A stretch of DNA of 64,000 nucleotides from Acidobacteriota bacterium (GTDB lineage: Bacteria > Acidobacteriota > Thermoanaerobaculia > Multivoradales > Multivoraceae). Position numbers and translations under genes: made by a program. Positions within the stretch are counted from its first letter, which is position 1. Every line of letters begins with the position of its first letter. The notes under the pieces were generated by a model. It was given only the letters and a program-made list of their open reading frames with translations, searched no databases and had not been told where the DNA came from. The DNA lies in the NCBI GenBank assembly GCA_003388555.1, contig QQVD01000048.1, positions 124,001-188,000 of the forward strand, in the 5' to 3' direction. Shown one piece after another: positions 1 to 64,000 of the stretch.

Positions 1-130
1 GGCTCGTTCCTCGGTCGCACCCTGAGGCGAGCCGGATGACTGGGAAACCCCGCACGCCGAAGCGAGCGGCAGCGAGCTGAGCCGCACGATCGGCAGTGTG
101 AGCCTGCGAACCCTGACGGTCGTTCCTCGG

Positions 131-155
131 TCCTCCCCCTGAAGAAGGGGGAGGA
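131..155. repeat. Perfect 10-bp inverted repeat (hairpin) in intergenic DNA upstream of the metallophosphoesterase gene
   Basis: tcctccccct-gaaga-agggggagga: arms 131-140 and 146-155, 5-nt loop. Confidence 0.6.
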
Positions 156-259
156 GGCGGGGGTGGGGTCGGCTCGCGACGTTGCGGTGTGCGGCTCTTT
201 GCCCTGTCTTCCCAGCGCCTGTGCCAACCTCCGGGCACGAACCACCGAGGAGGCCGCCG

Positions 260-1987
260 ATGTCCCGTTTCCGTTCCCGTGCTCGTGCTCTCGTCTCGTT
301 GCCGGTCGTCCTGTGCGCCCTGCTGCTCGCGATCTCAGCCGGCGCCTCCGCCGAGACGGCGCGTGGCTTCGTCTTCGAGGACCTCGACGGCGACGGTGTG
401 CGGGACGACGGCGAGCCGGGCATACCCGAGGTCCGGGTCTCCAACGGCGTCGACATCGTGCAGACGGCCGCCGACGGCGCCTGGCAGCTCGAGGTGGACG
501 ACGCCGCGGTGATCTTCCTGACCAAGCCGGCCGGCTGGGCGACCCCTGTCGACGGACGCATGCTGCCGCGCTTCTACCATGTGCACCAGCCGGCTGGGTC
601 TCCCGAAGGCCTCCGCTATCCCGGCCTCGAGCCCACCGGGCCGCTGCCCGAGAGCATCGATTTCGCCCTCCGCCGCAGCGACGAGCCGAGCCGCTTCTCG
701 GCCCTGCTGTTCGCCGACACCCAGCCGCAGAGCGCCGCCGAGGTCGACTTCATCCGTGACGACGTGGTCGCCGAGCTGATCGGCACCGACGCGCGCTTCG
801 GCATGACGCTGGGCGACATCATGTACGACGACCTGTCGCTGCTGCCGCGCCTGCTCAGCATCGTCGCCCAGATCGGCATCCCCTGGTACAACGTGCCCGG
901 CAACCACGAGCTCAACCTGGATGCCGCCGACGACGCCGGGTCGCTCGAGACGTTCAAGCGTTTCTTCGGCCCGCCGTACTACTCGTTCGAGGTCGGCGAC
1001 GCGGTCTTCTTCGTGCTCGACAACATCTTCTACCAGGGCGGCGGCGTGGTCACCGCCGACAACGTGCGTGGCGGCGGCGGGTACATCGCGAAGATCGACG
1101 AGGAGCAGATGCAGTGGCTCGAGAACGAGCTGCGCTTCATCCCGCCCGAGAAGCTGCTCTTCCTCGCCATGCACTCGCCGCTCGAGACCTACGTCAGCGA
1201 CTCTCCGGGCGTCAACACGGCGAACCGTCGCGAGCTGTTCGCGCTGCTCGAGGGGCGGCCCAATCTCTACGCAGTCGCCGGTCACACCCACACCACCGAG
1301 CATCGCTACTTCGACGAGGACGACGGCTTCAGCGGCCCCGAGCCCTTCCACCACCATGTGCTGGCGACGGTCTCGGGCAGCTGGTGGAGCGGGCCGCTCG
1401 ACGAGCGCGGCGTGCCGACCACCCAGCAGCGTGACGGCACTCCCAACGGCTACCACGTGCTCGAGGTCGACGGCGCCCGCGCGACGGTGGCTTTCCGCGC
1501 CGCCGGCTTCGATCCCGACCACCAGATGCGGATCGTCTTCGACGTCGCCCACCACCGGCATCGCGCCGCGATCTACCGCGACTTCCGCGAGGGCGAGCTG
1601 CTGCAGGGGCGCATCTCGGTCGACGAGGTGGCGCAGGCGGCGGTCTACGTCAACGTCTTCGACGGCGGGCCGAGGACCGAGGTGACGATGCGGGTCTCCG
1701 GGGCTCCGGCCGGCGCACAGGGAGCGATCGAGATGCTGCGCGTCGACGCGATCGACCCCTTCGTACAGGAGCAGTTCGCCCGTCACGTCGCGACGCGCAA
1801 GTCGTGGGTCGAGCCGATCGCGTCTTCGCACCTGTGGCGCGCCGACCTGCCCGACGACCTCGGCCCTGGTACCTACACGGTGTCGGTCGAGGTGGTCGAC
1901 GAGTTCGGCCGACGCCACCATGGCCACCGGGTGCTCGAGGTGGCCGGCTCTTCTGCGACGCCGGGCGGTACCGTGCGCTATCCCTGA
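260..1987 (+). CDS. Secreted calcineurin-like metallophosphoesterase with N-terminal SdrD/prealbumin-like domain
   Basis: Signal peptide from MSRFRSRARALVSLPVVLCALLLAISAGASAE; RGFVFEDLDGDGVRDDGEPGIPEVRVSNG; metallophosphoesterase motifs GDIMYDD, GNHE, HSPLE, AGHTHT. Confidence 0.85.
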   Translation: MSRFRSRARALVSLPVVLCALLLAISAGASAETARGFVFEDLDGDGVRDDGEPGIPEVRVSNGVDIVQTAADGAWQLEVDDAAVIFLTKPAGWATPVDGRMLPRFYHVHQPAGSPEGLRYPGLEPTGPLPESIDFALRRSDEPSRFSALLFADTQPQSAAEVDFIRDDVVAELIGTDARFGMTLGDIMYDDLSLLPRLLSIVAQIGIPWYNVPGNHELNLDAADDAGSLETFKRFFGPPYYSFEVGDAVFFVLDNIFYQGGGVVTADNVRGGGGYIAKIDEEQMQWLENELRFIPPEKLLFLAMHSPLETYVSDSPGVNTANRRELFALLEGRPNLYAVAGHTHTTEHRYFDEDDGFSGPEPFHHHVLATVSGSWWSGPLDERGVPTTQQRDGTPNGYHVLEVDGARATVAFRAAGFDPDHQMRIVFDVAHHRHRAAIYRDFREGELLQGRISVDEVAQAAVYVNVFDGGPRTEVTMRVSGAPAGAQGAIEMLRVDAIDPFVQEQFARHVATRKSWVEPIASSHLWRADLPDDLGPGTYTVSVEVVDEFGRRHHGHRVLEVAGSSATPGGTVRYP

Positions 1988-2595
1988 GCCGTGGCACCGC
2001 GTCGCGTCGGCACTCGCCGCGCGGCCGCTCCGTGCGCCGTACGCGGTAGCCTGCGCGCCAGCACGCGATCGATCTGGCGGTCGCTGCCGAGCACGAACTC
2101 GGTGAAGCCGTAGAGACGGAAGCCGTGGCGCTGGTAGAAGCGGTTGGCGTCGTCGTTGGAGTCCCAGGAGCAGAGCCAGATCCAGTCGTGGCCGCCGCGA
2201 GCCCCGCGCAGCAGTGCCTCCTCGAGGATCCGGGTGCCGAGACCGTGGCCGATCGCCGCCTGCTCGACGTAGATGCGCTGCAGCTCGAGCGGACGCGCCG
2301 CGGGAACGCTGTCGTTGCCGCGCCCGTGCACCAGCTTGCAGTAGCCGAACGGTTGTTCGGTGAACAGCCGCAGCACGTCCGGTAAGGCTGCGGCGCCTGG
2401 CACCACCAGGCCGAGCAGGAACTCGGCGGCTGGATCGCTCAGCTCTCGGCGGATGCGTTCCGGCCGGAAGGCCTGCTCGAGGTAGGCGGCGAAGTCAGCC
2501 TCCGGGTTGCGGTGCGCGAAGGCGTCGCTGAACGTACGTCGGGCGAGGTCCGCCACCCGGTCAGCGTCCTCGGCGGTGGCGCGCACGAAGCGCAC
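1978..2595 (-). CDS. GNAT family N-acetyltransferase
   Basis: IYVEQAAIGHGLGTRILEEAL...WLCSWDSNDDANRFYQRHGFRLYG matches the GNAT acetyl-CoA binding pattern; probable GTG start, upstream ORF extension is spurious. Confidence 0.8.
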   Translation of the reverse strand: MRFVRATAEDADRVADLARRTFSDAFAHRNPEADFAAYLEQAFRPERIRRELSDPAAEFLLGLVVPGAAALPDVLRLFTEQPFGYCKLVHGRGNDSVPAARPLELQRIYVEQAAIGHGLGTRILEEALLRGARGGHDWIWLCSWDSNDDANRFYQRHGFRLYGFTEFVLGSDRQIDRVLARRLPRTAHGAAARRVPTRRGATAQG

Positions 2596-3090
2596 GCGGA
2601 AGCGCTCTGGCCTGATCGAAGGGCGTGGCGGTGTTCGCGGGTCTCGCACCGTGGCTGACTCCTGCGCCGACTCGGGGTCGCGTTCCCGTCGCCGCTGAGC
2701 ATGTCGCGAGCCGGTTCGCGCCGGCAAGTGCCCGGCGGGGCGGAGGCGGGTCGACGGTCGGTCATCGCCTGGAAACGAAGGATCGCCGTCGGGTGGCGCA
2801 TCGAACCACGTCGAACCCGGTCCGCGACCCTTCCGGGGTCCGAGTCGACGGAGATCCGATGCGAAGCTCTCTGCAGAACACGCGCACAGACCACTGCCCG
2901 ACCGGCCTCGGTCGGTCGCCTGCGCACTGCGCCAGAATCCAGGACAGGCGTGCCGTGGCCTGCCCCGTGCGGCGGCGACGACGGGGCACCCCAGCGGGCG
3001 TCGCCGCGTCATGCGGCCGGAGGGGGTGACCCGGTGAACCGCCTGTCCGCACGCCATCCCGGCACCCACACCTTCCCACCGCCGCAGCTG

Positions 3091-3801
3091 ATGAAGCGAA
3101 CCAACCGCCCCGATACCGCGAGCTCGTCGGCCGCGACGTCGGATGGGCTCGACGACGACGCTGGCGGCTGGGGCGAAGAAGCCCTGGTCGAGGCGCTCTT
3201 GGCGGGCGAGGAGGCGGCCTTCGACCATCTCGCCGAGGAGTACTTCCCGAAGGTCTACCGCTTCGTGCTGCGCAAAGTCGACGACATCGAGCTGTGCCGC
3301 GACCTGGTGCAAACGGCGCTGGGCAAGGCGATGCACCGGCTTCCGGGCTTCCGCGCCGAGTCGAGCCTGTTGACGTGGCTGTGCGCCTGTGCCCACAACG
3401 AGGTGCGCATGCACCGACGTCGCCAGGCGGGGAGTCGCCTGGTGGACCTCGACGACGAGCAGCTCGCCCGTGCGGCCGACGCCAGCGAGGATCCGGCGCT
3501 GTCCCCTGTCTGGGGACCGCGGCCGGTGAGCGCCGAGACGGAGGTCCTGCGCGACGAGCAGGCCCAGCGGGTGCACCGCGTGCTCGACCGCCTGCCGGAG
3601 AAGAACGCCGTGGCACTGGAGCTGAAGTACCTGCGCTCGTGGCCGGTCGACCGCATCGCCGCCACTCTCGGCCTGACGCCGAAGGCGGCCGAGTCCCTGC
3701 TGACGAGGTCGCGCCAGTCCTTCCGCCGGGAGTTCGAGAAGCTGCAGTCGTCGAACCAAGAGATCCGAGAAGTCCGCAACCCGTCTGGAGCCGAGCGATG
3801 A
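3091..3801 (+). CDS. ECF-type RNA polymerase sigma factor
   Basis: Sigma-2 region (FDHLAEEYFPKVYRFVLRKVDDIELCRDLVQTALGKAMHRL) and sigma-4 region (LEKNAVALELKYLRSWPVDRIAATLGLTPKAAESLLTRSRQSFRREF); stop overlaps downstream FecR start. Confidence 0.85.
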   Translation: MKRTNRPDTASSSAATSDGLDDDAGGWGEEALVEALLAGEEAAFDHLAEEYFPKVYRFVLRKVDDIELCRDLVQTALGKAMHRLPGFRAESSLLTWLCACAHNEVRMHRRRQAGSRLVDLDDEQLARAADASEDPALSPVWGPRPVSAETEVLRDEQAQRVHRVLDRLPEKNAVALELKYLRSWPVDRIAATLGLTPKAAESLLTRSRQSFRREFEKLQSSNQEIREVRNPSGAER

Positions 3802-4904
3802 GCGACAGAGACCGAACCCGAGGGCTGGACGGAGTGAACGCCGGTGAGGGCGAGGCGACGAAGGTGCCTGAAGATGGCGAGGCCCGTTCCCTGGCACCGA
3901 GCGGCGAGGTCGACGCCGAGCAGCAGCTCGCTGCGCTGCTGCGGGAGGCGGGTCCCCGCCCCGAGATCCCTGCCGCGCACCTGGCCCAGATCCGTGCCAC
4001 CACGCACGGTGAATGGCGTCGCATGCTCGGCGCTGAGCGCAGCGGCTCGGTTTCCTGGCTGCGCTGGGCCGCTGCCGCGGCTCTGCTGCTGGCGATCGCA
4101 GCGCTGGCCACCACACTGTGGCCTGCCCGGGACGCGGGGATCCTCGCCGAGCTGGCGCTCGCCGAGGGAGTCGAGGTGACCCGTGCCGACGGAACCCGTG
4201 TGGAGCGGGCGAACGCGCTCGCGGGTCTGGCGCTGCGCCGCGGCGACCGGCTCGAGACCGTGTCGGGAGAGGGCGCAGCCCTGAGGCTCCCGGGCGGTGA
4301 GTCGGTGCGTCTGCGCGGCGGGTCGACCCTGCGCCTCGGCGAGGAGGGGCTGCTGGAGCTGCTGGGAGGCGCCGTCTACGTCGATTCTCCAGGCTCGTCG
4401 GCACCTGGCGGTATCGAGGTCGCCACCTTCCTCGGCGTGGTGCGTGAGATCGGTACCCAGTTCGAGGTCGCCCTGCCCGGTGTCGCCACCCCCGGCGTCG
4501 GTCTGAAGGTGAGGGTACGCGAGGGCGCCGTGGTCTTCGTACCTGGAGCGACCGGAGTGGAAGCCGCGCGGGCGGAAGCGGGCGAGAGACTCGTCGTGGC
4601 ACCCGACGGCGCGGCGAGCGTCGAGGCCGACGTCGCGTCGAACGACTCCAGCTGGCAGTGGGTGCTCGAAGCCGCTCCGCCGCTGTCGCTCGAGGGCCGG
4701 TCGGTGGCCGAGGTGCTCGACGCCGCGGCGCGTGAGCTCGGCCTCGACCTGCTCTACGCCAGCGAGGCGGCGCGCCGGCACGCCGAGGCCGAGGTGCTCT
4801 CGGCGGATCCACTCGTCGCCGCCGAGGCTCTCGAGGTCGCGGCCCAGGCATCGGGACTGTCGGCGACGCGCCAGGTCGGGAGTCTGCTGATCGACCTGCC
4901 CTGA
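3798..4904 (+). CDS. FecR-domain anti-sigma/regulatory membrane protein with C-terminal STN-like domain
   Basis: Single TM helix (LRWAAAAALLLAIAALATTLW), FecR beta domain (VRLRGGSTLRLGEEGLLELLGGAVYVDSPG...VREIGTQFEV), C-terminal SVAEVLDAAARELGLDLLYASEA; 4-nt overlap with sigma gene. Confidence 0.85.
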   Translation: MSDRDRTRGLDGVNAGEGEATKVPEDGEARSLAPSGEVDAEQQLAALLREAGPRPEIPAAHLAQIRATTHGEWRRMLGAERSGSVSWLRWAAAAALLLAIAALATTLWPARDAGILAELALAEGVEVTRADGTRVERANALAGLALRRGDRLETVSGEGAALRLPGGESVRLRGGSTLRLGEEGLLELLGGAVYVDSPGSSAPGGIEVATFLGVVREIGTQFEVALPGVATPGVGLKVRVREGAVVFVPGATGVEAARAEAGERLVVAPDGAASVEADVASNDSSWQWVLEAAPPLSLEGRSVAEVLDAAARELGLDLLYASEAARRHAEAEVLSADPLVAAEALEVAAQASGLSATRQVGSLLIDLP

Positions 4905-4939
4905 GCCGGCGACTCGGTCCGTTCGGGCGTCGCCGAAGC

Positions 4940-7705
4940 TCAGAAGGTCCAGGACACTCCGAGCGAGGGCAGGATGCCCGGCCAGGTCTCGTCGCCCCTC
5001 TCCAGCATGCCGTCTTCGATCGCGTAGTCCGACCCGGAGACGTTGCGCCGGTCGAGGAGGTTCTGCACGTCGAGGAAGACGAACAGCTCGCCGACGCGCA
5101 CCTCGAATCGTCGGGCCAGGCGCAGATCGAGGCGCAGATACTCGGGCAGACGATCCGAGCGCAGCGGTCCGAGCGCGACGAGTGTCGGCTCGCCAGGATC
5201 CTCGCCCTCTCCGCCGGCCTCCGCGCGGCCGATCGCTGCGCCGCCCCTGGAGCGCCCGATCTCCGAGGGTCCCGACCCGCCCGCATCCGCTCCGACGATG
5301 CCGCGCACCGGAGTCGTCGGCCATCCCGAGTGGTAGCGGCCGGCGAGGTGCAGCGTCCAGCGCGGCGCCGGGCGCAGCGACCAGCCGACCGCCAGGGTGT
5401 GCGTCTGATCGACTTCGCGCGGCACCCAGCGACGCAGCGGCGCACCGATCCGGTCCTCGCTCCGTGCCAGGGAGTAGCTGGCCAGCCAGGCGCCGCGCCT
5501 TCCGGTGCCGCCTCGGGCGCTGAGCTCGAGCCCGTGGGCACGGGATCTCTCGGGGCGCAGCAGCACCCGGTCGCCTTCGACCTCGCGGAAGACGTTGAAC
5601 GGCTCGAAGAGATTCTCGAATCGCGGCCGCGGTCGGGCCACGACGCGGCTGTAGAGCTCGGCCCGCAGCGCGGCAATGCGGGCTCCCGTGGCACGGGCGA
5701 AGACGCGTTCGTAGCCGAGGACCGCGTGCTCTGCGCGCTCGGCGCGGGCGAGGCGGCTCTCGCCGTTCTCGACCTGCAACTCGTAGGGTCGCTGGCTCTG
5801 GTGGTAGACGCCCCAGCTGGCGCGCAGCACGCTGCGCTCGTCGATCCCCCAGGCGACACTGAACCGGGGGCTCAGCAGCTCGTCGTCGTATGCGGACCGT
5901 TCTTCGCCCGTCGTAGCCGAGGCGAGATCCTCGAGCTCGACGAGGCGATGGCGGTCGGCCCGCAGGCCGAGCTCGAAGAACCAGCGCCGGCCGATCGCGA
6001 AGCGATCGCTGATCCAGACGCCGCCGTGGCTGCCCTCCAGCTCGACGCCCAGCCGCTCTGTCGGCGAGACGGGATCGATCTCGGTGCTGGTGAACAGCAG
6101 GTCGCGCTCGGAGGTGTTGCGGTAGTCGAACTCGGCGTCGAGCTCGCGCAGCTCGGCGCCGAAGCCGAGAGTGTGTGCGCCGCTCGCCTGCCAGGTCCAC
6201 TCCTGGCGCAGGCCCAGCACGCTGACCTGGCGGGCGTCGGAGACCTCGAACGCCTGCTCGTCCTCGTCCTCGAAGCCGCGGCGGTCGCGCTCGATGTCGC
6301 TGCTCGAGAGGGTGGTCTCGACCAGCAGCGAGGCGCCGACGACAGCCTGGTGGGTCGCCCAGGCGTAGCCGGTGTCGTAGCGGGTGTCGATCCCCTTGGA
6401 CTCCTCACCGACGGTTTCGCGGAAGTCGAGCCGGTCGCCGGCCTGGAGCACGCGGGCTCGCAACTGTTGGGCGCCGCCGATGCCGAGGTCGAGCTTGCCG
6501 AAGGCGTCCCAGAAGCCGGGATCCTCACGTCCGAAAAGACGGTTGGCGAGCTCGATGGAGCCGAGGCGCGCCGACCCGAACCACGCTCCGTCGAAGCGAT
6601 CCGCGCCGCGGCGGAAGCCACCGCCGGAGGAGGCCTCGGCGGTGAGCAGGCTGAGCGAGAGACGGCTTTCGAGGGTCGTCGGCTGACGGGTCCTCAGGTC
6701 GAGCACGCCGCTCATGCGGTCGCCGCGCTCGGCACCGAAGGCGCCGGTGCGCAGGTGCGCCGACTCCAGCAGCGAGGCAGGCACCATGCTGATGCCGCCG
6801 TCGAAGTCCTGCAGGTGGTAGGTCTCGTACAGCTCCTGGCCGTCGAGCAGCACCTGCACCTCGTCTTCGCGTCCGCCGTGGATCCGCGGCCTGGCGGAGA
6901 GGTCGCCACTGGTCACTCCCGGCAGCAGGTCGAGGGCTCTGAACAGGTCGCCCGCGAGGTGGGGCAGCGCTTCGATCTCCTCGCGGCCGAGGGCCATGGG
7001 CGCCGCCGGGTCCTCCTGCAGCAGGGACCGTTCGCCCGGTCGCACCGCGATCTCCTCGGCGACGTACGGTTGCGGCTGCAGCGCGATCTGCACCCTGGTG
7101 GCGCTGCCCGTGTCGACCCGCACCTCGAGCCGCTGGTCGGCGAAGCCACGGGCGGAGATCCGCAGCTCATAGTCGCCGGCGGGCAGTGCCTCGAAGCGAA
7201 AGCGTCCACCGGCGTTGGTCAACGCTCGCAGAGCGCGCCCCGCATCGGCCTCGCCTGAGCCCAGGCCGGCGACCAGCTCGACCCCGGCGCTCGCCAAAGG
7301 TCGGCTCGAGTGGCGCGAGCGGACCTCGCCGACCAGAGCGCCGCTCGCACCTTCGGCGTTCGGGCGCACGATCCAGGTGCCGCCCGCTCCGGGCTCGGCG
7401 ATCAGGCCGTGGGGAGCGAGGATCTGCTGGAGGATGCGCTCGAGCTCCTGGTCGGTTTCGACGGCGCCGATGCGCATCGAGGGCAGCACGGCGCCGCTGG
7501 TCGAGACCACCCGCAGGCCGGCCCGACGCAGCACCAGGAGCGCTTCCTCGAGGCTCTGGCCAGGGGTTAGCTCGACCCCGGCAGCCTGCTGCACGTGTGC
7601 GCTGGGCGTGGTGACGGCAGCGCTCGAGGACGCCAGCGTCGAGGCGGCCGGCGCGAGAGCCGAGATGACGATCAGCACCGCCCGTGACAGTGCGCAGCGC
7701 GACAT
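4940..7705 (-). CDS. TonB-dependent outer-membrane receptor with N-terminal STN and carboxypeptidase-regulatory-like domains
   Basis: Signal peptide; STN-like (LEEALLVLRRAGLRVVSTSG); CarboxypepD_reg (GEVRSRHSSRPLASAGVELV); plug (EDEVQVLLDGQELYETYHLQDFDG); C-terminal aromatic ...LGVSWTF. Confidence 0.85.
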   Translation of the reverse strand: MSRCALSRAVLIVISALAPAASTLASSSAAVTTPSAHVQQAAGVELTPGQSLEEALLVLRRAGLRVVSTSGAVLPSMRIGAVETDQELERILQQILAPHGLIAEPGAGGTWIVRPNAEGASGALVGEVRSRHSSRPLASAGVELVAGLGSGEADAGRALRALTNAGGRFRFEALPAGDYELRISARGFADQRLEVRVDTGSATRVQIALQPQPYVAEEIAVRPGERSLLQEDPAAPMALGREEIEALPHLAGDLFRALDLLPGVTSGDLSARPRIHGGREDEVQVLLDGQELYETYHLQDFDGGISMVPASLLESAHLRTGAFGAERGDRMSGVLDLRTRQPTTLESRLSLSLLTAEASSGGGFRRGADRFDGAWFGSARLGSIELANRLFGREDPGFWDAFGKLDLGIGGAQQLRARVLQAGDRLDFRETVGEESKGIDTRYDTGYAWATHQAVVGASLLVETTLSSSDIERDRRGFEDEDEQAFEVSDARQVSVLGLRQEWTWQASGAHTLGFGAELRELDAEFDYRNTSERDLLFTSTEIDPVSPTERLGVELEGSHGGVWISDRFAIGRRWFFELGLRADRHRLVELEDLASATTGEERSAYDDELLSPRFSVAWGIDERSVLRASWGVYHQSQRPYELQVENGESRLARAERAEHAVLGYERVFARATGARIAALRAELYSRVVARPRPRFENLFEPFNVFREVEGDRVLLRPERSRAHGLELSARGGTGRRGAWLASYSLARSEDRIGAPLRRWVPREVDQTHTLAVGWSLRPAPRWTLHLAGRYHSGWPTTPVRGIVGADAGGSGPSEIGRSRGGAAIGRAEAGGEGEDPGEPTLVALGPLRSDRLPEYLRLDLRLARRFEVRVGELFVFLDVQNLLDRRNVSGSDYAIEDGMLERGDETWPGILPSLGVSWTF

Positions 7706-7735
7706 GCCCGCACGCTAGCAGTCGAGGCGCGGCGG

Positions 7736-8518
7736 TCAGAGGTGCTGCCAGGCTGGCTTGTGGCGCCAGGTCTCGCGGTAGTAGTCGGCGAGCTCGAGGC
7801 GGCCGGCGGCCTCCTCGTCGAGCACCACCGTGACGTGGGGATGCAGCTGCAGCACCGAGGCCGGGCAGCGCGACGCGAGCGGGCCTTCGACCGCAGCGGC
7901 GACTGGCGCCGCCTTCGCCTCGCCGGTGGCGATCAGCACCAGGTGGCGCGCCTCGAGGATGGTACCGAGACCCTGCGTGACGACGTGGCGGGGCACCTCC
8001 TCGCCGGAGGCGAAGAAGCGCGCGTTGTCGGCGCGGGTGCGGTCGGTCAGGGTCTTGATGCGGGTGCGCGAGCGCAGCGAGGAGATCGGCTCGTTGAAGC
8101 CGAGATGACCGTCGGCGCCGATGCCGAGCAGCTGCAGGTCGACTCCACCGAGCGAGGCGATGAGCTCCTCGTAGGCACGGCAGGCGTTGGGGATGTCGCC
8201 GCTGTGCACCGCCGGGCTGTGCAGGTGCTCGAGCGGCAGGTCGACCTGGTCGACGAGCTCGCGGCGGATCACCTGCCGGTAGGCCTGCGGATGGTCGGGC
8301 TGCAGGCCGACGTACTCGTCGAGCAGCACCGCGGAGACGTGCTCGAAGCTGACCTCACCGGCGCGGTGGCGAGCCACCAGGCTGCGGTAGGCGGGCAGCG
8401 GCGAGCTGCCGGTGGCCAGCCCGAGCACGGCGTGGTGGCGGCGACGCACCTGGTCGACGATGGCCTCGGCGACCAGCTCTCCGACCGACTCGGGACCTTG
8501 CAGGATGACGATCTCCAA
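7736..8518 (-). CDS. nagB: Glucosamine-6-phosphate deaminase
   Basis: LGLATGSSPLPAYRSL, LLDEYVGLQPDHPQAYRQ, LLGIGADGHLGFNEP hallmark motifs. Confidence 0.92.
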   Translation of the reverse strand: MEIVILQGPESVGELVAEAIVDQVRRRHHAVLGLATGSSPLPAYRSLVARHRAGEVSFEHVSAVLLDEYVGLQPDHPQAYRQVIRRELVDQVDLPLEHLHSPAVHSGDIPNACRAYEELIASLGGVDLQLLGIGADGHLGFNEPISSLRSRTRIKTLTDRTRADNARFFASGEEVPRHVVTQGLGTILEARHLVLIATGEAKAAPVAAAVEGPLASRCPASVLQLHPHVTVVLDEEAAGRLELADYYRETWRHKPAWQHL

Positions 8519-8521
8519 GGC

Positions 8522-9730
8522 TCACTCCCTCCTGTGGTGGGACTCGGCGTCGGCGCGCCGGTAGGCGGCGGCGCCACCGACCCAGGTCGCGATCGGCTCG
8601 AGCTCCGCATCGAGCAGGACGAAGTCGGCCGGCGCGCCGACCTCGATGCGCGGTGGCGGCAGGCCGAGCAGGCGCGCCGGGTTGTCGGTCACGGTCCGAA
8701 GCGCCTCGGCGAGCGGGCAATCCGTGAACCGCATGAGGTTGCGCAGCGCCCTGGTCAACGGCAGCTGAGTGCCCGCCAGACCTCCGTCGCGGTTGCGCAC
8801 CACGTCGGCCTCGACCTCCAGATCGACCTCACCCAGCCGGTGCGCGCCCGGCGCACCCCCCAGGGCGGCTGTCGCGTCGCTGATCAGGATGACCCGGTCG
8901 GGACCGGCGAGACGCCAGACCAGGCGCACCACCTCCGGGTGAACGTGCACGCCGTCGACGATGAGCGACAGCCGGAGCCGTTCGTCGAGCAGCGCTGCCG
9001 CCACGGCTCCTGGCCGACGATGGTGCAGCGGTGCCATCGCGTTGAAGGCGTGGGTGAGCAGTGACACGCCTCGCCCGGCGGCGTCGTGCAGGAGCTCATC
9101 GTCGGCGGCGGTGTGACCGGCAGCGACCACCACGTCGTCGCCGCACAGGCGCTCGATGAGGGACGCCGCCCCGGGCAGCTCCGGCGCCAGGGTGACCAGC
9201 CGCACCCCGCGGTCGGCCCGCCATCCCGCGGCCAGCTCGCCGGCGTCCTCGGGCGAACGCAGATGGTGGACCGGGTGGGTGCCCGGATACTCCGGCGACA
9301 GGTAGGGGCCTTCGAAGTGCAGGCCGAGCGGCCTCGCCGAGGCCATGGTTCCCGTTCGCCCTTCGGTCGTCGCCACGCCCCGGCCGGAGTCGGCGCAGCG
9401 GGCGATGGCGGCGATCGCCGCGTCGTAGGCCTGCGCCGGTGCGGTGATCAGGGTGGCCAGGAACGAGGTGACGCCCCAGCGCGGCAGCTCCGCCGCGACG
9501 GCGTCGATCGCGCCGGGCTCGCTGGTGAGATCGAATCCGGCGGCGCCGTTGACCTGCAGGTCGATGAGTCCGGGCACGATCCACGGGGTCGCCTCACCCG
9601 GCGGCACCCCGTCCAGAGCGGCCGTCTCGACCGCGGTGAAGGCGCCCGCCTCCCAGCGCACCTCGACCGGCTCGTCTCTGCCTGGGAGCCGCGCCACCAC
9701 CGAGCGGGTCGCTGCGTCGAAGCTCGTCAT
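8522..9730 (-). CDS. nagA: N-acetylglucosamine-6-phosphate deacetylase
   Basis: WIVPGLIDLQVNGAAGFDLT, LGLHFEGPYLSPEYPGTHP, VAAGHTAADDE, THAFNAMAPLHHRRPG, LISDATAALGG; only 3 nt from nagB. Confidence 0.92.
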   Translation of the reverse strand: MTSFDAATRSVVARLPGRDEPVEVRWEAGAFTAVETAALDGVPPGEATPWIVPGLIDLQVNGAAGFDLTSEPGAIDAVAAELPRWGVTSFLATLITAPAQAYDAAIAAIARCADSGRGVATTEGRTGTMASARPLGLHFEGPYLSPEYPGTHPVHHLRSPEDAGELAAGWRADRGVRLVTLAPELPGAASLIERLCGDDVVVAAGHTAADDELLHDAAGRGVSLLTHAFNAMAPLHHRRPGAVAAALLDERLRLSLIVDGVHVHPEVVRLVWRLAGPDRVILISDATAALGGAPGAHRLGEVDLEVEADVVRNRDGGLAGTQLPLTRALRNLMRFTDCPLAEALRTVTDNPARLLGLPPPRIEVGAPADFVLLDAELEPIATWVGGAAAYRRADAESHHRRE

Positions 9731-9797
9731 GCTCGCTGGCGATCTTAAGAGCTGTGTGGCGCCCGGTGTGTCGGCCCCGGCGCGCCTCGGTGCGGAC

Positions 9798-11345
9798 TCA
9801 GCGCTCCCGGCTGCGGTAGGCGGCGCGGCGGTAGAGGGTGAAGGGGGTGTAGCCGAGCGAGGCGAAGGTGTGCACCGGACGGTAGGCGCCGGCCGCTGCG
9901 AAGTGCAGCTCGCCGGCGTCCGGTCGCCAGGGGCGCAGGAGGTGGCTCGGCGCCTCGGCGGCGACGATCGCGGCGACCAGCTGCTCGCCGCTCGACGGCC
10001 CGGGACGTGGAGTGACCAGGCCTCCGAGATCGACGATGCGCGCCCGGCGGGTGTGGTAGCCGAGCGCACCCACCTCGTAGTGCGCCAGCGCCGGTGCGCT
10101 GCCACGCACGTGATGGTCGAACCAGAGGGCGATGCCGCGGTAGCTCTCGTAGCGCGCCCCGACGAAGAAACTGGTCTGGAGGTCGTCGAGCTTGTGCAGC
10201 AGCTGCGGCAGGCGCACGTGCAGGGCCGCCATCGCCAGCGCCGCTGCGACCAGGAGGGCGGCGACGGAGCCGGCTCGCGGCGCGATCCGCGGCCGCGCCA
10301 GGCGCCAGAGACCGTGCGCCAGCTGCGCGGCGCCGAACAGGGCGCCGGCGAGGAAGAAGAAGTGGGCCGAGTAGATCTCCCACTTGTAGATCGTCGGCGG
10401 GCCGATCGCGGCATAGGCGGTGACCAGCAGCCACGGATAGCCGCAGAGCGCCGCCAGGAGGCAGCGCCCGGCCGGGCCCCGTCGCAGCTCCGCCGAGGCG
10501 AGCAGGCTCCAGTTGGCGACCAGCAGGACGGCTCTCGAGAAGGCTCCGGCGCCCCCCTCCTGGCCGTTCCAGGCGGGGTCGGTGAGCCAGCTCGCGGCGT
10601 CGACCCAGAAGGAGGCGAAGCTCTCCAGGCCGGCCTTGGCGCCGAGGGTGTTGGGCACCACGGCGCCGTAGTAGAGCGCCGAGAAGAGCAGCCAGGCGAA
10701 ACCAGGCAGGGCGAAGGCTGCGACGGCGCGCGGCGAGCGCAGGCGCCTGTCGAGCAGCGCCAGCGGCAGGGCGAAGAGCAGCGCGTCGGGCCGCGCCAGG
10801 CACGCCGCCGCCGCGGCGCCCGCGGCCGCGGCGGGTCGCCCCGAGGCGAGCAGCGCCAGCACCAGGCACTGCAGGGCGACGACCAGGGTGCTCTCGAGGC
10901 CGTGGAAGAGGCCGAGCGCGGGGTGCAGGAGCAACAGCAGCGCCGCCGGGTACACGAACGCTCCGCAGCCGCGGCGCAGCAGCGCTGCCAGCAGCAGCGC
11001 CGCGAGACCGAGCTCGAGAGCGGAGAGGGCCGCCGCCAGTTGGACGGCAACGCCGGGCACCGCGAGGTGCACGACCGCCAGCACCGCGACCTGCAGCGGC
11101 GACGTGTAGCCCCAGATCCGTTCGCCGACGTTGAAGACCGGGCCGAAACCCTCGGCGAGGTTGCGGCCGTAGGTCATCAGGATGAAGGCGTCGTCGCCGA
11201 GGTAGACGCCGGGGCTGAGGAGCAGGAAGGCGGCGACTCCGAGCCCGGTCAGGACGACGCCGGCGAGCAGCGCCGCCTCGGGCGCCGTCCAGCCCGGGCC
11301 CTCGTGTGCCGGTGCGTCGTAGCCAGACTCTTCGGCGGCGCTCAA
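9798..11345 (-). CDS. Polytopic membrane protein, ArnT/PMT-like glycosyltransferase-type
   Basis: Multiple TM helices; [39 protein letters not shown] pattern typical of membrane glycosyltransferases; TTG start overlaps the GIY-YIG stop. Confidence 0.65.
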
Positions 11346-11677
11346 GAAGACTCCTCGTCGGCGGATCGCGATGCGGCGCCGCGGTGGCCCGAGAGCTCCT
11401 CGAGCAGCTCGTTCAGCCCGTCGGGCGGAGGTTGTGCGGCGACGAGGCGCTCCTTCTGCGCCTTGCCGAGGCGCTTGACCCGCGCCTCGAGGCTGAGCGC
11501 CCGCGCCCGCTCGCCGACCTCGGCGCAGAAGGCGAGACGGAGGGCGCCGGCACCGCGCAGCGACTTGGCGCCGCGACCGCTGTCGTGCTGCTCGAGGCGG
11601 CGCTGCACGTCGGTGCTGACGCCGGTGTAGAGCGCGCCGCGCTCGGTGCGCACGAGGTAGAGGAACCAGGAGGACAT
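11342..11677 (-). CDS. GIY-YIG domain (UPF0213/YhbQ-like) protein
   Basis: [50 protein letters not shown]. Confidence 0.85.
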
Positions 11678-11803
11678 GGTGCGGCGGCAGCGGATCGCTG
11701 CGGCTCGGACTGTAAACCACCGGAAAGTCGGCGGACACCGCACGCCGTCGGGCGATCACCGCGAGGCGCCGCCGCGGCTGAGCCGGTGTGCCAAGCTCGC
11801 CGC

Positions 11804-12160
11804 ATGCCGCTGCCGCGCATCCGCCGCGTCTATCTGGCCCCCGAGGAGGGCGACGGGCGCCGCATCCTCATCGACCGGCTGTGGCCCCGCGGGCTGTCGA
11901 AGCAGCGCGCCGCGATCGACTTCTGGGCGCGGCGCATCGCGCCGTCGGACGAGCTGCGCCGGTGGTACCGGCACGAGGAGACGAAGTGGCCCGAGTTCCG
12001 TGAGCGCTACTTCGCCGAGCTCGATGCCGATCCGGAGGGCGTCGCCGAGCTCGTGGCGCAGCTGCGCGAGCCGGCGACGTTGGTCTTCTCGTCGCGCGAG
12101 GAGCGGCTCAACAACGCCGCGGCGCTGCGCCAGTATCTCGAGGAGCGTGGCCTGGTCTGA
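11804..12160 (+). CDS. DUF488 family protein
   Basis: RVYLAPEEGDGRRILIDRLWPRGLSKQRAAIDFWARRIAPSDELRRWYRHEETKWPEFRERYFAEL. Confidence 0.88.
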   Translation: MPLPRIRRVYLAPEEGDGRRILIDRLWPRGLSKQRAAIDFWARRIAPSDELRRWYRHEETKWPEFRERYFAELDADPEGVAELVAQLREPATLVFSSREERLNNAAALRQYLEERGLV

Positions 12161-12221
12161 GCGGCGGTGGCTCGCGTCCCCTGTTCGCGGTGGTAGCTCG
12201 AGCGGCGACGGCGTGGTCGAG

Positions 12222-13529
12222 TCAGCCGCCGGTCGCGATCGCCACCAGCAGGCGACAGCCGTCGAGGTACTCCTGCACGTCGACGTACTCGTCGACGGTG
12301 TGGGGGGTGTGCTGGCCGGCGCCGAGGGTCACCGTGGGGATGCCGAGCCCGTTGAGGATGTTGGCGTCGAGGCCGCCGTTGGCGACCCTCAGCTCGCTCG
12401 CCAGGCCGAGGCGCTTCGCCGCCTCGAGCGAACGCCGCACCGGCGGCGAGCTCTTGGGCATGCGGAAGGAGTCGTAGTCGCGGGCGGCGTCGAACTCGAC
12501 GCGTCCGCTCTCTCCCCGGTGGTTGCTCACCGAGCGCGCCGCCTGCTCGAAGCTGGTGCGGATCTCGCGTGTGATGCGGCCGAGGAAGGCGCGATGGTGA
12601 CTGCGGGACTCGCCGCGCAGGCGCACGAGATCGGTGACCTGGTTGGTGGTCTCGCCGCCTTGGATGACGCCTATGTTGCTGGTGCCGATCTTGCGATCGC
12701 CGAAGTCGATCTTGCCGAAGTAGCCCTTCTCGGCGACGTCGGCGATGGCGCGGCTGGCGATGAGGACCGCCGAGACGCCGTGCTCGGGATGCACCCCGGC
12801 GTGCGACGACTTGCCGTGCACCGCGATCGAGAAGCGGTCGGCGCCGACGGCGCCGATGGTCACCGCGGCGGGCTGTCCCGAGTCGACGTTGAAGCCCATC
12901 GCCGGCTGGCCGAGGCGCTTGGCCTGCACCTGCTTGGCGCCGAGCAGGCCGATCTCCTCGCCCACCGTGCACAGGATGGTCAGCGGCGGATGCGGCGCGT
13001 CGCTCGCCGCGAGGGTCTCGACCAGGGTGATCAGGGCGCCGATCGAAGTGCGGTTGTCGCCGCCCAGCGCCGTCTCTCCCTGCGGCACGATGCGGTCCTG
13101 ACCGTCGACCACGGCGCGCTTCGGTACCGCGCCGCGGCACAGCGGCACGGTGTCCATGTGGCCCATGAAGAGCAGCCGCGGCGCCTTGCGCAGCGGCCCG
13201 CGTCCCGGGATGCGGGCGATCAGGTTGCCGACCTCGAAGTCGCGGCCGCTGCGCTGCAGCGCGCGATGCGCCTGATCGTGGCCGATCGCCGACTCGGCGA
13301 CGCCCGCGGCGAGCAGCGCCCGGCGCACGTAGTCGGCGACCTGTCCTTCGCGGCCGCTGGCGCCGGGCAGCGCCAGGAGCTGCATCAGGTGATCGAGCGC
13401 CCGCTCGGCGTCGATCTTCGTCGGGTCGGGGCGCTCTCTTGGCTTCACTTCGTTGGTCGGGGCACTCTTGGCGGCCCCGGAGGCGGTCTTCGCCGCACGC
13501 GGCCTGCGGCTCTTCTTGGCTCTCGTCAT
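12222..13529 (-). CDS. M20 family metallopeptidase (peptidase T-like)
   Basis: LLFMGHMDTVPLC, ALGGDNRTSIGALITLVETL, CTVGEEIGLLGAKQV, HGKSSHAGVHPEHGVSAV. Confidence 0.88.
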   Translation of the reverse strand: MTRAKKSRRPRAAKTASGAAKSAPTNEVKPRERPDPTKIDAERALDHLMQLLALPGASGREGQVADYVRRALLAAGVAESAIGHDQAHRALQRSGRDFEVGNLIARIPGRGPLRKAPRLLFMGHMDTVPLCRGAVPKRAVVDGQDRIVPQGETALGGDNRTSIGALITLVETLAASDAPHPPLTILCTVGEEIGLLGAKQVQAKRLGQPAMGFNVDSGQPAAVTIGAVGADRFSIAVHGKSSHAGVHPEHGVSAVLIASRAIADVAEKGYFGKIDFGDRKIGTSNIGVIQGGETTNQVTDLVRLRGESRSHHRAFLGRITREIRTSFEQAARSVSNHRGESGRVEFDAARDYDSFRMPKSSPPVRRSLEAAKRLGLASELRVANGGLDANILNGLGIPTVTLGAGQHTPHTVDEYVDVQEYLDGCRLLVAIATGG

Positions 13530-13567
13530 GACGGCGAGCAAGCTAGCACGCCGGCGGCTCCCGGGAG

Positions 13568-14095
13568 TCACTCGTCGGAGAGCTCGAGTCTGCTGACCAC
13601 GAGGTACCACATGGCGTGGAAGGTCAGCTCCTCCGTGCCGGTGGCCATGACGAGCTTCTCGCCCTGCAGGCCGGAGATGTGATGGCCGTGCCGACGCAGC
13701 ACGTCGTCGAGCTCGCGCACGAAGCGGGTCGAGAGGAAGGCCCTGGTGATCGGCAGCGCCTTCACCGCCGGATTGTGCATGTTGCCGGACGAGCGGGCTG
13801 CGGCGGCGAGCTCCTCGGGGTGGTGCCGCGCGAGGTAGGAGCGCAGGTCGGCCTGGATCTCCTCGTACGGCAGCGGCGCGGTCAGTCGGCGCAGGCGCAC
13901 GAAGCCGATCGGCCGCGATGCGCCGACCGAGGCCACCGCCTCCTCGAAGGAGCCGAAGCCCTGCTCGGAGTGGCTGTGGATCTCGACGCCGTGACCGCCG
14001 CTCCCGGCGGGGACCACCGCCCAGGCCGAGTCGTCGGCCGACGGGGTCAGGTGGGCGGCGACCAGGCACAGGGTCGCGATCAGGCTGGCGAGCAT
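13568..14095 (-). CDS. Secreted protein of unknown function
   Basis: Signal peptide MLASLIATLCLVAAHLTPSADD then globular protein; family not recognised. Confidence 0.6.
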   Translation of the reverse strand: MLASLIATLCLVAAHLTPSADDSAWAVVPAGSGGHGVEIHSHSEQGFGSFEEAVASVGASRPIGFVRLRRLTAPLPYEEIQADLRSYLARHHPEELAAAARSSGNMHNPAVKALPITRAFLSTRFVRELDDVLRRHGHHISGLQGEKLVMATGTEELTFHAMWYLVVSRLELSDE

Positions 14096-14311
14096 CGGTG
14101 GGTTCGTCTCAGGCTCGATAGGCCGTGGAGGATCGTCTGGAGGCCTCAGGCGCAACAACGTCGCGGCGCTCGTGTTTCCCTCACTCGCCGAGGCGCGACC
14201 TCGGGGCCGGGCCGGAGCACGACGGGATCCACACGACGGGATGGCGGCGGAGCCGGTGTACAGTGCAGCGTCCCGGCGCTGGCCAGCACGAGCGATGCGA
14301 GGAGGAGAAGC

Positions 14312-14830
14312 TTGCGACATGTCCACCCAGACGCCGCCGGGCCCGTCGGCCGAGCGGCAGCCTCGGTTGTCGTCTCCCTCGCTCTGCTGCTCGCCTCCGC
14401 CTGCGCCGGCGAGACCATGGAAGCCGCGACTGCGACCGAGCCGGCGGATCGCGGCTCCATCGAGCGGGCCGTGGTCGAGGTGCTGACCAGGCAGCAGGCA
14501 GCCTGGAACCGCGGCGACATCGACGCCTTCATGGACGACTACGCGCGCGGAGAGCGCCTGCGATTCACCTCCGGCGGCTCGGTGCGCCGCGGCTGGCAGG
14601 AGACGATCGAGCGCTACCGCACCACCTATCCCGATCGCGCCGCGATGGGCCGGCTCGAGTTCTCCGAGCTCGAGGTCTCCGTGCTCGCCGAGCGCTACGC
14701 CGAGGTCCACGGTCGATGGCGACTGCAGCGGGCCGAGGACTCGCCGGCAGGGCTCTTCACGCTGCTGTTCGAGCGCGACGAGAGCGACGGCGGCTGGCGC
14801 ATCCTGCACGACCACACTTCTTCGGACTGA
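14312..14830 (+). CDS. Putative lipoprotein with SnoaL/DUF4440-like (NTF2-like) domain
   Basis: Lipobox LASAC; VVEVLTRQQAAWNRGDIDAFMDDYARGERLRFTSGG...GWQETIERYRTTYPDRAAMG; TTG start behind aggaggag RBS. Confidence 0.75.
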   Translation: MRHVHPDAAGPVGRAAASVVVSLALLLASACAGETMEAATATEPADRGSIERAVVEVLTRQQAAWNRGDIDAFMDDYARGERLRFTSGGSVRRGWQETIERYRTTYPDRAAMGRLEFSELEVSVLAERYAEVHGRWRLQRAEDSPAGLFTLLFERDESDGGWRILHDHTSSD

Positions 14831-15073
14831 CCGCGAGAGCCGTGCGGCCGGCTCCGAAGGTTCGCCCGGAGTTCGGTCTGTCGCGGGGCGCGAAGTGAAA
14901 CTCCGGGCGTCTGGCGGCCGTCTTCCCGGTGGGAGGGACAGCGTCGGCTAGGCTGCTAGGGCGGCCGCCGCGGCACGGCGCCTCGTGGACCCTCGGGCCT
15001 GCGGCGGTTCCGCGAACCGCAGCGGCGAGCCAGGGGATCCGCGGCCTCCCGGCCGAGTGGAGAGGCGAGCAGG

Positions 15074-16141
15074 ATGCGCAGAGTCGGAGACTACGAGGTC
15101 CTGGGCAAGATCGGGGAGGGTGGCATGGGCGTCGTCTACCGCGCCCGCCGCCGCGATGCCTGCGCCCGGACGATGTGCTCTCTCGAGGACGTCGGGGGAG
15201 GGGTGCGCCCTCCATCGCCGAGCGAGCTGGTGGCGCTGAAGCTGCTGCATCCCCGCAACCGGGAGGACATCGAGCGCCGCGCCCGTTTCCTGCGCGAGGC
15301 GCAGCTGGCCGCGACGATCCGCCATCCGGCCGTGGTGACGGTGCACGACTTCGGCGAGGCCCACCTCGAGGGAATGCAGCGTTCGCTCTTCCTGGTGCAG
15401 GAGCTGGTGCCGGGACGCGACCTCTACTACCGGGCCGAGATCGAGGGTCTGCCTCCCGCGGCCGTCGTGGCGGCGCTGGCGCAGGTGGTGGAGGGTCTGG
15501 CCGCCGCCCACGCGGTCGGCGTGGTGCACCGCGACGTCAAGCCCGGAAACGTGCTGGTCGCCGGGGACGGCTCCGCCAAGTTGCTCGACTTCGGACTGGC
15601 GCGCCGGATCGACGAGGCCGCGGATCAGGACACGGAACCGCTCCGGGCGCTGCTGGCGCGCGGCAGCCTGTCGAGCGAGGCGCTGGGCAGGGGGCTCGAC
15701 TTCCGTACCGCCGTGGGGACCTCGCTGGGCACCGCGGGGTACTCCGCGCCGGAGCAGCTCGAAGGTGCTCGGCCGCACCCGTCGGCGGATCTCTACTCGA
15801 TCGGCGTCTCGCTGTACCAGCTGCTCGGGGGGCGCATGCCCTACCGGGCCGACACCCTGAGCGAGCTGCGCGCTGCGGTGCAGAAGCCGCCGCCGACGCT
15901 CGAGGAGCTCGGGGTTCGGGCGCCGGAGGGCTTCAGCGACTACGTGGCGAGCCTGCTGGCCAGCTCTCCGGACCACCGCCCGGCGGCCGCCAGCGAAGTC
16001 GCCGCGGCGCTGCGCGAGTACGCGGCGCAGTGGCCGGAGGAGACGCCGATCGGCGACGAGCTCACCGAGACCGGCATCCGCCGCCTGCGCAGCTGGCTCG
16101 GCGAGAAGGTCGGCACCGCCATGGGGCGCGGTACCGCCTGA
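15074..16141 (+). CDS. Serine/threonine protein kinase
   Basis: YEVLGKIGEGGMGVVYRA, ALKLLHP, VHRDVKPGNVLVA, KLLDFGLARRI, GTAGYSAPEQ. Confidence 0.92.
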   Translation: MRRVGDYEVLGKIGEGGMGVVYRARRRDACARTMCSLEDVGGGVRPPSPSELVALKLLHPRNREDIERRARFLREAQLAATIRHPAVVTVHDFGEAHLEGMQRSLFLVQELVPGRDLYYRAEIEGLPPAAVVAALAQVVEGLAAAHAVGVVHRDVKPGNVLVAGDGSAKLLDFGLARRIDEAADQDTEPLRALLARGSLSSEALGRGLDFRTAVGTSLGTAGYSAPEQLEGARPHPSADLYSIGVSLYQLLGGRMPYRADTLSELRAAVQKPPPTLEELGVRAPEGFSDYVASLLASSPDHRPAAASEVAAALREYAAQWPEETPIGDELTETGIRRLRSWLGEKVGTAMGRGTA

Positions 16142-16401
16142 GGCGCCGCCGGTCGCGGAACAGACCGGACCCGTCGTGCCGCTCGTCGACAGGGAGTGAA
16201 CCGCTGCGGGGCGCCGACCGGAGACTCCGGAGAGGCGGCGACAGCCGCGTCGCGTCGTCGAAGTGATCGCGGCCGCCCCCGCCCTCGGAATGTGGCGCGT
16301 TCCGCGCCGCCTCCGCACGACCTCGTAGCCCGTCCCTCGGATCGGCGTGGCACACTGGCGCCGAGTCCCAACTGGAAAGACGATCGCACCGGGAGAGCGA
16401 A

Positions 16402-17304
16402 ATGACTGCTAGCAACCGCCAACACCGCACCATCACCGGGCGCGTGGAATCCTGGCTCGGGCTGCTGCCCGCGCTGCTGCTCGGGCTGCTGGGCGTCGCG
16501 GCGGCGGGCTGTGCCGCCGGGCCCGCTGACGAAGCCGCCGGCTCGGGCGCACCGGCCGACGCCGCGAGCACCGACGCGACGACCTCCGGCGGGAGCGATC
16601 AGGCGCCGCTGCCGGCCGGCAAGGTGCGCTCGCTGCCACTCGTCGAGCGCGCCATCGACTTCCAGGGGCGCGACGCCATCGAGAGCTCGACGATCTCGCT
16701 GCGCATCGGCTCGAAGTCGGGCTCCTTCCGTATCGACGCTCAGCCCGGCGACCTGTTCGACTACTGGGTGTACACCGAGCAGGACGGCAGCGACGTCGTC
16801 TACCACCACACCAACGTAGCGGGCGAGACGATCGAGAAGCTGGTCGACGGCCAGCCGGTGGAGCTGGTGGGCGAGCGCGAGCAGCAGCGGGCGCGCGACT
16901 TCGTCTCGCAGCGGGTCTACTTCCCCTTCCTGCCCTACCGTCTGCGCGATCCGAGCGTCTACCTCGAGGACCTCGGCACCGAGACCTGGGACGGCGAGGA
17001 GCTGCGCAAGGTGAAGGTCACCTTCCAGCCCGGCACCTCGAGCGGCGCTGACGACTCATACCTGTACTGGTTCGACCCCGAGACGGCGGAGATGCGCCAG
17101 TTCGCCTACAGCTTCGGCGGTGGGCTGCGGCTGCGCAAGATGAAGAACGCCCGCCGGGTCGGTGGCATCTGGTTCGCCGACGCCGACAACTACGCCAAGG
17201 CCGGCGACGGCCTCAGCGTCGACGAGATCTCGCCCGAGTCGGTCGCCGACTGGGAGCTGCTGTCGACGGTCGTCGTCGACGAGATCACCGTCGAGCCGCG
17301 CTAG
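16402..17304 (+). CDS. Lipoprotein, outer-membrane lipoprotein carrier-like / DUF6503-like fold
   Basis: Signal/lipobox GVAAAGCAAG; KVTFQPGTSSGADDSYLYWFDPETAEMRQFAYSF. Confidence 0.6.
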   Translation: MTASNRQHRTITGRVESWLGLLPALLLGLLGVAAAGCAAGPADEAAGSGAPADAASTDATTSGGSDQAPLPAGKVRSLPLVERAIDFQGRDAIESSTISLRIGSKSGSFRIDAQPGDLFDYWVYTEQDGSDVVYHHTNVAGETIEKLVDGQPVELVGEREQQRARDFVSQRVYFPFLPYRLRDPSVYLEDLGTETWDGEELRKVKVTFQPGTSSGADDSYLYWFDPETAEMRQFAYSFGGGLRLRKMKNARRVGGIWFADADNYAKAGDGLSVDEISPESVADWELLSTVVVDEITVEPR

Positions 17305-17425
17305 CCGGAATCGGAGAGGAGCGCAGGGGCTGAGCTCTGCGATTCCGGCTGCGGGACGGCGGGAGCCAGTGAGCGGCGACGCTGCTCGTGTCGCAGGAGC
17401 GTGAGGGGAGCGATCAGCCCCCCAC

Positions 17426-18652
17426 TCAGTTCGTCGGGTTGAAGTCGCGGCCCTCCTCGAGGATGCCGATGATCGTCTCGAGGTTGCCCTTGTTGACCGC
17501 GTCGGGCGCCTGCTGGTGGGCCGCCTTGGCGTGCTCGAGCGCCTTGCCGTAGTCGCCCTCGGCGGAGTAGGCCCGCGCCAGTCCGACGTGCACCGGCCAT
17601 GCTTCACCGTGGCGCTGGTGATTCAGCTTGAAGACGCGGATCGCCTCGTCGACGTTGCCGGCCGCCTGCTGCTGGCGGGCGTAGGTGTGGACCTGGACCG
17701 GACCCGCGGTCGGGTGGTTCAGGGCGACGTTCCAGGCCTCCTGCGCCTCGTTCTGGCGCTCGAGGGCCTGCAGCACCTGCGCCTTGGTCGACAGGGTGGT
17801 GAAGTTCGCCTGGCCGACGAAAGGCGCGCTGATCGCCGCCTCGGCCCACTGCAGCGCCTCGTCGAGCGCCGTGCTCTGGCTCAGCGCGAACTGCGCCGCG
17901 GCGACCCAGTTCTGCCAGCTGAAGCCGGGAGAGTCGCGCAGGTCCTCACGGATTCCGGTGAGGTAGAGCTCGGTGCGGTTCGGAACCGAGATGGTGAAAG
18001 GCACCCGGAGCTCCTCCCAGTGCAGGGCCACCGTCGCCTCGCTCGGCTGGCGGTCGATGAACTCGTACGTCAGCCACTCGCGGTAGGGGGCCTGCTCGGC
18101 CTTCGCCGGCACCCGCAGCACGTCCTCCGAGGGGTCGTAGAAGAAGCTGCCCCAAGAGGTCGAGTTGCTCGAGAAGATGACTGTCCAGTCGCCGTCCTCG
18201 GCGGTGATCATGTGCAGACCGTAAGTGCCCGCAGGCAGCGCCTGACCCTGCACCAGCACGTCGTGGGAGACGGTGAATACGGTGTTCTCGTTGGCCCCCG
18301 CCCGCCACGGGCCCGGGTTGCCGTTGCCGAAGCCGAGGTTGGTGAGGCCGTGGGGCACCAGCTGGCCCCAGATCTGGCCGCGCCGATCCTGCCCCTGAGG
18401 CCCGGTGACATCCGGCGAGGAGTAGTCGATGCGGACCTGCACCGGCCCGATGTGCTGGATCACGGTCGATTTCTGGTTCTCGCCGCTCGGCGGCAGGTCG
18501 AGTCCGCGCTGCTGGGCCGACAGGCCCGTCGCCAGGCAGGCGGCGGTGGAGACGGCGACGAGCAGCACGGGGAGGAGCGACGGGGCGAAACGCGGTCTGG
18601 TGGAGGCTGCCGCGATGCGGCGCTCACCTGCGGTGGTCGACAGGTCGTACAT
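17426..18652 (-). CDS. DUF2911 protein with C-terminal TPR-like repeats
   Basis: VRIDYSSPDVTGPQGQDRRGQIWGQLVPHG...WRAGANENTVFTVSHDVLVQGQALPAGTYGLHMI, then TPR-like helices to the C-terminus. Confidence 0.8.
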   Translation of the reverse strand: MYDLSTTAGERRIAAASTRPRFAPSLLPVLLVAVSTAACLATGLSAQQRGLDLPPSGENQKSTVIQHIGPVQVRIDYSSPDVTGPQGQDRRGQIWGQLVPHGLTNLGFGNGNPGPWRAGANENTVFTVSHDVLVQGQALPAGTYGLHMITAEDGDWTVIFSSNSTSWGSFFYDPSEDVLRVPAKAEQAPYREWLTYEFIDRQPSEATVALHWEELRVPFTISVPNRTELYLTGIREDLRDSPGFSWQNWVAAAQFALSQSTALDEALQWAEAAISAPFVGQANFTTLSTKAQVLQALERQNEAQEAWNVALNHPTAGPVQVHTYARQQQAAGNVDEAIRVFKLNHQRHGEAWPVHVGLARAYSAEGDYGKALEHAKAAHQQAPDAVNKGNLETIIGILEEGRDFNPTN

Positions 18653-18808
18653 GGGGACTCCCTGGGAGAATGTGCGTGGGGCCTGATCCCTCACCCGGTA
18701 CGACCGACTGCACGGGGAGGTTTTTTAGCAGCGACGCGGCGACAGGTCTCCCGCCACCTGATCCCGCCCACGGTGCCTTACACTCGCCTCTGATTCCGGG
18801 AGCAACTC

Positions 18809-20500
18809 ATGCCACAGAAGGTCTACGACGCCATCGTCGTCGGCTCGGGCGCCAACGGCGGCTGGGCGGCGAAACAGCTCTGCGAAGCCGGCATGGAGGT
18901 GGTGATGCTCGAGGCGGGCCGCAAGCTCGATCCCGCCACCGACTTCAGCGAGCACACGATGCCGTGGGAGCTGCCGCTGCGCGGCCGCCAGGACCCCAGG
19001 AACCCGTTGCTCGAGAGGCGCCCGGTCGGCAAGCGCTGCTACGCCTGCGGCGAGACCAACGCCCACTTCTTCATCGACGAGGTCGACAACCCGATCACCA
19101 CCGAGGAGGGCAAGCCGTTCTGGTGGATCCGCGGCAACCAGGTCGGCGGCCGCACGATCCTGTGGGGTCGGCAGTCCTACCGGATGAGCGACTGGGACTT
19201 CAAGGCCGCCTCGCGCGACGGGTTCGGCGACGACTGGCCGATCTCGTACGCCGATCTCGAGCCCTACTACGACGAAGTCGAGCGCTTCATCGGCGTCAGC
19301 GGTCGTCGCGAGGGCATCGAGGTGCTGCCCGACGGTCAGTTCCTGCCGCCGATGGCCTACACCTGCGGCGAGATCGAGCTCGAGAAGGGGCTGCAGAAGA
19401 TGGGCCGGCGGATGACGATCGGGCGGGCCGCCGTGCTCACCCGCCGGCACAACGGGCGCGCCGCCTGCCACTACTGCGGACCGTGCCACTTCGGCTGCCG
19501 CACCGGGTCCTACTTCTCGAGTCCGGTGTCGACGCTGCCCGCCGCCGAGGCGACCGGGAAGTTCACCCTGGTGCCGAACGCCCGGGCCTGGCGGGTGCTG
19601 ATGGATGACGAGAACCGGGCCAAGGGCGTCATCTACCACCGCACCGAGGACGGCGAGACCGAGGAGGTGTTCGCCAAGGTGGTGGTGCTGGCGGCGTCGA
19701 CCCTGGCGTCGACGCGCATCCTGCTGAACTCCAAGAGCGACGAGCACCCGGACGGCCTGGCCAACTCGAGCGGAGTGCTCGGCTGCTACCTGATGGACCA
19801 TCACTTCGTCTCCGGCGCCAATGGTGTGCTGCCGAAGCTCGAGGGCCAGAAGCCCGAGCAGGCGAACCGGCCCAACGGCATCTACATCCCGCGGTTCAAG
19901 AACCTGCGCGACCCGGCGAGCAAGAGCAAGCAGTACCTGCGCGGCTACGGCTTCCAGGGTGGCGAGAACGTCACCATCTACGAGCACGCCGCCAGCTCAC
20001 CCGGCTTCGGCGCCGAGTGGAAGCACGCCATGCGCTCGGCCAACGTGCACAACATGAACATCGGTGGCTGGGGCGAGATGCTTCCGCGCAAGGAGAACCG
20101 GGTCCGCCTCGACCCCGAGGTGAAGGACAAGTGGGGGGTGCCGGTGCTCGAGATCGACTGCGCCTGGAGCGACAACGAGAAGGCTATGTCGAAGGACATC
20201 GCCGAGGAGGCGCAGGCGATGCTCGAGGCGGCCGGCTGCGAGGACGTGGTGCCGTACCGGGTGATGCCCCCGCCGGGGTTCTGCATCCACGAGGTCGGCA
20301 CCGCCCGCATGGGCGAGGACCCCGGGAGCTCGGTGGTCAACTCCTTCCAGCAGACCCACGACGTGCGCAACCTGTTCGTCATGGACGGCAGCTCGTTCGT
20401 CACCATCGGCTGCGTCAACCCGACGCTGACCATGATGGCGCTCACCGTGCGCTCGAGCGAGTACCTGGCGGACCGGTACGCGAAGGGCGAGCTGGTTTGA
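18809..20500 (+). CDS. GMC family oxidoreductase
   Basis: FAD motif DAIVVGSGANGGWAAKQLCEAGMEVVMLEAG; GMC C-terminus HEVGTARMGEDPGSSVVNSFQQTHDVRNLFVMDGSSFVTIGCVNPTLTMMAL. Confidence 0.9.
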   Translation: MPQKVYDAIVVGSGANGGWAAKQLCEAGMEVVMLEAGRKLDPATDFSEHTMPWELPLRGRQDPRNPLLERRPVGKRCYACGETNAHFFIDEVDNPITTEEGKPFWWIRGNQVGGRTILWGRQSYRMSDWDFKAASRDGFGDDWPISYADLEPYYDEVERFIGVSGRREGIEVLPDGQFLPPMAYTCGEIELEKGLQKMGRRMTIGRAAVLTRRHNGRAACHYCGPCHFGCRTGSYFSSPVSTLPAAEATGKFTLVPNARAWRVLMDDENRAKGVIYHRTEDGETEEVFAKVVVLAASTLASTRILLNSKSDEHPDGLANSSGVLGCYLMDHHFVSGANGVLPKLEGQKPEQANRPNGIYIPRFKNLRDPASKSKQYLRGYGFQGGENVTIYEHAASSPGFGAEWKHAMRSANVHNMNIGGWGEMLPRKENRVRLDPEVKDKWGVPVLEIDCAWSDNEKAMSKDIAEEAQAMLEAAGCEDVVPYRVMPPPGFCIHEVGTARMGEDPGSSVVNSFQQTHDVRNLFVMDGSSFVTIGCVNPTLTMMALTVRSSEYLADRYAKGELV

Positions 20501-20528
20501 TCGATCCGCGTCGCACATTCGACTCTCG

Positions 20529-21101
20529 ATGAGAGCGGGCCACGAGCCCGGACTCGAGAGATGGCGGCGCCTGCTGCCGTTCGTGCCGCCGGTCGTCTTC
20601 TACTCGCTGTCGGCGCTGGGCGCGGCCTGGTTCACGGACGGAGCTTCCGCCAGCCTGGAGGCCCAGAGCTCGATCGCCGGCTCGTACCTGTACGCGGTGA
20701 TCGCCACCGCCTTCTCGTCGCTCTTCCTCTACCTGCTCTACGCCGTGAGCGCCTCCGAGCACCATCGTCTCGGGGTGGCCAATCCCTTCACGGCCTCGAT
20801 CCTGGTGGCAGTGAGCGCGGCCCTGGTCGTGGCGATGTCGGTGCCCAGGTGGCTGCCGCTGCTGGGAGTGCTCGTTCACCTGGTGGTGCAGCGGAGGCGG
20901 TGGTTGCTCATCGTCGCCGAGTACGGCGCGACCGCTCTCGGTCTCGCCTGGTTCTTCGCGGCGTTCGAAGGCAGGGCGATCCTGCCGTGGGGAGTGCCGG
21001 TGGCGCTGATCCAGGGCGCGCTGCTGTGGCCCTTCCATGCCGAGAACACGGCTCGCCGGCCGGTGGCGCCGCAGGAAGGCGACCGAGGGCCCGCGGACTG
21101 A
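20529..21101 (+). CDS. Small polytopic membrane protein of unknown function
   Basis: About 5 predicted TM helices; starts 26 nt after the GMC gene, same strand. Confidence 0.6.
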   Translation: MRAGHEPGLERWRRLLPFVPPVVFYSLSALGAAWFTDGASASLEAQSSIAGSYLYAVIATAFSSLFLYLLYAVSASEHHRLGVANPFTASILVAVSAALVVAMSVPRWLPLLGVLVHLVVQRRRWLLIVAEYGATALGLAWFFAAFEGRAILPWGVPVALIQGALLWPFHAENTARRPVAPQEGDRGPAD

Positions 21102-21147
21102 CAGCAGAAACGAGCCCGAGGTTGGCCCGACTCGGTTCGGTGCACGG

Positions 21148-24100
21148 TCAGTCTCCGCCCCGCAGCGCGGCTCGTTCCACGGTGAGCGGGACGTTGGCGA
21201 CCAGCACCAGGCGCCGCGCCTCACCCCGCATCCAGTGGTACTGGGTGCTGAGACGGACCAGGTAGTCGCGCGCCCCGGTGCCGTCTGTCGTTGCCGACGG
21301 CTCGGCCTGCGCGAGGTCGAAGGTGAAGAGGTTGCGCGGCGGCCCGTACCAGAGGGTGACGTCGGGATCTCTGCGATCGCCCCGGGTCTCGTCGCCGGCT
21401 GCGCTGCGAGCCGGCTCGCCCGGAGCCGGAGCCAGATCCGAGGCGCGCAGGCGCAGCTGCAGGTAGGAGCCACGCTGCTTGTGGGGCCAGGCGTGCCAGG
21501 CGTCGGGCAGCGGCAGCACGATGCGCTCGCCGGCCTGCAGGCTCCGCGGCTTCTCGACCAGCACCGCGATCTCGGGAGTGCGGCGCAGCGCCTCGAGTGG
21601 ATCGTGCTCCGCCCAGACAGAAGGCAGCCGGTCGAGGCTGAACCGCTGCTGTATCTGCGCCGGATCGAGGCGGACCTCGGCCTCGCCGATCGGCTCGGGG
21701 GGCTGCCGGCCGCGCTCGATCCACAGTGCGTAGCTGCGGACGCGTAGCGCCGGGTCGTAGTGGCGGTAGACCCACTCGGCGATGCGGTAGCCGCGCAACT
21801 CGTTGACGACTCCGTCGGTGCGGTCCCAGTAGTTGCCGCCCTGGTCGAAGACCACCCACGGCAGGCGGCCCTGCTCCCGCAGGCGCGAGAGCTCGTCGAG
21901 GAACTGCGCCTGGATCGGGTCCGAGGAGAGGTTCACTCCACCGATCACGTAGCCTGGGTAGAGCCGGCCGGCCAAAGCGTAGAGCAGCGGCGAGTTCGAC
22001 AGGTCGACGAATGTCTCCTCGGGCTCGAGGTTGCGATCGAAGAAGGACACCAGGTCGCGATGTGGCGAAGCGTCGTAGGCGATGCGAGGTGCCGCCGAGG
22101 CGGGGTCGCGCCAGCGGAAACCCCGCTGGGGGAAGGAGGCGAGGATCGTCTCGGCACCGTCGGAATTGGCCCCGAGGTTCTTTGGTGGCCGGTCGCCCGA
22201 GACCGGGAATCGCGCCAGGCAGTAGAGGACCAACACGGCGAGGAACCAGAGCCGTGCCTTCTGGCGCTCGCGTCCGGCGCCGGCCTCGGTGCACAACAGG
22301 GGAACGAGCGCCAGCAGCAGGACGGCGAGGTAGGGGTTGAACGCCTCGACCAGGGTGTGGCGCTCGAGCGAGCGCACCGAGATGCCGAGCGAGAAGGCGG
22401 CGAGGAACGCGAGCACGTGATGGTGGCGGGCGACCAGACCGCTCCAGTGCAGCCGCGCCAAGGCGAAGCGCAGGACGAAGACCATCGGCAGCGCAGGGAC
22501 CAGGTAGTACTGCGCGATGACCCGAGCGTCGAGAGCGGGGTAGAGGTGCGGCCGGGTGCGCGAAGCGAGCCGGTCCGAGTACGACACCGCGAAGCGGTGC
22601 AGGGACGCCCCGAGATCGCCGCCGCGCAGGAGGGCCAGCAGAGCCAGCAGGGAGGCCACCGCCGCAGCGAAGACCGCCAGACTCCGTACAAGCGCTCTGC
22701 GCCGGTGGTTGCCCCGCCACGAATGCAGACAGAGCACCGCACCGAGGCAGATCGCTGCCAGGACCCCGAAGTCGACCCGCCAGAGCAGCAGCAGGAGCAG
22801 CGAGCACCACAGACCGAGGTAGCGCCTCGTCGACGGACGCCGTAGCACCGCGTCGAGGCAGAGGGCCGGCAACAGCACCGGCGCGTAGTAGACCGGGATC
22901 ACGGCGAACACCGGCAGCAGGCAGACGGCGAGCAGCGAGAACGCCGGCGACAGCAGCCGCGCCAGCGCCAGGTAGCAGAGCACCGCCGCGAAGGTCGGCT
23001 GCAGCGCCAGATCCCAGCTCCGCATGTCGAGGGCGGCGTCGCGGGTGCACGCTGCCGATCCGCCGTGCACGAGGCAGTAGAGGGCGTGGAAGAGGAAGTC
23101 CGAGAAGGAGTGGATCGGTCGCAGGTCGAAGAAGGGCCAGCGGCCGAACTGGAAGAGCTGCTGCGCCGGTAGGACCTTCTCGCCGAGATGGAAGTAGTCG
23201 AGCCGGCCGAAGTCGCGCTGCCCGGAGGAGAAGCGCAGCAAGGCGCAGGAGCCGACGATCAGCGGGAAGTGCACCCAGTGCAGGATCCACCGCGCGTCGA
23301 GGCGTCGGGCCGTGGCGACGCCGGCTAGCCTGGTGCACACCCGCAACACTGCGGCACAGGCGCAGGCGAGGAGAAGCGCCAGGACGGCGGCTGCCAGCCG
23401 TGGCCACAGCGGCGGGAAGGCGGCCTGGAGCTCGCCGGCCAGCGGCACCACTGCGGGGGCCAGCAGCCAGGGCGCCATCGCCCACAGCAGCCGCCGTGCT
23501 CCAACGCGACCCGGCGCGATGCGTGAGCAGAGCACGAGACTGACGAGCCAGAGGAGCAGCAGCGCCGCGAAGCCAGCGCCCAGCACGAGGATGCCCAGTG
23601 CCGGCTGTCCGGCGAGCAGCCAGACGACGCACAGCAGCGCCGCCGGTCCGGCCAATGTGCCGACGACCAGGGCGGGGTCGAGGCGCAGGAGCACGGAATC
23701 GGGTCGCCGGCGCTCGAGCCATCGCCGCACGGCCACTGCGATCCAGGTCAGGATCACCGCCGCGGCGGCGCCGAGCCGGAGCCCACCCAGATCGAGGTGG
23801 CGGAAGAAGAGGTCGAGCAGCTCGAGGGCCAGCCAGACCTCGGCCGAGCGGGCCAGCCAGCGGCGCCCGTCGACCGAGGCCGGCATGAGCAGGCGCCGGG
23901 CCAGGCTGGCGAGCGAGAGGTAGGTCAGCAGCAAGACCGTCACGAGGCCAAGCTGCAGGACCACGAAGTGCCGGGCCGCCGCACCGCCGTCGACGCCGGC
24001 GAGCACCGCGGCGCCGATCGCGCGACCAGGAAACGACTGCAGCTCCGGCGCCGGATCGAGCAGGTGTCGCAGTGGCTCGCCGAGCATGGCCACAGTCGCC

Positions 24101-24213
24101 GCCGCGGCCAGCGGCACGCACCAGCTCGCCGGCGACCGCTGCCCCGAGTCTCGACGGGACGAGCGGCGCGCACCCCGGACGATGCGCCCCAGGCGCCTCC
24201 AGATGCCGGCCAT
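21148..24213 (-). CDS. Large polytopic membrane protein (glycosyltransferase-like)
   Basis: Start at MAGIWRRLGR; many TM helices followed by a C-terminal soluble domain; family not recognised. Confidence 0.65.
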   Translation of the reverse strand: MAGIWRRLGRIVRGARRSSRRDSGQRSPASWCVPLAAAATVAMLGEPLRHLLDPAPELQSFPGRAIGAAVLAGVDGGAAARHFVVLQLGLVTVLLLTYLSLASLARRLLMPASVDGRRWLARSAEVWLALELLDLFFRHLDLGGLRLGAAAAVILTWIAVAVRRWLERRRPDSVLLRLDPALVVGTLAGPAALLCVVWLLAGQPALGILVLGAGFAALLLLWLVSLVLCSRIAPGRVGARRLLWAMAPWLLAPAVVPLAGELQAAFPPLWPRLAAAVLALLLACACAAVLRVCTRLAGVATARRLDARWILHWVHFPLIVGSCALLRFSSGQRDFGRLDYFHLGEKVLPAQQLFQFGRWPFFDLRPIHSFSDFLFHALYCLVHGGSAACTRDAALDMRSWDLALQPTFAAVLCYLALARLLSPAFSLLAVCLLPVFAVIPVYYAPVLLPALCLDAVLRRPSTRRYLGLWCSLLLLLLWRVDFGVLAAICLGAVLCLHSWRGNHRRRALVRSLAVFAAAVASLLALLALLRGGDLGASLHRFAVSYSDRLASRTRPHLYPALDARVIAQYYLVPALPMVFVLRFALARLHWSGLVARHHHVLAFLAAFSLGISVRSLERHTLVEAFNPYLAVLLLALVPLLCTEAGAGRERQKARLWFLAVLVLYCLARFPVSGDRPPKNLGANSDGAETILASFPQRGFRWRDPASAAPRIAYDASPHRDLVSFFDRNLEPEETFVDLSNSPLLYALAGRLYPGYVIGGVNLSSDPIQAQFLDELSRLREQGRLPWVVFDQGGNYWDRTDGVVNELRGYRIAEWVYRHYDPALRVRSYALWIERGRQPPEPIGEAEVRLDPAQIQQRFSLDRLPSVWAEHDPLEALRRTPEIAVLVEKPRSLQAGERIVLPLPDAWHAWPHKQRGSYLQLRLRASDLAPAPGEPARSAAGDETRGDRRDPDVTLWYGPPRNLFTFDLAQAEPSATTDGTGARDYLVRLSTQYHWMRGEARRLVLVANVPLTVERAALRGGD

Positions 24214-24358
24214 CGGTGCTGGTGCTCCTACCGCTGGGGGTGGTGTCGGAAGCGACACGGGACCTCGGCGGCGGATCGGCCCTCGGACGGAGGGTCCCGA
24301 GGCGCTGGCACCGGCGACTCAGCGGCCGGAGGAGTGGAGGCGCCAGGGAGTGCGCACA

Positions 24359-25057
24359 TCACCGTGAGCTCGACCAGGCGCCGGTACCGCCCACCTCGAA
24401 GCCGTCGGCGAAGACGTCGACGCGCAGCACCTGGAGGCCGTTGAGCGCCGCGCCGTCGGCGGGGTTGGCGGCGGGCACGATGCCGGAGTGCAGATTGAGC
24501 TGGCCGCTCGGGCCCACTGTCGCCTGGTGCCGCGAGTAGGAGACCAGCTCCTGGTGCTGGCCCGGCCAGGGACCGCCGACGATCGAGTGGGGGTTGCCGG
24601 GCTCTTCGTCGACGTCGGTGTAGCTGTCGACGTCGGTCTCGGGCATGCGGGCGTAGATCAGCACTTCGTACTCGCCCGGCTCGACCTCGGCCAGGAAGAC
24701 GCACGACTCGAGCCCGGCGTCGTAGGTGACCAGGAAGTCGTCGAGCAGCAGACCGTCGGCGCCGACGGTGGCGGGGTCGTCGCCCTCGATCAGGTCGAGG
24801 CCGCCGATCTGTCGCAGGGTGACCGGGATGGACGCGCCGTGCAGGTCGACGAGGCCGCTGCTGGTGGTGCCGTGTGCAGCCTCCGTGACGTTCCAGACGC
24901 CGGCTCGCCCGGCGGCGGTGTAGGAGCTCGGCGGTCCGTTGCCGGACATGCCGATGTCGACGTTGAAGGACTGCGACACGAGCGGCGCGGCGACGGACAG
25001 CGCCGCCGTCGCCAGCAGCGTCGGCAGCAGGACGATCCTGAGGAGAGCAGCGCGCAT
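24359..25057 (-). CDS. Secreted protein with C-terminal FADGFEVG...W motif
   Basis: Signal peptide MRAALLRIVLLPTLLATAALSVAAPLVSQ; C-terminus RVDVFADGFEVGGTGAWSSSR. Confidence 0.7.
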   Translation of the reverse strand: MRAALLRIVLLPTLLATAALSVAAPLVSQSFNVDIGMSGNGPPSSYTAAGRAGVWNVTEAAHGTTSSGLVDLHGASIPVTLRQIGGLDLIEGDDPATVGADGLLLDDFLVTYDAGLESCVFLAEVEPGEYEVLIYARMPETDVDSYTDVDEEPGNPHSIVGGPWPGQHQELVSYSRHQATVGPSGQLNLHSGIVPAANPADGAALNGLQVLRVDVFADGFEVGGTGAWSSSR

Positions 25058-25415
25058 CGCCGAGGCGCTGCGGAGCACGGCGCGGGTCACGGGTCCTCCT
25101 CTCGCCGTCGGCGCCGAGATCGCCGCGGAGGCGTTGGCGTCGTTCTCGCTTCGCAATCTGAGGGGGCAGCAGAGCCGCGAGTCTACCCGCCGCGGGGGTG
25201 GCTTCGAAGCCGGGGTAGCGGCTCCTGTCTGAGCCACTACCAAGCCGAGGGGTGGCCGGCTGCGAGCTCGAGAGGGCGACGAGTGAGGCGGGCGCGCTAC
25301 GATCGTCGGCCACCGGGTCGCGGCCCCCTGCCTGACGCGGGGCCGGTCCCGTTCCCCACCACAACCTCGACGCTCACCGACCGATCCGAACGATTCCAGC
25401 AGGAGCCCTGAACCC

Positions 25416-26597
25416 ATGCGTGAAGCCGTCATCGTCTCCACCGCCCGCACCGGTCTCGCCAAGTCGCACCGTGGCGGATTCAACATCACCCCCGGCGTCA
25501 CCATGGCGGGACACGCCGTGAAACACGCCATCGAGCGCGCCGGCGTCGAGCCGGCCGAGGTCGAGGAGGTGGTGATCGGTTGCGGCACGCCGCAGGGCTC
25601 GACCGGCAACAACGTCGGCCGGCTGGCGGCGCTCAAGGCCGGCTGTCCGGTGACCACGTCTGGCGTCACGGTGAGCCGCCACTGTTCGTCGGGCCTCAAC
25701 GCGGTGGCGACAGCGGCGGGGCGCATCCTCAACGACGGAGTGCCGATCGCGGTCGCCGGCGGCGTCGAGTCGATCTCGCTGATGCAGCCCGGCGGTCCGT
25801 TCCCGCACGCCGTCGACGAGGAGCTGTTCGCGCAGTACCCGGGCCTGATGATGCCGATGATCGAGACCGCTGACGTCGTCGCCGAGCGCTACGGCGTGTC
25901 GCGGCAGTACCAGGACGAGTACGCGCTGCAGAGCCAGCAGCGCATCGCGGCGGCCCAGGAGGCGGGCAAGTTCGAGCACGAGATCGTGCCGATGCAGACC
26001 ACCATGCTGTTCACCGACAAGGAGACCGGCGAGAGCAAGGAGATCCCCTACACGGTGGATCGCGACGAGTGCAACCGGCCCAACACCACGCTGGAGGGCC
26101 TCAGCAGGCTGCCGCCGGTGCGTGGGCCGGAGCAGTACATCACCGCCGGCAACGCCTCGCAGCTCTCCGACGGTGCCGCGGCGCTGGTGCTGATGGAGGC
26201 CAAGGAGGCCGAGCGCCGCGGCCTCGAGCCGCTCGGCGCCTTCCGCGGCTTCGCGGTCGCCGGCTGCGAGCCCGACGAGATGGGCATCGGCCCGATCTAC
26301 GCCGTTCCGCGGCTGCTCGAGCGCGCCAGCAAGAAGATCGAGGACATCGAGCTGTGGGAGCTCAACGAGGCGTTCGCCAGCCAGTGCCTCTACTGCCGCG
26401 ACCAGCTCGGCATCGACAACGAGATCTACAACGTCAACGGCGGCTCGATCGCCATCGGCCACCCGTTCGGCATGACCGGCGCCCGCTGCACCGGCCACCT
26501 GCTGCTCGAGGGCAGACGTCGCGGCGCCAAGTGGGGCGTGGTGACGATGTGCATCGGCGGTGGCCAGGGCGCCGCCGGCCTGTTCGAGATCTTCTGA
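25416..26597 (+). CDS. Acetyl-CoA C-acyltransferase (thiolase)
   Basis: [68 protein letters not shown]. Confidence 0.93.
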
Positions 26598-26601
26598 CCA
26601 A

Positions 26602-26877
26602 AGGAGCCCGTGGTGAAACCCCCGTGGAGCTGAGCGCAGGGATCTGCGGTTCCTGGCCAGGCGTCGCCGACGAAGGCGATGCTGGAGCATCGCCGAGAAG
26701 GTGCAACGAAGCCAGGGACCGCAAACCCCTGCGCCGCAGGCGGTTGGGCGGCGTTGGCCCGTCTGACGCGTTGCTCTCGCTCCACGATGGCACCGCATCG
26801 CAGTCGCTCGAGACGCCACGTCATCCGAGGCCAACGGCGCTCCAACTCAGCCCGCGCGGGTTTCACCACGGGCTCCT
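26602..26877. repeat. Multi-branched inverted-repeat element (candidate structured RNA or MITE-like element)
   Basis: 20-bp perfect terminal inverted repeat (26602-26621/26858-26877); nested 24-nt arms with 21/24 identity to reverse complement (26634-26657/26711-26734); 8-bp GGCGATGC-TGGA-GCATCGCC hairpin (26675-26694); 11/12 arm pair (26748-26759/26829-26840). Confidence 0.85.
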
Positions 26878-26901
26878 AGGGCGCTGCGGGACTCGCCGCC
26901 G

Positions 26902-27390
26902 GTGCCGATCAGGGTGAAGGCGCGGTTGGGTGCGCGCCGTGACCTGTCGTCGATCGGGTGGTGGCGATTCGTCTGGATCCTGGCGGCGGTCGAGGTCCTG
27001 GCACTGCTCTACTTCGGCCATTGGGCGGCAGGGCTGGCGCAGGCCTCTGACCTGGTCTTGCAGGCGCGCTGGTCGTCGCGGTCCACCGCCGAGCTCTGGT
27101 CGGCGGTGCGCTGGGTCAACGTGATCGCGGCGCTCGCTCTGTGGCTCGCTTCGCCACGCGCCGGTTCCCGGCGGCGCCGAGAGCGCGAGAGCTGGCCGCT
27201 GGTCGGCTGGGTCGGTCTCCTCCTCACGCTCTCCCTGGCGACGAAGGCCCTGCAGCGGACGGAGCCCGCCCTGCGCATCGACCGTGTGATCGACTGTCGG
27301 GTCGATCCGTGTCGCGAGTTGACCGCCACCGAGGCGCACGGTGATGGCGAGGTGCGGAACGGCGGCGGCTTCGAGGAGGATCTTCGATGA
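26902..27390 (+). CDS. Small membrane protein of unknown function
   Basis: 3-4 TM helices; overlaps the enoyl-CoA hydratase start by 4 nt; GTG start. Confidence 0.6.
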   Translation: MPIRVKARLGARRDLSSIGWWRFVWILAAVEVLALLYFGHWAAGLAQASDLVLQARWSSRSTAELWSAVRWVNVIAALALWLASPRAGSRRRRERESWPLVGWVGLLLTLSLATKALQRTEPALRIDRVIDCRVDPCRELTATEAHGDGEVRNGGGFEEDLR

Positions 27391-28172
27391 GTGAGCCCGT
27401 GGTGCTGTACGAGGAGAACGACCACGTCGCGGTGCTGACCCTGAACCGGCCGCAGGCGAAGAACGCGCTGACCTACGAGGTCTACGCCGAGCTCGAGGAC
27501 CGGGTGCGCGCCTGCACCGCGCGCTGCCTGATCGTCACCGGCGCCGGCGGGGCGTTCTGCGCCGGCGACGATCTGAAGGAGATCCTCGGCTCGCAGCGCG
27601 GTGCGCCGCCGGAGGCCGTGGCTCGCTCTCGCGCCACCGGCGGCCTGACCCCGGCCGCCGACGCGCTCCTGCACACCGACGTGCCGGTGATCGCCGCGGT
27701 CGGCGGCGCCGCGGTGGGCTGGGGCATGGAGCTGGCGCTGATGGCCGACATCCGCATCGCCTCGAGCGCGGCGCGCTTCGGCGAGCTCTTCGTGCTGCGC
27801 GGCCTGTGCTGCGACGCGCCGGGCCTCGGCCGCCTCGCGTCGCTGGTCGGCCGCGAGCGCGCCGCCGAGCTGCTGTTCACCGGCGAGATCATCGATGCGG
27901 CGAGAGCGCTGGAGATCGGCCTGGTGTCGCGGGCGGTCGAGCCGGACCAGCTCATGCCGGCCGCTCACGAGCTGGCGGGCAGGATCGCTGCCAACCCGCC
28001 GCTCGCCGTGCAGGCGCTCAAGGCCGGGCTGCGCCGCACCCTCGATCCCGACTGGCGCGATACCGGCCGCTGGGCGATCGAGCAGATCCAGCGGCTGCGC
28101 CAGACCGAGGACTGCCGTGAGGGCGTGCAGGCGTTCCTCGAGAAGCGGCAGCCGCGCTACGTCGGGCGCTGA
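27387..28172 (+). CDS. Enoyl-CoA hydratase/isomerase family protein
   Basis: VAVLTLNRPQAKNALTYEVYAEL, VTGAGGAFCAGDDLKEI, GAAVGWGMELALMADIRIAS. Confidence 0.9.
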   Translation: MSEPVVLYEENDHVAVLTLNRPQAKNALTYEVYAELEDRVRACTARCLIVTGAGGAFCAGDDLKEILGSQRGAPPEAVARSRATGGLTPAADALLHTDVPVIAAVGGAAVGWGMELALMADIRIASSAARFGELFVLRGLCCDAPGLGRLASLVGRERAAELLFTGEIIDAARALEIGLVSRAVEPDQLMPAAHELAGRIAANPPLAVQALKAGLRRTLDPDWRDTGRWAIEQIQRLRQTEDCREGVQAFLEKRQPRYVGR

Positions 28173-28255
28173 TCGTCGGCTGAGGGGATCGTCCGGGCCG
28201 GCGCCGACTCCCACGCGCCGGTGCGAACGCGGTCCTCACGACCCTCGGGCAGGGA

Positions 28256-28783
28256 TCAGGGGGCGTGGCGCATGATCCCGCCGCCGACCTCGGGCACCAG
28301 CTGGTGCAGGGTGTGGCGGGTGCGCGGTGGGTTGTCGTGGTGCTGACGGATCTGCTCGAAGAGTTGCACCAGCAGGCGCTTGTCGCGGGCGTGACGCAGG
28401 GCGTTGGCGCGTGAAAGCTGCACGAAGTCGGCCCGCCAGCGCAGCTCGTTCTCCGGGCCGTCGTGCCACTGCTCGACCAGCACCCACAGGGCGAGGCGTG
28501 CCGCGATCTCGTCGTCGCTCAGCGGGCGTTCTTCCCAGCGCTCGTCGGCGAGCTTCCGGGCTCTCTCGTCGTCGACGGTCTGCTTCCGGGCTTCGCGGTA
28601 GATCGCCCACCCCTCTCGCATCATCAGGCGGGTGAGGCGGCCGGCCCAACGGAGGCGGAGCAGGTCGACCTGCCACCGCCTCGCGGAGTACACGAGCACG
28701 GCGACCGCGAACAGCACGCCGATGACGAAGACGATGGTCTGGCCGGTGTTCATGCTGGTGAGCCAGAAGGGGAGCTCGAACAT
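28256..28783 (-). CDS. Membrane-anchored protein of unknown function
   Basis: MFELPFWLTSMNTGQTIVFVIGVLFAVAVLVYSARRW single N-terminal TM then charged soluble domain. Confidence 0.6.
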   Translation of the reverse strand: MFELPFWLTSMNTGQTIVFVIGVLFAVAVLVYSARRWQVDLLRLRWAGRLTRLMMREGWAIYREARKQTVDDERARKLADERWEERPLSDDEIAARLALWVLVEQWHDGPENELRWRADFVQLSRANALRHARDKRLLVQLFEQIRQHHDNPPRTRHTLHQLVPEVGGGIMRHAP

Positions 28784-29254
28784 GGCGGGGTCTCCTGCGG
28801 GTGGTCGGTGGTCTCGCTCGCCTGCACGACGCGCTCGCCTTGCGGTGCGCTCGCCTTGGCGTGCGCTCGGCGTCGGCGAGCCCGAGGCGAGACGGGAGGC
28901 TGTTGACGACGTTGCCGTTGCCGCGCCGGCCGGGAGATCGAGGGCTCTGGCCCTGAGGTCCCCGGCAACCGCCTCGGCGGGCTCCCGTCCAACCGTCCGA
29001 TCGGTGGTCGAGAAGAGGGGCTCTGGAGGAGCGACGCGTTGAGGAGGAGCCACACGAGACGCGTGCTGATCCCGGGTGTGACCGCTCGAGGCGCGCTGGG
29101 CATTCGACAGGCGGTGCCATACTGCTCGCCGCGCCAGGCCGGCCGTCCCACGAGCTCGGGTGGCCGGTCGTTCGCATCGATCCGGCGGGGCGGCGTCAGG
29201 AGCGCGCCGGCAGCGGCTCGACGCTGGCGCGGGCGCGCCACCTCAGCTGGACCG

Positions 29255-30232
29255 ATGTCCGATCTCCGTGAATCAACCGCCCCGACCGAGCCGGGCGAAG
29301 GATGGGACCCGGTGCTCGGGCCGGTGGTCGCCTCCGGCGCTCCCGCCGAGGAGTTCGGCCGGGTCGCCCAGGAGCTGGTGCAGCCGCTCGTCGCGGCCGA
29401 GGTTCGCGCCTACTTCGGTGCCGGCGAGGACGCCGCCACGATCGAGGACGCGACGGCCCAGGTCGGCCTGCAGGTGTGGGACAGGGTCCGTTCGGGTCTG
29501 GGTGGCGAGGAGCCGCCGATCGTGCGTCTCAGGCCCTACCTGCGGCAGGCCGCACGAGCGGTCTGCATCGACCTGCTACGTCGGCGCCATCCGCGCCGCA
29601 CCCGGCTCGAGTACCGCATGCGCTACCTCGAGCGCGGCGACGAGAGCTGGGCCCGTCGCCGGCTGCCCAACGGCCAGTGGCAGGCGGAGCTGGCCGCCGG
29701 CGTGGCGCGTCGCGCCGGCGGGACGGCCGAGGCGGAGCGCCTGCTCGCCGCGGTGCACTTCGAGCTCGAGGCCTCCGGCGGCAGCTGCGGCTGGGGCGAG
29801 CTGGTGCGCCGGGTCGGCGAGCGTCTCGGCGAGCTCGACGAGCCGCGGGTCCCGGTCGACGAAGGGGCGGTGGCGGACCGCTCGTCGACGTCGCCGGAGA
29901 ACGAGCTCCACCGCCGCGCCTTCCTGCGCCGGCTGTGGAGCGAGATCGTCGAGCTGCCGCACAACCAGCGCGTCGCCCTGCTGCTCAACCTGCGCGTTGC
30001 CGCCGGGCAGGACGCGGTCGAGCTCTTCCTCGCCTGCGGCATCGCCGATCTCGAGGAGCTGGCGTGGGTGCTCGGGCTCCAGGCGCCGGACGTGGGCCGG
30101 CTGCTCGACGACCTGCCGCTCGACGACGCCGCGATCGCTGCACGCCTCGGCCTGACGGCGCGACAGGTGGTCAATCTGCGTCTGTCGGCGCGGCGCCGGC
30201 TGGCGCGACGGTTGAAGGAGTTCCTCGCATGA
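29255..30232 (+). CDS. Atypical sigma-70-like factor with long inter-domain insertion
   Basis: LRPYLRQAARAVCIDLLRRRHPRRTRLEYR (sigma-2-like) and DDAAIAARLGLTARQVVNLRLSARRRLARRLKEFLA (sigma-4-like); 4-nt overlap with downstream anti-sigma-like gene. Confidence 0.7.
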   Translation: MSDLRESTAPTEPGEGWDPVLGPVVASGAPAEEFGRVAQELVQPLVAAEVRAYFGAGEDAATIEDATAQVGLQVWDRVRSGLGGEEPPIVRLRPYLRQAARAVCIDLLRRRHPRRTRLEYRMRYLERGDESWARRRLPNGQWQAELAAGVARRAGGTAEAERLLAAVHFELEASGGSCGWGELVRRVGERLGELDEPRVPVDEGAVADRSSTSPENELHRRAFLRRLWSEIVELPHNQRVALLLNLRVAAGQDAVELFLACGIADLEELAWVLGLQAPDVGRLLDDLPLDDAAIAARLGLTARQVVNLRLSARRRLARRLKEFLA

Positions 30233-31326
30233 AACCCGACGCGGACAGAGAGCGCACGTCGCCGGCGAGGCGTCGCAGCACCGAGGAGCGGCTCGAGGCG
30301 GCGATGCGCGACGACCTCACGGCGGCCGCCGAGGACGAAGCCGAGCACACCGTCACCGACGAAGCGGGCGACGGTGAGCCTTCGGTGGACGCCTCGCCCG
30401 ACGACGAGATCGGTCAGCTCTGCGACCTGATCGACGGCAGGATGGCGCCGGCCGAGGAACGGGCGCTGCGTGCCCGACTCACGGCCGAGCCGGCGCTGCG
30501 CCGGCTGTTCGACGAGCTGCGCCTGGCCACCGGCGATCTGCGGCCTCCGGCGGCGTCGCGTCGCCGCCCGGGCGTCGCCACGGCGTGGTGGGGGGCTGCC
30601 GCGGCGACGCTGCTGGTGGCGGTCGGCGCGGCCTTCTGGCTGCGGCTCGGCGCGCGCGAGCTTGCCTCCGAGCAGGCATGGCTCCCGGACCTGATGCGGC
30701 AGGTGTCGGAGGTCGCGGCGGGCGGCCCGCCGCCGCGACCGCCTTCGGTCGAACGTCTGGCGTCCCGTGCCGGCGTGCTGCTCGATGACGCCGCTCCGCC
30801 TGCCGCTCCGGACGCGTTCACCGAGGGCGCCGACGGCGTCGAGCTCCTGGCGCCGCGCGGCACCCGGGTGTCGGACGCGCAGCCGCGCTTCCAGTGGCGT
30901 GACGGCGCCGACTCCGGGACTGTCCAAGGCACCACCTACGCGGTCGAGGTGTTCGATCTCGACTTCGAGCCGGTGGCGTCGAGTGGCACGCTCCAAGGGA
31001 GCAGTTGGACACCGGAGGAGCCGCTGCCGGCGGGGCTCGTCCTGCTCTGGCAGCTGCGCGTGTCGCGGCCCGCTGGCGAGCAGCTCGTGGTGCCGGCCCC
31101 GCCAGTCGCGGAGGCTCGTTTCGAGGTGCTCGGCGCGGACGAGGCGGGCGAGCTCGAACAGCGGCTCGAAGTGCTCGAGCACACAGCGTTCGAGGAGTCG
31201 CAGCGCGAGCTGGCGCGGATCCTCCTGCTCGCCGGCGCCGGCCTGCGCGACGAGGCTCGCAGCGAGCTGACGGCGGCTCGGCACCTCTCGGGCGATGTGG
31301 TCGCGCGCCTGCGGCGCGACCTCTGA
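30229..31326 (+). CDS. Membrane anti-sigma-like protein with extracytoplasmic Ig-like domain
   Basis: EIGQLCDLIDGRMAPAEERALRARLTAEPALRRLFDELR; single TM (VATAWWGAAAATLLVAVGAAFWL); LLAPRGTRVSDAQPRFQWRD. Confidence 0.7.
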   Translation: MKPDADRERTSPARRRSTEERLEAAMRDDLTAAAEDEAEHTVTDEAGDGEPSVDASPDDEIGQLCDLIDGRMAPAEERALRARLTAEPALRRLFDELRLATGDLRPPAASRRRPGVATAWWGAAAATLLVAVGAAFWLRLGARELASEQAWLPDLMRQVSEVAAGGPPPRPPSVERLASRAGVLLDDAAPPAAPDAFTEGADGVELLAPRGTRVSDAQPRFQWRDGADSGTVQGTTYAVEVFDLDFEPVASSGTLQGSSWTPEEPLPAGLVLLWQLRVSRPAGEQLVVPAPPVAEARFEVLGADEAGELEQRLEVLEHTAFEESQRELARILLLAGAGLRDEARSELTAARHLSGDVVARLRRDL

Positions 31327-31468
31327 CGGCCGGCGCCGACCGTCGCGGCGACCCGCCGTTCCACGGGCTCGGCGCGAAGCTCGCCTGGCAACGGCGCGAC
31401 GGACCTCCCGTCGTGATCTTCCAGCCGGAGATCCGCTCCGGCGACGGAAGGCAGCAGGGAGGAAGAGG

Positions 31469-33289
31469 ATGCATGGTTGCCGGGCGCGCGTAACCGGGAG
31501 AGTGCAGCCCGGGTGGTGCGCACTGCGGGCTGCGGCGATGGGGTGCCTGGCGGCGGCGGTGGCCGCCTTCACCAGCGCACCTGCACCTCTCGCCGCCGCG
31601 ACCTTCGTGGTCGATCGCAACGACGACGTGATCGCCAGCGGCTGCCTGCCGACGGTCGTCGCCGACTGCTCGCTGCGCGGCGCCATCGTGTTGGCCAACG
31701 CCAGCCTCGGTCCCGACGTCGTGATGGTGCCGGAGGCGATCTACGAGGTGTCGCTGCCTGGCCTCGACAACAGTGGACACGCCGGCGACCTCGACGTGCG
31801 CGACGACCTCGAGATCGTCGCGGTTCCTGGCGACGAGCCGGTGGTGCGGGCGCTGCAGTCGCTCGACGACGGCTTGTTCCAGATCGTCGACGGCGCCGAG
31901 GTCTCGATCCAGGGGCTGCGGCTGGAGGCGGAGCCGCACGGCAACGGAACCAACTGCGGGGTCTGGGTCAGCGCCGGATCTCTCGAGCTGCGCCAGGTCG
32001 ACCTGGCTCCCGTCGGCTCTCTGGGCACGACCGCGGACTGCGACGCCCTGGTGGTGTCGTCGGCCGCCTCCTCCGTGGAGGTCACGGGCAGCTCGGTCGA
32101 ACGGTTCCGCAACTGTCTCTACGCCAGCTTCTGGGCGTCGGTCATCGTCGCCGACTCGACGATGAGAGCCTGCTCACAGAGGGCGATCTGGGTGTCCGAC
32201 AGCTCGCTCTCGCTCCTGCGCGCCTCGTTCGTCGGCAACGGCTACGTCAACGGTCAGCTCGGACCCGGTAGCGGCGGAGCGGTGCGCGCGGTCTCGGCGT
32301 CTTCGGTCGAGGTCCGCGAGTCCCTCTTCCAGGGCAACGGCGGTTCGTCCTACGGCGCGGCGATCCGTTGCGAGGGAAGCACCCTGCTGGTCGAGGACAC
32401 GTGGTTCTCGGGCAATCAGGTGATCGACACCGGTTCGGCGCTCGACAGCGGCGGCGCGCTCTTCGTCGGACCCGGGAGTGCCGCCACCTTACGCCGCAGC
32501 GTCCTGCGCGGCAACCAGGCCGAGCGCGGTGGCGCGATCGCCGTGGTCGACGTCGACGGCGTGCTGCTGGAGGACCTGGAGGTGGTCGGCAACCTGGCTC
32601 TGAAGGGTGGCGGCATCTGGATCCAGGACCAGAGCCCGTCGTCTGCCACGGTGACCTTCGAGCGCGTCGTGCTCTGGGACAATGAGGCGTCGGGCGGCAG
32701 CGGAGCCGGCGGCGCGGTGCTGATCGAGGGGCTCGCTCCGCCGGAGGTGTTGCTGCGCAACAGCACCCTGTTCGGCAACCGGGCGCGCTTCGGCAGCGCC
32801 ATGCACTCGGCGGGTTCGAGCTCGGCATCGGTGGCTCTCCAGCACACCAGTCTGGTGGCCAATCCCCCGGGCAGCACGCCCCCGGCGGTGTTCGGGGGCA
32901 TGGCGACCCTGGAGGGCTCGGTGCTCGACGGAGGCTGTTCGGGCGGCGCGACGATCGTCTCGCTCGGCGGCAACGTCGAGAGCCCGGGATCCTCGTGCGG
33001 CCTGGGAGGTGGCGACCTCTCGGTACCCGATCTGATGGTCGAGTCGCTGGCCCGTCTGCCGGGCGTGCCTCCGTACGTGCTGCCGCGCCCGGGATCGCCG
33101 CTGCGCGACCTGACACCCTGCACCCTCGCCGTCGACCAGCGCGGCGTCAGCCGGCCGCAGGACAGTGGTGGCGGGGCGCTGTGCGACAGCGGCGCGGTGG
33201 AGGGGCGACCCGGCGAGAGCGGGGAGATCTTCGTCGACGGGCTGGAGGGTGGCTCTCTGGCCTCCTGGTCTAGCCAGGTCGGCGGGTGA
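31469..33289 (+). CDS. Secreted parallel beta-helix (CSLREA-type) protein with C-terminal FVDGLEGG...W motif
   Basis: FVVDRNDDVIASGCLPTVVADCSLRGAIVLANASLG; repeated beta-helix rungs (GGAIAVVDVDGVLLEDLEVVGNLALKGGGIWI); C-terminus GEIFVDGLEGGSLASWSSQVGG. Confidence 0.8.
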   Translation: MHGCRARVTGRVQPGWCALRAAAMGCLAAAVAAFTSAPAPLAAATFVVDRNDDVIASGCLPTVVADCSLRGAIVLANASLGPDVVMVPEAIYEVSLPGLDNSGHAGDLDVRDDLEIVAVPGDEPVVRALQSLDDGLFQIVDGAEVSIQGLRLEAEPHGNGTNCGVWVSAGSLELRQVDLAPVGSLGTTADCDALVVSSAASSVEVTGSSVERFRNCLYASFWASVIVADSTMRACSQRAIWVSDSSLSLLRASFVGNGYVNGQLGPGSGGAVRAVSASSVEVRESLFQGNGGSSYGAAIRCEGSTLLVEDTWFSGNQVIDTGSALDSGGALFVGPGSAATLRRSVLRGNQAERGGAIAVVDVDGVLLEDLEVVGNLALKGGGIWIQDQSPSSATVTFERVVLWDNEASGGSGAGGAVLIEGLAPPEVLLRNSTLFGNRARFGSAMHSAGSSSASVALQHTSLVANPPGSTPPAVFGGMATLEGSVLDGGCSGGATIVSLGGNVESPGSSCGLGGGDLSVPDLMVESLARLPGVPPYVLPRPGSPLRDLTPCTLAVDQRGVSRPQDSGGGALCDSGAVEGRPGESGEIFVDGLEGGSLASWSSQVGG

Positions 33290-35741
33290 CGTCGGCGCTG
33301 GGCGGGAACGGCTGCGCCGCCGCCGGCGCGACGTGACCGGCGCCCACCAGCTGCCAGGCCGCCCAGTAGAAGGGGTGCTCGTAGCCGGGGCGGGCGCGCA
33401 CCCGGCGGGCGGCCTCGCCGACCAGGACGGCAAGCGACACGGGCTCCGTCCTGGCCTCGAGCAGAGGTCGGTAGAGGCTTTCTGTGGCGAGCCGCGTCGC
33501 TTCGGCGTCGACCCGCCACAGCGTCGCCAGCACGTTGCGGGCGCCGCTCTGCAGCGCCGCCCAGGAGAAGCCTGCGACGCCTTCCCCGGCGCCTACCGCC
33601 CCGCGGCCGGTCTCGCACGCCGCGAGGGTGAGCAGCTCGGCCGAGAGGGAGCGGCCGAGCAAGCTCTCGGCGACCAGGCGCGGCGCCGGCGAGGCCGCCG
33701 GTCCGCTGCCGGCCCGGCCCAGCGACAGCTCGATGCTCGAGCGCAATGGCTCGCCGTCGACGAGCTGGCCGTGGCCGGCGAAGTGGAGCAGCCGGGCCCG
33801 GTCCACGCTGCTCGCCGCGAGGTCGGCCGCGGTCCGCAGCTCGGTCTGCCCGGGCGCCGTGGGGGGCCAGGGTCGCTGGCCGGCCCAGGCGATGCCTCGT
33901 CCGGCTGCGCGGCGCTCGCCGAGACCCTCGGCCAGGCGCAGTGACGGTGCGACAGCGATCGGAGCCAGGTCGAGCAGCGGCCCGGCCTCGGTCTCGAGCG
34001 CCAACCACGGCAGCTGCCAGAGCGCGTCGTCCGGCACCACCAGGAGCTCGGCCGGCCGGCTCGCTGGCGACGCCGAGAAGGCGTCGACGACGATCTCCGG
34101 GAGCAGCTCGCGGCCGAGCTCGCGGGCCAGGGGCCGGTAGCCGAGGGCACGTCCCGCGAGGGTGGAGCGCAAGCCCTCGACGCGGGTGCGCAGCTGATCG
34201 CGCGGCAGGGCCCGTCGCTCCCAACCGAAGCGGTGTCGCAGGCTTTCCCCGGCGCGCCTGTCGGGGAGCGCCCAGAAGACGAACAGCGCCTCCTCGCCGA
34301 CGGTGTAGGCGAGCAGCGCCCGCCGTCCGAGCAGGCGCGTGAGATCCCCGGCGGTGATCGGCGAGCTGGCTGCCGAGGCGGCCGCCGCCGATTCGCCGCC
34401 GAGCAGCTCGAGCAGAGTCCGGGCGCGCGCCCGATCGGCGACGGTCAGCGCCTCGAGCGCCCGCCCCCGGCGCACCAGCTCGTCGATGAGGTGGTGGTAG
34501 GGCGCTCGGCGCTCGTCGAGGAAGCGCCGCCGAGAAGGCCCCGGGGCGACTGCTTCGTCGCGCCAGCTCTCGAGCGCTTCGATCGCCTCGTTCAGCCGCT
34601 CCAGCCCGGCGCCGTCGAGACCGGTGCCCGAGGGGTCGCGGCTGGCCAGGGCCTGCACGGTGAGAGCCCTCCAGAGGTGTGTGGCTGCTCCGAGCTTCTC
34701 GCCGGTCCGGACGGCTTCGGAGGCCTGGCGAGATGCCAGCTCGTGGCGCCCCAGCCGCGCCAGAGCCTCGGCCAGCGTCAGCCGCGACATCATCTCGTGG
34801 CGCAGGTCGCCCTGCTGGCGGGCGAACTCGATCGCACGGTCGGCGAGCTGGACTGCCGCCTCGAGCTCGCCGGCTCCGAGCAGCACCTCGGCGCGCGCCT
34901 GGACGAGTGCCGGGACGACGTGCGACTCGCCGAGCTCGAGCGCGATGCGCTCGGCTTCTCGCAGCGCCTCGGCCGCGGCGCCGGGGTCGCCGAGATCGTT
35001 CTCGTGCAGTGCGAGGTTGCGCAGCAGGACCGGCAGGTTGCCGCGGCGGTCCTGACCGTGCAGCCCGACGGCCTCGCGGTACAGGGCCAGGGCTCCCTCG
35101 CCTTCGCCGAGAAGGGTGAGCACGTTGGCCAGGTTGCCGAGCGGGATGGCACTGGCCTCGAGGTCCCCGGCCTCGCGGCGCAGCGTCAGGCTGCGCCGGA
35201 ACGCCTCCTCGGCGAGACGCAGGTCGCCGCGGTCGTAGTGCACCGACCCGAGGTTGTTCCACGGCGGCGCCTGGCGCTCGGGCGGCAGCTCGGCGACGAG
35301 CTCGATCTGCTCGCCCAGCAGGCGGGCCGCCAGGTCGAGGTCGCCGAGGCGGCGGGCGACGATCGAACGGTTGCCGAGCGCCGCGGCGAGTGAGGGGTGG
35401 GGGGCGCCCTCCCCGGTCGGGGCGGAGCGGTAGTAGGCCAGCGCGGCATCGAGCGCGGCGCCTGCCGCGGCGAACTCACCCTGCCGGCCGTAGACCTGGC
35501 CCAGCCACACCTGGACATACGCCTGACCGTTCTCGTCTCCGACCGTGCGGGCCGCCGCCAGGGCCTCTTCGAAGACCGCCTCGGCCTGCGCCGGCCCCGC
35601 CTCGCGGAGCGTCCGGTCGCCGCGGTCGGCGAGCACGCGCCAGGTGGGCGTGGTCTCCTCCTGCGGCAGCGCCGGCACGGCCGCGGCGACGGCGGCGAGC
35701 AGCAGGCAGCAGAGCCGTCGTCGGGCGGGCCGGTCGATCAC
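33270..35741 (-). CDS. Secreted/periplasmic TPR-CHAT domain protein
   Basis: Signal peptide RRRLCCLLLAAVAAAVPALPQEE; many TPR units; CHAT His/Cys dyad LLHFAGHGQLV ... LLTLAACETGRG; GTG start. Confidence 0.88.
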   Translation of the reverse strand: MIDRPARRRLCCLLLAAVAAAVPALPQEETTPTWRVLADRGDRTLREAGPAQAEAVFEEALAAARTVGDENGQAYVQVWLGQVYGRQGEFAAAGAALDAALAYYRSAPTGEGAPHPSLAAALGNRSIVARRLGDLDLAARLLGEQIELVAELPPERQAPPWNNLGSVHYDRGDLRLAEEAFRRSLTLRREAGDLEASAIPLGNLANVLTLLGEGEGALALYREAVGLHGQDRRGNLPVLLRNLALHENDLGDPGAAAEALREAERIALELGESHVVPALVQARAEVLLGAGELEAAVQLADRAIEFARQQGDLRHEMMSRLTLAEALARLGRHELASRQASEAVRTGEKLGAATHLWRALTVQALASRDPSGTGLDGAGLERLNEAIEALESWRDEAVAPGPSRRRFLDERRAPYHHLIDELVRRGRALEALTVADRARARTLLELLGGESAAAASAASSPITAGDLTRLLGRRALLAYTVGEEALFVFWALPDRRAGESLRHRFGWERRALPRDQLRTRVEGLRSTLAGRALGYRPLARELGRELLPEIVVDAFSASPASRPAELLVVPDDALWQLPWLALETEAGPLLDLAPIAVAPSLRLAEGLGERRAAGRGIAWAGQRPWPPTAPGQTELRTAADLAASSVDRARLLHFAGHGQLVDGEPLRSSIELSLGRAGSGPAASPAPRLVAESLLGRSLSAELLTLAACETGRGAVGAGEGVAGFSWAALQSGARNVLATLWRVDAEATRLATESLYRPLLEARTEPVSLAVLVGEAARRVRARPGYEHPFYWAAWQLVGAGHVAPAAAQPFPPSADVTRRPG

Positions 35742-35936
35742 GATCGACGATGTTAGCTGGCGAGCTTGGCTGGCGCGGCTGGACCCGCCACGGCCCTTGT
35801 CCGCGGTGGCCGCGAGCGATCGGCATGGCCAGAGCGGCAACCCACCCCGGCGGCTCCCGTCGGGAGCGTCGGAGGCGGGTCCAGAAGAGCTGACTGGCGG
35901 CCCGCGACATGCCCGCCGCGCGGGAGGAGGAGAACG

Positions 35937-36779
35937 ATGTCGGCAGTTCCGATCTGGGCCTGGATCGCAGTGGTGGGATTCGCGCTGGGCTTCGTGTTGC
36001 TGATCGTCCTGCTCGGTCGGGCCGAGAAGAGGCAGTTCGAGGAGAGACGCCGCCTGGTGCTGACGGCTCTCGAGGGACGGGGCTTCGAGCCCGAGGACGG
36101 CAAGCCGACGGGTCGCATTCCCTGGTTGGGCAGGGCCGTGCTGCCGATCGCGAAGGGTGCCCGATCGCTGGCCCGGCGAGGAGATCTCACGGTCGTCGAT
36201 GCGGTCTCCCGGGGGCCCGCCGTCCTCGGCTGCAACTCCGAACGCTCGTCGAGCGACCAGCCGAGGGCGCCGTGGCGGCGCCATACCACGGTTGTGGTCG
36301 AAGGGCTGCCGGGCAGCGGGGGGTGGCTTGCGAGCGACCAGGGCTCCATCTACCTGGTGCCCAACCAGGCGGCGAAGCTCGATACCGAGCTGTCGCGCCA
36401 CGACGGTGCCTCGTTCGAGGCCGCCCGGCGCCTCGCCGGAGCAGCGGCGCGGCTCGACGCCCCGCGGGGCGCCCTGAAGCGCCAGCATCCTGCGTTCGCC
36501 GACCGCGTGGTCATCGGTGCGACCCGCGACGACGAGCGGCTGCACTTTCGTGCGCGGTTCCTCTGCGACGTGCTGGCCAACCTGCTGGCAGAGGAGCCGG
36601 ACCTGATCCTCGAGGTGTCGGCGGGTGGCGTGCTGGTCTCGCAGCGGGTGCCGCCAGGAGACCGCCGCGGCGTCGAGTCGGATCTGGAGGCGGGTCTGCT
36701 GGCGCCACACGAGATCGCGAGACTGGTGGGCGTGGCCGAGCGGGTGGCCGAGCAGCTGATGCTGCGCGCAGCGGCCTAG
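35937..36779 (+). CDS. Single-TM membrane protein of unknown function
   Basis: MSAVPIWAWIAVVGFALGFVLLIVLLGRAEKRQFEERRRLVLTALEGRG; strong RBS ggaggaggag. Confidence 0.65.
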   Translation: MSAVPIWAWIAVVGFALGFVLLIVLLGRAEKRQFEERRRLVLTALEGRGFEPEDGKPTGRIPWLGRAVLPIAKGARSLARRGDLTVVDAVSRGPAVLGCNSERSSSDQPRAPWRRHTTVVVEGLPGSGGWLASDQGSIYLVPNQAAKLDTELSRHDGASFEAARRLAGAAARLDAPRGALKRQHPAFADRVVIGATRDDERLHFRARFLCDVLANLLAEEPDLILEVSAGGVLVSQRVPPGDRRGVESDLEAGLLAPHEIARLVGVAERVAEQLMLRAAA

Positions 36780-36894
36780 AGAGGCTGAGCCCGCCGGCGG
36801 GCTCGGGACGGTAGAGGCCGCGCCGTGTCCTGGGGCGTGCCCTGAGGCGCGCGGCGAACCGCGCGTGGGCTTCCGCTCCCTCTAGACTCCCCTC

Positions 36895-37395
36895 GTGGAT
36901 CCCCTCTTCGCCTGGGTCGAGGCGAGCTGGCCGAGTCGCTGGCTGCGCGAGTCCCTGTCGATCTTCGCCTTCCCGATGGTGCTGACGCTGCACACCCTTG
37001 GGCTCGCACTGCTGGCCGGCTCCAGCTCGGCGCTCTGCCTGCGCCTGCTCGGGGTCGCGAGGCAGGTGCCGGTCGGCGCGCTCGCTCCCCTCCTGTCGTT
37101 GGCCTGGTGCGGCTTCTGGCTCAACGCGGTGACCGGCCTGGCGCTGGTCTGGGCGTATCCCACCAAGGCGCTGACCAACCTGCTCTTCTACGGCAAGCTG
37201 GCACTCGTCGCGCTCGGGGTGGTTCTGCTGCTGCGTCTCCGCCGCCACTGCGCCGGCGGCCCGGCCAGCCCGGCGCCGGAGCGGACGCGTGCGACCCGCC
37301 GGTTGGCTGCCCTGCTGCTGGGCACCTGGGTCGCCGCCATCTTCGCCGGCCGCTTCCTCGCCTACACCTACCAGCGGCTGCTGGTGGGGCACTGA
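36895..37395 (+). CDS. Polytopic membrane protein, DUF6644-like
   Basis: ESLSIFAFPMVLTLHTLGLALLAGSSSALCLRLLGVARQVP; four TM helices. Confidence 0.6.
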   Translation: MDPLFAWVEASWPSRWLRESLSIFAFPMVLTLHTLGLALLAGSSSALCLRLLGVARQVPVGALAPLLSLAWCGFWLNAVTGLALVWAYPTKALTNLLFYGKLALVALGVVLLLRLRRHCAGGPASPAPERTRATRRLAALLLGTWVAAIFAGRFLAYTYQRLLVGH

Positions 37396-37408
37396 GGGAG
37401 TCGACGCG

Positions 37409-37963
37409 ATGCACACCACACCAGAGGTCGACTCCGCCATCACGGTGGTCGGCGCGGTGACGCGGACCGCCACACCGCCGCTCGACGGTCTGCGCGTCTG
37501 GCTCGAGGGCACCGCGGTCTCGCACTTCATGAACTGGTCGTGGTGGGCGTGGCCGACCGCCGAGAGCCTGCACTTCGTCGGGCTGTCGACGCTGTTCGCG
37601 ACGGTGATCGTCTTCGACCTGCGGCTGCTCGGCATGCTGCCGGGCGTGCGCCCTGCGCACCTCGAGCGGTTGATCCCGTGGGGAGTCGGCGGCTTCGTCC
37701 TCAGTCTGTCGACCGGCGCTCTCTTCTTCACCGGCATCCCGGGGATGTATCTGGCCAATCCGGCGTTCTGGGTGAAGACCCTGCTGCTGCTCGCGGCGGG
37801 GGCCAACCTGGCGGTCTACCAGCTGTGGGCGCGTCCGCGTGTCGCCCGGCTCGCTGCCGGAGAGCCGATGCCGATGCTGGCGAGGCTGTGCGGTCTCGGC
37901 TCCTTGGCGATCTGGACCGGGGTGCTGGTGGCCGGCCGACTGATCGCCTTCTACAAGCCCTGA
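37409..37963 (+). CDS. DUF6644-like membrane protein
   Basis: WSWWAWPTAESLHFVGLSTLFATVIVFDLRLLGMLPGV; adjacent to a similar small membrane protein. Confidence 0.65.
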   Translation: MHTTPEVDSAITVVGAVTRTATPPLDGLRVWLEGTAVSHFMNWSWWAWPTAESLHFVGLSTLFATVIVFDLRLLGMLPGVRPAHLERLIPWGVGGFVLSLSTGALFFTGIPGMYLANPAFWVKTLLLLAAGANLAVYQLWARPRVARLAAGEPMPMLARLCGLGSLAIWTGVLVAGRLIAFYKP

Positions 37964-38000
37964 CCGGCCAGAGGGCGCTTCGGGGATCGGGCGGCTCGGC

Positions 38001-38573
38001 TCAGCCTGGGGGCGTCCAGCCCCGCACCTCGGGGAACACCATCCGCACCACCGCCCGCCGCCGCTCCCAGTGCAGCACCAGGTCGGCCTCGAACGGAGGC
38101 CAGTCGGTGAAGTTCTCGATCGAATACTGGAGGCGCTCGCGGAACGGCGCCTCCCGGGCCTCGACCTCGAGGCGTAGCGCGTCCTGTTCGGGATCGAACT
38201 CGTTGGGCGATCCCTCCCAGGCGCGGTTCCACACCAGCACCCAGCGCTCCGAGCTCTCCGGTACGACGTAGAAGCCGTAGGTGCCGGCGGGCAGAGAGCG
38301 ACCGCCCAGCTCGACGTGCTCGGGGAAGGTGAATGTCGTCTTGGCGTTGGCGCCCGCTCTCCAGCGCTCACCGAACGGCACCAGCGCGCCCCAGATCTCG
38401 CGCCCCTTGACGCCCGGGCTCGAGTAGCGGATCACCACCGGCCGCAGGCCGACGACCTGGGAGAGCTCGGCGAGCGGACTCTCGAGCGGTTCGAGGCTCG
38501 CCTCCTGGCCGAGGGCGACGGGCGCCAGGGTCAGGAGGGCCCCGAGCGCGACGACCGACAGGGACTCAGCCAC
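38001..38573 (-). CDS. DUF2911 domain protein
   Basis: VVIRYSSPGVKGREIWGALVPFGERWRAGANAKTTFTFPEHVELGGRSLPAGTYGFYVV; GTG start. Confidence 0.85.
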   Translation of the reverse strand: MAESLSVVALGALLTLAPVALGQEASLEPLESPLAELSQVVGLRPVVIRYSSPGVKGREIWGALVPFGERWRAGANAKTTFTFPEHVELGGRSLPAGTYGFYVVPESSERWVLVWNRAWEGSPNEFDPEQDALRLEVEAREAPFRERLQYSIENFTDWPPFEADLVLHWERRRAVVRMVFPEVRGWTPPG

Positions 38574-39069
38574 GGGAGATCTGCACCTCGATGCCGTCGG
38601 GGTCGTCGAAGTAGGTGCGGCTGCCGCGCAGCTTCGGCTCGAGACCCGCGGCGCGCAGGCGCCCGGCGGCCCACTCCTGGGTGTACTCGGCGACGGCGTA
38701 CGAGTAGTGCGCCAGCCCGGGTCGCTGGCTGCGGAAGAGGGCGACGAAGTTCTCGCCACAGTCGAGGAAGACGCTGGAGGCCGACGAGCTGGTCTCGCGC
38801 AGGCCGAGGTGGCGCTGGTAGAAGGCGCTGGAGCGCTGCGGGTCGGCGACGGCCAGCGCGATGTGGTCGAGGCCGGTGGCGGCAAAGGTCGGCTCGTCGC
38901 CGCCGGGCTGCGCGGCGCCTGTCGCGGGTGCCGAAGTCCCTGCCGCGGCGAGCAGCGACGCGATGCCGGCGAGGAGATGGCGACGGTCGAGACGTCCGGC
39001 GTCGTAGGCATCGACGCAGGCGTCGAGGCGGGTCTGCAGCTGGTGGTCGAGGGGTGAAGGTCTGTGCAT
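38566..39069 (-). CDS. VOC (glyoxalase/bleomycin resistance) family protein, exported
   Basis: TGLDHIALAVADPQRSSAFYQRHLGLRE ... RTYFDDPDGIEVQIS; N-terminal signal-like segment; 8-nt overlap with DUF2911 gene. Confidence 0.85.
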   Translation of the reverse strand: MHRPSPLDHQLQTRLDACVDAYDAGRLDRRHLLAGIASLLAAAGTSAPATGAAQPGGDEPTFAATGLDHIALAVADPQRSSAFYQRHLGLRETSSSASSVFLDCGENFVALFRSQRPGLAHYSYAVAEYTQEWAAGRLRAAGLEPKLRGSRTYFDDPDGIEVQISRG

Positions 39070-39544
39070 CCGATTCCTCCTTCGCGAGCATGCCGTTTCC
39101 GGGCGGTGGGTGGGAGCCGGGTCGGTGGACCGGAGCAAGCGTACCGCCAGGCGATTCCGTCCACCCGCTGCAGCGCACCCTCCGCCGCCACGACGGACGC
39201 GGATGCCCACGAGAGGCGTCGCCGCAGGCGGCGGTCAGCGCCCACGGCATCGAAGGGAACGAGCCGGCGACGCGATGGGACTGCCCGTTTGCGTATCGGG
39301 GATGACTGCCGCCAAGCCTGGCAGTCGCGGCAACTCGGGTCGCGCCACGCCCCGGCCCACCGACGACGATCCCATCAAGCTCCGACGCGGCTCGAGACGA
39401 TCTCCCATCCACCGATTCACCGTCTGCCGATCCAATGAGCCTCCTGACCTCTAGAATCGGGTTTCTTCGTTCTTCCCGGTGCGACAGTCGGCGCGATGAC
39501 CGCGTCGCCGAACTGGTTCGTCGCCGACGGGAACTGCTGTACTC

Positions 39545-40108
39545 ATGTCTTCCCCCCCGATCACCGAGCTGCTGCGCGAGCTGCGCGAAGGCCGCGGCGC
39601 CAGCGCCGAACGTCTCGCCGAGGCGGTGCACGGCAAGCTGCAGGCGATCGCGCAGCGTGAGTTGGCGGCGCGTTTCGGTGGCCGCAGCGACCAGCTCACC
39701 ATCGAGCCAGGCGTGCTCGCCGACGACGCGCTGATGAAGGTGCTCGACCTGCAGGGCGATTTCGCCAACCGGCGTCACTTCTACGCCTACGCGACGCGCA
39801 TCATGGTGCGTGCGCTGATCGACTACCACCGTCAGCGCACCGCCCAGAAGCGCGGCGGCGGCATGGTGCGCGTCACGCTGACGCGGGTGGGCGACGAGCA
39901 GGCCTCGAGCGTCGACGTCGAGCAGCTGCCGCCGCTGCTCGACGAGCTGCGCGAGCTCGACGAGCGCAAGGCCGAGATCGTCCAGCTACGGGTCTTCTGG
40001 GGCATGACGGTCGCCGAGGTGGCCGAGGTGATGCAGGTCTCGCCGTCCACCGTCGATCGCGACTGGCGCTTCGCCCAGCGCTGGCTCGCCAACCGCCTGC
40101 GCTCGTGA
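39545..40108 (+). CDS. ECF-type sigma factor (Sig-70_X6/TIGR02999-like)
   Basis: LTIEPGVLADDALMKVLDLQGDFANRRHFYAYATRIMVRALIDYHRQRTAQKRGGG ... IVQLRVFWGMTVAEVAEVMQVSPSTVDRDWRFAQRWL; 4-nt overlap with kinase gene. Confidence 0.88.
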   Translation: MSSPPITELLRELREGRGASAERLAEAVHGKLQAIAQRELAARFGGRSDQLTIEPGVLADDALMKVLDLQGDFANRRHFYAYATRIMVRALIDYHRQRTAQKRGGGMVRVTLTRVGDEQASSVDVEQLPPLLDELRELDERKAEIVQLRVFWGMTVAEVAEVMQVSPSTVDRDWRFAQRWLANRLRS

Positions 40109-43080
40109 GCGACGAGCGCGAGCGCTTTCGGCGCCTCGAGGCCCGCTTCGTCGAGCTCGAGTCGTTGACGGCGCGGCAGCGCGACGAGCGGTTGCTCGAG
40201 CTCGAGGAGAGCGAGCCGGATCTGTTCCCGGAGCTGCGCGACCTGATCGCCGACGGGACCTCGACCGACCACCTCGGTCTCGAGACCCTGGCGCGCGATG
40301 CCGCCGCCCTCGTGGGAGGCGGGCACGAAGCTTCTACGCGAGACGATGCCGCAGGCCGGGCGAAAGCGGACGCCTCACCATCCGGCGAGTCCTTCGGCCG
40401 CTCGATCGGACGCTACCGTCTGCTGCGGCGGATCGGCGTCGGCGGCATGGGCGAGGTGTGGGAGGCGCGGCAGGAGGAGCCGGTGCGCCGCAAGGTGGCG
40501 CTCAAGGTGCTGCGCCGCGGCGTCGAGACGCCGGCTCGCATCGCCCGCTTCGAAGCCGAGCGCCAGGCGCTGGCGACGATGGACCACCCCAACATCGCAC
40601 GGGTCTTCGACGGCGGCGAGACGCCGGAGGGCCATCCCTTCTTCGTCATGGAGCTGGTCGAGGAGGGAGTGCCGATCACCACCTACTGCGCCGCACGTCA
40701 GCTCGACCTCGAGGCGCGGCTGCGGTTGTTCGTGCCGGTCTGCGAAGCCGTCGACCACGCCCACCGCAAGCGGATCATCCACCGAGACCTCAAGCCGTCG
40801 AACGTGCTGGTGACCGAGGATGGGGGCCAGCCGGTGGTCAAGGTGATCGACTTCGGCATCGCCAAGCCGCTCGAGGAGCAGTGGGCCAGCGAGACCCACG
40901 CCACGATGATCGGCCAGCTGGTCGGTACTCCGGAGTACATGAGCCCGGAGCAGGCGGCGCTCGGTGCGGTGGACATCGACACCCGGTCGGACGTCTTCAC
41001 CCTCGGTCTGCTGCTCTTCGAGCTCATCGTCGGCGATCTGCCGCTCGCCGCCAAGGAGCTGCGCAAGCTGCCCTTCGACGAGCTCTGTCGGCGCATCCGC
41101 GAGGACGACACGCCGCTGGCGAGCAGCGTGCTGCGCTCACAGAGCACGCAGGGCGGGCCGTCGACGCTGAGCGGCACCTGGCGGCGGGTGCAGGGCGATC
41201 TCGATCGCATCGTCGCCAAGGCGCTGGCCAAAGATCGCGACCAGCGCTATCGGGCCGCCGCCGAGCTGGCCGACGATCTGCGCCGCTTCCTGGAGCACGA
41301 GCCGGTTCTCGCGACGCCGCCGAGCGGTGTTTACCGCTTCCAGAAGTTCGTGCGCCGCAACCGCGTCGCGGTCGCCGCCGCCAGCTTTCTGCTCATCGGC
41401 CTCGTCGTCGGCCTGGCGGTGGCGCTGATCGGCTTCCGCCGCGCCCGCGCCGCGGAGGCCGAGGCGCTGGAGAACCTGGCGGCGCTCGAGAGCAGCGAGC
41501 AGTTCCTGGTCGGTCTGTTCCGTGGCGCCACGCCGGCGGAGAGCCTCGGTGAGGATCCGCCGGCTTCCGAGCTCCTCGAGCGCGGCATCGAGCGGCTCGA
41601 GAAGCTCGACGACCAGCCCGCGGTCCAGGCGCGGCTGCTCGGCAACCTCGCCGAGGTGCAGCGCGAACGCGGCGCTTACGACGCAGCGGAGGACCTGCAG
41701 CGCCGGGCGATCGCGCTCTACGACGACGTCGTCGAGGCGCCGATCCAGCGTGCCATCGCACAGGCCCGGCTCGGCGCCATCCATCGCCGCCGCAACGAGC
41801 CGGCGGAGGCCGAGGCGCTGTACCGTGAGGCGCTGGCCGCCTTCGACGAGCTGGACCCCGACCACGCCAGCGTCGGCGGCACCCTCAACGAGCTGGCCAT
41901 GATCCTCAACGACACCGGCCGCTACGACGACGCGACCGCGGTCTACGACCAGCTCATCGAGATGCACCGCGACAACCCCGACAGTCCTCGGGTGGCGCTG
42001 CCGGCGGTGCTCTTCAACTCGGCGGTGAACCGCTCGGCGGCCGGCGATCGCGAAACCGCCATCGACCAGCTGATGGAGTCGCTGGCGCTGTTCCGCGAGA
42101 TCCTGCCCGAGAACCACCCGTCGCTCGGCACCCTGCACTCGACCCTGGCGATCTGGCACAAGGAGGAGGGTCTGCTCGACTGCGCCCGGCGGCACCACGA
42201 GGTGGCTCTGGCGATCGACCGCGAGGTGCTGCCCGCCGGTCATCCGCATCTCGGCGAGTCGCTGCTCGCGGTCGGCGACCTCGAGCTCCGCCAAGGGCGG
42301 GTCGAGAGCGCCGAGGTCCTGTGGATCGAGGCGAGGCGCATCCTCGCCGGGGCGCTCGGCGAGGAGAGCGAGCGTGTCTCGCAGATGGACCGCCGGCTGG
42401 CGCTCCTGGCCCTGCGGCGCGGACGCGCGGCCGAAGCCGTCGAGGGCCTGCTGCGGTCCCAGGTCGTGCTCGCCGACCTGGAGCCCAATCCGGAACGCAA
42501 CCGCGTGCATGCCGGTCACTGGCGCCTCCTGGCCGTGGCCCTGCGCACCCAGGCGCTCGAGGCCGACGCTCCTCGGGACGGAGATGCCGGCGGCGGGCGG
42601 AGTCGGCTGCTGCAGCGGGCGGAGCAGGCCCTCGACCGAGCCGCTGAGCTGTCGGCTCTCGAGGGCGCCGCTCCTGAGACCGCGCCGATCCGCCTGCAGC
42701 GCGCCGTGCTGGCGGCGCAGCGGGGCGATGCCGAGCGCGCCTGGGCTTTGCTCGCGGAGGCCGAGGAGCTCGCCGGCACGGATCCGGACGACTCGCTCGA
42801 CGACCCCACCCTGTACCAGTTCCGGGCTCAGATAGCCGCCCTCCTCGGCGACGCCGACCGCGCGTTCGAGTGGGCCGCGGCGGCCATGGCGCTGCCTCAC
42901 CGCACTCCCTGGATCGTCGAGGCGCCGGAGATGCGGCGCCTGGCCGACGACCCGCGCTACTCCGACCTCGAGCGCAGCCTGTGGGCGCTGCTCGAGGGCG
43001 AGGGCTCGGAGTGTCGGGGTCTCGAGGGAGCGTCGGCACCGCCGGACGCGGCGGCGGAAGGGGAGCGCGCCGCTCTCTGA
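40105..43080 (+). CDS. Membrane serine/threonine protein kinase with TPR domain
   Basis: YRLLRRIGVGGMGEVWEA, IIHRDLKPSNVLV, KVIDFGIAKPL, GTPEYMSPEQ; TM VAVAAASFLLIGLVVGLAVALIGF; C-terminal TPRs. Confidence 0.92.
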   Translation: MSDERERFRRLEARFVELESLTARQRDERLLELEESEPDLFPELRDLIADGTSTDHLGLETLARDAAALVGGGHEASTRDDAAGRAKADASPSGESFGRSIGRYRLLRRIGVGGMGEVWEARQEEPVRRKVALKVLRRGVETPARIARFEAERQALATMDHPNIARVFDGGETPEGHPFFVMELVEEGVPITTYCAARQLDLEARLRLFVPVCEAVDHAHRKRIIHRDLKPSNVLVTEDGGQPVVKVIDFGIAKPLEEQWASETHATMIGQLVGTPEYMSPEQAALGAVDIDTRSDVFTLGLLLFELIVGDLPLAAKELRKLPFDELCRRIREDDTPLASSVLRSQSTQGGPSTLSGTWRRVQGDLDRIVAKALAKDRDQRYRAAAELADDLRRFLEHEPVLATPPSGVYRFQKFVRRNRVAVAAASFLLIGLVVGLAVALIGFRRARAAEAEALENLAALESSEQFLVGLFRGATPAESLGEDPPASELLERGIERLEKLDDQPAVQARLLGNLAEVQRERGAYDAAEDLQRRAIALYDDVVEAPIQRAIAQARLGAIHRRRNEPAEAEALYREALAAFDELDPDHASVGGTLNELAMILNDTGRYDDATAVYDQLIEMHRDNPDSPRVALPAVLFNSAVNRSAAGDRETAIDQLMESLALFREILPENHPSLGTLHSTLAIWHKEEGLLDCARRHHEVALAIDREVLPAGHPHLGESLLAVGDLELRQGRVESAEVLWIEARRILAGALGEESERVSQMDRRLALLALRRGRAAEAVEGLLRSQVVLADLEPNPERNRVHAGHWRLLAVALRTQALEADAPRDGDAGGGRSRLLQRAEQALDRAAELSALEGAAPETAPIRLQRAVLAAQRGDAERAWALLAEAEELAGTDPDDSLDDPTLYQFRAQIAALLGDADRAFEWAAAAMALPHRTPWIVEAPEMRRLADDPRYSDLERSLWALLEGEGSECRGLEGASAPPDAAAEGERAAL

Positions 43081-43114
43081 CCCGGTTCGCCAGGACGCAG
43101 CATGCGAGCCTGCG

Positions 43115-46100
43115 TCAGCGCTGCGACCCGGCCCGCGCTTCGACCGGCTGGTCGTCGATTGCCAGCAGCACGGCGTCGTGGAAGGCGGGCCGCAGGCCGC
43201 GGATGCGCTGATCGTCGCGGCTCGGGTGGACCCGGTTGGTGAGCAGCACGACGAGCAGCTCGTGCTCCGGGTCGATCCACAGCGAGGTGCCGGTGAAGCC
43301 GGTGTGGCCGAAGGCGCGCGACGAGACGTAGCGACCGCCGCTGCTGCCAGGTGACGGTGTGTCCCAACCGAGAGCCCGGGTGCTGCCGTCGGGGAGCCAG
43401 GCAGCGCGGCGGGTGAAGCGATCGACGATGCGCCCGCTGAGGAAGCGCTCGCCTTCCGCGATGCCGCCGGAGAGCATCGCCTGGCCGAACTTCGCCAGAT
43501 CCGCCGCGGTGGAGAAGAGCCCTGCGTGGGGCGCGACGCCCCCCAGGCCGGCGGCGTTCTCGTCGTGCACCTCGCCCCACACCACCCGTCCGCGCCAGGG
43601 GTCGTACTCGGTCGGCGCGATCCGCGAGCGCTGCGTCTCGGGCGGTGCGAAGGTGGTGTCGCGCATGCCGAGCGGCTCGAGCACCTCGCGCCGTACGAGC
43701 TCGGCGTAGGGAGCTCCGCCGGCCCGTTCGAGGATCTCACCGAGCAGCAGGATGCCGAGGTCGGAGTAGACGACCTGCTCGCCCGGTGCGCTCTCCAGCG
43801 GCAGGCGGTAGATCTCCTCGAGGTAGGCGCGTCGGGCCTCGTCGGGCGAGTTGCCGCCCTGTACACCGTGTCGCAGGTGCAGATCGGTCCACCAGAGAGC
43901 GCCCGAGGAGTGGGTCAGCAGGTGGCGCACGGTCATCGCGGACTTCTGGGCTCGCTGCTCGGGGTCCGCCTCGACGAGCAGGATCTCCGGCAGGTAGTCG
44001 GCGACGGGCCGGTCGAGCTCGAGCCTGCCGGCCTCGACCAGGCGCATCGCCAGCGTCGTCGTCGCCACCACCTTGGTCAGCGAGGCCAGATCGTAGAGGG
44101 TGTCGGGCGAGGTCTCCGGCGGTCTCCCACGCCGGTCGGTGGGGAAGCCCTGCGGCAGGTGATCGCGGCGCGCGGTGCGTCCGAAGGCACGCTCGAAGAC
44201 GATCACCCCGCGCCGCGCCACCAGCGCCACCGCTCCCGGAGTCGCGCCGTCCTCGACCGCCCGCTCGAGCACCGCCGCGGCGCGCTCGAGCCGGTGCGGG
44301 GACATTCCCGCCTCCTGGGCGCTGCCGCGACGCAGAGCAGCGCGCGCAGCGGCGGGCAGCGGGCGCGTCGGCGGCAGCGGCCGCAGCGCCGGTGAGAGAG
44401 GCAGCTTGCCGCCGATCGGCTGTTCGCCGAAGAGCGCCGCGGCCAGGGCCTCCTGGCTCTCGGGACCGTGGTCGTGGGCGGTGAGGCGGGCGGCGAACGT
44501 CGCCATCTCCGGCGCCAGCAGAGGCCAGGGGTCCGCGGCGCCGAGCGCCAGGACCGTCTTGCCGCTCTGCTGCAGCTGGCCGAGTTGGCGCAGCAACGGC
44601 TCGGTCCAGGGCTGCAGCCCGTCGCAGCGAGGATCGCGGCACCAGTCGGGGCCGCCGCGCAGGACCAGCAGCGCCACCACGTCGGCGCGCGCCAGGGCCT
44701 CGTCGTGAGGCGTCAGCGGCCCGGCGCCTCCGGTATACGCCGAGCCGGCGGCCAGCGGCTCGACCCGGAAGCGCTCCACGGAGGTGCGTCGGTGCAGCGC
44801 GCGCTCGAGATCGCGGGCGCCGCGACGTTGCGGATGGTGGCCGATCTCGATCAGCGCCACGTGCGGCGGATCCCAGCTCGGCAGCGGCAGGGTGCCGGCG
44901 TCTCCGATCACGGTGATCGCGGCGCGGCTGGCGGCGCGCGCCGGCGCCGCCGCCGCGGAGGTGGCCAGCGCGTCGACCGGGCTGGCGCCGCGCCCCTCGC
45001 GCTTGTCGGCGAGCAGCCGGGCGAGCCGATGGTGGGCGTCGACGACGCGCTCGGCGGCCAGCTCCCCGCGCGAGACGGCACGCAGGATCTCGGCGTGCGC
45101 CGCCTCGGGATGAGTCGGCAGCAGCATCAGGTCGACGCCCGCCGCCAGTGCCCGCGCGGCGACGCGGCCGTCCCACGAGAACTCGCGGGCGCCCTGCATG
45201 TCGAGGGCGTCCGAGACCACCAGGCCGGTGAAGCCGAGTCGGGAGCGCAGCCACTCGCCGAGCAGGATCGGCGACAGCGAGGCGGGGGCGCCGCTGGGGT
45301 CGATCTCGGGGATGGCGAGGTGTCCCGGCATCACCGCCGAGACCCCCGCGTCGATGGCGGCGCGGAACGGCACCAGCTCGCGCTGCTCCAGCAGCAGTGA
45401 ATCGACGTCGAGCACCGGCAGGGTGGCGTGCGAGTCGTCGGCGGTGGCGCCGTGCCCGGGGAAGTGCTTCACCACCGCGATGGCGCCGGCGCTCTCGACG
45501 CCGCGCACGAAGGCCGCCACCATCTCGCCGACCGCCGACGGATCGCCGCCGAAGGCGCGGTTGCCGATCACCTGGTTGTCGGCGCGCAGCATCAGGTCGG
45601 CGACCGGCGCCAGCACCAGCTCGATGCCCAGCGCCAGCGACTCGCGGGCCGTTGTGCGACCCATCTCGTAGGCGAAGTCCGGATCGCCGGTGGCGCCGAC
45701 GGCGAGGGCGCGCGGCCAGCGCGTGGCGCCCTCCAGCCGCATCGCCGCTCCCCATTCGGCGTCGAGACCGAAGAGCAGACGCCGCGGCGCCGCCTGCTGC
45801 AGACGCTGCGCGGTGTGTCGCACCGAGAGGGGGTCGCCGGCGAAGAACACCGCGCCGCCGATGCGCCCGTCGCGTGCCAGTCCGATCAGGCGCTGCAGCT
45901 CGGGGTCGTCATCGGCGAGGAAGGTCCCCGAGACGCGCGGCAGCAACAGCGCTCCGACCTGGCCGGCGAGGCCGGCTGCTGTCGATTCGGCAGCTGCGGG
46001 CTGCGCCGCCGCAGTCGAGGCCGCGCACAGCAGGCCGAGAGCGATACAGGAGATCGCGGCGAGCCGGGTCGCCCGCCCAGCGGGTCGCCGGAGTTCCGGG

Positions 46101-46120
46101 AGTTCTTCGCAAGCGGCCAA
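43115..46120 (-). CDS. GH3 beta-N-acetylhexosaminidase (NagZ-like) fused to serine beta-lactamase/DD-peptidase-like domain
   Basis: NagZ motif [20 protein letters not shown]; SxxK motif [18 protein letters not shown] plus HLLTHSSG; signal peptide. Confidence 0.9.
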
Positions 46121-46230
46121 GGTGCAGCGATCCTACTGGCCGATCGGCGGCAGGTAGTCACTCCGGGCGGGTCGGAGGGCGAGTGGTCTCGCGGCGTCTC
46201 CCGGCGAGGGGCCCGGGTAGCATTGGCCGG

Positions 46231-46827
46231 GTGAGCTCCGAGACCTCGTGCCGGGCCGCCGGCCAGCCCCGTCCCCGCACTGCCCACGCCGCCGCCTGGC
46301 AGGGCTGGCGGCCCGACGACCGCGCCACCCTCACCTTCGTGCGCCGCGGCGACGAGGTACTGCTCATCCGCAAGAAGCGTGGTCTCGGCGCCGGCAAGAT
46401 CAACGGCCCGGGGGGCAAGCTCGATCCCGGAGAGAGCTTTGCCGAGAGCGCCGTGCGCGAGGTCGAGGAGGAACTGCTGGTGACGCCGACCGGGCTCGAG
46501 AGGGCGGGAACGCTGGCCTTCCAGTTCGTCGACGGCTACGGCATCTTCGTCGCCGTGTTCACCGCCAGCGGCCTGCACGGCACGGCGCGCGAGACCGACG
46601 AGGCGACACCCCTGTGGACTCCCATCGACCGCATCCCCTATGCCGAGATGTGGAAGGACGACGAGCTCTGGCTGCCGTGGATGTTCGCCGGACGCAGGTT
46701 CGCCGGCCGCTTCGTCTTCGACGACGACGAGATGCTCGCCTGGAGCCTCGAGGAGCGCGAGACCGTGGCACTGGACATCGACGAAGCCGTCGCCGAGTGT
46801 CCCGACGGCATCGTGCTCACCGGCTGA
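46231..46827 (+). CDS. NUDIX hydrolase (8-oxo-dGTP diphosphatase-like)
   Basis: NUDIX box [29 protein letters not shown] start. Confidence 0.9.
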
Positions 46828-46846
46828 GCCGAGCCGGCACGGTCCG

Positions 46847-47938
46847 CTAGCGCTGCGAGCGCTCCACCAGGACGCCGGCGTGCTCGAGGCTTTCGAGGGC
46901 GGAGCGGATTGCCGTGTTGATGCGCAGGTTGACGTCCTCCCAGTCGACCCTGGCAAGGCTCTCCTGCACGCTGAGCTCGAGATCGGCGTTGAGCTGCTCC
47001 CAGTCGACCTCGTCCATCGAGCGCTCGATCTCGGCGCCGATCTCCTCCCAGTCGACCGCCTCGAGCGCTCTCTCGATCTCCTCGCCGACCTGCTCCCACT
47101 CCTCCCGGCTCAGGTCGCCCTCTTCGAAGCGCTCTCCGAAGCGCTCGCCGAGATCTTCGAAGCGGGCTCCGAACTGCTCGCCCCACTCCGCCATGCGCTC
47201 GCCGAACTGCTCGCCCCACTCGGCCCAGCGCTCGCCGAACTGCTCGCCCCATTCCGCCCAGCGCTCGCCCCACTCCTCGCCGTGCTCGGCCCACGCCTCG
47301 CCGCGGGCCTCCCACTCCTCGCCCATCGCCTCGAAGCGCTCGGCCATCTGCTCGCCGAATCGCTCGCCCCACTCCTCCCACTCCTCGTCGGTCCAGTCGG
47401 CGCGGGTGGAATCGCCGAAGTCGCCGATCGAGGCGGCCCAGTCGTCGCTGCGCCCGGCGAGGGTCACCGACTCCTGGCGGAATCGCCCCTTGCGGTAGAA
47501 GCCGAGCGCCACCGTGGTGTCGGCGCCGGCATCGCGGATCCGGCGCGCCAGCTGCGAGGCCGAAGCGACCTCCTCGCCGTCGAAGGAGACGATCACGTCA
47601 CCGGCCCGCAGTCCCGAGCGCTCGGCGGGGGAGTCGGCCTCGACCTCGTCGACGAGCACCCCGACGCCGGCCGGGACCTCGAAGGTCTCTCGCAGCTGAT
47701 CGCTCATCGTGGTGACCCCGACGCCGAGGAAGCCGCGGTCGGTGCGGGTCTCGTAGCTCGAGGTCGCCGGCGCCGCCGCCAGTGCCACGGTGGGGAGGGG
47801 CGCCGGCTGGACGGCGCCGGTCGGTGCGGTCGTCGCCACGGTCACCGGGCCGGAGGGCCGGGCGTCGGCGTCGTCGTGGAGCAGCGCCACGGCGCCGAAG
47901 ATGGCGGCGAAGACGAACAGGCAGCGGAAGCACTTCAT
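46847..47938 (-). CDS. Secreted PDZ-domain protein with Trp/Glu-rich 11-residue repeats
   Basis: PDZ: GFLGVGVTTMSDQLRETFEVPAGVGVLVDEVEADSPAERSGLRAGDVIVSFDGEEV; repeats FGERWAEWGEQ x3-5; later VDWE repeats. Confidence 0.85.
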   Translation of the reverse strand: MKCFRCLFVFAAIFGAVALLHDDADARPSGPVTVATTAPTGAVQPAPLPTVALAAAPATSSYETRTDRGFLGVGVTTMSDQLRETFEVPAGVGVLVDEVEADSPAERSGLRAGDVIVSFDGEEVASASQLARRIRDAGADTTVALGFYRKGRFRQESVTLAGRSDDWAASIGDFGDSTRADWTDEEWEEWGERFGEQMAERFEAMGEEWEARGEAWAEHGEEWGERWAEWGEQFGERWAEWGEQFGERMAEWGEQFGARFEDLGERFGERFEEGDLSREEWEQVGEEIERALEAVDWEEIGAEIERSMDEVDWEQLNADLELSVQESLARVDWEDVNLRINTAIRSALESLEHAGVLVERSQR

Positions 47939-48046
47939 GATCGGTTCCCCTCTCGGTCACTGGGAAGTCGCCAATGCGCGGCTGGGCGCAGGGGTCTCGA
48001 TGAGTACAACGCTGGAAGCGGGTCCCAGGTTTCGCGATCCGCCGCT

Positions 48047-51000
48047 TCAGGTCGAGGCCCAGACGTCGACCCTGTAGCGGCCGCGCTGCTCGAGGTCCTC
48101 GAGCCAGGCCTCGGCGGCGGCCTGGTCGGCATCGGCACGTCGGCGATAGAGCCCGGCCAGCTCCGCTCTCACCGCCGGTGCCATGCTGCTGGCGTCGCCG
48201 CAGACGTAGACCACGGCGCCCTGCTCGAGCAGCGCCCAGACCCGGTCGGCATGCTCGGCGATCTGGTGCTGCACGTAGACCTTCTTCTCTTGGGCGCGCG
48301 AGTAGGCGGTGACCACGTCGACGACCTCGGCGGCCTCGAAGGCGTCGAGCTCGTCGCGGTAGATGTCGTCGTGCTCGGGGTGGCGGCAGCCGAAGAACAG
48401 CAACGCCGGCCCGAGCTGGTCACCCTGCTGCCGCAGGGCGAGGCGCTCCTGAAGGAAGCCGCGGAACGGCGCCACCCCGGTGCCCGGTCCGATCATGATC
48501 AGCGGCGTCGCGGGGTCCTGCGGCGGCCGGAAGCGCGACTGGTTGTCGCGCACGAAGCCGAAGACGGTCTGGCCGCGCTCCTTCTCGGCGAGATGGGTCG
48601 AGGCCGGACCGTGGTAGGTGCCGTGCCCGGAGCGCGCCGGCGCCGAGACCACTGCGACGGTGAGCGACAGCAGGCGCTCGGCGACCAGGGGCGACGACGA
48701 GATCGAGTAGTAGCGGGGCCGCAGCGCCGGCAGCATGCCGAGATAGACGCCGAAGGGCAGCTCGCAGGCAGGGCTCTCCTCGAGCAGGTCGAGCACCGAG
48801 CGGCGCTTGCCGAGCACTTCGCTGCGGTAGCGCTCGCGGCTGGCATCGTCGTCGCCGACCAGGGCCTCGAGCGGCGGCCGCTCGGGCGGACACCTGGTGT
48901 GCTCGAGCAGCAGCTTGATCTGCGCCCGCGTCGCCGGCTCCTGCAGCTCGACGTAGTCGGCGAGCAGGTCGGCGACGACGATCGGCTCGCCGAGCGGGAA
49001 CTCGGCCTGACCGCCCGAGCGACGGTGGATACGGATGCGGGTCTGCTCGTCGAAAGCGAAGCGCTCGAGCACCCGCTGCACGACGGCGGGATGGTTGCGG
49101 GCGATGACGCCGAGATGGTCGCCGGTGCGATAGCTGATGTCTTCGGGCAACGCCAGCTCGATGTGGCGCGTCGAGCGGCCTGCCGCCGGGCTCTGCAGCT
49201 CGCGGTTCTCGACCACCACCAGGGGTCTGGCGCGGAACGCCTGCACGAAGGGGTTGGGATGGCGATCGGCCACCACCTCGACGGCGAAGGCCGGCGATCC
49301 GGCGTCCGCGTCCGCCCCCTTCAGCTCGAGATCGAGCTCGAGCGCCGCAGCGGCGGCGGGCCAGAAGGCGTCGGCCCAGGACTCGAGGTCGCCCTCGAAG
49401 TCGTCGCCGACGTCGCCGGCGCCACGCGGCGCCACGCGCTCGGCGCCGAGGGCCGCGAGCTGCTCGTCGAACCGCCGCGGCACCGCCTGGTAGGTCGCTG
49501 CCCAGTCGTGGTGGCCGCAGCCGAAGACCGCGTAGCGCACGCCGGCGAGCGGCGCATCGGAATCGTCGTAATCGCCCGCCTCGGCGACGGCGTCGTCGAG
49601 CCAGCTGGCGAAGCGCAGCGCGTTGTCTGGCGGCGTTCCGTTGTAGGAGGCGCTGACGATCACCACCAGGCCGTCGCGCGACAGGGCGCCCGCGGCATGA
49701 TCGAGCGGCTCCACGGAGACGGTGAAGCCACGGCGCTCGGCCGCCTCGCCGATGCCGGCGGCGACCGATTCGGCGGTGCCCATGTTCGAGCCGAAGAGGA
49801 CCTGCATCGGCGTCGCGTGCACCGGCAGGCGGGCGGCTGGAGCTGCCGTGGCGCGCGCCTCGTCGGATCCGCGCTCGCTGCCTTCACTGGCTTCGCTGCC
49901 GGTGCGGGCGCGGCGCAGCAGTGGCTCGAGGGCGCGACGCCGCACCTGGATGCGCAGCCCCTCGGGTTTCAGCGTGAGGGTCTCCTTGACCTTCAGCTGG
50001 TAGTCGTGCGGGTCGATCAGCTCGAAGCGCTGCAGCATCATGCCGAGCGCCAGAGTCGCCTCGTGCAGCGCGAACTGGCGCCCGATGCAGGAGCGTTGGC
50101 CGTTGCCGAACGGCTTGTAGGCGTTGGCGGGGCGCGCCCGCTCGGCCTCGGGAGAGAAGTGGTCGGGATCGAAGCGCTCCGGGTTGGGCCCCCAGATCCT
50201 GGGATCGCGGTGCAGCATCGGCACGTGCACGGCGAGGCCGTCGCGCTTGCTGACCGCATAGCGGTCGCCGAGCACCGTCTCGCCCTCCTTGGGGAAGAGC
50301 GCGAACATCGGCGCCGTCGGCCAGAGCCGCAGCGACTCGCTGAGCACCTGGCGCACGTAGCGCAGCTCGGTGACCTGGCGGTACGCCGGGTCGGCGTCCA
50401 GATCGTGGCCGAGCACCCGGTCGACCTCCTCGGTGGCGCGGCGCAGCACCGCCGGGTGCTTGAGCAGGAAGTGGGTGGCGAAGGAGAGCAGGCCGGAGGT
50501 GGTCTCGTGGCCGGCGATCAGGAAGGTGATGATCTGGTAGCGGATGTTGAGATCGTCGAGACCCTCGCCGGTCTCGCGGTCGGTGCCGACGAGCATCGCG
50601 TTGAGCAGATCGGTCGCGTCCTCGTGGCGCTCGGGGTGGTCGCGGCGCTCGCGGATGATGCCGTCGACGGTGCGGTTCATCAGCTCGACGGCGTTGCGGA
50701 AGCGCTTGTTCTCCAGGAACTGCAGCCGGTCGACGATGTCGGGCCTGGCGGTGCGGTCCATGGCGATGCCGAGCGATCGCGTCATCGCGCGGATGAACGG
50801 GTGCGGCCGCTCGCGGTAGAAGGAGTTGAAGCGGTAGTCGAAGCCGCAGACGCCGATCGTGTCGAGGGTCAACCGGGTCATCTCGTCGCTGACCTCGATC
50901 TCCTCGCCCGGGTTGAGCCGCTCCCACTTCTCGAGCATCTGCCGGGCGATGTCGATCATCATCGGGTGGTAGCGCTTCATCGCCGCCATCGAGAAGTTGG

Positions 51001-51406
51001 GCAGCAGGATGTTGTGCGCCTTCTTCCAGTTCGGCTCGAAGGTGTGGGCGGTGAACAGCCCGTCGCCGGCGAAGGTGCGCACGTTCTTGAGCGGCGCCCA
51101 CACCCGCTTGTCGAAGCGGCTCTCGTCGCACAGCTCGTCGACCAGCTCGAAGTCGGAGACGAAGATGTTCCGGCGGCCGCCGATGGAGAGGTAGAAGATG
51201 CCGCCGTACCTGCGCGCCATGCGCATCAGGTCCTGCACCTGGGTGCTGGCACTGAGGTCGAAGATGTTGCCGACGATCGGCCGGTCCGGCGGATGCGGGA
51301 TCGGCTGCAGCGAGGGAGCGGTGGTCTGCTCGCCAGAGTCGCCGGGGTTGGGAGTGCGGGGAGTGGATGGAGTCAAACGGGATCTCGCAGTGTGGGATGT
51401 AGGCAC
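48047..51406 (-). CDS. Self-sufficient cytochrome P450 / NADPH-P450 reductase fusion (CYP102/BM3-like)
   Basis: Heme motif FGNGQRSCIGRQFALHEA; FMN LFGSNMGTAESVAAGIGEAA; FAD RPRYYSISSSPLV; NADPH MIGPGTGVAPFRGFLQERL. Start uncertain (GTG at 51406 proposed). Confidence 0.93.
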   Translation of the reverse strand: MPTSHTARSRLTPSTPRTPNPGDSGEQTTAPSLQPIPHPPDRPIVGNIFDLSASTQVQDLMRMARRYGGIFYLSIGGRRNIFVSDFELVDELCDESRFDKRVWAPLKNVRTFAGDGLFTAHTFEPNWKKAHNILLPNFSMAAMKRYHPMMIDIARQMLEKWERLNPGEEIEVSDEMTRLTLDTIGVCGFDYRFNSFYRERPHPFIRAMTRSLGIAMDRTARPDIVDRLQFLENKRFRNAVELMNRTVDGIIRERRDHPERHEDATDLLNAMLVGTDRETGEGLDDLNIRYQIITFLIAGHETTSGLLSFATHFLLKHPAVLRRATEEVDRVLGHDLDADPAYRQVTELRYVRQVLSESLRLWPTAPMFALFPKEGETVLGDRYAVSKRDGLAVHVPMLHRDPRIWGPNPERFDPDHFSPEAERARPANAYKPFGNGQRSCIGRQFALHEATLALGMMLQRFELIDPHDYQLKVKETLTLKPEGLRIQVRRRALEPLLRRARTGSEASEGSERGSDEARATAAPAARLPVHATPMQVLFGSNMGTAESVAAGIGEAAERRGFTVSVEPLDHAAGALSRDGLVVIVSASYNGTPPDNALRFASWLDDAVAEAGDYDDSDAPLAGVRYAVFGCGHHDWAATYQAVPRRFDEQLAALGAERVAPRGAGDVGDDFEGDLESWADAFWPAAAAALELDLELKGADADAGSPAFAVEVVADRHPNPFVQAFRARPLVVVENRELQSPAAGRSTRHIELALPEDISYRTGDHLGVIARNHPAVVQRVLERFAFDEQTRIRIHRRSGGQAEFPLGEPIVVADLLADYVELQEPATRAQIKLLLEHTRCPPERPPLEALVGDDDASRERYRSEVLGKRRSVLDLLEESPACELPFGVYLGMLPALRPRYYSISSSPLVAERLLSLTVAVVSAPARSGHGTYHGPASTHLAEKERGQTVFGFVRDNQSRFRPPQDPATPLIMIGPGTGVAPFRGFLQERLALRQQGDQLGPALLFFGCRHPEHDDIYRDELDAFEAAEVVDVVTAYSRAQEKKVYVQHQIAEHADRVWALLEQGAVVYVCGDASSMAPAVRAELAGLYRRRADADQAAAEAWLEDLEQRGRYRVDVWAST

Positions 51407-51460
51407 GAAGGCGCTCGGGCAATCGCCCTGGGACGCGTTCGCAGCTGGACCCCACATTGT

Positions 51461-51532
51461 ACGGACGGCGGTACGGACGGCGGTACGGGCGGCGGTACGG
51501 GCGGCGGTGCGGACGGCGGTGCGCACGGTGGC
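51461..51532. repeat. 12-bp tandem repeat, six copies (acggacggcggt)
   Basis: acggacggcggt acggacggcggt acgggcggcggt acgggcggcggt gcggacggcggt gcgcacggtggc read directly. Confidence 0.92.
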
Positions 51533-51639
51533 TCTGGAGCCGCGGGCGTCTCCGGTCGCCATGTTCCAGCTCACACCGGACCCGAGAACGACCCGCAGGG
51601 AGTGGCAGGCGCAGCGACCGGGTTGGATAGGTTGCGGTG

Positions 51640-52821
51640 ATGAGCGGATTCGATCGTGCGCCGTCGGGCGCCGCAGTGCGGGGAGACGGCGTCTGGGCTC
51701 AGCCGGCTCGTGCGCGAAGCCGCCGGCGCCGCGGAGTGAGTCGAGCAACGCGGCCGGTCGACAGCCTGTTGGCCCTGCTCGTCGCCCTCTCGGTCGTCGT
51801 CGCCCTGGGCGCTCCGCTCGCCGCGCAATCCTCGGCCGCCCCCGCTGAGGCATGGGCGCAGCGCTCCGTCGGTCCGCTGCGACTCTGGTCGCCGCCCGAG
51901 CTGGCACCCCAGCTCGACGCGTTGGCGGAGGACGCCGCCGGATGGCTGCCGCGGCTGCAGCGCGATCTCGGCCCTCTGCCGGGCGGCGCGCCGACTGCGC
52001 CTTTCGTGATCGCGGTGGTCGACCGGGGCGCCTGGCGCCGCGTGGCGCAGCGCGAGTTGCCGATTCCCGAGCAGGTGGTGCGCAGACTCGATGTGCGCGC
52101 TCCGCCCTGGGCGGCGGGCTACATGCTCCCCAGCGAGCGGATCGGCGTGATCCGACTCGACAACGTGCACCGCTACCCCTTCGACGGCGCGCCCACCGTG
52201 CTGGCGCACGAGGTCAGCCACCAGCTCCTCCACGATCGCGTCGGCGACAGGGTGCCGCGCTGGTTCGACGAGGCGGTGGCCACCTACGAGGGGCGCCGGC
52301 GTGGTCTGCGCGATGTCGCGGTGCTGCTGTCGTCGACCCTGTTCGCCGACGTCCCCCCGCTGCGGGGCCTGGACTACGAGTTCTCGCGCAGCGAGGTGCG
52401 GGCCAGGCGCGCCTACGCCGCCAGCCTCGAGTTCCTCGACTGGGCGATCCGGCGCGACCGTCGCGCCTTCCCGGAGGCGTCGGCCGACGACACTCTGGTG
52501 CGCCGGCTGCTCGCCGTCATGGTCGGCGATCCGGAGGTCGACTTCGAGACGGCCTGGCGCCGCGCCACCGGCGAGCCACTGCTGGTCACCGAGCAGGAGT
52601 GGCGGCAGGGGCGTTGGCGCCTCGATCGCTGGGTGCCGGTGCTGTTCATGAACCCGACCCTGTCGTGGGCCGGCCTGGCGCTGCTGGCGGTGCTGGCGGG
52701 ACTGATGCGGCGGCGGCGCAGCCTCGAGCAGCGCCGGCGCTGGCAGCAGGAAGAGGACGAAGAGTCCCGCGAAGCGCTCGCGCGGTGGGAAACGCCGGAG
52801 CGGGGCGAGCTGGTGAATTGA
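51640..52821 (+). CDS. Membrane-anchored gluzincin-type metallopeptidase-like protein
   Basis: Signal peptide; APTVLAHEVSHQLLHDRVGDRVPRWFDEAVATYEGRR (HExxH...E); C-terminal TM. Confidence 0.8.
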   Translation: MSGFDRAPSGAAVRGDGVWAQPARARSRRRRGVSRATRPVDSLLALLVALSVVVALGAPLAAQSSAAPAEAWAQRSVGPLRLWSPPELAPQLDALAEDAAGWLPRLQRDLGPLPGGAPTAPFVIAVVDRGAWRRVAQRELPIPEQVVRRLDVRAPPWAAGYMLPSERIGVIRLDNVHRYPFDGAPTVLAHEVSHQLLHDRVGDRVPRWFDEAVATYEGRRRGLRDVAVLLSSTLFADVPPLRGLDYEFSRSEVRARRAYAASLEFLDWAIRRDRRAFPEASADDTLVRRLLAVMVGDPEVDFETAWRRATGEPLLVTEQEWRQGRWRLDRWVPVLFMNPTLSWAGLALLAVLAGLMRRRRSLEQRRRWQQEEDEESREALARWETPERGELVN

Positions 52822-52833
52822 GGGAAGGGGCTC

Positions 52834-52865
52834 GGGGCTAGGGGTTGGGGGATAGGGGTTAGGGG
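52834..52865. repeat. G-rich heptanucleotide repeat (ggggcta/ggggttg/ggggata/ggggtta)
   Basis: Four 7-bp units plus gggg read directly. Confidence 0.9.
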
Positions 52866-52946
52866 CAGAAGCAGAAGGCAGAAGCAGAAGGCAGAAGGCA
52901 GAAGGCAGAAGGCAGAAGGCAGAAGGCAGAAGGCAGAAGGCAGAGG
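52866..52946. repeat. cagaagg heptanucleotide tandem array
   Basis: About 12 units, the eight at 52885-52940 perfect. Confidence 0.95.
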
Positions 52947-53099
52947 CGGAGCAAGTCGGCTCAGTGGGTGAAGGCTCGAAATCTGGACGTCCATCTGGCT
53001 CGACAGCGTGGTCGCCGCTGGAGCCCAGCTGCGCTTCAACCGCACGATGACCTTCGTCCCTCAGTCCCAGGTGCTCCCTCGACTCTTCCTTCTACCCTC

Positions 53100-53139
<40 letters not shown>

Positions 53140-53173
53140 GTGCCCTTTCCCTTTTCCCTAGTCCCTTGTCCCT

Positions 53174-53313
53174 CCCTGACCCCCAACCCCTGACCCCCAA
53201 CCCCCAACCCCTGACCCCCAACCCCCAACCCCTGACCCCCAACCCCTGACCCCCAACCCCTATCCCCCAACCCCTGACCCCCAACCCCTATCCCCCAACC
53301 CCTATCCCCCAAC
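53174..53313. repeat. C-rich heptanucleotide array (ccctgac/ccccaac/ccctatc), 20 units
   Basis: Twenty consecutive 7-bp units of three types. Confidence 0.95.
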
Positions 53314-53802
53314 CCCTTCCGCCCACCCGTGGCCCCGGAAGTGGATCCCGGACTCGGCGATGAGCTGCTGGTAGACCCGCTCGAGCTCGGGCTCGTAGTC
53401 CATCGGCTCTTCGAAGACGATCTCGCGGATGCCGGCCTGGATCGCCTCCTTGGCGCAGCCGAAGCAGGGCCGCAGGGTCGAGTAGAGGGAGCCTCCCTGG
53501 GTGGCGTTGCCATGCCGTGCCGCGAGCAGGAAGGCGTTCTGCTCGGCGTGCACGCAGATGCAGGTGTCGTAGCCGGCCCCGTGCGGCGCCTTCGAGGCGC
53601 ACCGCAGACAGCCGCCTTCGTTGCAGTTGCGCACTCCCATCGGGGTGCCGTTGTAGCCGGTCGAGATGATCGAGCGCTCGACCACGATGAGCGCGCCGAC
53701 CTGTCGCCGTGAGCAGTTCGACCGCGCCTTCACCGCGTGGGCGATCGACATGTAGTAGGTGTCCCAGTCGGGACGGTGGCCAGGATCTGGAACGACGGAC
53801 AT
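53302..53802 (-). CDS. dCMP/deoxycytidylate deaminase family protein (ComEB-like)
   Basis: VGALIVVERSIISTGYNGTP, CVHAEQNAFL, TLRPCFGCAKEAIQAGI. Confidence 0.92.
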   Translation of the reverse strand: MSVVPDPGHRPDWDTYYMSIAHAVKARSNCSRRQVGALIVVERSIISTGYNGTPMGVRNCNEGGCLRCASKAPHGAGYDTCICVHAEQNAFLLAARHGNATQGGSLYSTLRPCFGCAKEAIQAGIREIVFEEPMDYEPELERVYQQLIAESGIHFRGHGWAEGVGG

Positions 53803-53942
53803 CGTGGACCTCTCCTTCTCCGCCGATCATCCTCGTCAGGCCGCGATGTTGGCAAGCTCGCGCGCCGCCCGAGGGACTCGAGCCGGATCGTCGCAACGCT
53901 GGACGGGCGGCCCGCGTAGTCGAAGCACGGAGGGAGTGAGGG

Positions 53943-55136
53943 ATGCACGAGCGACCGACGCCGGTGTCGGCGCTGAGTACCGGCGCCGGATCCGGGGCGC
54001 TGAGGCGATCCCGCGTCTTCCGCGCCCGCCTGGCGTGGGCGGCTGGACTCGTCGCTCTGGTGCAGCTCGCTGCGGTGGCCTCTCCTGTCGCGTCCCGCAG
54101 CGCGAGCGGGGAGTGGAGCCAGGAGCGCATCGCCCGGCTGGTCGAGGAGATGCCGGCCCGGATGCGGGCGCACAGGGTGCCCGGTGTCACGGTGGTGCTG
54201 GTGGCGAGGGGAGCGGTGTCGTGGAGCGGTGGCTTCGGAGTCACGGGGGCCGGGGAGGTCGTCACCGCGGACACGGTCTTCCAGGTGGCCTCGCTGGGCA
54301 AACCGGTCTTCGCGCGCCTGGTCGAGCTGCTGGCCGAGGAGCGCGCATGGCCGCTGGACGAGCCGCTGGCGCGCTGGGTCGGCCGGGAGTCGCCGGTGGC
54401 GCCTTCCGAGCTTCTCGCCACGACCAGCGCCGCCGACCTGCTGGCGCACCGCTCGGGCCTGTCCTTCGACGAGGCCGCGGATCGCATCGTCTTCGACCCC
54501 GATGCCCGTGGTGGCTGGCGCTACTCGGGGGCTGGCTACGGCGTGCTGCAGCGCGCGGTCGAAGCGGCGACTGGCGAGACCCTCGAGGAGCTGGCGCGCG
54601 AGCACCTCTTCGATGAGCTCGACCTGGACTCGATGTCGTTCCTGCCGGCCGACCCCGGCGGCCACGCGGTGGGCCACGATCGGTCGGGCCGGGCGCTGCC
54701 AGGCACGGCCTGGAAGATGGCGAACGCCGGCAGCTCGCTGTCCTCGAGTGCGCTCGACTACGCGCGCTTCCTGCTCCACATCTCCCCTTCGGTCTCCCCT
54801 TCGGTCGGTAGCACCGGCGGGTCTCGGGGTCAGGGTGGCGAGTGGCCGCGGGTTCTCGAGCCGTTGGCCACGGTCGACGCGGCACTCGGTCTCGCCTGGG
54901 GCCTGGGCTGGGCGCTGGAGCTGGATGGCGCCGGCGCCGGACCTCCGACCGCCTTCCACTGGGGCTCGAATCCGGGGTTCAAGAGCTTCGCGCTCATCGA
55001 CTTCCACCGCGGGCTGGGACTGGTGATCCTCACCAACGGTGACCACGGCCTCGAGCTGATCGAGGGAATGGTGGCCATCCTCGATGAGGAGCCGCATCCT
55101 CTGTTCGGCTTCTACATGCTGCACCCCGACGACTGA
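53943..55136 (+). CDS. Serine hydrolase (beta-lactamase/DD-peptidase-like)
   Basis: FQVASLGKPVFARLVELL (SxxK), YSGAGYGVLQRAVEAATGETLEELAREHLFDEL, signal peptide. Confidence 0.88.
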   Translation: MHERPTPVSALSTGAGSGALRRSRVFRARLAWAAGLVALVQLAAVASPVASRSASGEWSQERIARLVEEMPARMRAHRVPGVTVVLVARGAVSWSGGFGVTGAGEVVTADTVFQVASLGKPVFARLVELLAEERAWPLDEPLARWVGRESPVAPSELLATTSAADLLAHRSGLSFDEAADRIVFDPDARGGWRYSGAGYGVLQRAVEAATGETLEELAREHLFDELDLDSMSFLPADPGGHAVGHDRSGRALPGTAWKMANAGSSLSSSALDYARFLLHISPSVSPSVGSTGGSRGQGGEWPRVLEPLATVDAALGLAWGLGWALELDGAGAGPPTAFHWGSNPGFKSFALIDFHRGLGLVILTNGDHGLELIEGMVAILDEEPHPLFGFYMLHPDD

Positions 55137-55165
55137 GCGGACTGCGATGCGGCTCGGAGTCCGTC

Positions 55166-56809
55166 CTACGGCGGGATCGGCAGCCAGGCCGAGGTGTTGC
55201 CGTTCTCGAAGTCGTCGGCGAAGAGACAGCCGGGGACGTTGAGCAGCCACTCGACGCGTCGCTCGACGTCGAGATCGGGGCCGCCCAGCGGCACGGCCAC
55301 GGCCAGGTCGCGCGGGCCGCCGGTTCGGAAGCGGCCCGAGGTGACCGCGGTCCCGAAGCGGTCACCAGGCTCGGCCGGGGCGAAGACGCCACGGTCGTTG
55401 CTCAGTGTGACGGCGCCGCGCGCCGTGTTGAGCCCGCCTGCGCCGCCGAACACCACGTGCACGACGCCCTGGTCGACCGAGCCGCCGACATCCTCTTCGG
55501 GGACACCGATCGCCAGATCGACCCCCGGCCGTGCGTCGAGCTCCGCCGCGTGCAGCACCGAGCCGAAACGATCGCCGGTCTCCGAGAGAGCACCGGCGCC
55601 GTCGAGCTGCTCCTGGGTGAACCAGTAGGACTGATCGGGTCGCAGGCCCTGCGAGTCGGCCGGCACGACCGCCACGGCGCCCTGGTCCTGCCCGCCGGGC
55701 AGGTCGAGACCCGGCGCCCCGATTGCCAGGTCGGCGAAGCAGAAGGAGACCAGGCAGCCGAAGGTCTGGTCGAAGTTGCCGATCGCCAGCGCGGCGCCGA
55801 AGCGCGCTCCGGACTGGGCGGTACCGAAGACGTCGGTGCTGTCCACCCTGGCGAGCTCGGCGCTGTCGAGCCCCGCCGTGTTGCCGAAGAAGACCACCAC
55901 CTCGCCGCTCTGCGAGCCTCCTGCACTGCGGAAGGGGGCACCTACCGCCAGGTCGTCGATGCCGTCGTCGTCGAAGTCGCCCACCGCCAGAGCGGCGCCG
56001 AAGGCTTCGTTGGCCTGCACGCCGCCGAGACCGTGGATGCGCCGGTCGAGGAAGTAGCGCTGGTAAGGCACCAGGCGGTCGAGGCCTGCCGGACCGCCGT
56101 GCAGTACGTGAACGGTCCCGGCGCGCGGCAGCGCGGTCGTACCACCGGGTGGGAAGACCCCGGCTTCCGGAAAGCCCACTGCGAGGTCGTCGTAGCCGTC
56201 GCCGTCGAAGTCTCCGGCCGCGAGGGCCTCGCCGTAGCGGTCCTGAGTGGTGGAGTTGGCTAGCTGGCTCGGCCAGGATCCAGCCTCGAACTCCCGGGTC
56301 CACAGCAGCACCAGGCCGTCGCTCCGCACACCGGGCGCGCTGTAGGCGGCATCGTCGACGCCGTTGCCGTCGAAATCCCCGATCGCCACGGCCCAGCCGC
56401 TCTGGACGTCGTTGCCCCCGGCGCCTGAGAAGCCGTACTCCATGCCGACCGGATCGCCGACCGCGATCATCCCGATCGCCAGTCCCATGTCGTTGGCGTC
56501 GTCGTGCGGGTAGCCGTGCAGCAGGTCGTCGAGGCCGTCGCCGTCGAGATCGCCCGCCGCCAGGACCATGCGCGGAGCATCGCCCGCGCTGTGCTCGAGG
56601 AACGGCGCCGAGGCGTCGAGGCTGCCGCCGCAACGCAGAGCACTCGCCCAGCCGACCGTCGGCTGCAGTGCCGCGATGGCGAGGGCAACGATCGCTGCCA
56701 GTGCCGGCGGCAACCAGTGTGGCGAACGCACGCCCTCGGATCCGGCGCGGTCGGCAACCGGCTGGGTGGTTCGCCGGGCGGGCGGGGTGAGCTGAGCCAT
56801 TGCGGTCAT
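55166..56809 (-). CDS. Secreted FG-GAP repeat (integrin alpha-like beta-propeller) protein with C-terminal FADDFENG...W motif
   Basis: Repeated AAGDFDGDGYDDLAVG / AVGDFDDDGIDDLAVGAPF units; C-terminus GCLFADDFENGNTSAWLPIPP. Confidence 0.88.
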   Translation of the reverse strand: MTAMAQLTPPARRTTQPVADRAGSEGVRSPHWLPPALAAIVALAIAALQPTVGWASALRCGGSLDASAPFLEHSAGDAPRMVLAAGDLDGDGLDDLLHGYPHDDANDMGLAIGMIAVGDPVGMEYGFSGAGGNDVQSGWAVAIGDFDGNGVDDAAYSAPGVRSDGLVLLWTREFEAGSWPSQLANSTTQDRYGEALAAGDFDGDGYDDLAVGFPEAGVFPPGGTTALPRAGTVHVLHGGPAGLDRLVPYQRYFLDRRIHGLGGVQANEAFGAALAVGDFDDDGIDDLAVGAPFRSAGGSQSGEVVVFFGNTAGLDSAELARVDSTDVFGTAQSGARFGAALAIGNFDQTFGCLVSFCFADLAIGAPGLDLPGGQDQGAVAVVPADSQGLRPDQSYWFTQEQLDGAGALSETGDRFGSVLHAAELDARPGVDLAIGVPEEDVGGSVDQGVVHVVFGGAGGLNTARGAVTLSNDRGVFAPAEPGDRFGTAVTSGRFRTGGPRDLAVAVPLGGPDLDVERRVEWLLNVPGCLFADDFENGNTSAWLPIPP

Positions 56810-57018
56810 CGAGGGCCTCCTTCACCGACTCCTGTGCCGGAAGCCGGGAAGGGAGGCCATGGAGTGCCAGGAACGGAAGCAATCGCCGCAGGCGGGTGCC
56901 GGCCGCCTTTTTGACCGGGCCAGCGTCGCGAGCTGCCAGCGCCGCGTTCGCCCGGTATCGCCCGTTCCCCTTCCGCAACGGGCTCAGGACGACTCCGGGC
57001 TCGAGCTGCGGATGGCGC

Positions 57019-59081
57019 TCAGGGTGGCGCCGAGCTGACAGGGGGCGGCGCCGGCCGCTGGCTGCGGCGCAGGATGAAGCGCAGCGGCGGCACCTGGAAG
57101 GTGCCGCGGTCTCCGGCTTCGAGAGTGCCGCCCGGGAACGCTTCGATCTCCAGCCGGTCGCCGGAGCAGGTGTACCTCGCGGGACTGAGGTCGCTCCAGG
57201 GATCGCGTAGCTGGGGAGCCCCGGGAGACGCCGCGGTGCCCGGAACGAGACCCGGTCCTCCCGAGCTCAGCGCCTGGTTCATCTCCCGCTCGCGTCGTCT
57301 GACCTCGGCGACCTCGTCGGGATCGGCGCCGCGAGGTGGCGTCATCGTCACGTGTCCGGTGACGCCTGTCTGCTGGCCGTCGACGTAGGTCGTCGTGTAC
57401 TCGCCGACATGCCTTCGCCGGTGACCGGGTCGTGACTGGACAGGCTCATCGTCTGCACCAGCTCGCGGTGCTCGTTGTCGCGGCAGTTGTAGAGCTGACC
57501 GTCGCGGGTCGACCAGGTGGTGTCGACGTCGGTGGAGCTGACCGTGGTGATCCTCGCGATGTCTCCCGGCGGCCCCGGATTGTCGACCACCAGGGTCATC
57601 TCGCTGAGCAGCCGGCCGCTGCCGTCGCCGCGCAGCCATCCGTGGGAGGCGAACTGCCGGGTCGGCACAGACGGGTCGACGCCCGGCCGGAGCCGGCTGA
57701 TCAGGTTGCTCCGCAGGTACGACTCGAGCGACGTCGCGTCGAGCTCCCAGGCCCCGACCAGGCAGGGATCGCGTTGGCCGGTGTCGATGCACACGCCGCA
57801 CGCGGGGTTCGGCTCGCCGGCCACCTCGAGCTCCAGTCCCGGATCGACCGGGTCCGGTCGCGGGCTGGAGGTGACGCTGAGCAGCACCTCGACCTCGACC
57901 GGCCCTTCGTCGCAGACATCGATCTCGGTCTCGCTCTCCAGCGCCTGCCACGCTCCATCTCTGCGTCGCCACGAGGCGAGCAGCTCCCCCTGTCGCGAGG
58001 TCGGTGCCTGGATCCGGTAGCGACCGGGGTCGGCGAGCTCGAGGCGCTGGACGTAGAAGGTCCAGGTGTCGGGCTCGTCGAAGCCGGAATACCGGACGTC
58101 GCGGGAGCCGGACTCGGCCGTCAGCACGAGGTCGTCGGCGAAGAAGCCGAGCTGCGAGCGCGGCAGGTTGCCGTCGCGGACGGAGCGTCCCTGGTCGGCG
58201 ATCTCGCCACTGGCGCTGGCACGCGCGAACTCGTGCCAGAACTCCGGCGTGACGGCCTGGCGCACGAAGGCGGGATAGAAGTCCGAGTCGTCGGGATGCA
58301 GGGCCAGCTCCCTGGCGAGTTTCAGCACCGCACCGGTCCCACCGCGCCGGTTGCCGTAGAACTGCACGAAGGCGACCGGGAGGTAGGCGTCGTGCAGCAG
58401 GTCGAGGCTCGACAGGTAGGCCCTGACGTAGCTGTTCTCGTTGTCCGGGAAGACGAAGACCTGGTTCGACAGGTACTCGGCGATCGCCTCGAACCAGAGT
58501 GCGTCGCGGGCCTGCTCCTCCTCGTCGGCGCTCACCCTGCCGGAGTAGTCGTCGATCAGGCAGTGGCCCAGCTCGTGGGCGATGGACTGCTGATAGCCCT
58601 CGAAGTCGAAGCCGATCGGGTTCACTCCCACCCAGCACGGTCCCGCGACCTCGCGCGGGAAGGCGAAGGCGTAGAGGTTCGCCGGGATCGACGGCCGTAT
58701 CGAAGGGTCGTACTCCTGGTCGGTGACGAAGACCATCGTTGGCCGCGCGAAGTCGACGAACTCCGAGTAGTAGCGCAGCGACTGGCGCACCGCGTTGATC
58801 GTCTCGTCGATGCGCGTCGCGCGTTCGCCGGTGGGCCGGGAACCCCAGCGCCCGTCCCAGGCGATCAGCGCCCCCTCGGGCTCCTCCTCACTCAGGTAGC
58901 AGGCGCCGAAGTGGGGCGGATACTCGAAGTCGAGGGCGCGGCAGTAGCGGGTCTGCGCGTCAGCCATCGCAGGGAGCGATACCGCGGCGACGACGCAGAA
59001 CGTCGTCCGGACGCCCCATGCGGTCGCTCGCGATTCGGCTGCGTTCTCGCCTCTGCTGATCGGGGTCTCGGGGTGGCGCAT
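57019..59081 (-). pseudogene. Secreted HExxH metalloprotease-like protein with C-terminal lipocalin-like domain, interrupted by an apparent frameshift near 57408-57413
   Basis: QQSIAHELGHCLIDDYSG; frame ending at 57348 becomes compositionally aberrant (GMSASTRRPTSTASRQASPDT*) while frame ending at 57019 continues plausibly (HVGEYTTTYVDGQQTGVTGHVTMTPPRG...). Confidence 0.7.
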
Positions 59082-59329
59082 CGGTGCCTCCGGGTGCCTT
59101 GCTGCGGACAGCCTTCTGGGGACTTCTGGGAGTTCGCGAGGGAGCGGTCGGCCGGGGCGGCGGCCCGCCACCGTCTCTCCACCGGTCCCACGTGATTCGG
59201 AGGCAAGGGCGGCCGAGTCGTCGAGCCGCCGGGCGGCCGCGGCGCCAGCTCCGGCCTGCCGATGCCACGCGGCGCCCTGGATAGGATCCGCCTTCGCGTG
59301 TCTGCCCTGTTCGGGCGCGCGCCCCCACC

Positions 59330-60379
59330 ATGAGCTCTACCGGCCCTTTCCACCGCACCCGGCCGCGACGCACGCTCGCCTCCTGGTCCGGAGTGGCGTG
59401 CCTGCTGGCGGTGGCAGTGGGCGGTGCCCACGCCGTGCAGCCGACCCAACCGACGCCGGCCGAGCAGTTGCGGGCGGCGCTCGCCGACGGCCGTTGGAGC
59501 GAGGCCGAGGAGATGCTGCGCGTAGCCGTCGAGCGTGGTGGCGGGCCGCAACTCAGTTTCCTGCTCGCCCTGAGCCTGAGCCGGCAGGCGAAGTACCTCG
59601 ACGCGCTCCCCCACTTCGAGAGCGCCGAGGAGGAAGGCCCGGCGCCCGTCCGGTGGCTGCGCGAGCACGTGCAGGCGCTCATCGCGCTGCAGCAGTGTCG
59701 TGCCGCCCTGCCACTGCTCGACCAGCTCGTCGGCCGTGAGGACGATCCGGTCGACCGGCTCAACCGGGCGCTCTGCCAGTTGGAGGACAATCGGCTCGAT
59801 GCGGCCCGCTCCGATCTGGAGAGGGTGTTGCAGTCCTCGCCGAGCCACCAGCGAGCGATCGAGCTGCTGGCCCAGTTGCATGCCGATCTAGGTGACCGCG
59901 AGGAGGCGTGCGGGTACTACGGCGACGGCTACCGGATGGCGCCAGACTCCGCGCGTCTCGCCGTGGGGTGGAGCGGGTGCCTGGAACAGCAGGGCGAGCC
60001 GGCCGAGGCGCTCGACGTCCTGCGCCAGGCGGCCGTGCAACGGCCTCGCAGTGCCCTGGTGCTGCGGGCGCTCGGCAACGCGTTGCTCGAGGGCGGCGAG
60101 GTCGAGGAGGGGCGTCGGGTTCTGCGCCAGTTCGCCGAGGCCAGCCGCAGCCTGGAGGAGCTCGAGAACCTCCGCGCGTTCGTGCGCCACAATCCCGACG
60201 ACGCGGCTCGCGGCGTGCGGCTCGTGCGCCTGCTGGTCGAGCACGGAGAGGTCGACGAGGCGATCGTAGAGGCGAGGCGGTTGCTGCAGCTGGAGGCGGC
60301 CCTCCCGGTCGCCGACCTCACGTGGTTGCGGGAGCTGGTCGCTGACCACCGGGAGATCGCGCCGGGGGCGGCTCGGTGA
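59330..60379 (+). CDS. Secreted TPR protein
   Basis: Signal peptide; LLALSLSRQAKYLDALPHFESAEEEG and further TPR-like helices; 4-nt overlap with next gene. Confidence 0.8.
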   Translation: MSSTGPFHRTRPRRTLASWSGVACLLAVAVGGAHAVQPTQPTPAEQLRAALADGRWSEAEEMLRVAVERGGGPQLSFLLALSLSRQAKYLDALPHFESAEEEGPAPVRWLREHVQALIALQQCRAALPLLDQLVGREDDPVDRLNRALCQLEDNRLDAARSDLERVLQSSPSHQRAIELLAQLHADLGDREEACGYYGDGYRMAPDSARLAVGWSGCLEQQGEPAEALDVLRQAAVQRPRSALVLRALGNALLEGGEVEEGRRVLRQFAEASRSLEELENLRAFVRHNPDDAARGVRLVRLLVEHGEVDEAIVEARRLLQLEAALPVADLTWLRELVADHREIAPGAAR

Positions 60380-62079
60380 TCTTGCGGCGCTCGACGGTGG
60401 GCATGGTGCTGGCGGCGCCGCTGTGGGGAGCCGGCTGGCTCTGCGGTGGCTGGCCCTCTTCGGCGGGGGCTTCCCAGCCCGGCGACTTCGTCTTCGAGGA
60501 CGTCACCACGAAGCTCGGAGTCGACTTCCGGCACCGTCACGGCGGCTGGGGTGAGCGCTGGCTTCCTGAGACCATGGGCGCCGGCGTTGCCGCGCTCGAC
60601 TACGACGGCGACGGATGGACGGACCTCTTCTTCGTGCAGTCGGGCCGGCCCGACGAGCTGACGCGTGCACGATCGGCGGGCCGTCTCTACCGCAACCTCG
60701 AGGGCCGACGTCTGGTCGCCGTCGACGATGCCATGCCAGAGGTCTCCGGCTACGGACAGGGCGCCCTCGCCGGCGACTACGACGGCGACGGCCACGTCGA
60801 TCTCCTCCTCCTCAACCTGGGCCGTAACACGCTGCTGCGCAATCGCGGCGACGGCACCTTCGTGGACGTGACGATCTCGGCCGGCCTCGGAGCACGCTCC
60901 GAATGGAGCAGCAGCGCGGTCTGGTTCGACGCCGACTCCGACGGCGACCCCGACCTCTATGTGGTGAACTATCTCGAGTACTCCCCGGCGAGCAGGGTGG
61001 TCTGTCGCAATCAGGCGGTCGGGGTCGAGGTGTACTGCCACCCCGACACCCATCCCGCCGCGGCCGACGCCTACTACTCGAACCAGGGGGACGGCACCTT
61101 CGTCGACCGTTCGGACCTCTTCGCCACCGATCCCGGCAAGGGGCTGGGGGCGATCGCGGGCGACTTCACCGGCGACGGCAAGGTCGACCTCTACGTCGCC
61201 AACGACTCGACGCCCAACTTCCTGTTCGTGGCGCAGCCCGATGGCAGCTTCCGTGAGGAGGCGCTCTTCCACGGCGTCTCCCACAACGCAGAGGGCCGCA
61301 CCGAGGCCGGCATGGGCCTGGCAGCGGGCGATGTCGACGGCAACGGACTCGAGGACATCCTGGTCACCAACCTGAGCCTCGAGACGAACACTCTCTACAT
61401 GGCCCGGGCCCATGCTGCCGGCGTGCTCTTCGACGACGCCACCCGTCAGGCCGGCCTGCACCAGGCGTCGCGCCAGGTGCTCGGCTTCGGCGTCGAGCTC
61501 GCCGATCTCGACAACGACCGCGACCTCGACCTCGTGGTCGGCAACGGTGACGTGATCGACAACGTCGAGCTGGTCAACGACGCCCTTCGCTATCGCCAAC
61601 CCACCCAGGTCTTCGCCGGCGACGGAGAGGGTCGCTTCGAGCTCGCGGTCTCCCCGGGGGTCGCCGAGCTGTCGCGCCCCAAGGTCGTGCGTGGCCTGGT
61701 GGTCCTCGACCTCGACAACGACGGCCGGCTCGATCTCGCGCTGGCCCTCAACGACTCCCGCGCCGAGATCCACGCCAACCGCACCGCGGCGTCCGGTCAC
61801 CTCACCCTGCGCGTGGTGGACCACGACCGCCACCTCGGCGCGGAGATCGTGGTGCGATCCGGGGAGTCGTCCCAGTCCGCGGTCCGACGTCGGCTTCGAC
61901 GCGGCTCCAGCTACCAGTCGAGCTCGGACGAGCGAGTGCACGTCGGCGTCGGCGCGGCCGGGGAGGCTTCAGTCGAGTTCCGCACCCGCTGCGGCCGCCG
62001 TCGGATCGAGGGTCTGACCGCGAACGCCAACCTGGTGGTCAGCGCTCCGACGTGCGACGGATCGTCCAGGTCCGGTTGA
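60376..62079 (+). CDS. FG-GAP/VCBS repeat, ASPIC/UnbV-type protein
   Basis: GVAALDYDGDGWTDLFFVQSG, GALAGDYDGDGHVDLLLLNLG, LADLDNDRDLDLVVGNG. Confidence 0.9.
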   Translation: MILRRSTVGMVLAAPLWGAGWLCGGWPSSAGASQPGDFVFEDVTTKLGVDFRHRHGGWGERWLPETMGAGVAALDYDGDGWTDLFFVQSGRPDELTRARSAGRLYRNLEGRRLVAVDDAMPEVSGYGQGALAGDYDGDGHVDLLLLNLGRNTLLRNRGDGTFVDVTISAGLGARSEWSSSAVWFDADSDGDPDLYVVNYLEYSPASRVVCRNQAVGVEVYCHPDTHPAAADAYYSNQGDGTFVDRSDLFATDPGKGLGAIAGDFTGDGKVDLYVANDSTPNFLFVAQPDGSFREEALFHGVSHNAEGRTEAGMGLAAGDVDGNGLEDILVTNLSLETNTLYMARAHAAGVLFDDATRQAGLHQASRQVLGFGVELADLDNDRDLDLVVGNGDVIDNVELVNDALRYRQPTQVFAGDGEGRFELAVSPGVAELSRPKVVRGLVVLDLDNDGRLDLALALNDSRAEIHANRTAASGHLTLRVVDHDRHLGAEIVVRSGESSQSAVRRRLRRGSSYQSSSDERVHVGVGAAGEASVEFRTRCGRRRIEGLTANANLVVSAPTCDGSSRSG

Positions 62080-63742
62080 GCAGGTCGGTGCGCTCGATCT
62101 GTGTGCGGCCGCCCGGCCAGCGCACGGTGGCGACCACCTCGCCGTTCCAGCTCCCGAGGCCGAAGTGCAGACGCAGGTCGCTCTGCGACAGGAACGAGCC
62201 GCCGCTTTGCACCGTCGCGATCTGCCGTCGCTCTCCTGCGACGATCTCGACCGCGGCGCCGATCGGGAGGCGTTGCGGGTCGACGAGCTCGACCCGGACC
62301 CAGTTCGACGCTCCAGTCCTCCGGTTGAGCAACAGGTCTGGCCGGGCGTTGGTGTTGGTGACCAGAAGGTCGAGGCGGCCGTCGTCGTCGACGTCGCCGG
62401 TGGCGAGCCCGCGCGAGACCGATGGCCGTTGCCAGGCGGGACCGCCGAGATGGCTCTGGTCGCTGAAGCGGCCGCTGCCGTCGTTGAGCAGGAGCTGGTT
62501 CGGCTGGGCGTACTGCAGGCCTGCCTCGAAGACCTCGATGTTGTCGATCGCGTGGCCGTTGACGATCGCCAGGTCGAGGTCACCGTCGTTGTCGGCATCG
62601 AAGAAGCGGGCTCCCCAGGCGACGTAGGGATACGACGACTCGGCGATGCCGCTCTTCCGGCTCACGTCGACGAAGGACAGGAATCGCTGAGTCGCGGTCT
62701 GGTTGCGATACAGCGTGTTGGTCTCCATCGAGTAGTTGGTGACGAAGAGGTCGGGCTGGAGGTCGCCGTCGTAGTCGCCGATGGCGATTCCCATCCCCGA
62801 CTCGGCCCGCCCTACCGAGTTGAGCGCCACGCCGCCGAGCAGGCCGACGTCCTCGAACGAGCCGCGGCCGTCGTTCTGGTATAGGCGGTTCTCGGTGCCG
62901 TCGTTGGCGACGTAGATGTCGAGGTCGCCGTCGGCGTCGAGGTCCCAGAGCACGACGCCAAACCCCTTCTCCTCCCTGCCCTGCCGCAGTCCCCGCTCCT
63001 TGGCCAGGTCGACGAAGGTGCCGTCGCCGCGGTTGATGAAGAGCGAGTCGGTCACCCCCTGGAAGGCCGACGGGCGGCAGTAGGCACGCAGGTTGCGGGC
63101 CCGATCGCCGCAGAACGGATTGCGCTCGTAGTGGAAGTCGACGTAGTGGGTCACGTAGAGATCGTGATCGCCGTCGCCGTCGAGGTCGCCGAAGGCGCAG
63201 CTCGCGCTCCAGCGCGCATCGTCCACTCCTGCCTCGGCGGCGGCTTCGCGGAACTTTCCGCCCCCCAGGTTCAGAAGCAGCCGATCGGGACCGAAGTTGG
63301 TCACCATCAGGTCCACCAGGCCGTCGGAGTTCGGGTCGCCGGCGCAGACTCCCATGCCGTAGCCGGTGTCGCCGGTTCCCGAAGCCGCGGTGACGTCGAC
63401 GAAGCGGCCGTCCCGGTTCTCGTAGAGTCGGTTGCGCAGGTCGCGCTCGCCGCGCCAGCCAGGCTGTGGCGCGCCATTCACCAGGTACAGATCGAGGTCA
63501 CCGTCGTGGTCCACGTCGACCAGGCCGCCGCCGCTGGCGGCGGTCTCCGGATAGAACTTCTCTCCCGTGCGGGCGTCGACGTGCACGAAGTCGACGCCGA
63601 GCTCGGCGGTCGCGTCGTGGAACCATGCTTTCCCGGACGTGGTCGCGGCCAGCAGGCCGGACGACAGCACGAGCAGGAGCGGGAGGATGGTGGATCGGAG
63701 CATCGCGACCGGGTTGTTTGCGCTGGAAGCCGCAGCGGGCAT
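62039..63742 (-). CDS. FG-GAP/VCBS repeat, ASPIC/UnbV-type protein (paralogue of preceding gene)
   Basis: GGLVDVDHDGDLDLYLVNGA, AFGDLDGDGDHDLYVTHYV, RFFDADNDGDLDLAIVNGHAIDNIEVF; start may be the internal Met at 63703. Confidence 0.9.
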   Translation of the reverse strand: MPAAASSANNPVAMLRSTILPLLLVLSSGLLAATTSGKAWFHDATAELGVDFVHVDARTGEKFYPETAASGGGLVDVDHDGDLDLYLVNGAPQPGWRGERDLRNRLYENRDGRFVDVTAASGTGDTGYGMGVCAGDPNSDGLVDLMVTNFGPDRLLLNLGGGKFREAAAEAGVDDARWSASCAFGDLDGDGDHDLYVTHYVDFHYERNPFCGDRARNLRAYCRPSAFQGVTDSLFINRGDGTFVDLAKERGLRQGREEKGFGVVLWDLDADGDLDIYVANDGTENRLYQNDGRGSFEDVGLLGGVALNSVGRAESGMGIAIGDYDGDLQPDLFVTNYSMETNTLYRNQTATQRFLSFVDVSRKSGIAESSYPYVAWGARFFDADNDGDLDLAIVNGHAIDNIEVFEAGLQYAQPNQLLLNDGSGRFSDQSHLGGPAWQRPSVSRGLATGDVDDDGRLDLLVTNTNARPDLLLNRRTGASNWVRVELVDPQRLPIGAAVEIVAGERRQIATVQSGGSFLSQSDLRLHFGLGSWNGEVVATVRWPGGRTQIERTDLLNRTWTIRRTSER

Positions 63743-63768
63743 CGCTGTCCGGTCGGGCAGTCTGTCAG

Positions 63769-64000
63769 ATGACGAGACGCGCCCTGCCTCTGGCAGCGCT
63801 CGGACGGGCAGCCGGCGGGTGTCGGGCCGGCGGCACCGGCCGCGCCACCAGCCCCCGGTTGGCGATCGCCGTCCTCGGCGGACTGGCGTCGCTCACGCTC
63901 GCCTGTTCGGGCAGACCCGAGTCTGGCGCCAGCGGCTCGACGCCGGCGCAGGATCCGCAGACCCGCGAGATGCAGGTACGGATCGAATCGATCGTCTCGA
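63769..64000 (+). CDS. Putative lipoprotein, truncated by window end
   Basis: Open frame from ATG to window end; SLTLACSGRPES lipobox-like segment. Confidence 0.5.
   Translation, partial: MTRRALPLAALGRAAGGCRAGGTGRATSPRLAIAVLGGLASLTLACSGRPESGASGSTPAQDPQTREMQVRIESIVS

Follow-up and report, generated by a model that had tools for sequence, protein, structure and literature searches.

The palindromic DNA directly behind a thiolase gene in an Acidobacteriota genome is very probably best described as a non-autonomous, transposase-less MITE, composed of two terminal inverted repeats (TIRs) and two inverted 83-nt cores, located at CTAG and putatively mobilized by an IS1182-type transposase. By anatomy, the element is a MITE. 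It is a parasitic repeat whose structure is conserved, rather than a regulator of thiolase. Bacterial MITEs are usually regarded as degenerate insertion sequences (IS) that are important through their ends alone. In this family, compensatory helices and near-invariant internal loops point to selection on the interior and make the case for a structured, transposon-borne module.

Position and anatomy of the element

The window, meaning the whole 64-kb stretch of DNA analysed, is C2:124001-188000 of a 6.8-Mb, 74-contig genome (G000). The element starts five nucleotides after the thiolase stop codon. The element proper is palindromic and 272 bp long, with two arms and a perfect 20-bp TIR. Its features, in window positions, are as follows.

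25416-26597, plus strand: upstream host gene, thiolase (acetyl-CoA acyltransferase; Pfam Thiolase_N and Thiolase_C)
26600-26603, no strand: left flank AAAG, the degraded counterpart of the CTAG found here in sister copies
26602-26627, plus strand: left TIR, 26 nt, the first 20 perfect (repeat search)
26604-26875, no strand: mobile element proper, subfamily A, 272 bp; limits set by comparison with copy L002, which has CTAG flanking both of its ends
26645-26728, plus strand: structured core of arm 1, 89.6 bits to model R1
26675-26694, plus strand: apical hairpin of arm 1, GGCGATGC-TGGA-GCATCGCC
26749-26833, minus strand: structured core of arm 2, an inverted copy of the arm-1 module, 68.2 bits
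26785-26800, minus strand: apical hairpin of arm 2, CGATG/CATCG
26852-26877, minus strand: right TIR (repeat search)
26876-26879, no strand: right flank CTAG, the target signature, a word depleted in the window
27387-28172, plus strand: downstream host gene, enoyl-CoA hydratase/isomerase (Pfam ECH_1)

The original prediction had described much of this anatomy. Its perfect 20-bp TIR was found at 26602-26621 and 26858-26877, and the repeat search extends it to 26 nt at 92%. The TGGA-loop hairpin of arm 1 was recovered, as were the halves that close arm 2 (GCGGCGTTGGCC/GGCCAACGGCGC) and its inner CGATG/CATCG hairpin. Both arms are one 83-nt core in inverted orientation, and a CAACG motif is found in each arm, 97-102 bp in from the end. 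The folding energy has a z-score of -10.8 on the plus strand and -11.7 on the minus strand, and none of 200 dinucleotide shuffles folded as well. There is no room for a transposase gene in the 272-bp element or in the 157-bp single-core form described below.

Copies in the host genome and insertions into genes

No second copy of the element was found within the 64-kb window, as had been noted before. The implication that the element has no family fails, since a search of the genome, which the original prediction had proposed, returned many copies with conserved termini. A full copy that is 97% identical lies at C11:150447-150725. Elsewhere in the genome are about 20 further copies, halves, and fragments, which fall into two subfamilies with different ends. 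Subfamily B, whose ends are GGGCTTGCTGAARAAG, is about 64-69% identical to the window copy over the subfamily B length. Among themselves, the subfamily B copies share 81-98% identity, so both subfamilies contain fairly recent copies.

One copy, at C49:5041-5426, is rearranged. This locus (L003/L004) carries an internal duplication of ~107 bp with its junction at a CCACGATGG / ATCGTGG palindrome, a pattern that template switching at a hairpin would produce.

Two copies in the host genome are inside genes. The C11 copy sits in frame in a small gene, and removal of 276 bp yields a 107-aa product, residues 1-106 of which align with an element-free Neorhizobium homologue at 67% identity. A weaker homologue of this product is annotated as an antibiotic biosynthesis monooxygenase. 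The C23 copy, a member of subfamily B, stops an open reading frame after a few codons, and its removal gives a 574-aa frame that resembles a nucleobase permease, a name that rests on sequence motifs read by eye. Insertion appears to be precise, judging from the element-free homologue, which aligns in one piece across the site, and from the restored permease frame. The length of the insert modulo 3 differs between copies, and in-frame insertion is a single case.

Of the two identities originally proposed, structured RNA or MITE/REP-like element, the dispersed copies, conserved termini, CTAG ends, and clean insertions into genes bear out the MITE.

The CTAG target site

CTAG is depleted in the window, with 17 occurrences against 66 expected from trinucleotide counts. 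In the first set of complete copies, 15 of 24 have CTAG on both sides. The same is true of most copies in genome G032 for which both ends were found, and of every end found in G099. Other family members have TTAG, TAA, or TTA at their ends. Ends that differ from CTAG nearly always retain the inner AG/CT, and their outer two bases vary. For the window copy, a target-site duplication had been reported as absent; this claim does not stand as it was made, as the right end is followed by CTAG, the left end is preceded by AAAG, and the majority of sister copies are flanked by CTAG at either end. Since CTAG is a palindrome and its inner AG/CT persists at divergent ends, a 4-bp duplication with later decay and an insertion between CT and AG of a palindromic target, without duplication, are both possible. 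In the proposed mechanism, TIR-bounded DNA would be cut or copied and then placed into palindromic CTAG/YTAR sites. Insertion at CTAG would often reuse the TAG stop codon of a gene, leaving the gene intact.

Among the gene flanks examined in G032 and G099, 22 have a TAG stop codon exactly at the element. Siting at stop codons follows from the CTAG target, which allows the element to settle there without harm to genes. These 22 flanks, the many copies near gene 3' ends, the strong hairpin, and the position of the window copy would also suit a bidirectional transcription terminator that has been domesticated behind the thiolase gene. A terminator is quite improbable, because the CTAG target already explains the siting at stop codons and the C11 and C23 copies lie inside genes. 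Termination may be a side effect of the element.

Two loci, L276 and L297, contain tandem pairs of elements with one common CTAG (or CTTAG) junction. In each pair, one copy has inserted into the target site that an earlier one had used.

Distribution across the order and phylum

The covariance model of the core was built from 29 sequences and has 83 positions. Core matches were found in 43 of 72 genomes of the order (E<=1e-3) and in 64 of 396 genomes of the phylum (E<=1e-6), with the best E-values near 1e-21. In one sister genus, most of the 21 genomes have no core match or a weak one. The element was not found in the plasmid and phage collections.

The family has two forms, inverted dimers of ~272 bp and single-core elements of ~157 bp, and their TIRs are swapped. 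G032 and G057, for example, carry 157-bp single-core elements with other TIRs. TIRs and CTAG/YTAR ends recur in most of the elements inspected in distant families, and TIR length across the family reaches 30+ bp. Copies that consist of TIRs without a core, 52-88 bp long, occur in G289 (L238, L246, and L248) and in G099 (L225); the core is not strictly needed for presence. G099 contains about 30 near-identical copies. Across dozens of genera, the interior is conserved and the ends are exchanged. Copies are often at contig ends. The element contributes visibly to the repeat content of these genomes and tends to break their assemblies.

Covariation and conserved loops in the core

A covariance model from homologues had been suggested by the original prediction, and the helices do covary. 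In an alignment of 51 matches, nearly all of them sequences absent from model building, 87% of cells pair and 23 of the 26 core pairs have two-sided changes. The covariation score of this alignment, which was fitted to the structure of the model and so favours that structure, is 0.525, compared with 0.142 when shuffled and at most 0.09 (0.088) with slid partners. The 112-match alignment, fitted in the same way and inclusive of the model's own sequences, gives 25 of 26 pairs and a score of 0.569 versus 0.156. A MAFFT alignment made without the structure has a covariation of 0.438 versus 0.182. Of the structured RNA in the early proposal, the structure survives in these compensatory changes, in a core that may act as RNA or as DNA. 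It does not survive as a feature of the thiolase locus, since the core moves along with the element and is not tied to the thiolase gene by synteny.

Conservation in the core is highest at the unpaired loops, and the stems drift. The loops are AGG, a CAA bulge, and GACGNA facing GAGGA; conservation is 88-100% for the CAA bulge and mostly above 83% for GAGGA and AGG. In the second loop, the C35-G92 pair covaries (57 CG and 17 GC of 78) amid conserved G and A, which could form tandem G-A pairs around it. The loops are the same in single-core elements.

Quasi-palindromes get corrected towards perfect symmetry, which creates paired changes without selection. As the arms are inverted copies of each other, the core of the MITE might be upheld merely by palindrome-templated mutation or by gene conversion between the arms and have no function. 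This is rather unlikely. Templated correction should erase loops, yet the unpaired, asymmetric loops are what is most conserved while the stems drift, and elements with a single core have identical loops. The compensatory changes could come partly from palindrome-templated repair; the conservation of the asymmetric loops argues against this as the source of all the covariation.

Single-core copies have no orientation bias relative to flanking genes, with 22 sense and 24 antisense in a count for which genes were called by a simple open reading frame and GC-position rule and in which a few loci recur. This argues against a cis-acting mRNA element, and not against a trans-acting RNA or a role as DNA. 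A structured RNA with a regulatory role in the thiolase transcript, such as a 3' UTR element, an attenuator, or a processed sRNA kept for gene control, would fit a very stable fold five nucleotides past a stop codon, with covarying helices and conserved internal loops. Such an RNA is extremely unlikely given the orientation count and the dozens of copies that sit beside unrelated genes, in this genome and others, and bring their TIRs and CTAG ends with them. It also has no credible counterpart in Rfam, where the element returned only chance matches far below cutoff.

Within the MITE, the core would owe its retention to a function of its own that depends on its structure, be it RNA or single-stranded or cruciform DNA. 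We infer this role because the core is common to elements with unrelated TIRs, was not found in the IS1182 elements examined, and is dispensable for presence, as the TIR-only copies show. A tentative extension, possible though doubtful, is that the core is a conserved functional domain of nucleic acid, either RNA or single-stranded DNA, marked by its GA-rich internal loop and the CAA bulge. Such a domain would serve the element or its host independently of the transposase and would have passed, across the phylum, from one MITE lineage to another despite their different TIRs. If so, the elements would be satellites of transposons with a conserved module of their own.

Candidate mobilization partners

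IS1182-family elements on two plasmids, one from Methylobacterium and one from Xanthobacter, sit at CTAG and have the CTAGGAGCCTGTCCGAGTAA TIR at either end. By annotation, another Methylobacterium plasmid shares this IS1182/CTAGGAGCCTGTCCGAGTAA arrangement. The plasmid transposase is an IS1182 equivalog (NCBIfam NF033551). With small variations, CTAGGAGCCTGTCCGAGTAA matches family TIRs in G189, G217, G262, G278, and others. A TIR common to the family and an IS1182 element was found for the GAGCCTGTCCGAGTA branch; the TIR of the window copy has no such match. Of 26 genomes that carry the element, 12 have IS1182-type transposase genes (PF05598), and some of these genes, in members of the phylum other than the host, are bordered by CTAG. 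None of the IS1182 copies and loci examined showed the core.

Mobilization by IS1182-type transposases is the best supported reading, because some TIRs match those of IS1182-family IS that are also at CTAG. An IS1182-type DDE transposase would act in trans by recognizing the TIRs. For the window copy itself, the partner can only be put forward as a candidate, because none was found in the host genome and the TIRs of subfamilies A and B match no IS in the plasmid collection. The host assembly has no PF01609 or PF05598 match, and no IS1182, IS5, or intact IS630 transposase was found in it. No autonomous copy with the exact TIR was found in G099 or G289, where only dimers, single-core copies, and the 52-88-bp TIR-only copies occur.

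An inverted dimer of one hairpin module with a short palindromic tag at its ends also resembles a REPIN or BIME, moved by a tyrosine transposase (RAYT, IS200/IS605-type); REP families have been described as paired palindromes moved by RAYTs (PMC3733652). This origin is very unlikely, as members of the family have long TIRs, up to 30+ bp, with CTAG flanking both ends and TIR identity with the DDE-type IS1182, and the GTAG tag that defines those REPs is absent from their ends.

Other candidate partners of the MITE were rejected. For IS630, G000 has one weak DDE_3 relic without matching TIRs, and the element-rich G029 and G032 have none. For IS5 (DUF4096), no match over the cut-off was found in 16 genomes. 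A Chlorobium plasmid match to the G032 TIR has no core and no annotated transposase nearby. Separately, locus L168 (G036:C168) has an apparent CRISPR-like array beside an intact IS630-type (DDE_3) transposase gene; the array shows only as repeated peptides in translation.

Comparison with known elements

No matching description was found in Rfam or in the literature searched, which covered few of the subscription journals. The closest likenesses are RUP in pneumococcus and Correia/NEMIS in Neisseria, which are also short, geneless, and dispersed, with TIRs, a target that contains TA, and strong folds. For RUP, the transposase of a resident IS has been proposed as the mover (PMC2229807). Unlike these, the present family has one core phylum-wide with unrelated TIRs, dimer and single-core forms, CTAG sites, and IS1182-type TIRs. 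IS1182-family IS share the CTAGGAGCCTGTCCGAGTAA TIR and the CTAG insertion site with some family members, and one member of that family, ISPse1, is listed as having 16/16 inverted repeats and 4-bp direct repeats (PMC3281130). In contrast to these IS, the element has no transposase gene, and its core is not found in the IS1182 copies examined.

Rickettsia palindromic elements are likewise palindromic and can insert in frame in protein genes (PMC2229807, PMC10969869). They are recognized by an open frame that is kept and by repeated in-frame insertion, whereas one in-frame case was found here. The Caulobacter CIR elements likewise have two hairpin arms and a linker, but are listed without a TIR and carry a GANTC motif (PMC2229807); this description sets them apart from the element. 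REP/REPIN (GTAG) and CGTC palindromes are likewise dispersed, dimer-forming, and in some cases intragenic (PMC3733652). They differ in being units of 20-40 bp with a GTAG or CGTC tag and an association with RAYTs, while the element has CTAG ends and long TIRs.

Other repeats in the window

Two other repetitive regions are in the window. Dense tandem repeats of 12, 33, and 66 bp occupy 46975-47369, which is probably a repetitive coding region. A simple-repeat cluster at 52826-53336 contains (GGCAGAA)12 at 52864-52944, (CT)19 at 53102-53139, and about 10 telomere-like CCCTAACCCCCAAC copies at 53174-53317. G-quadruplex or i-motif structures could in principle form in the repeats of this cluster.
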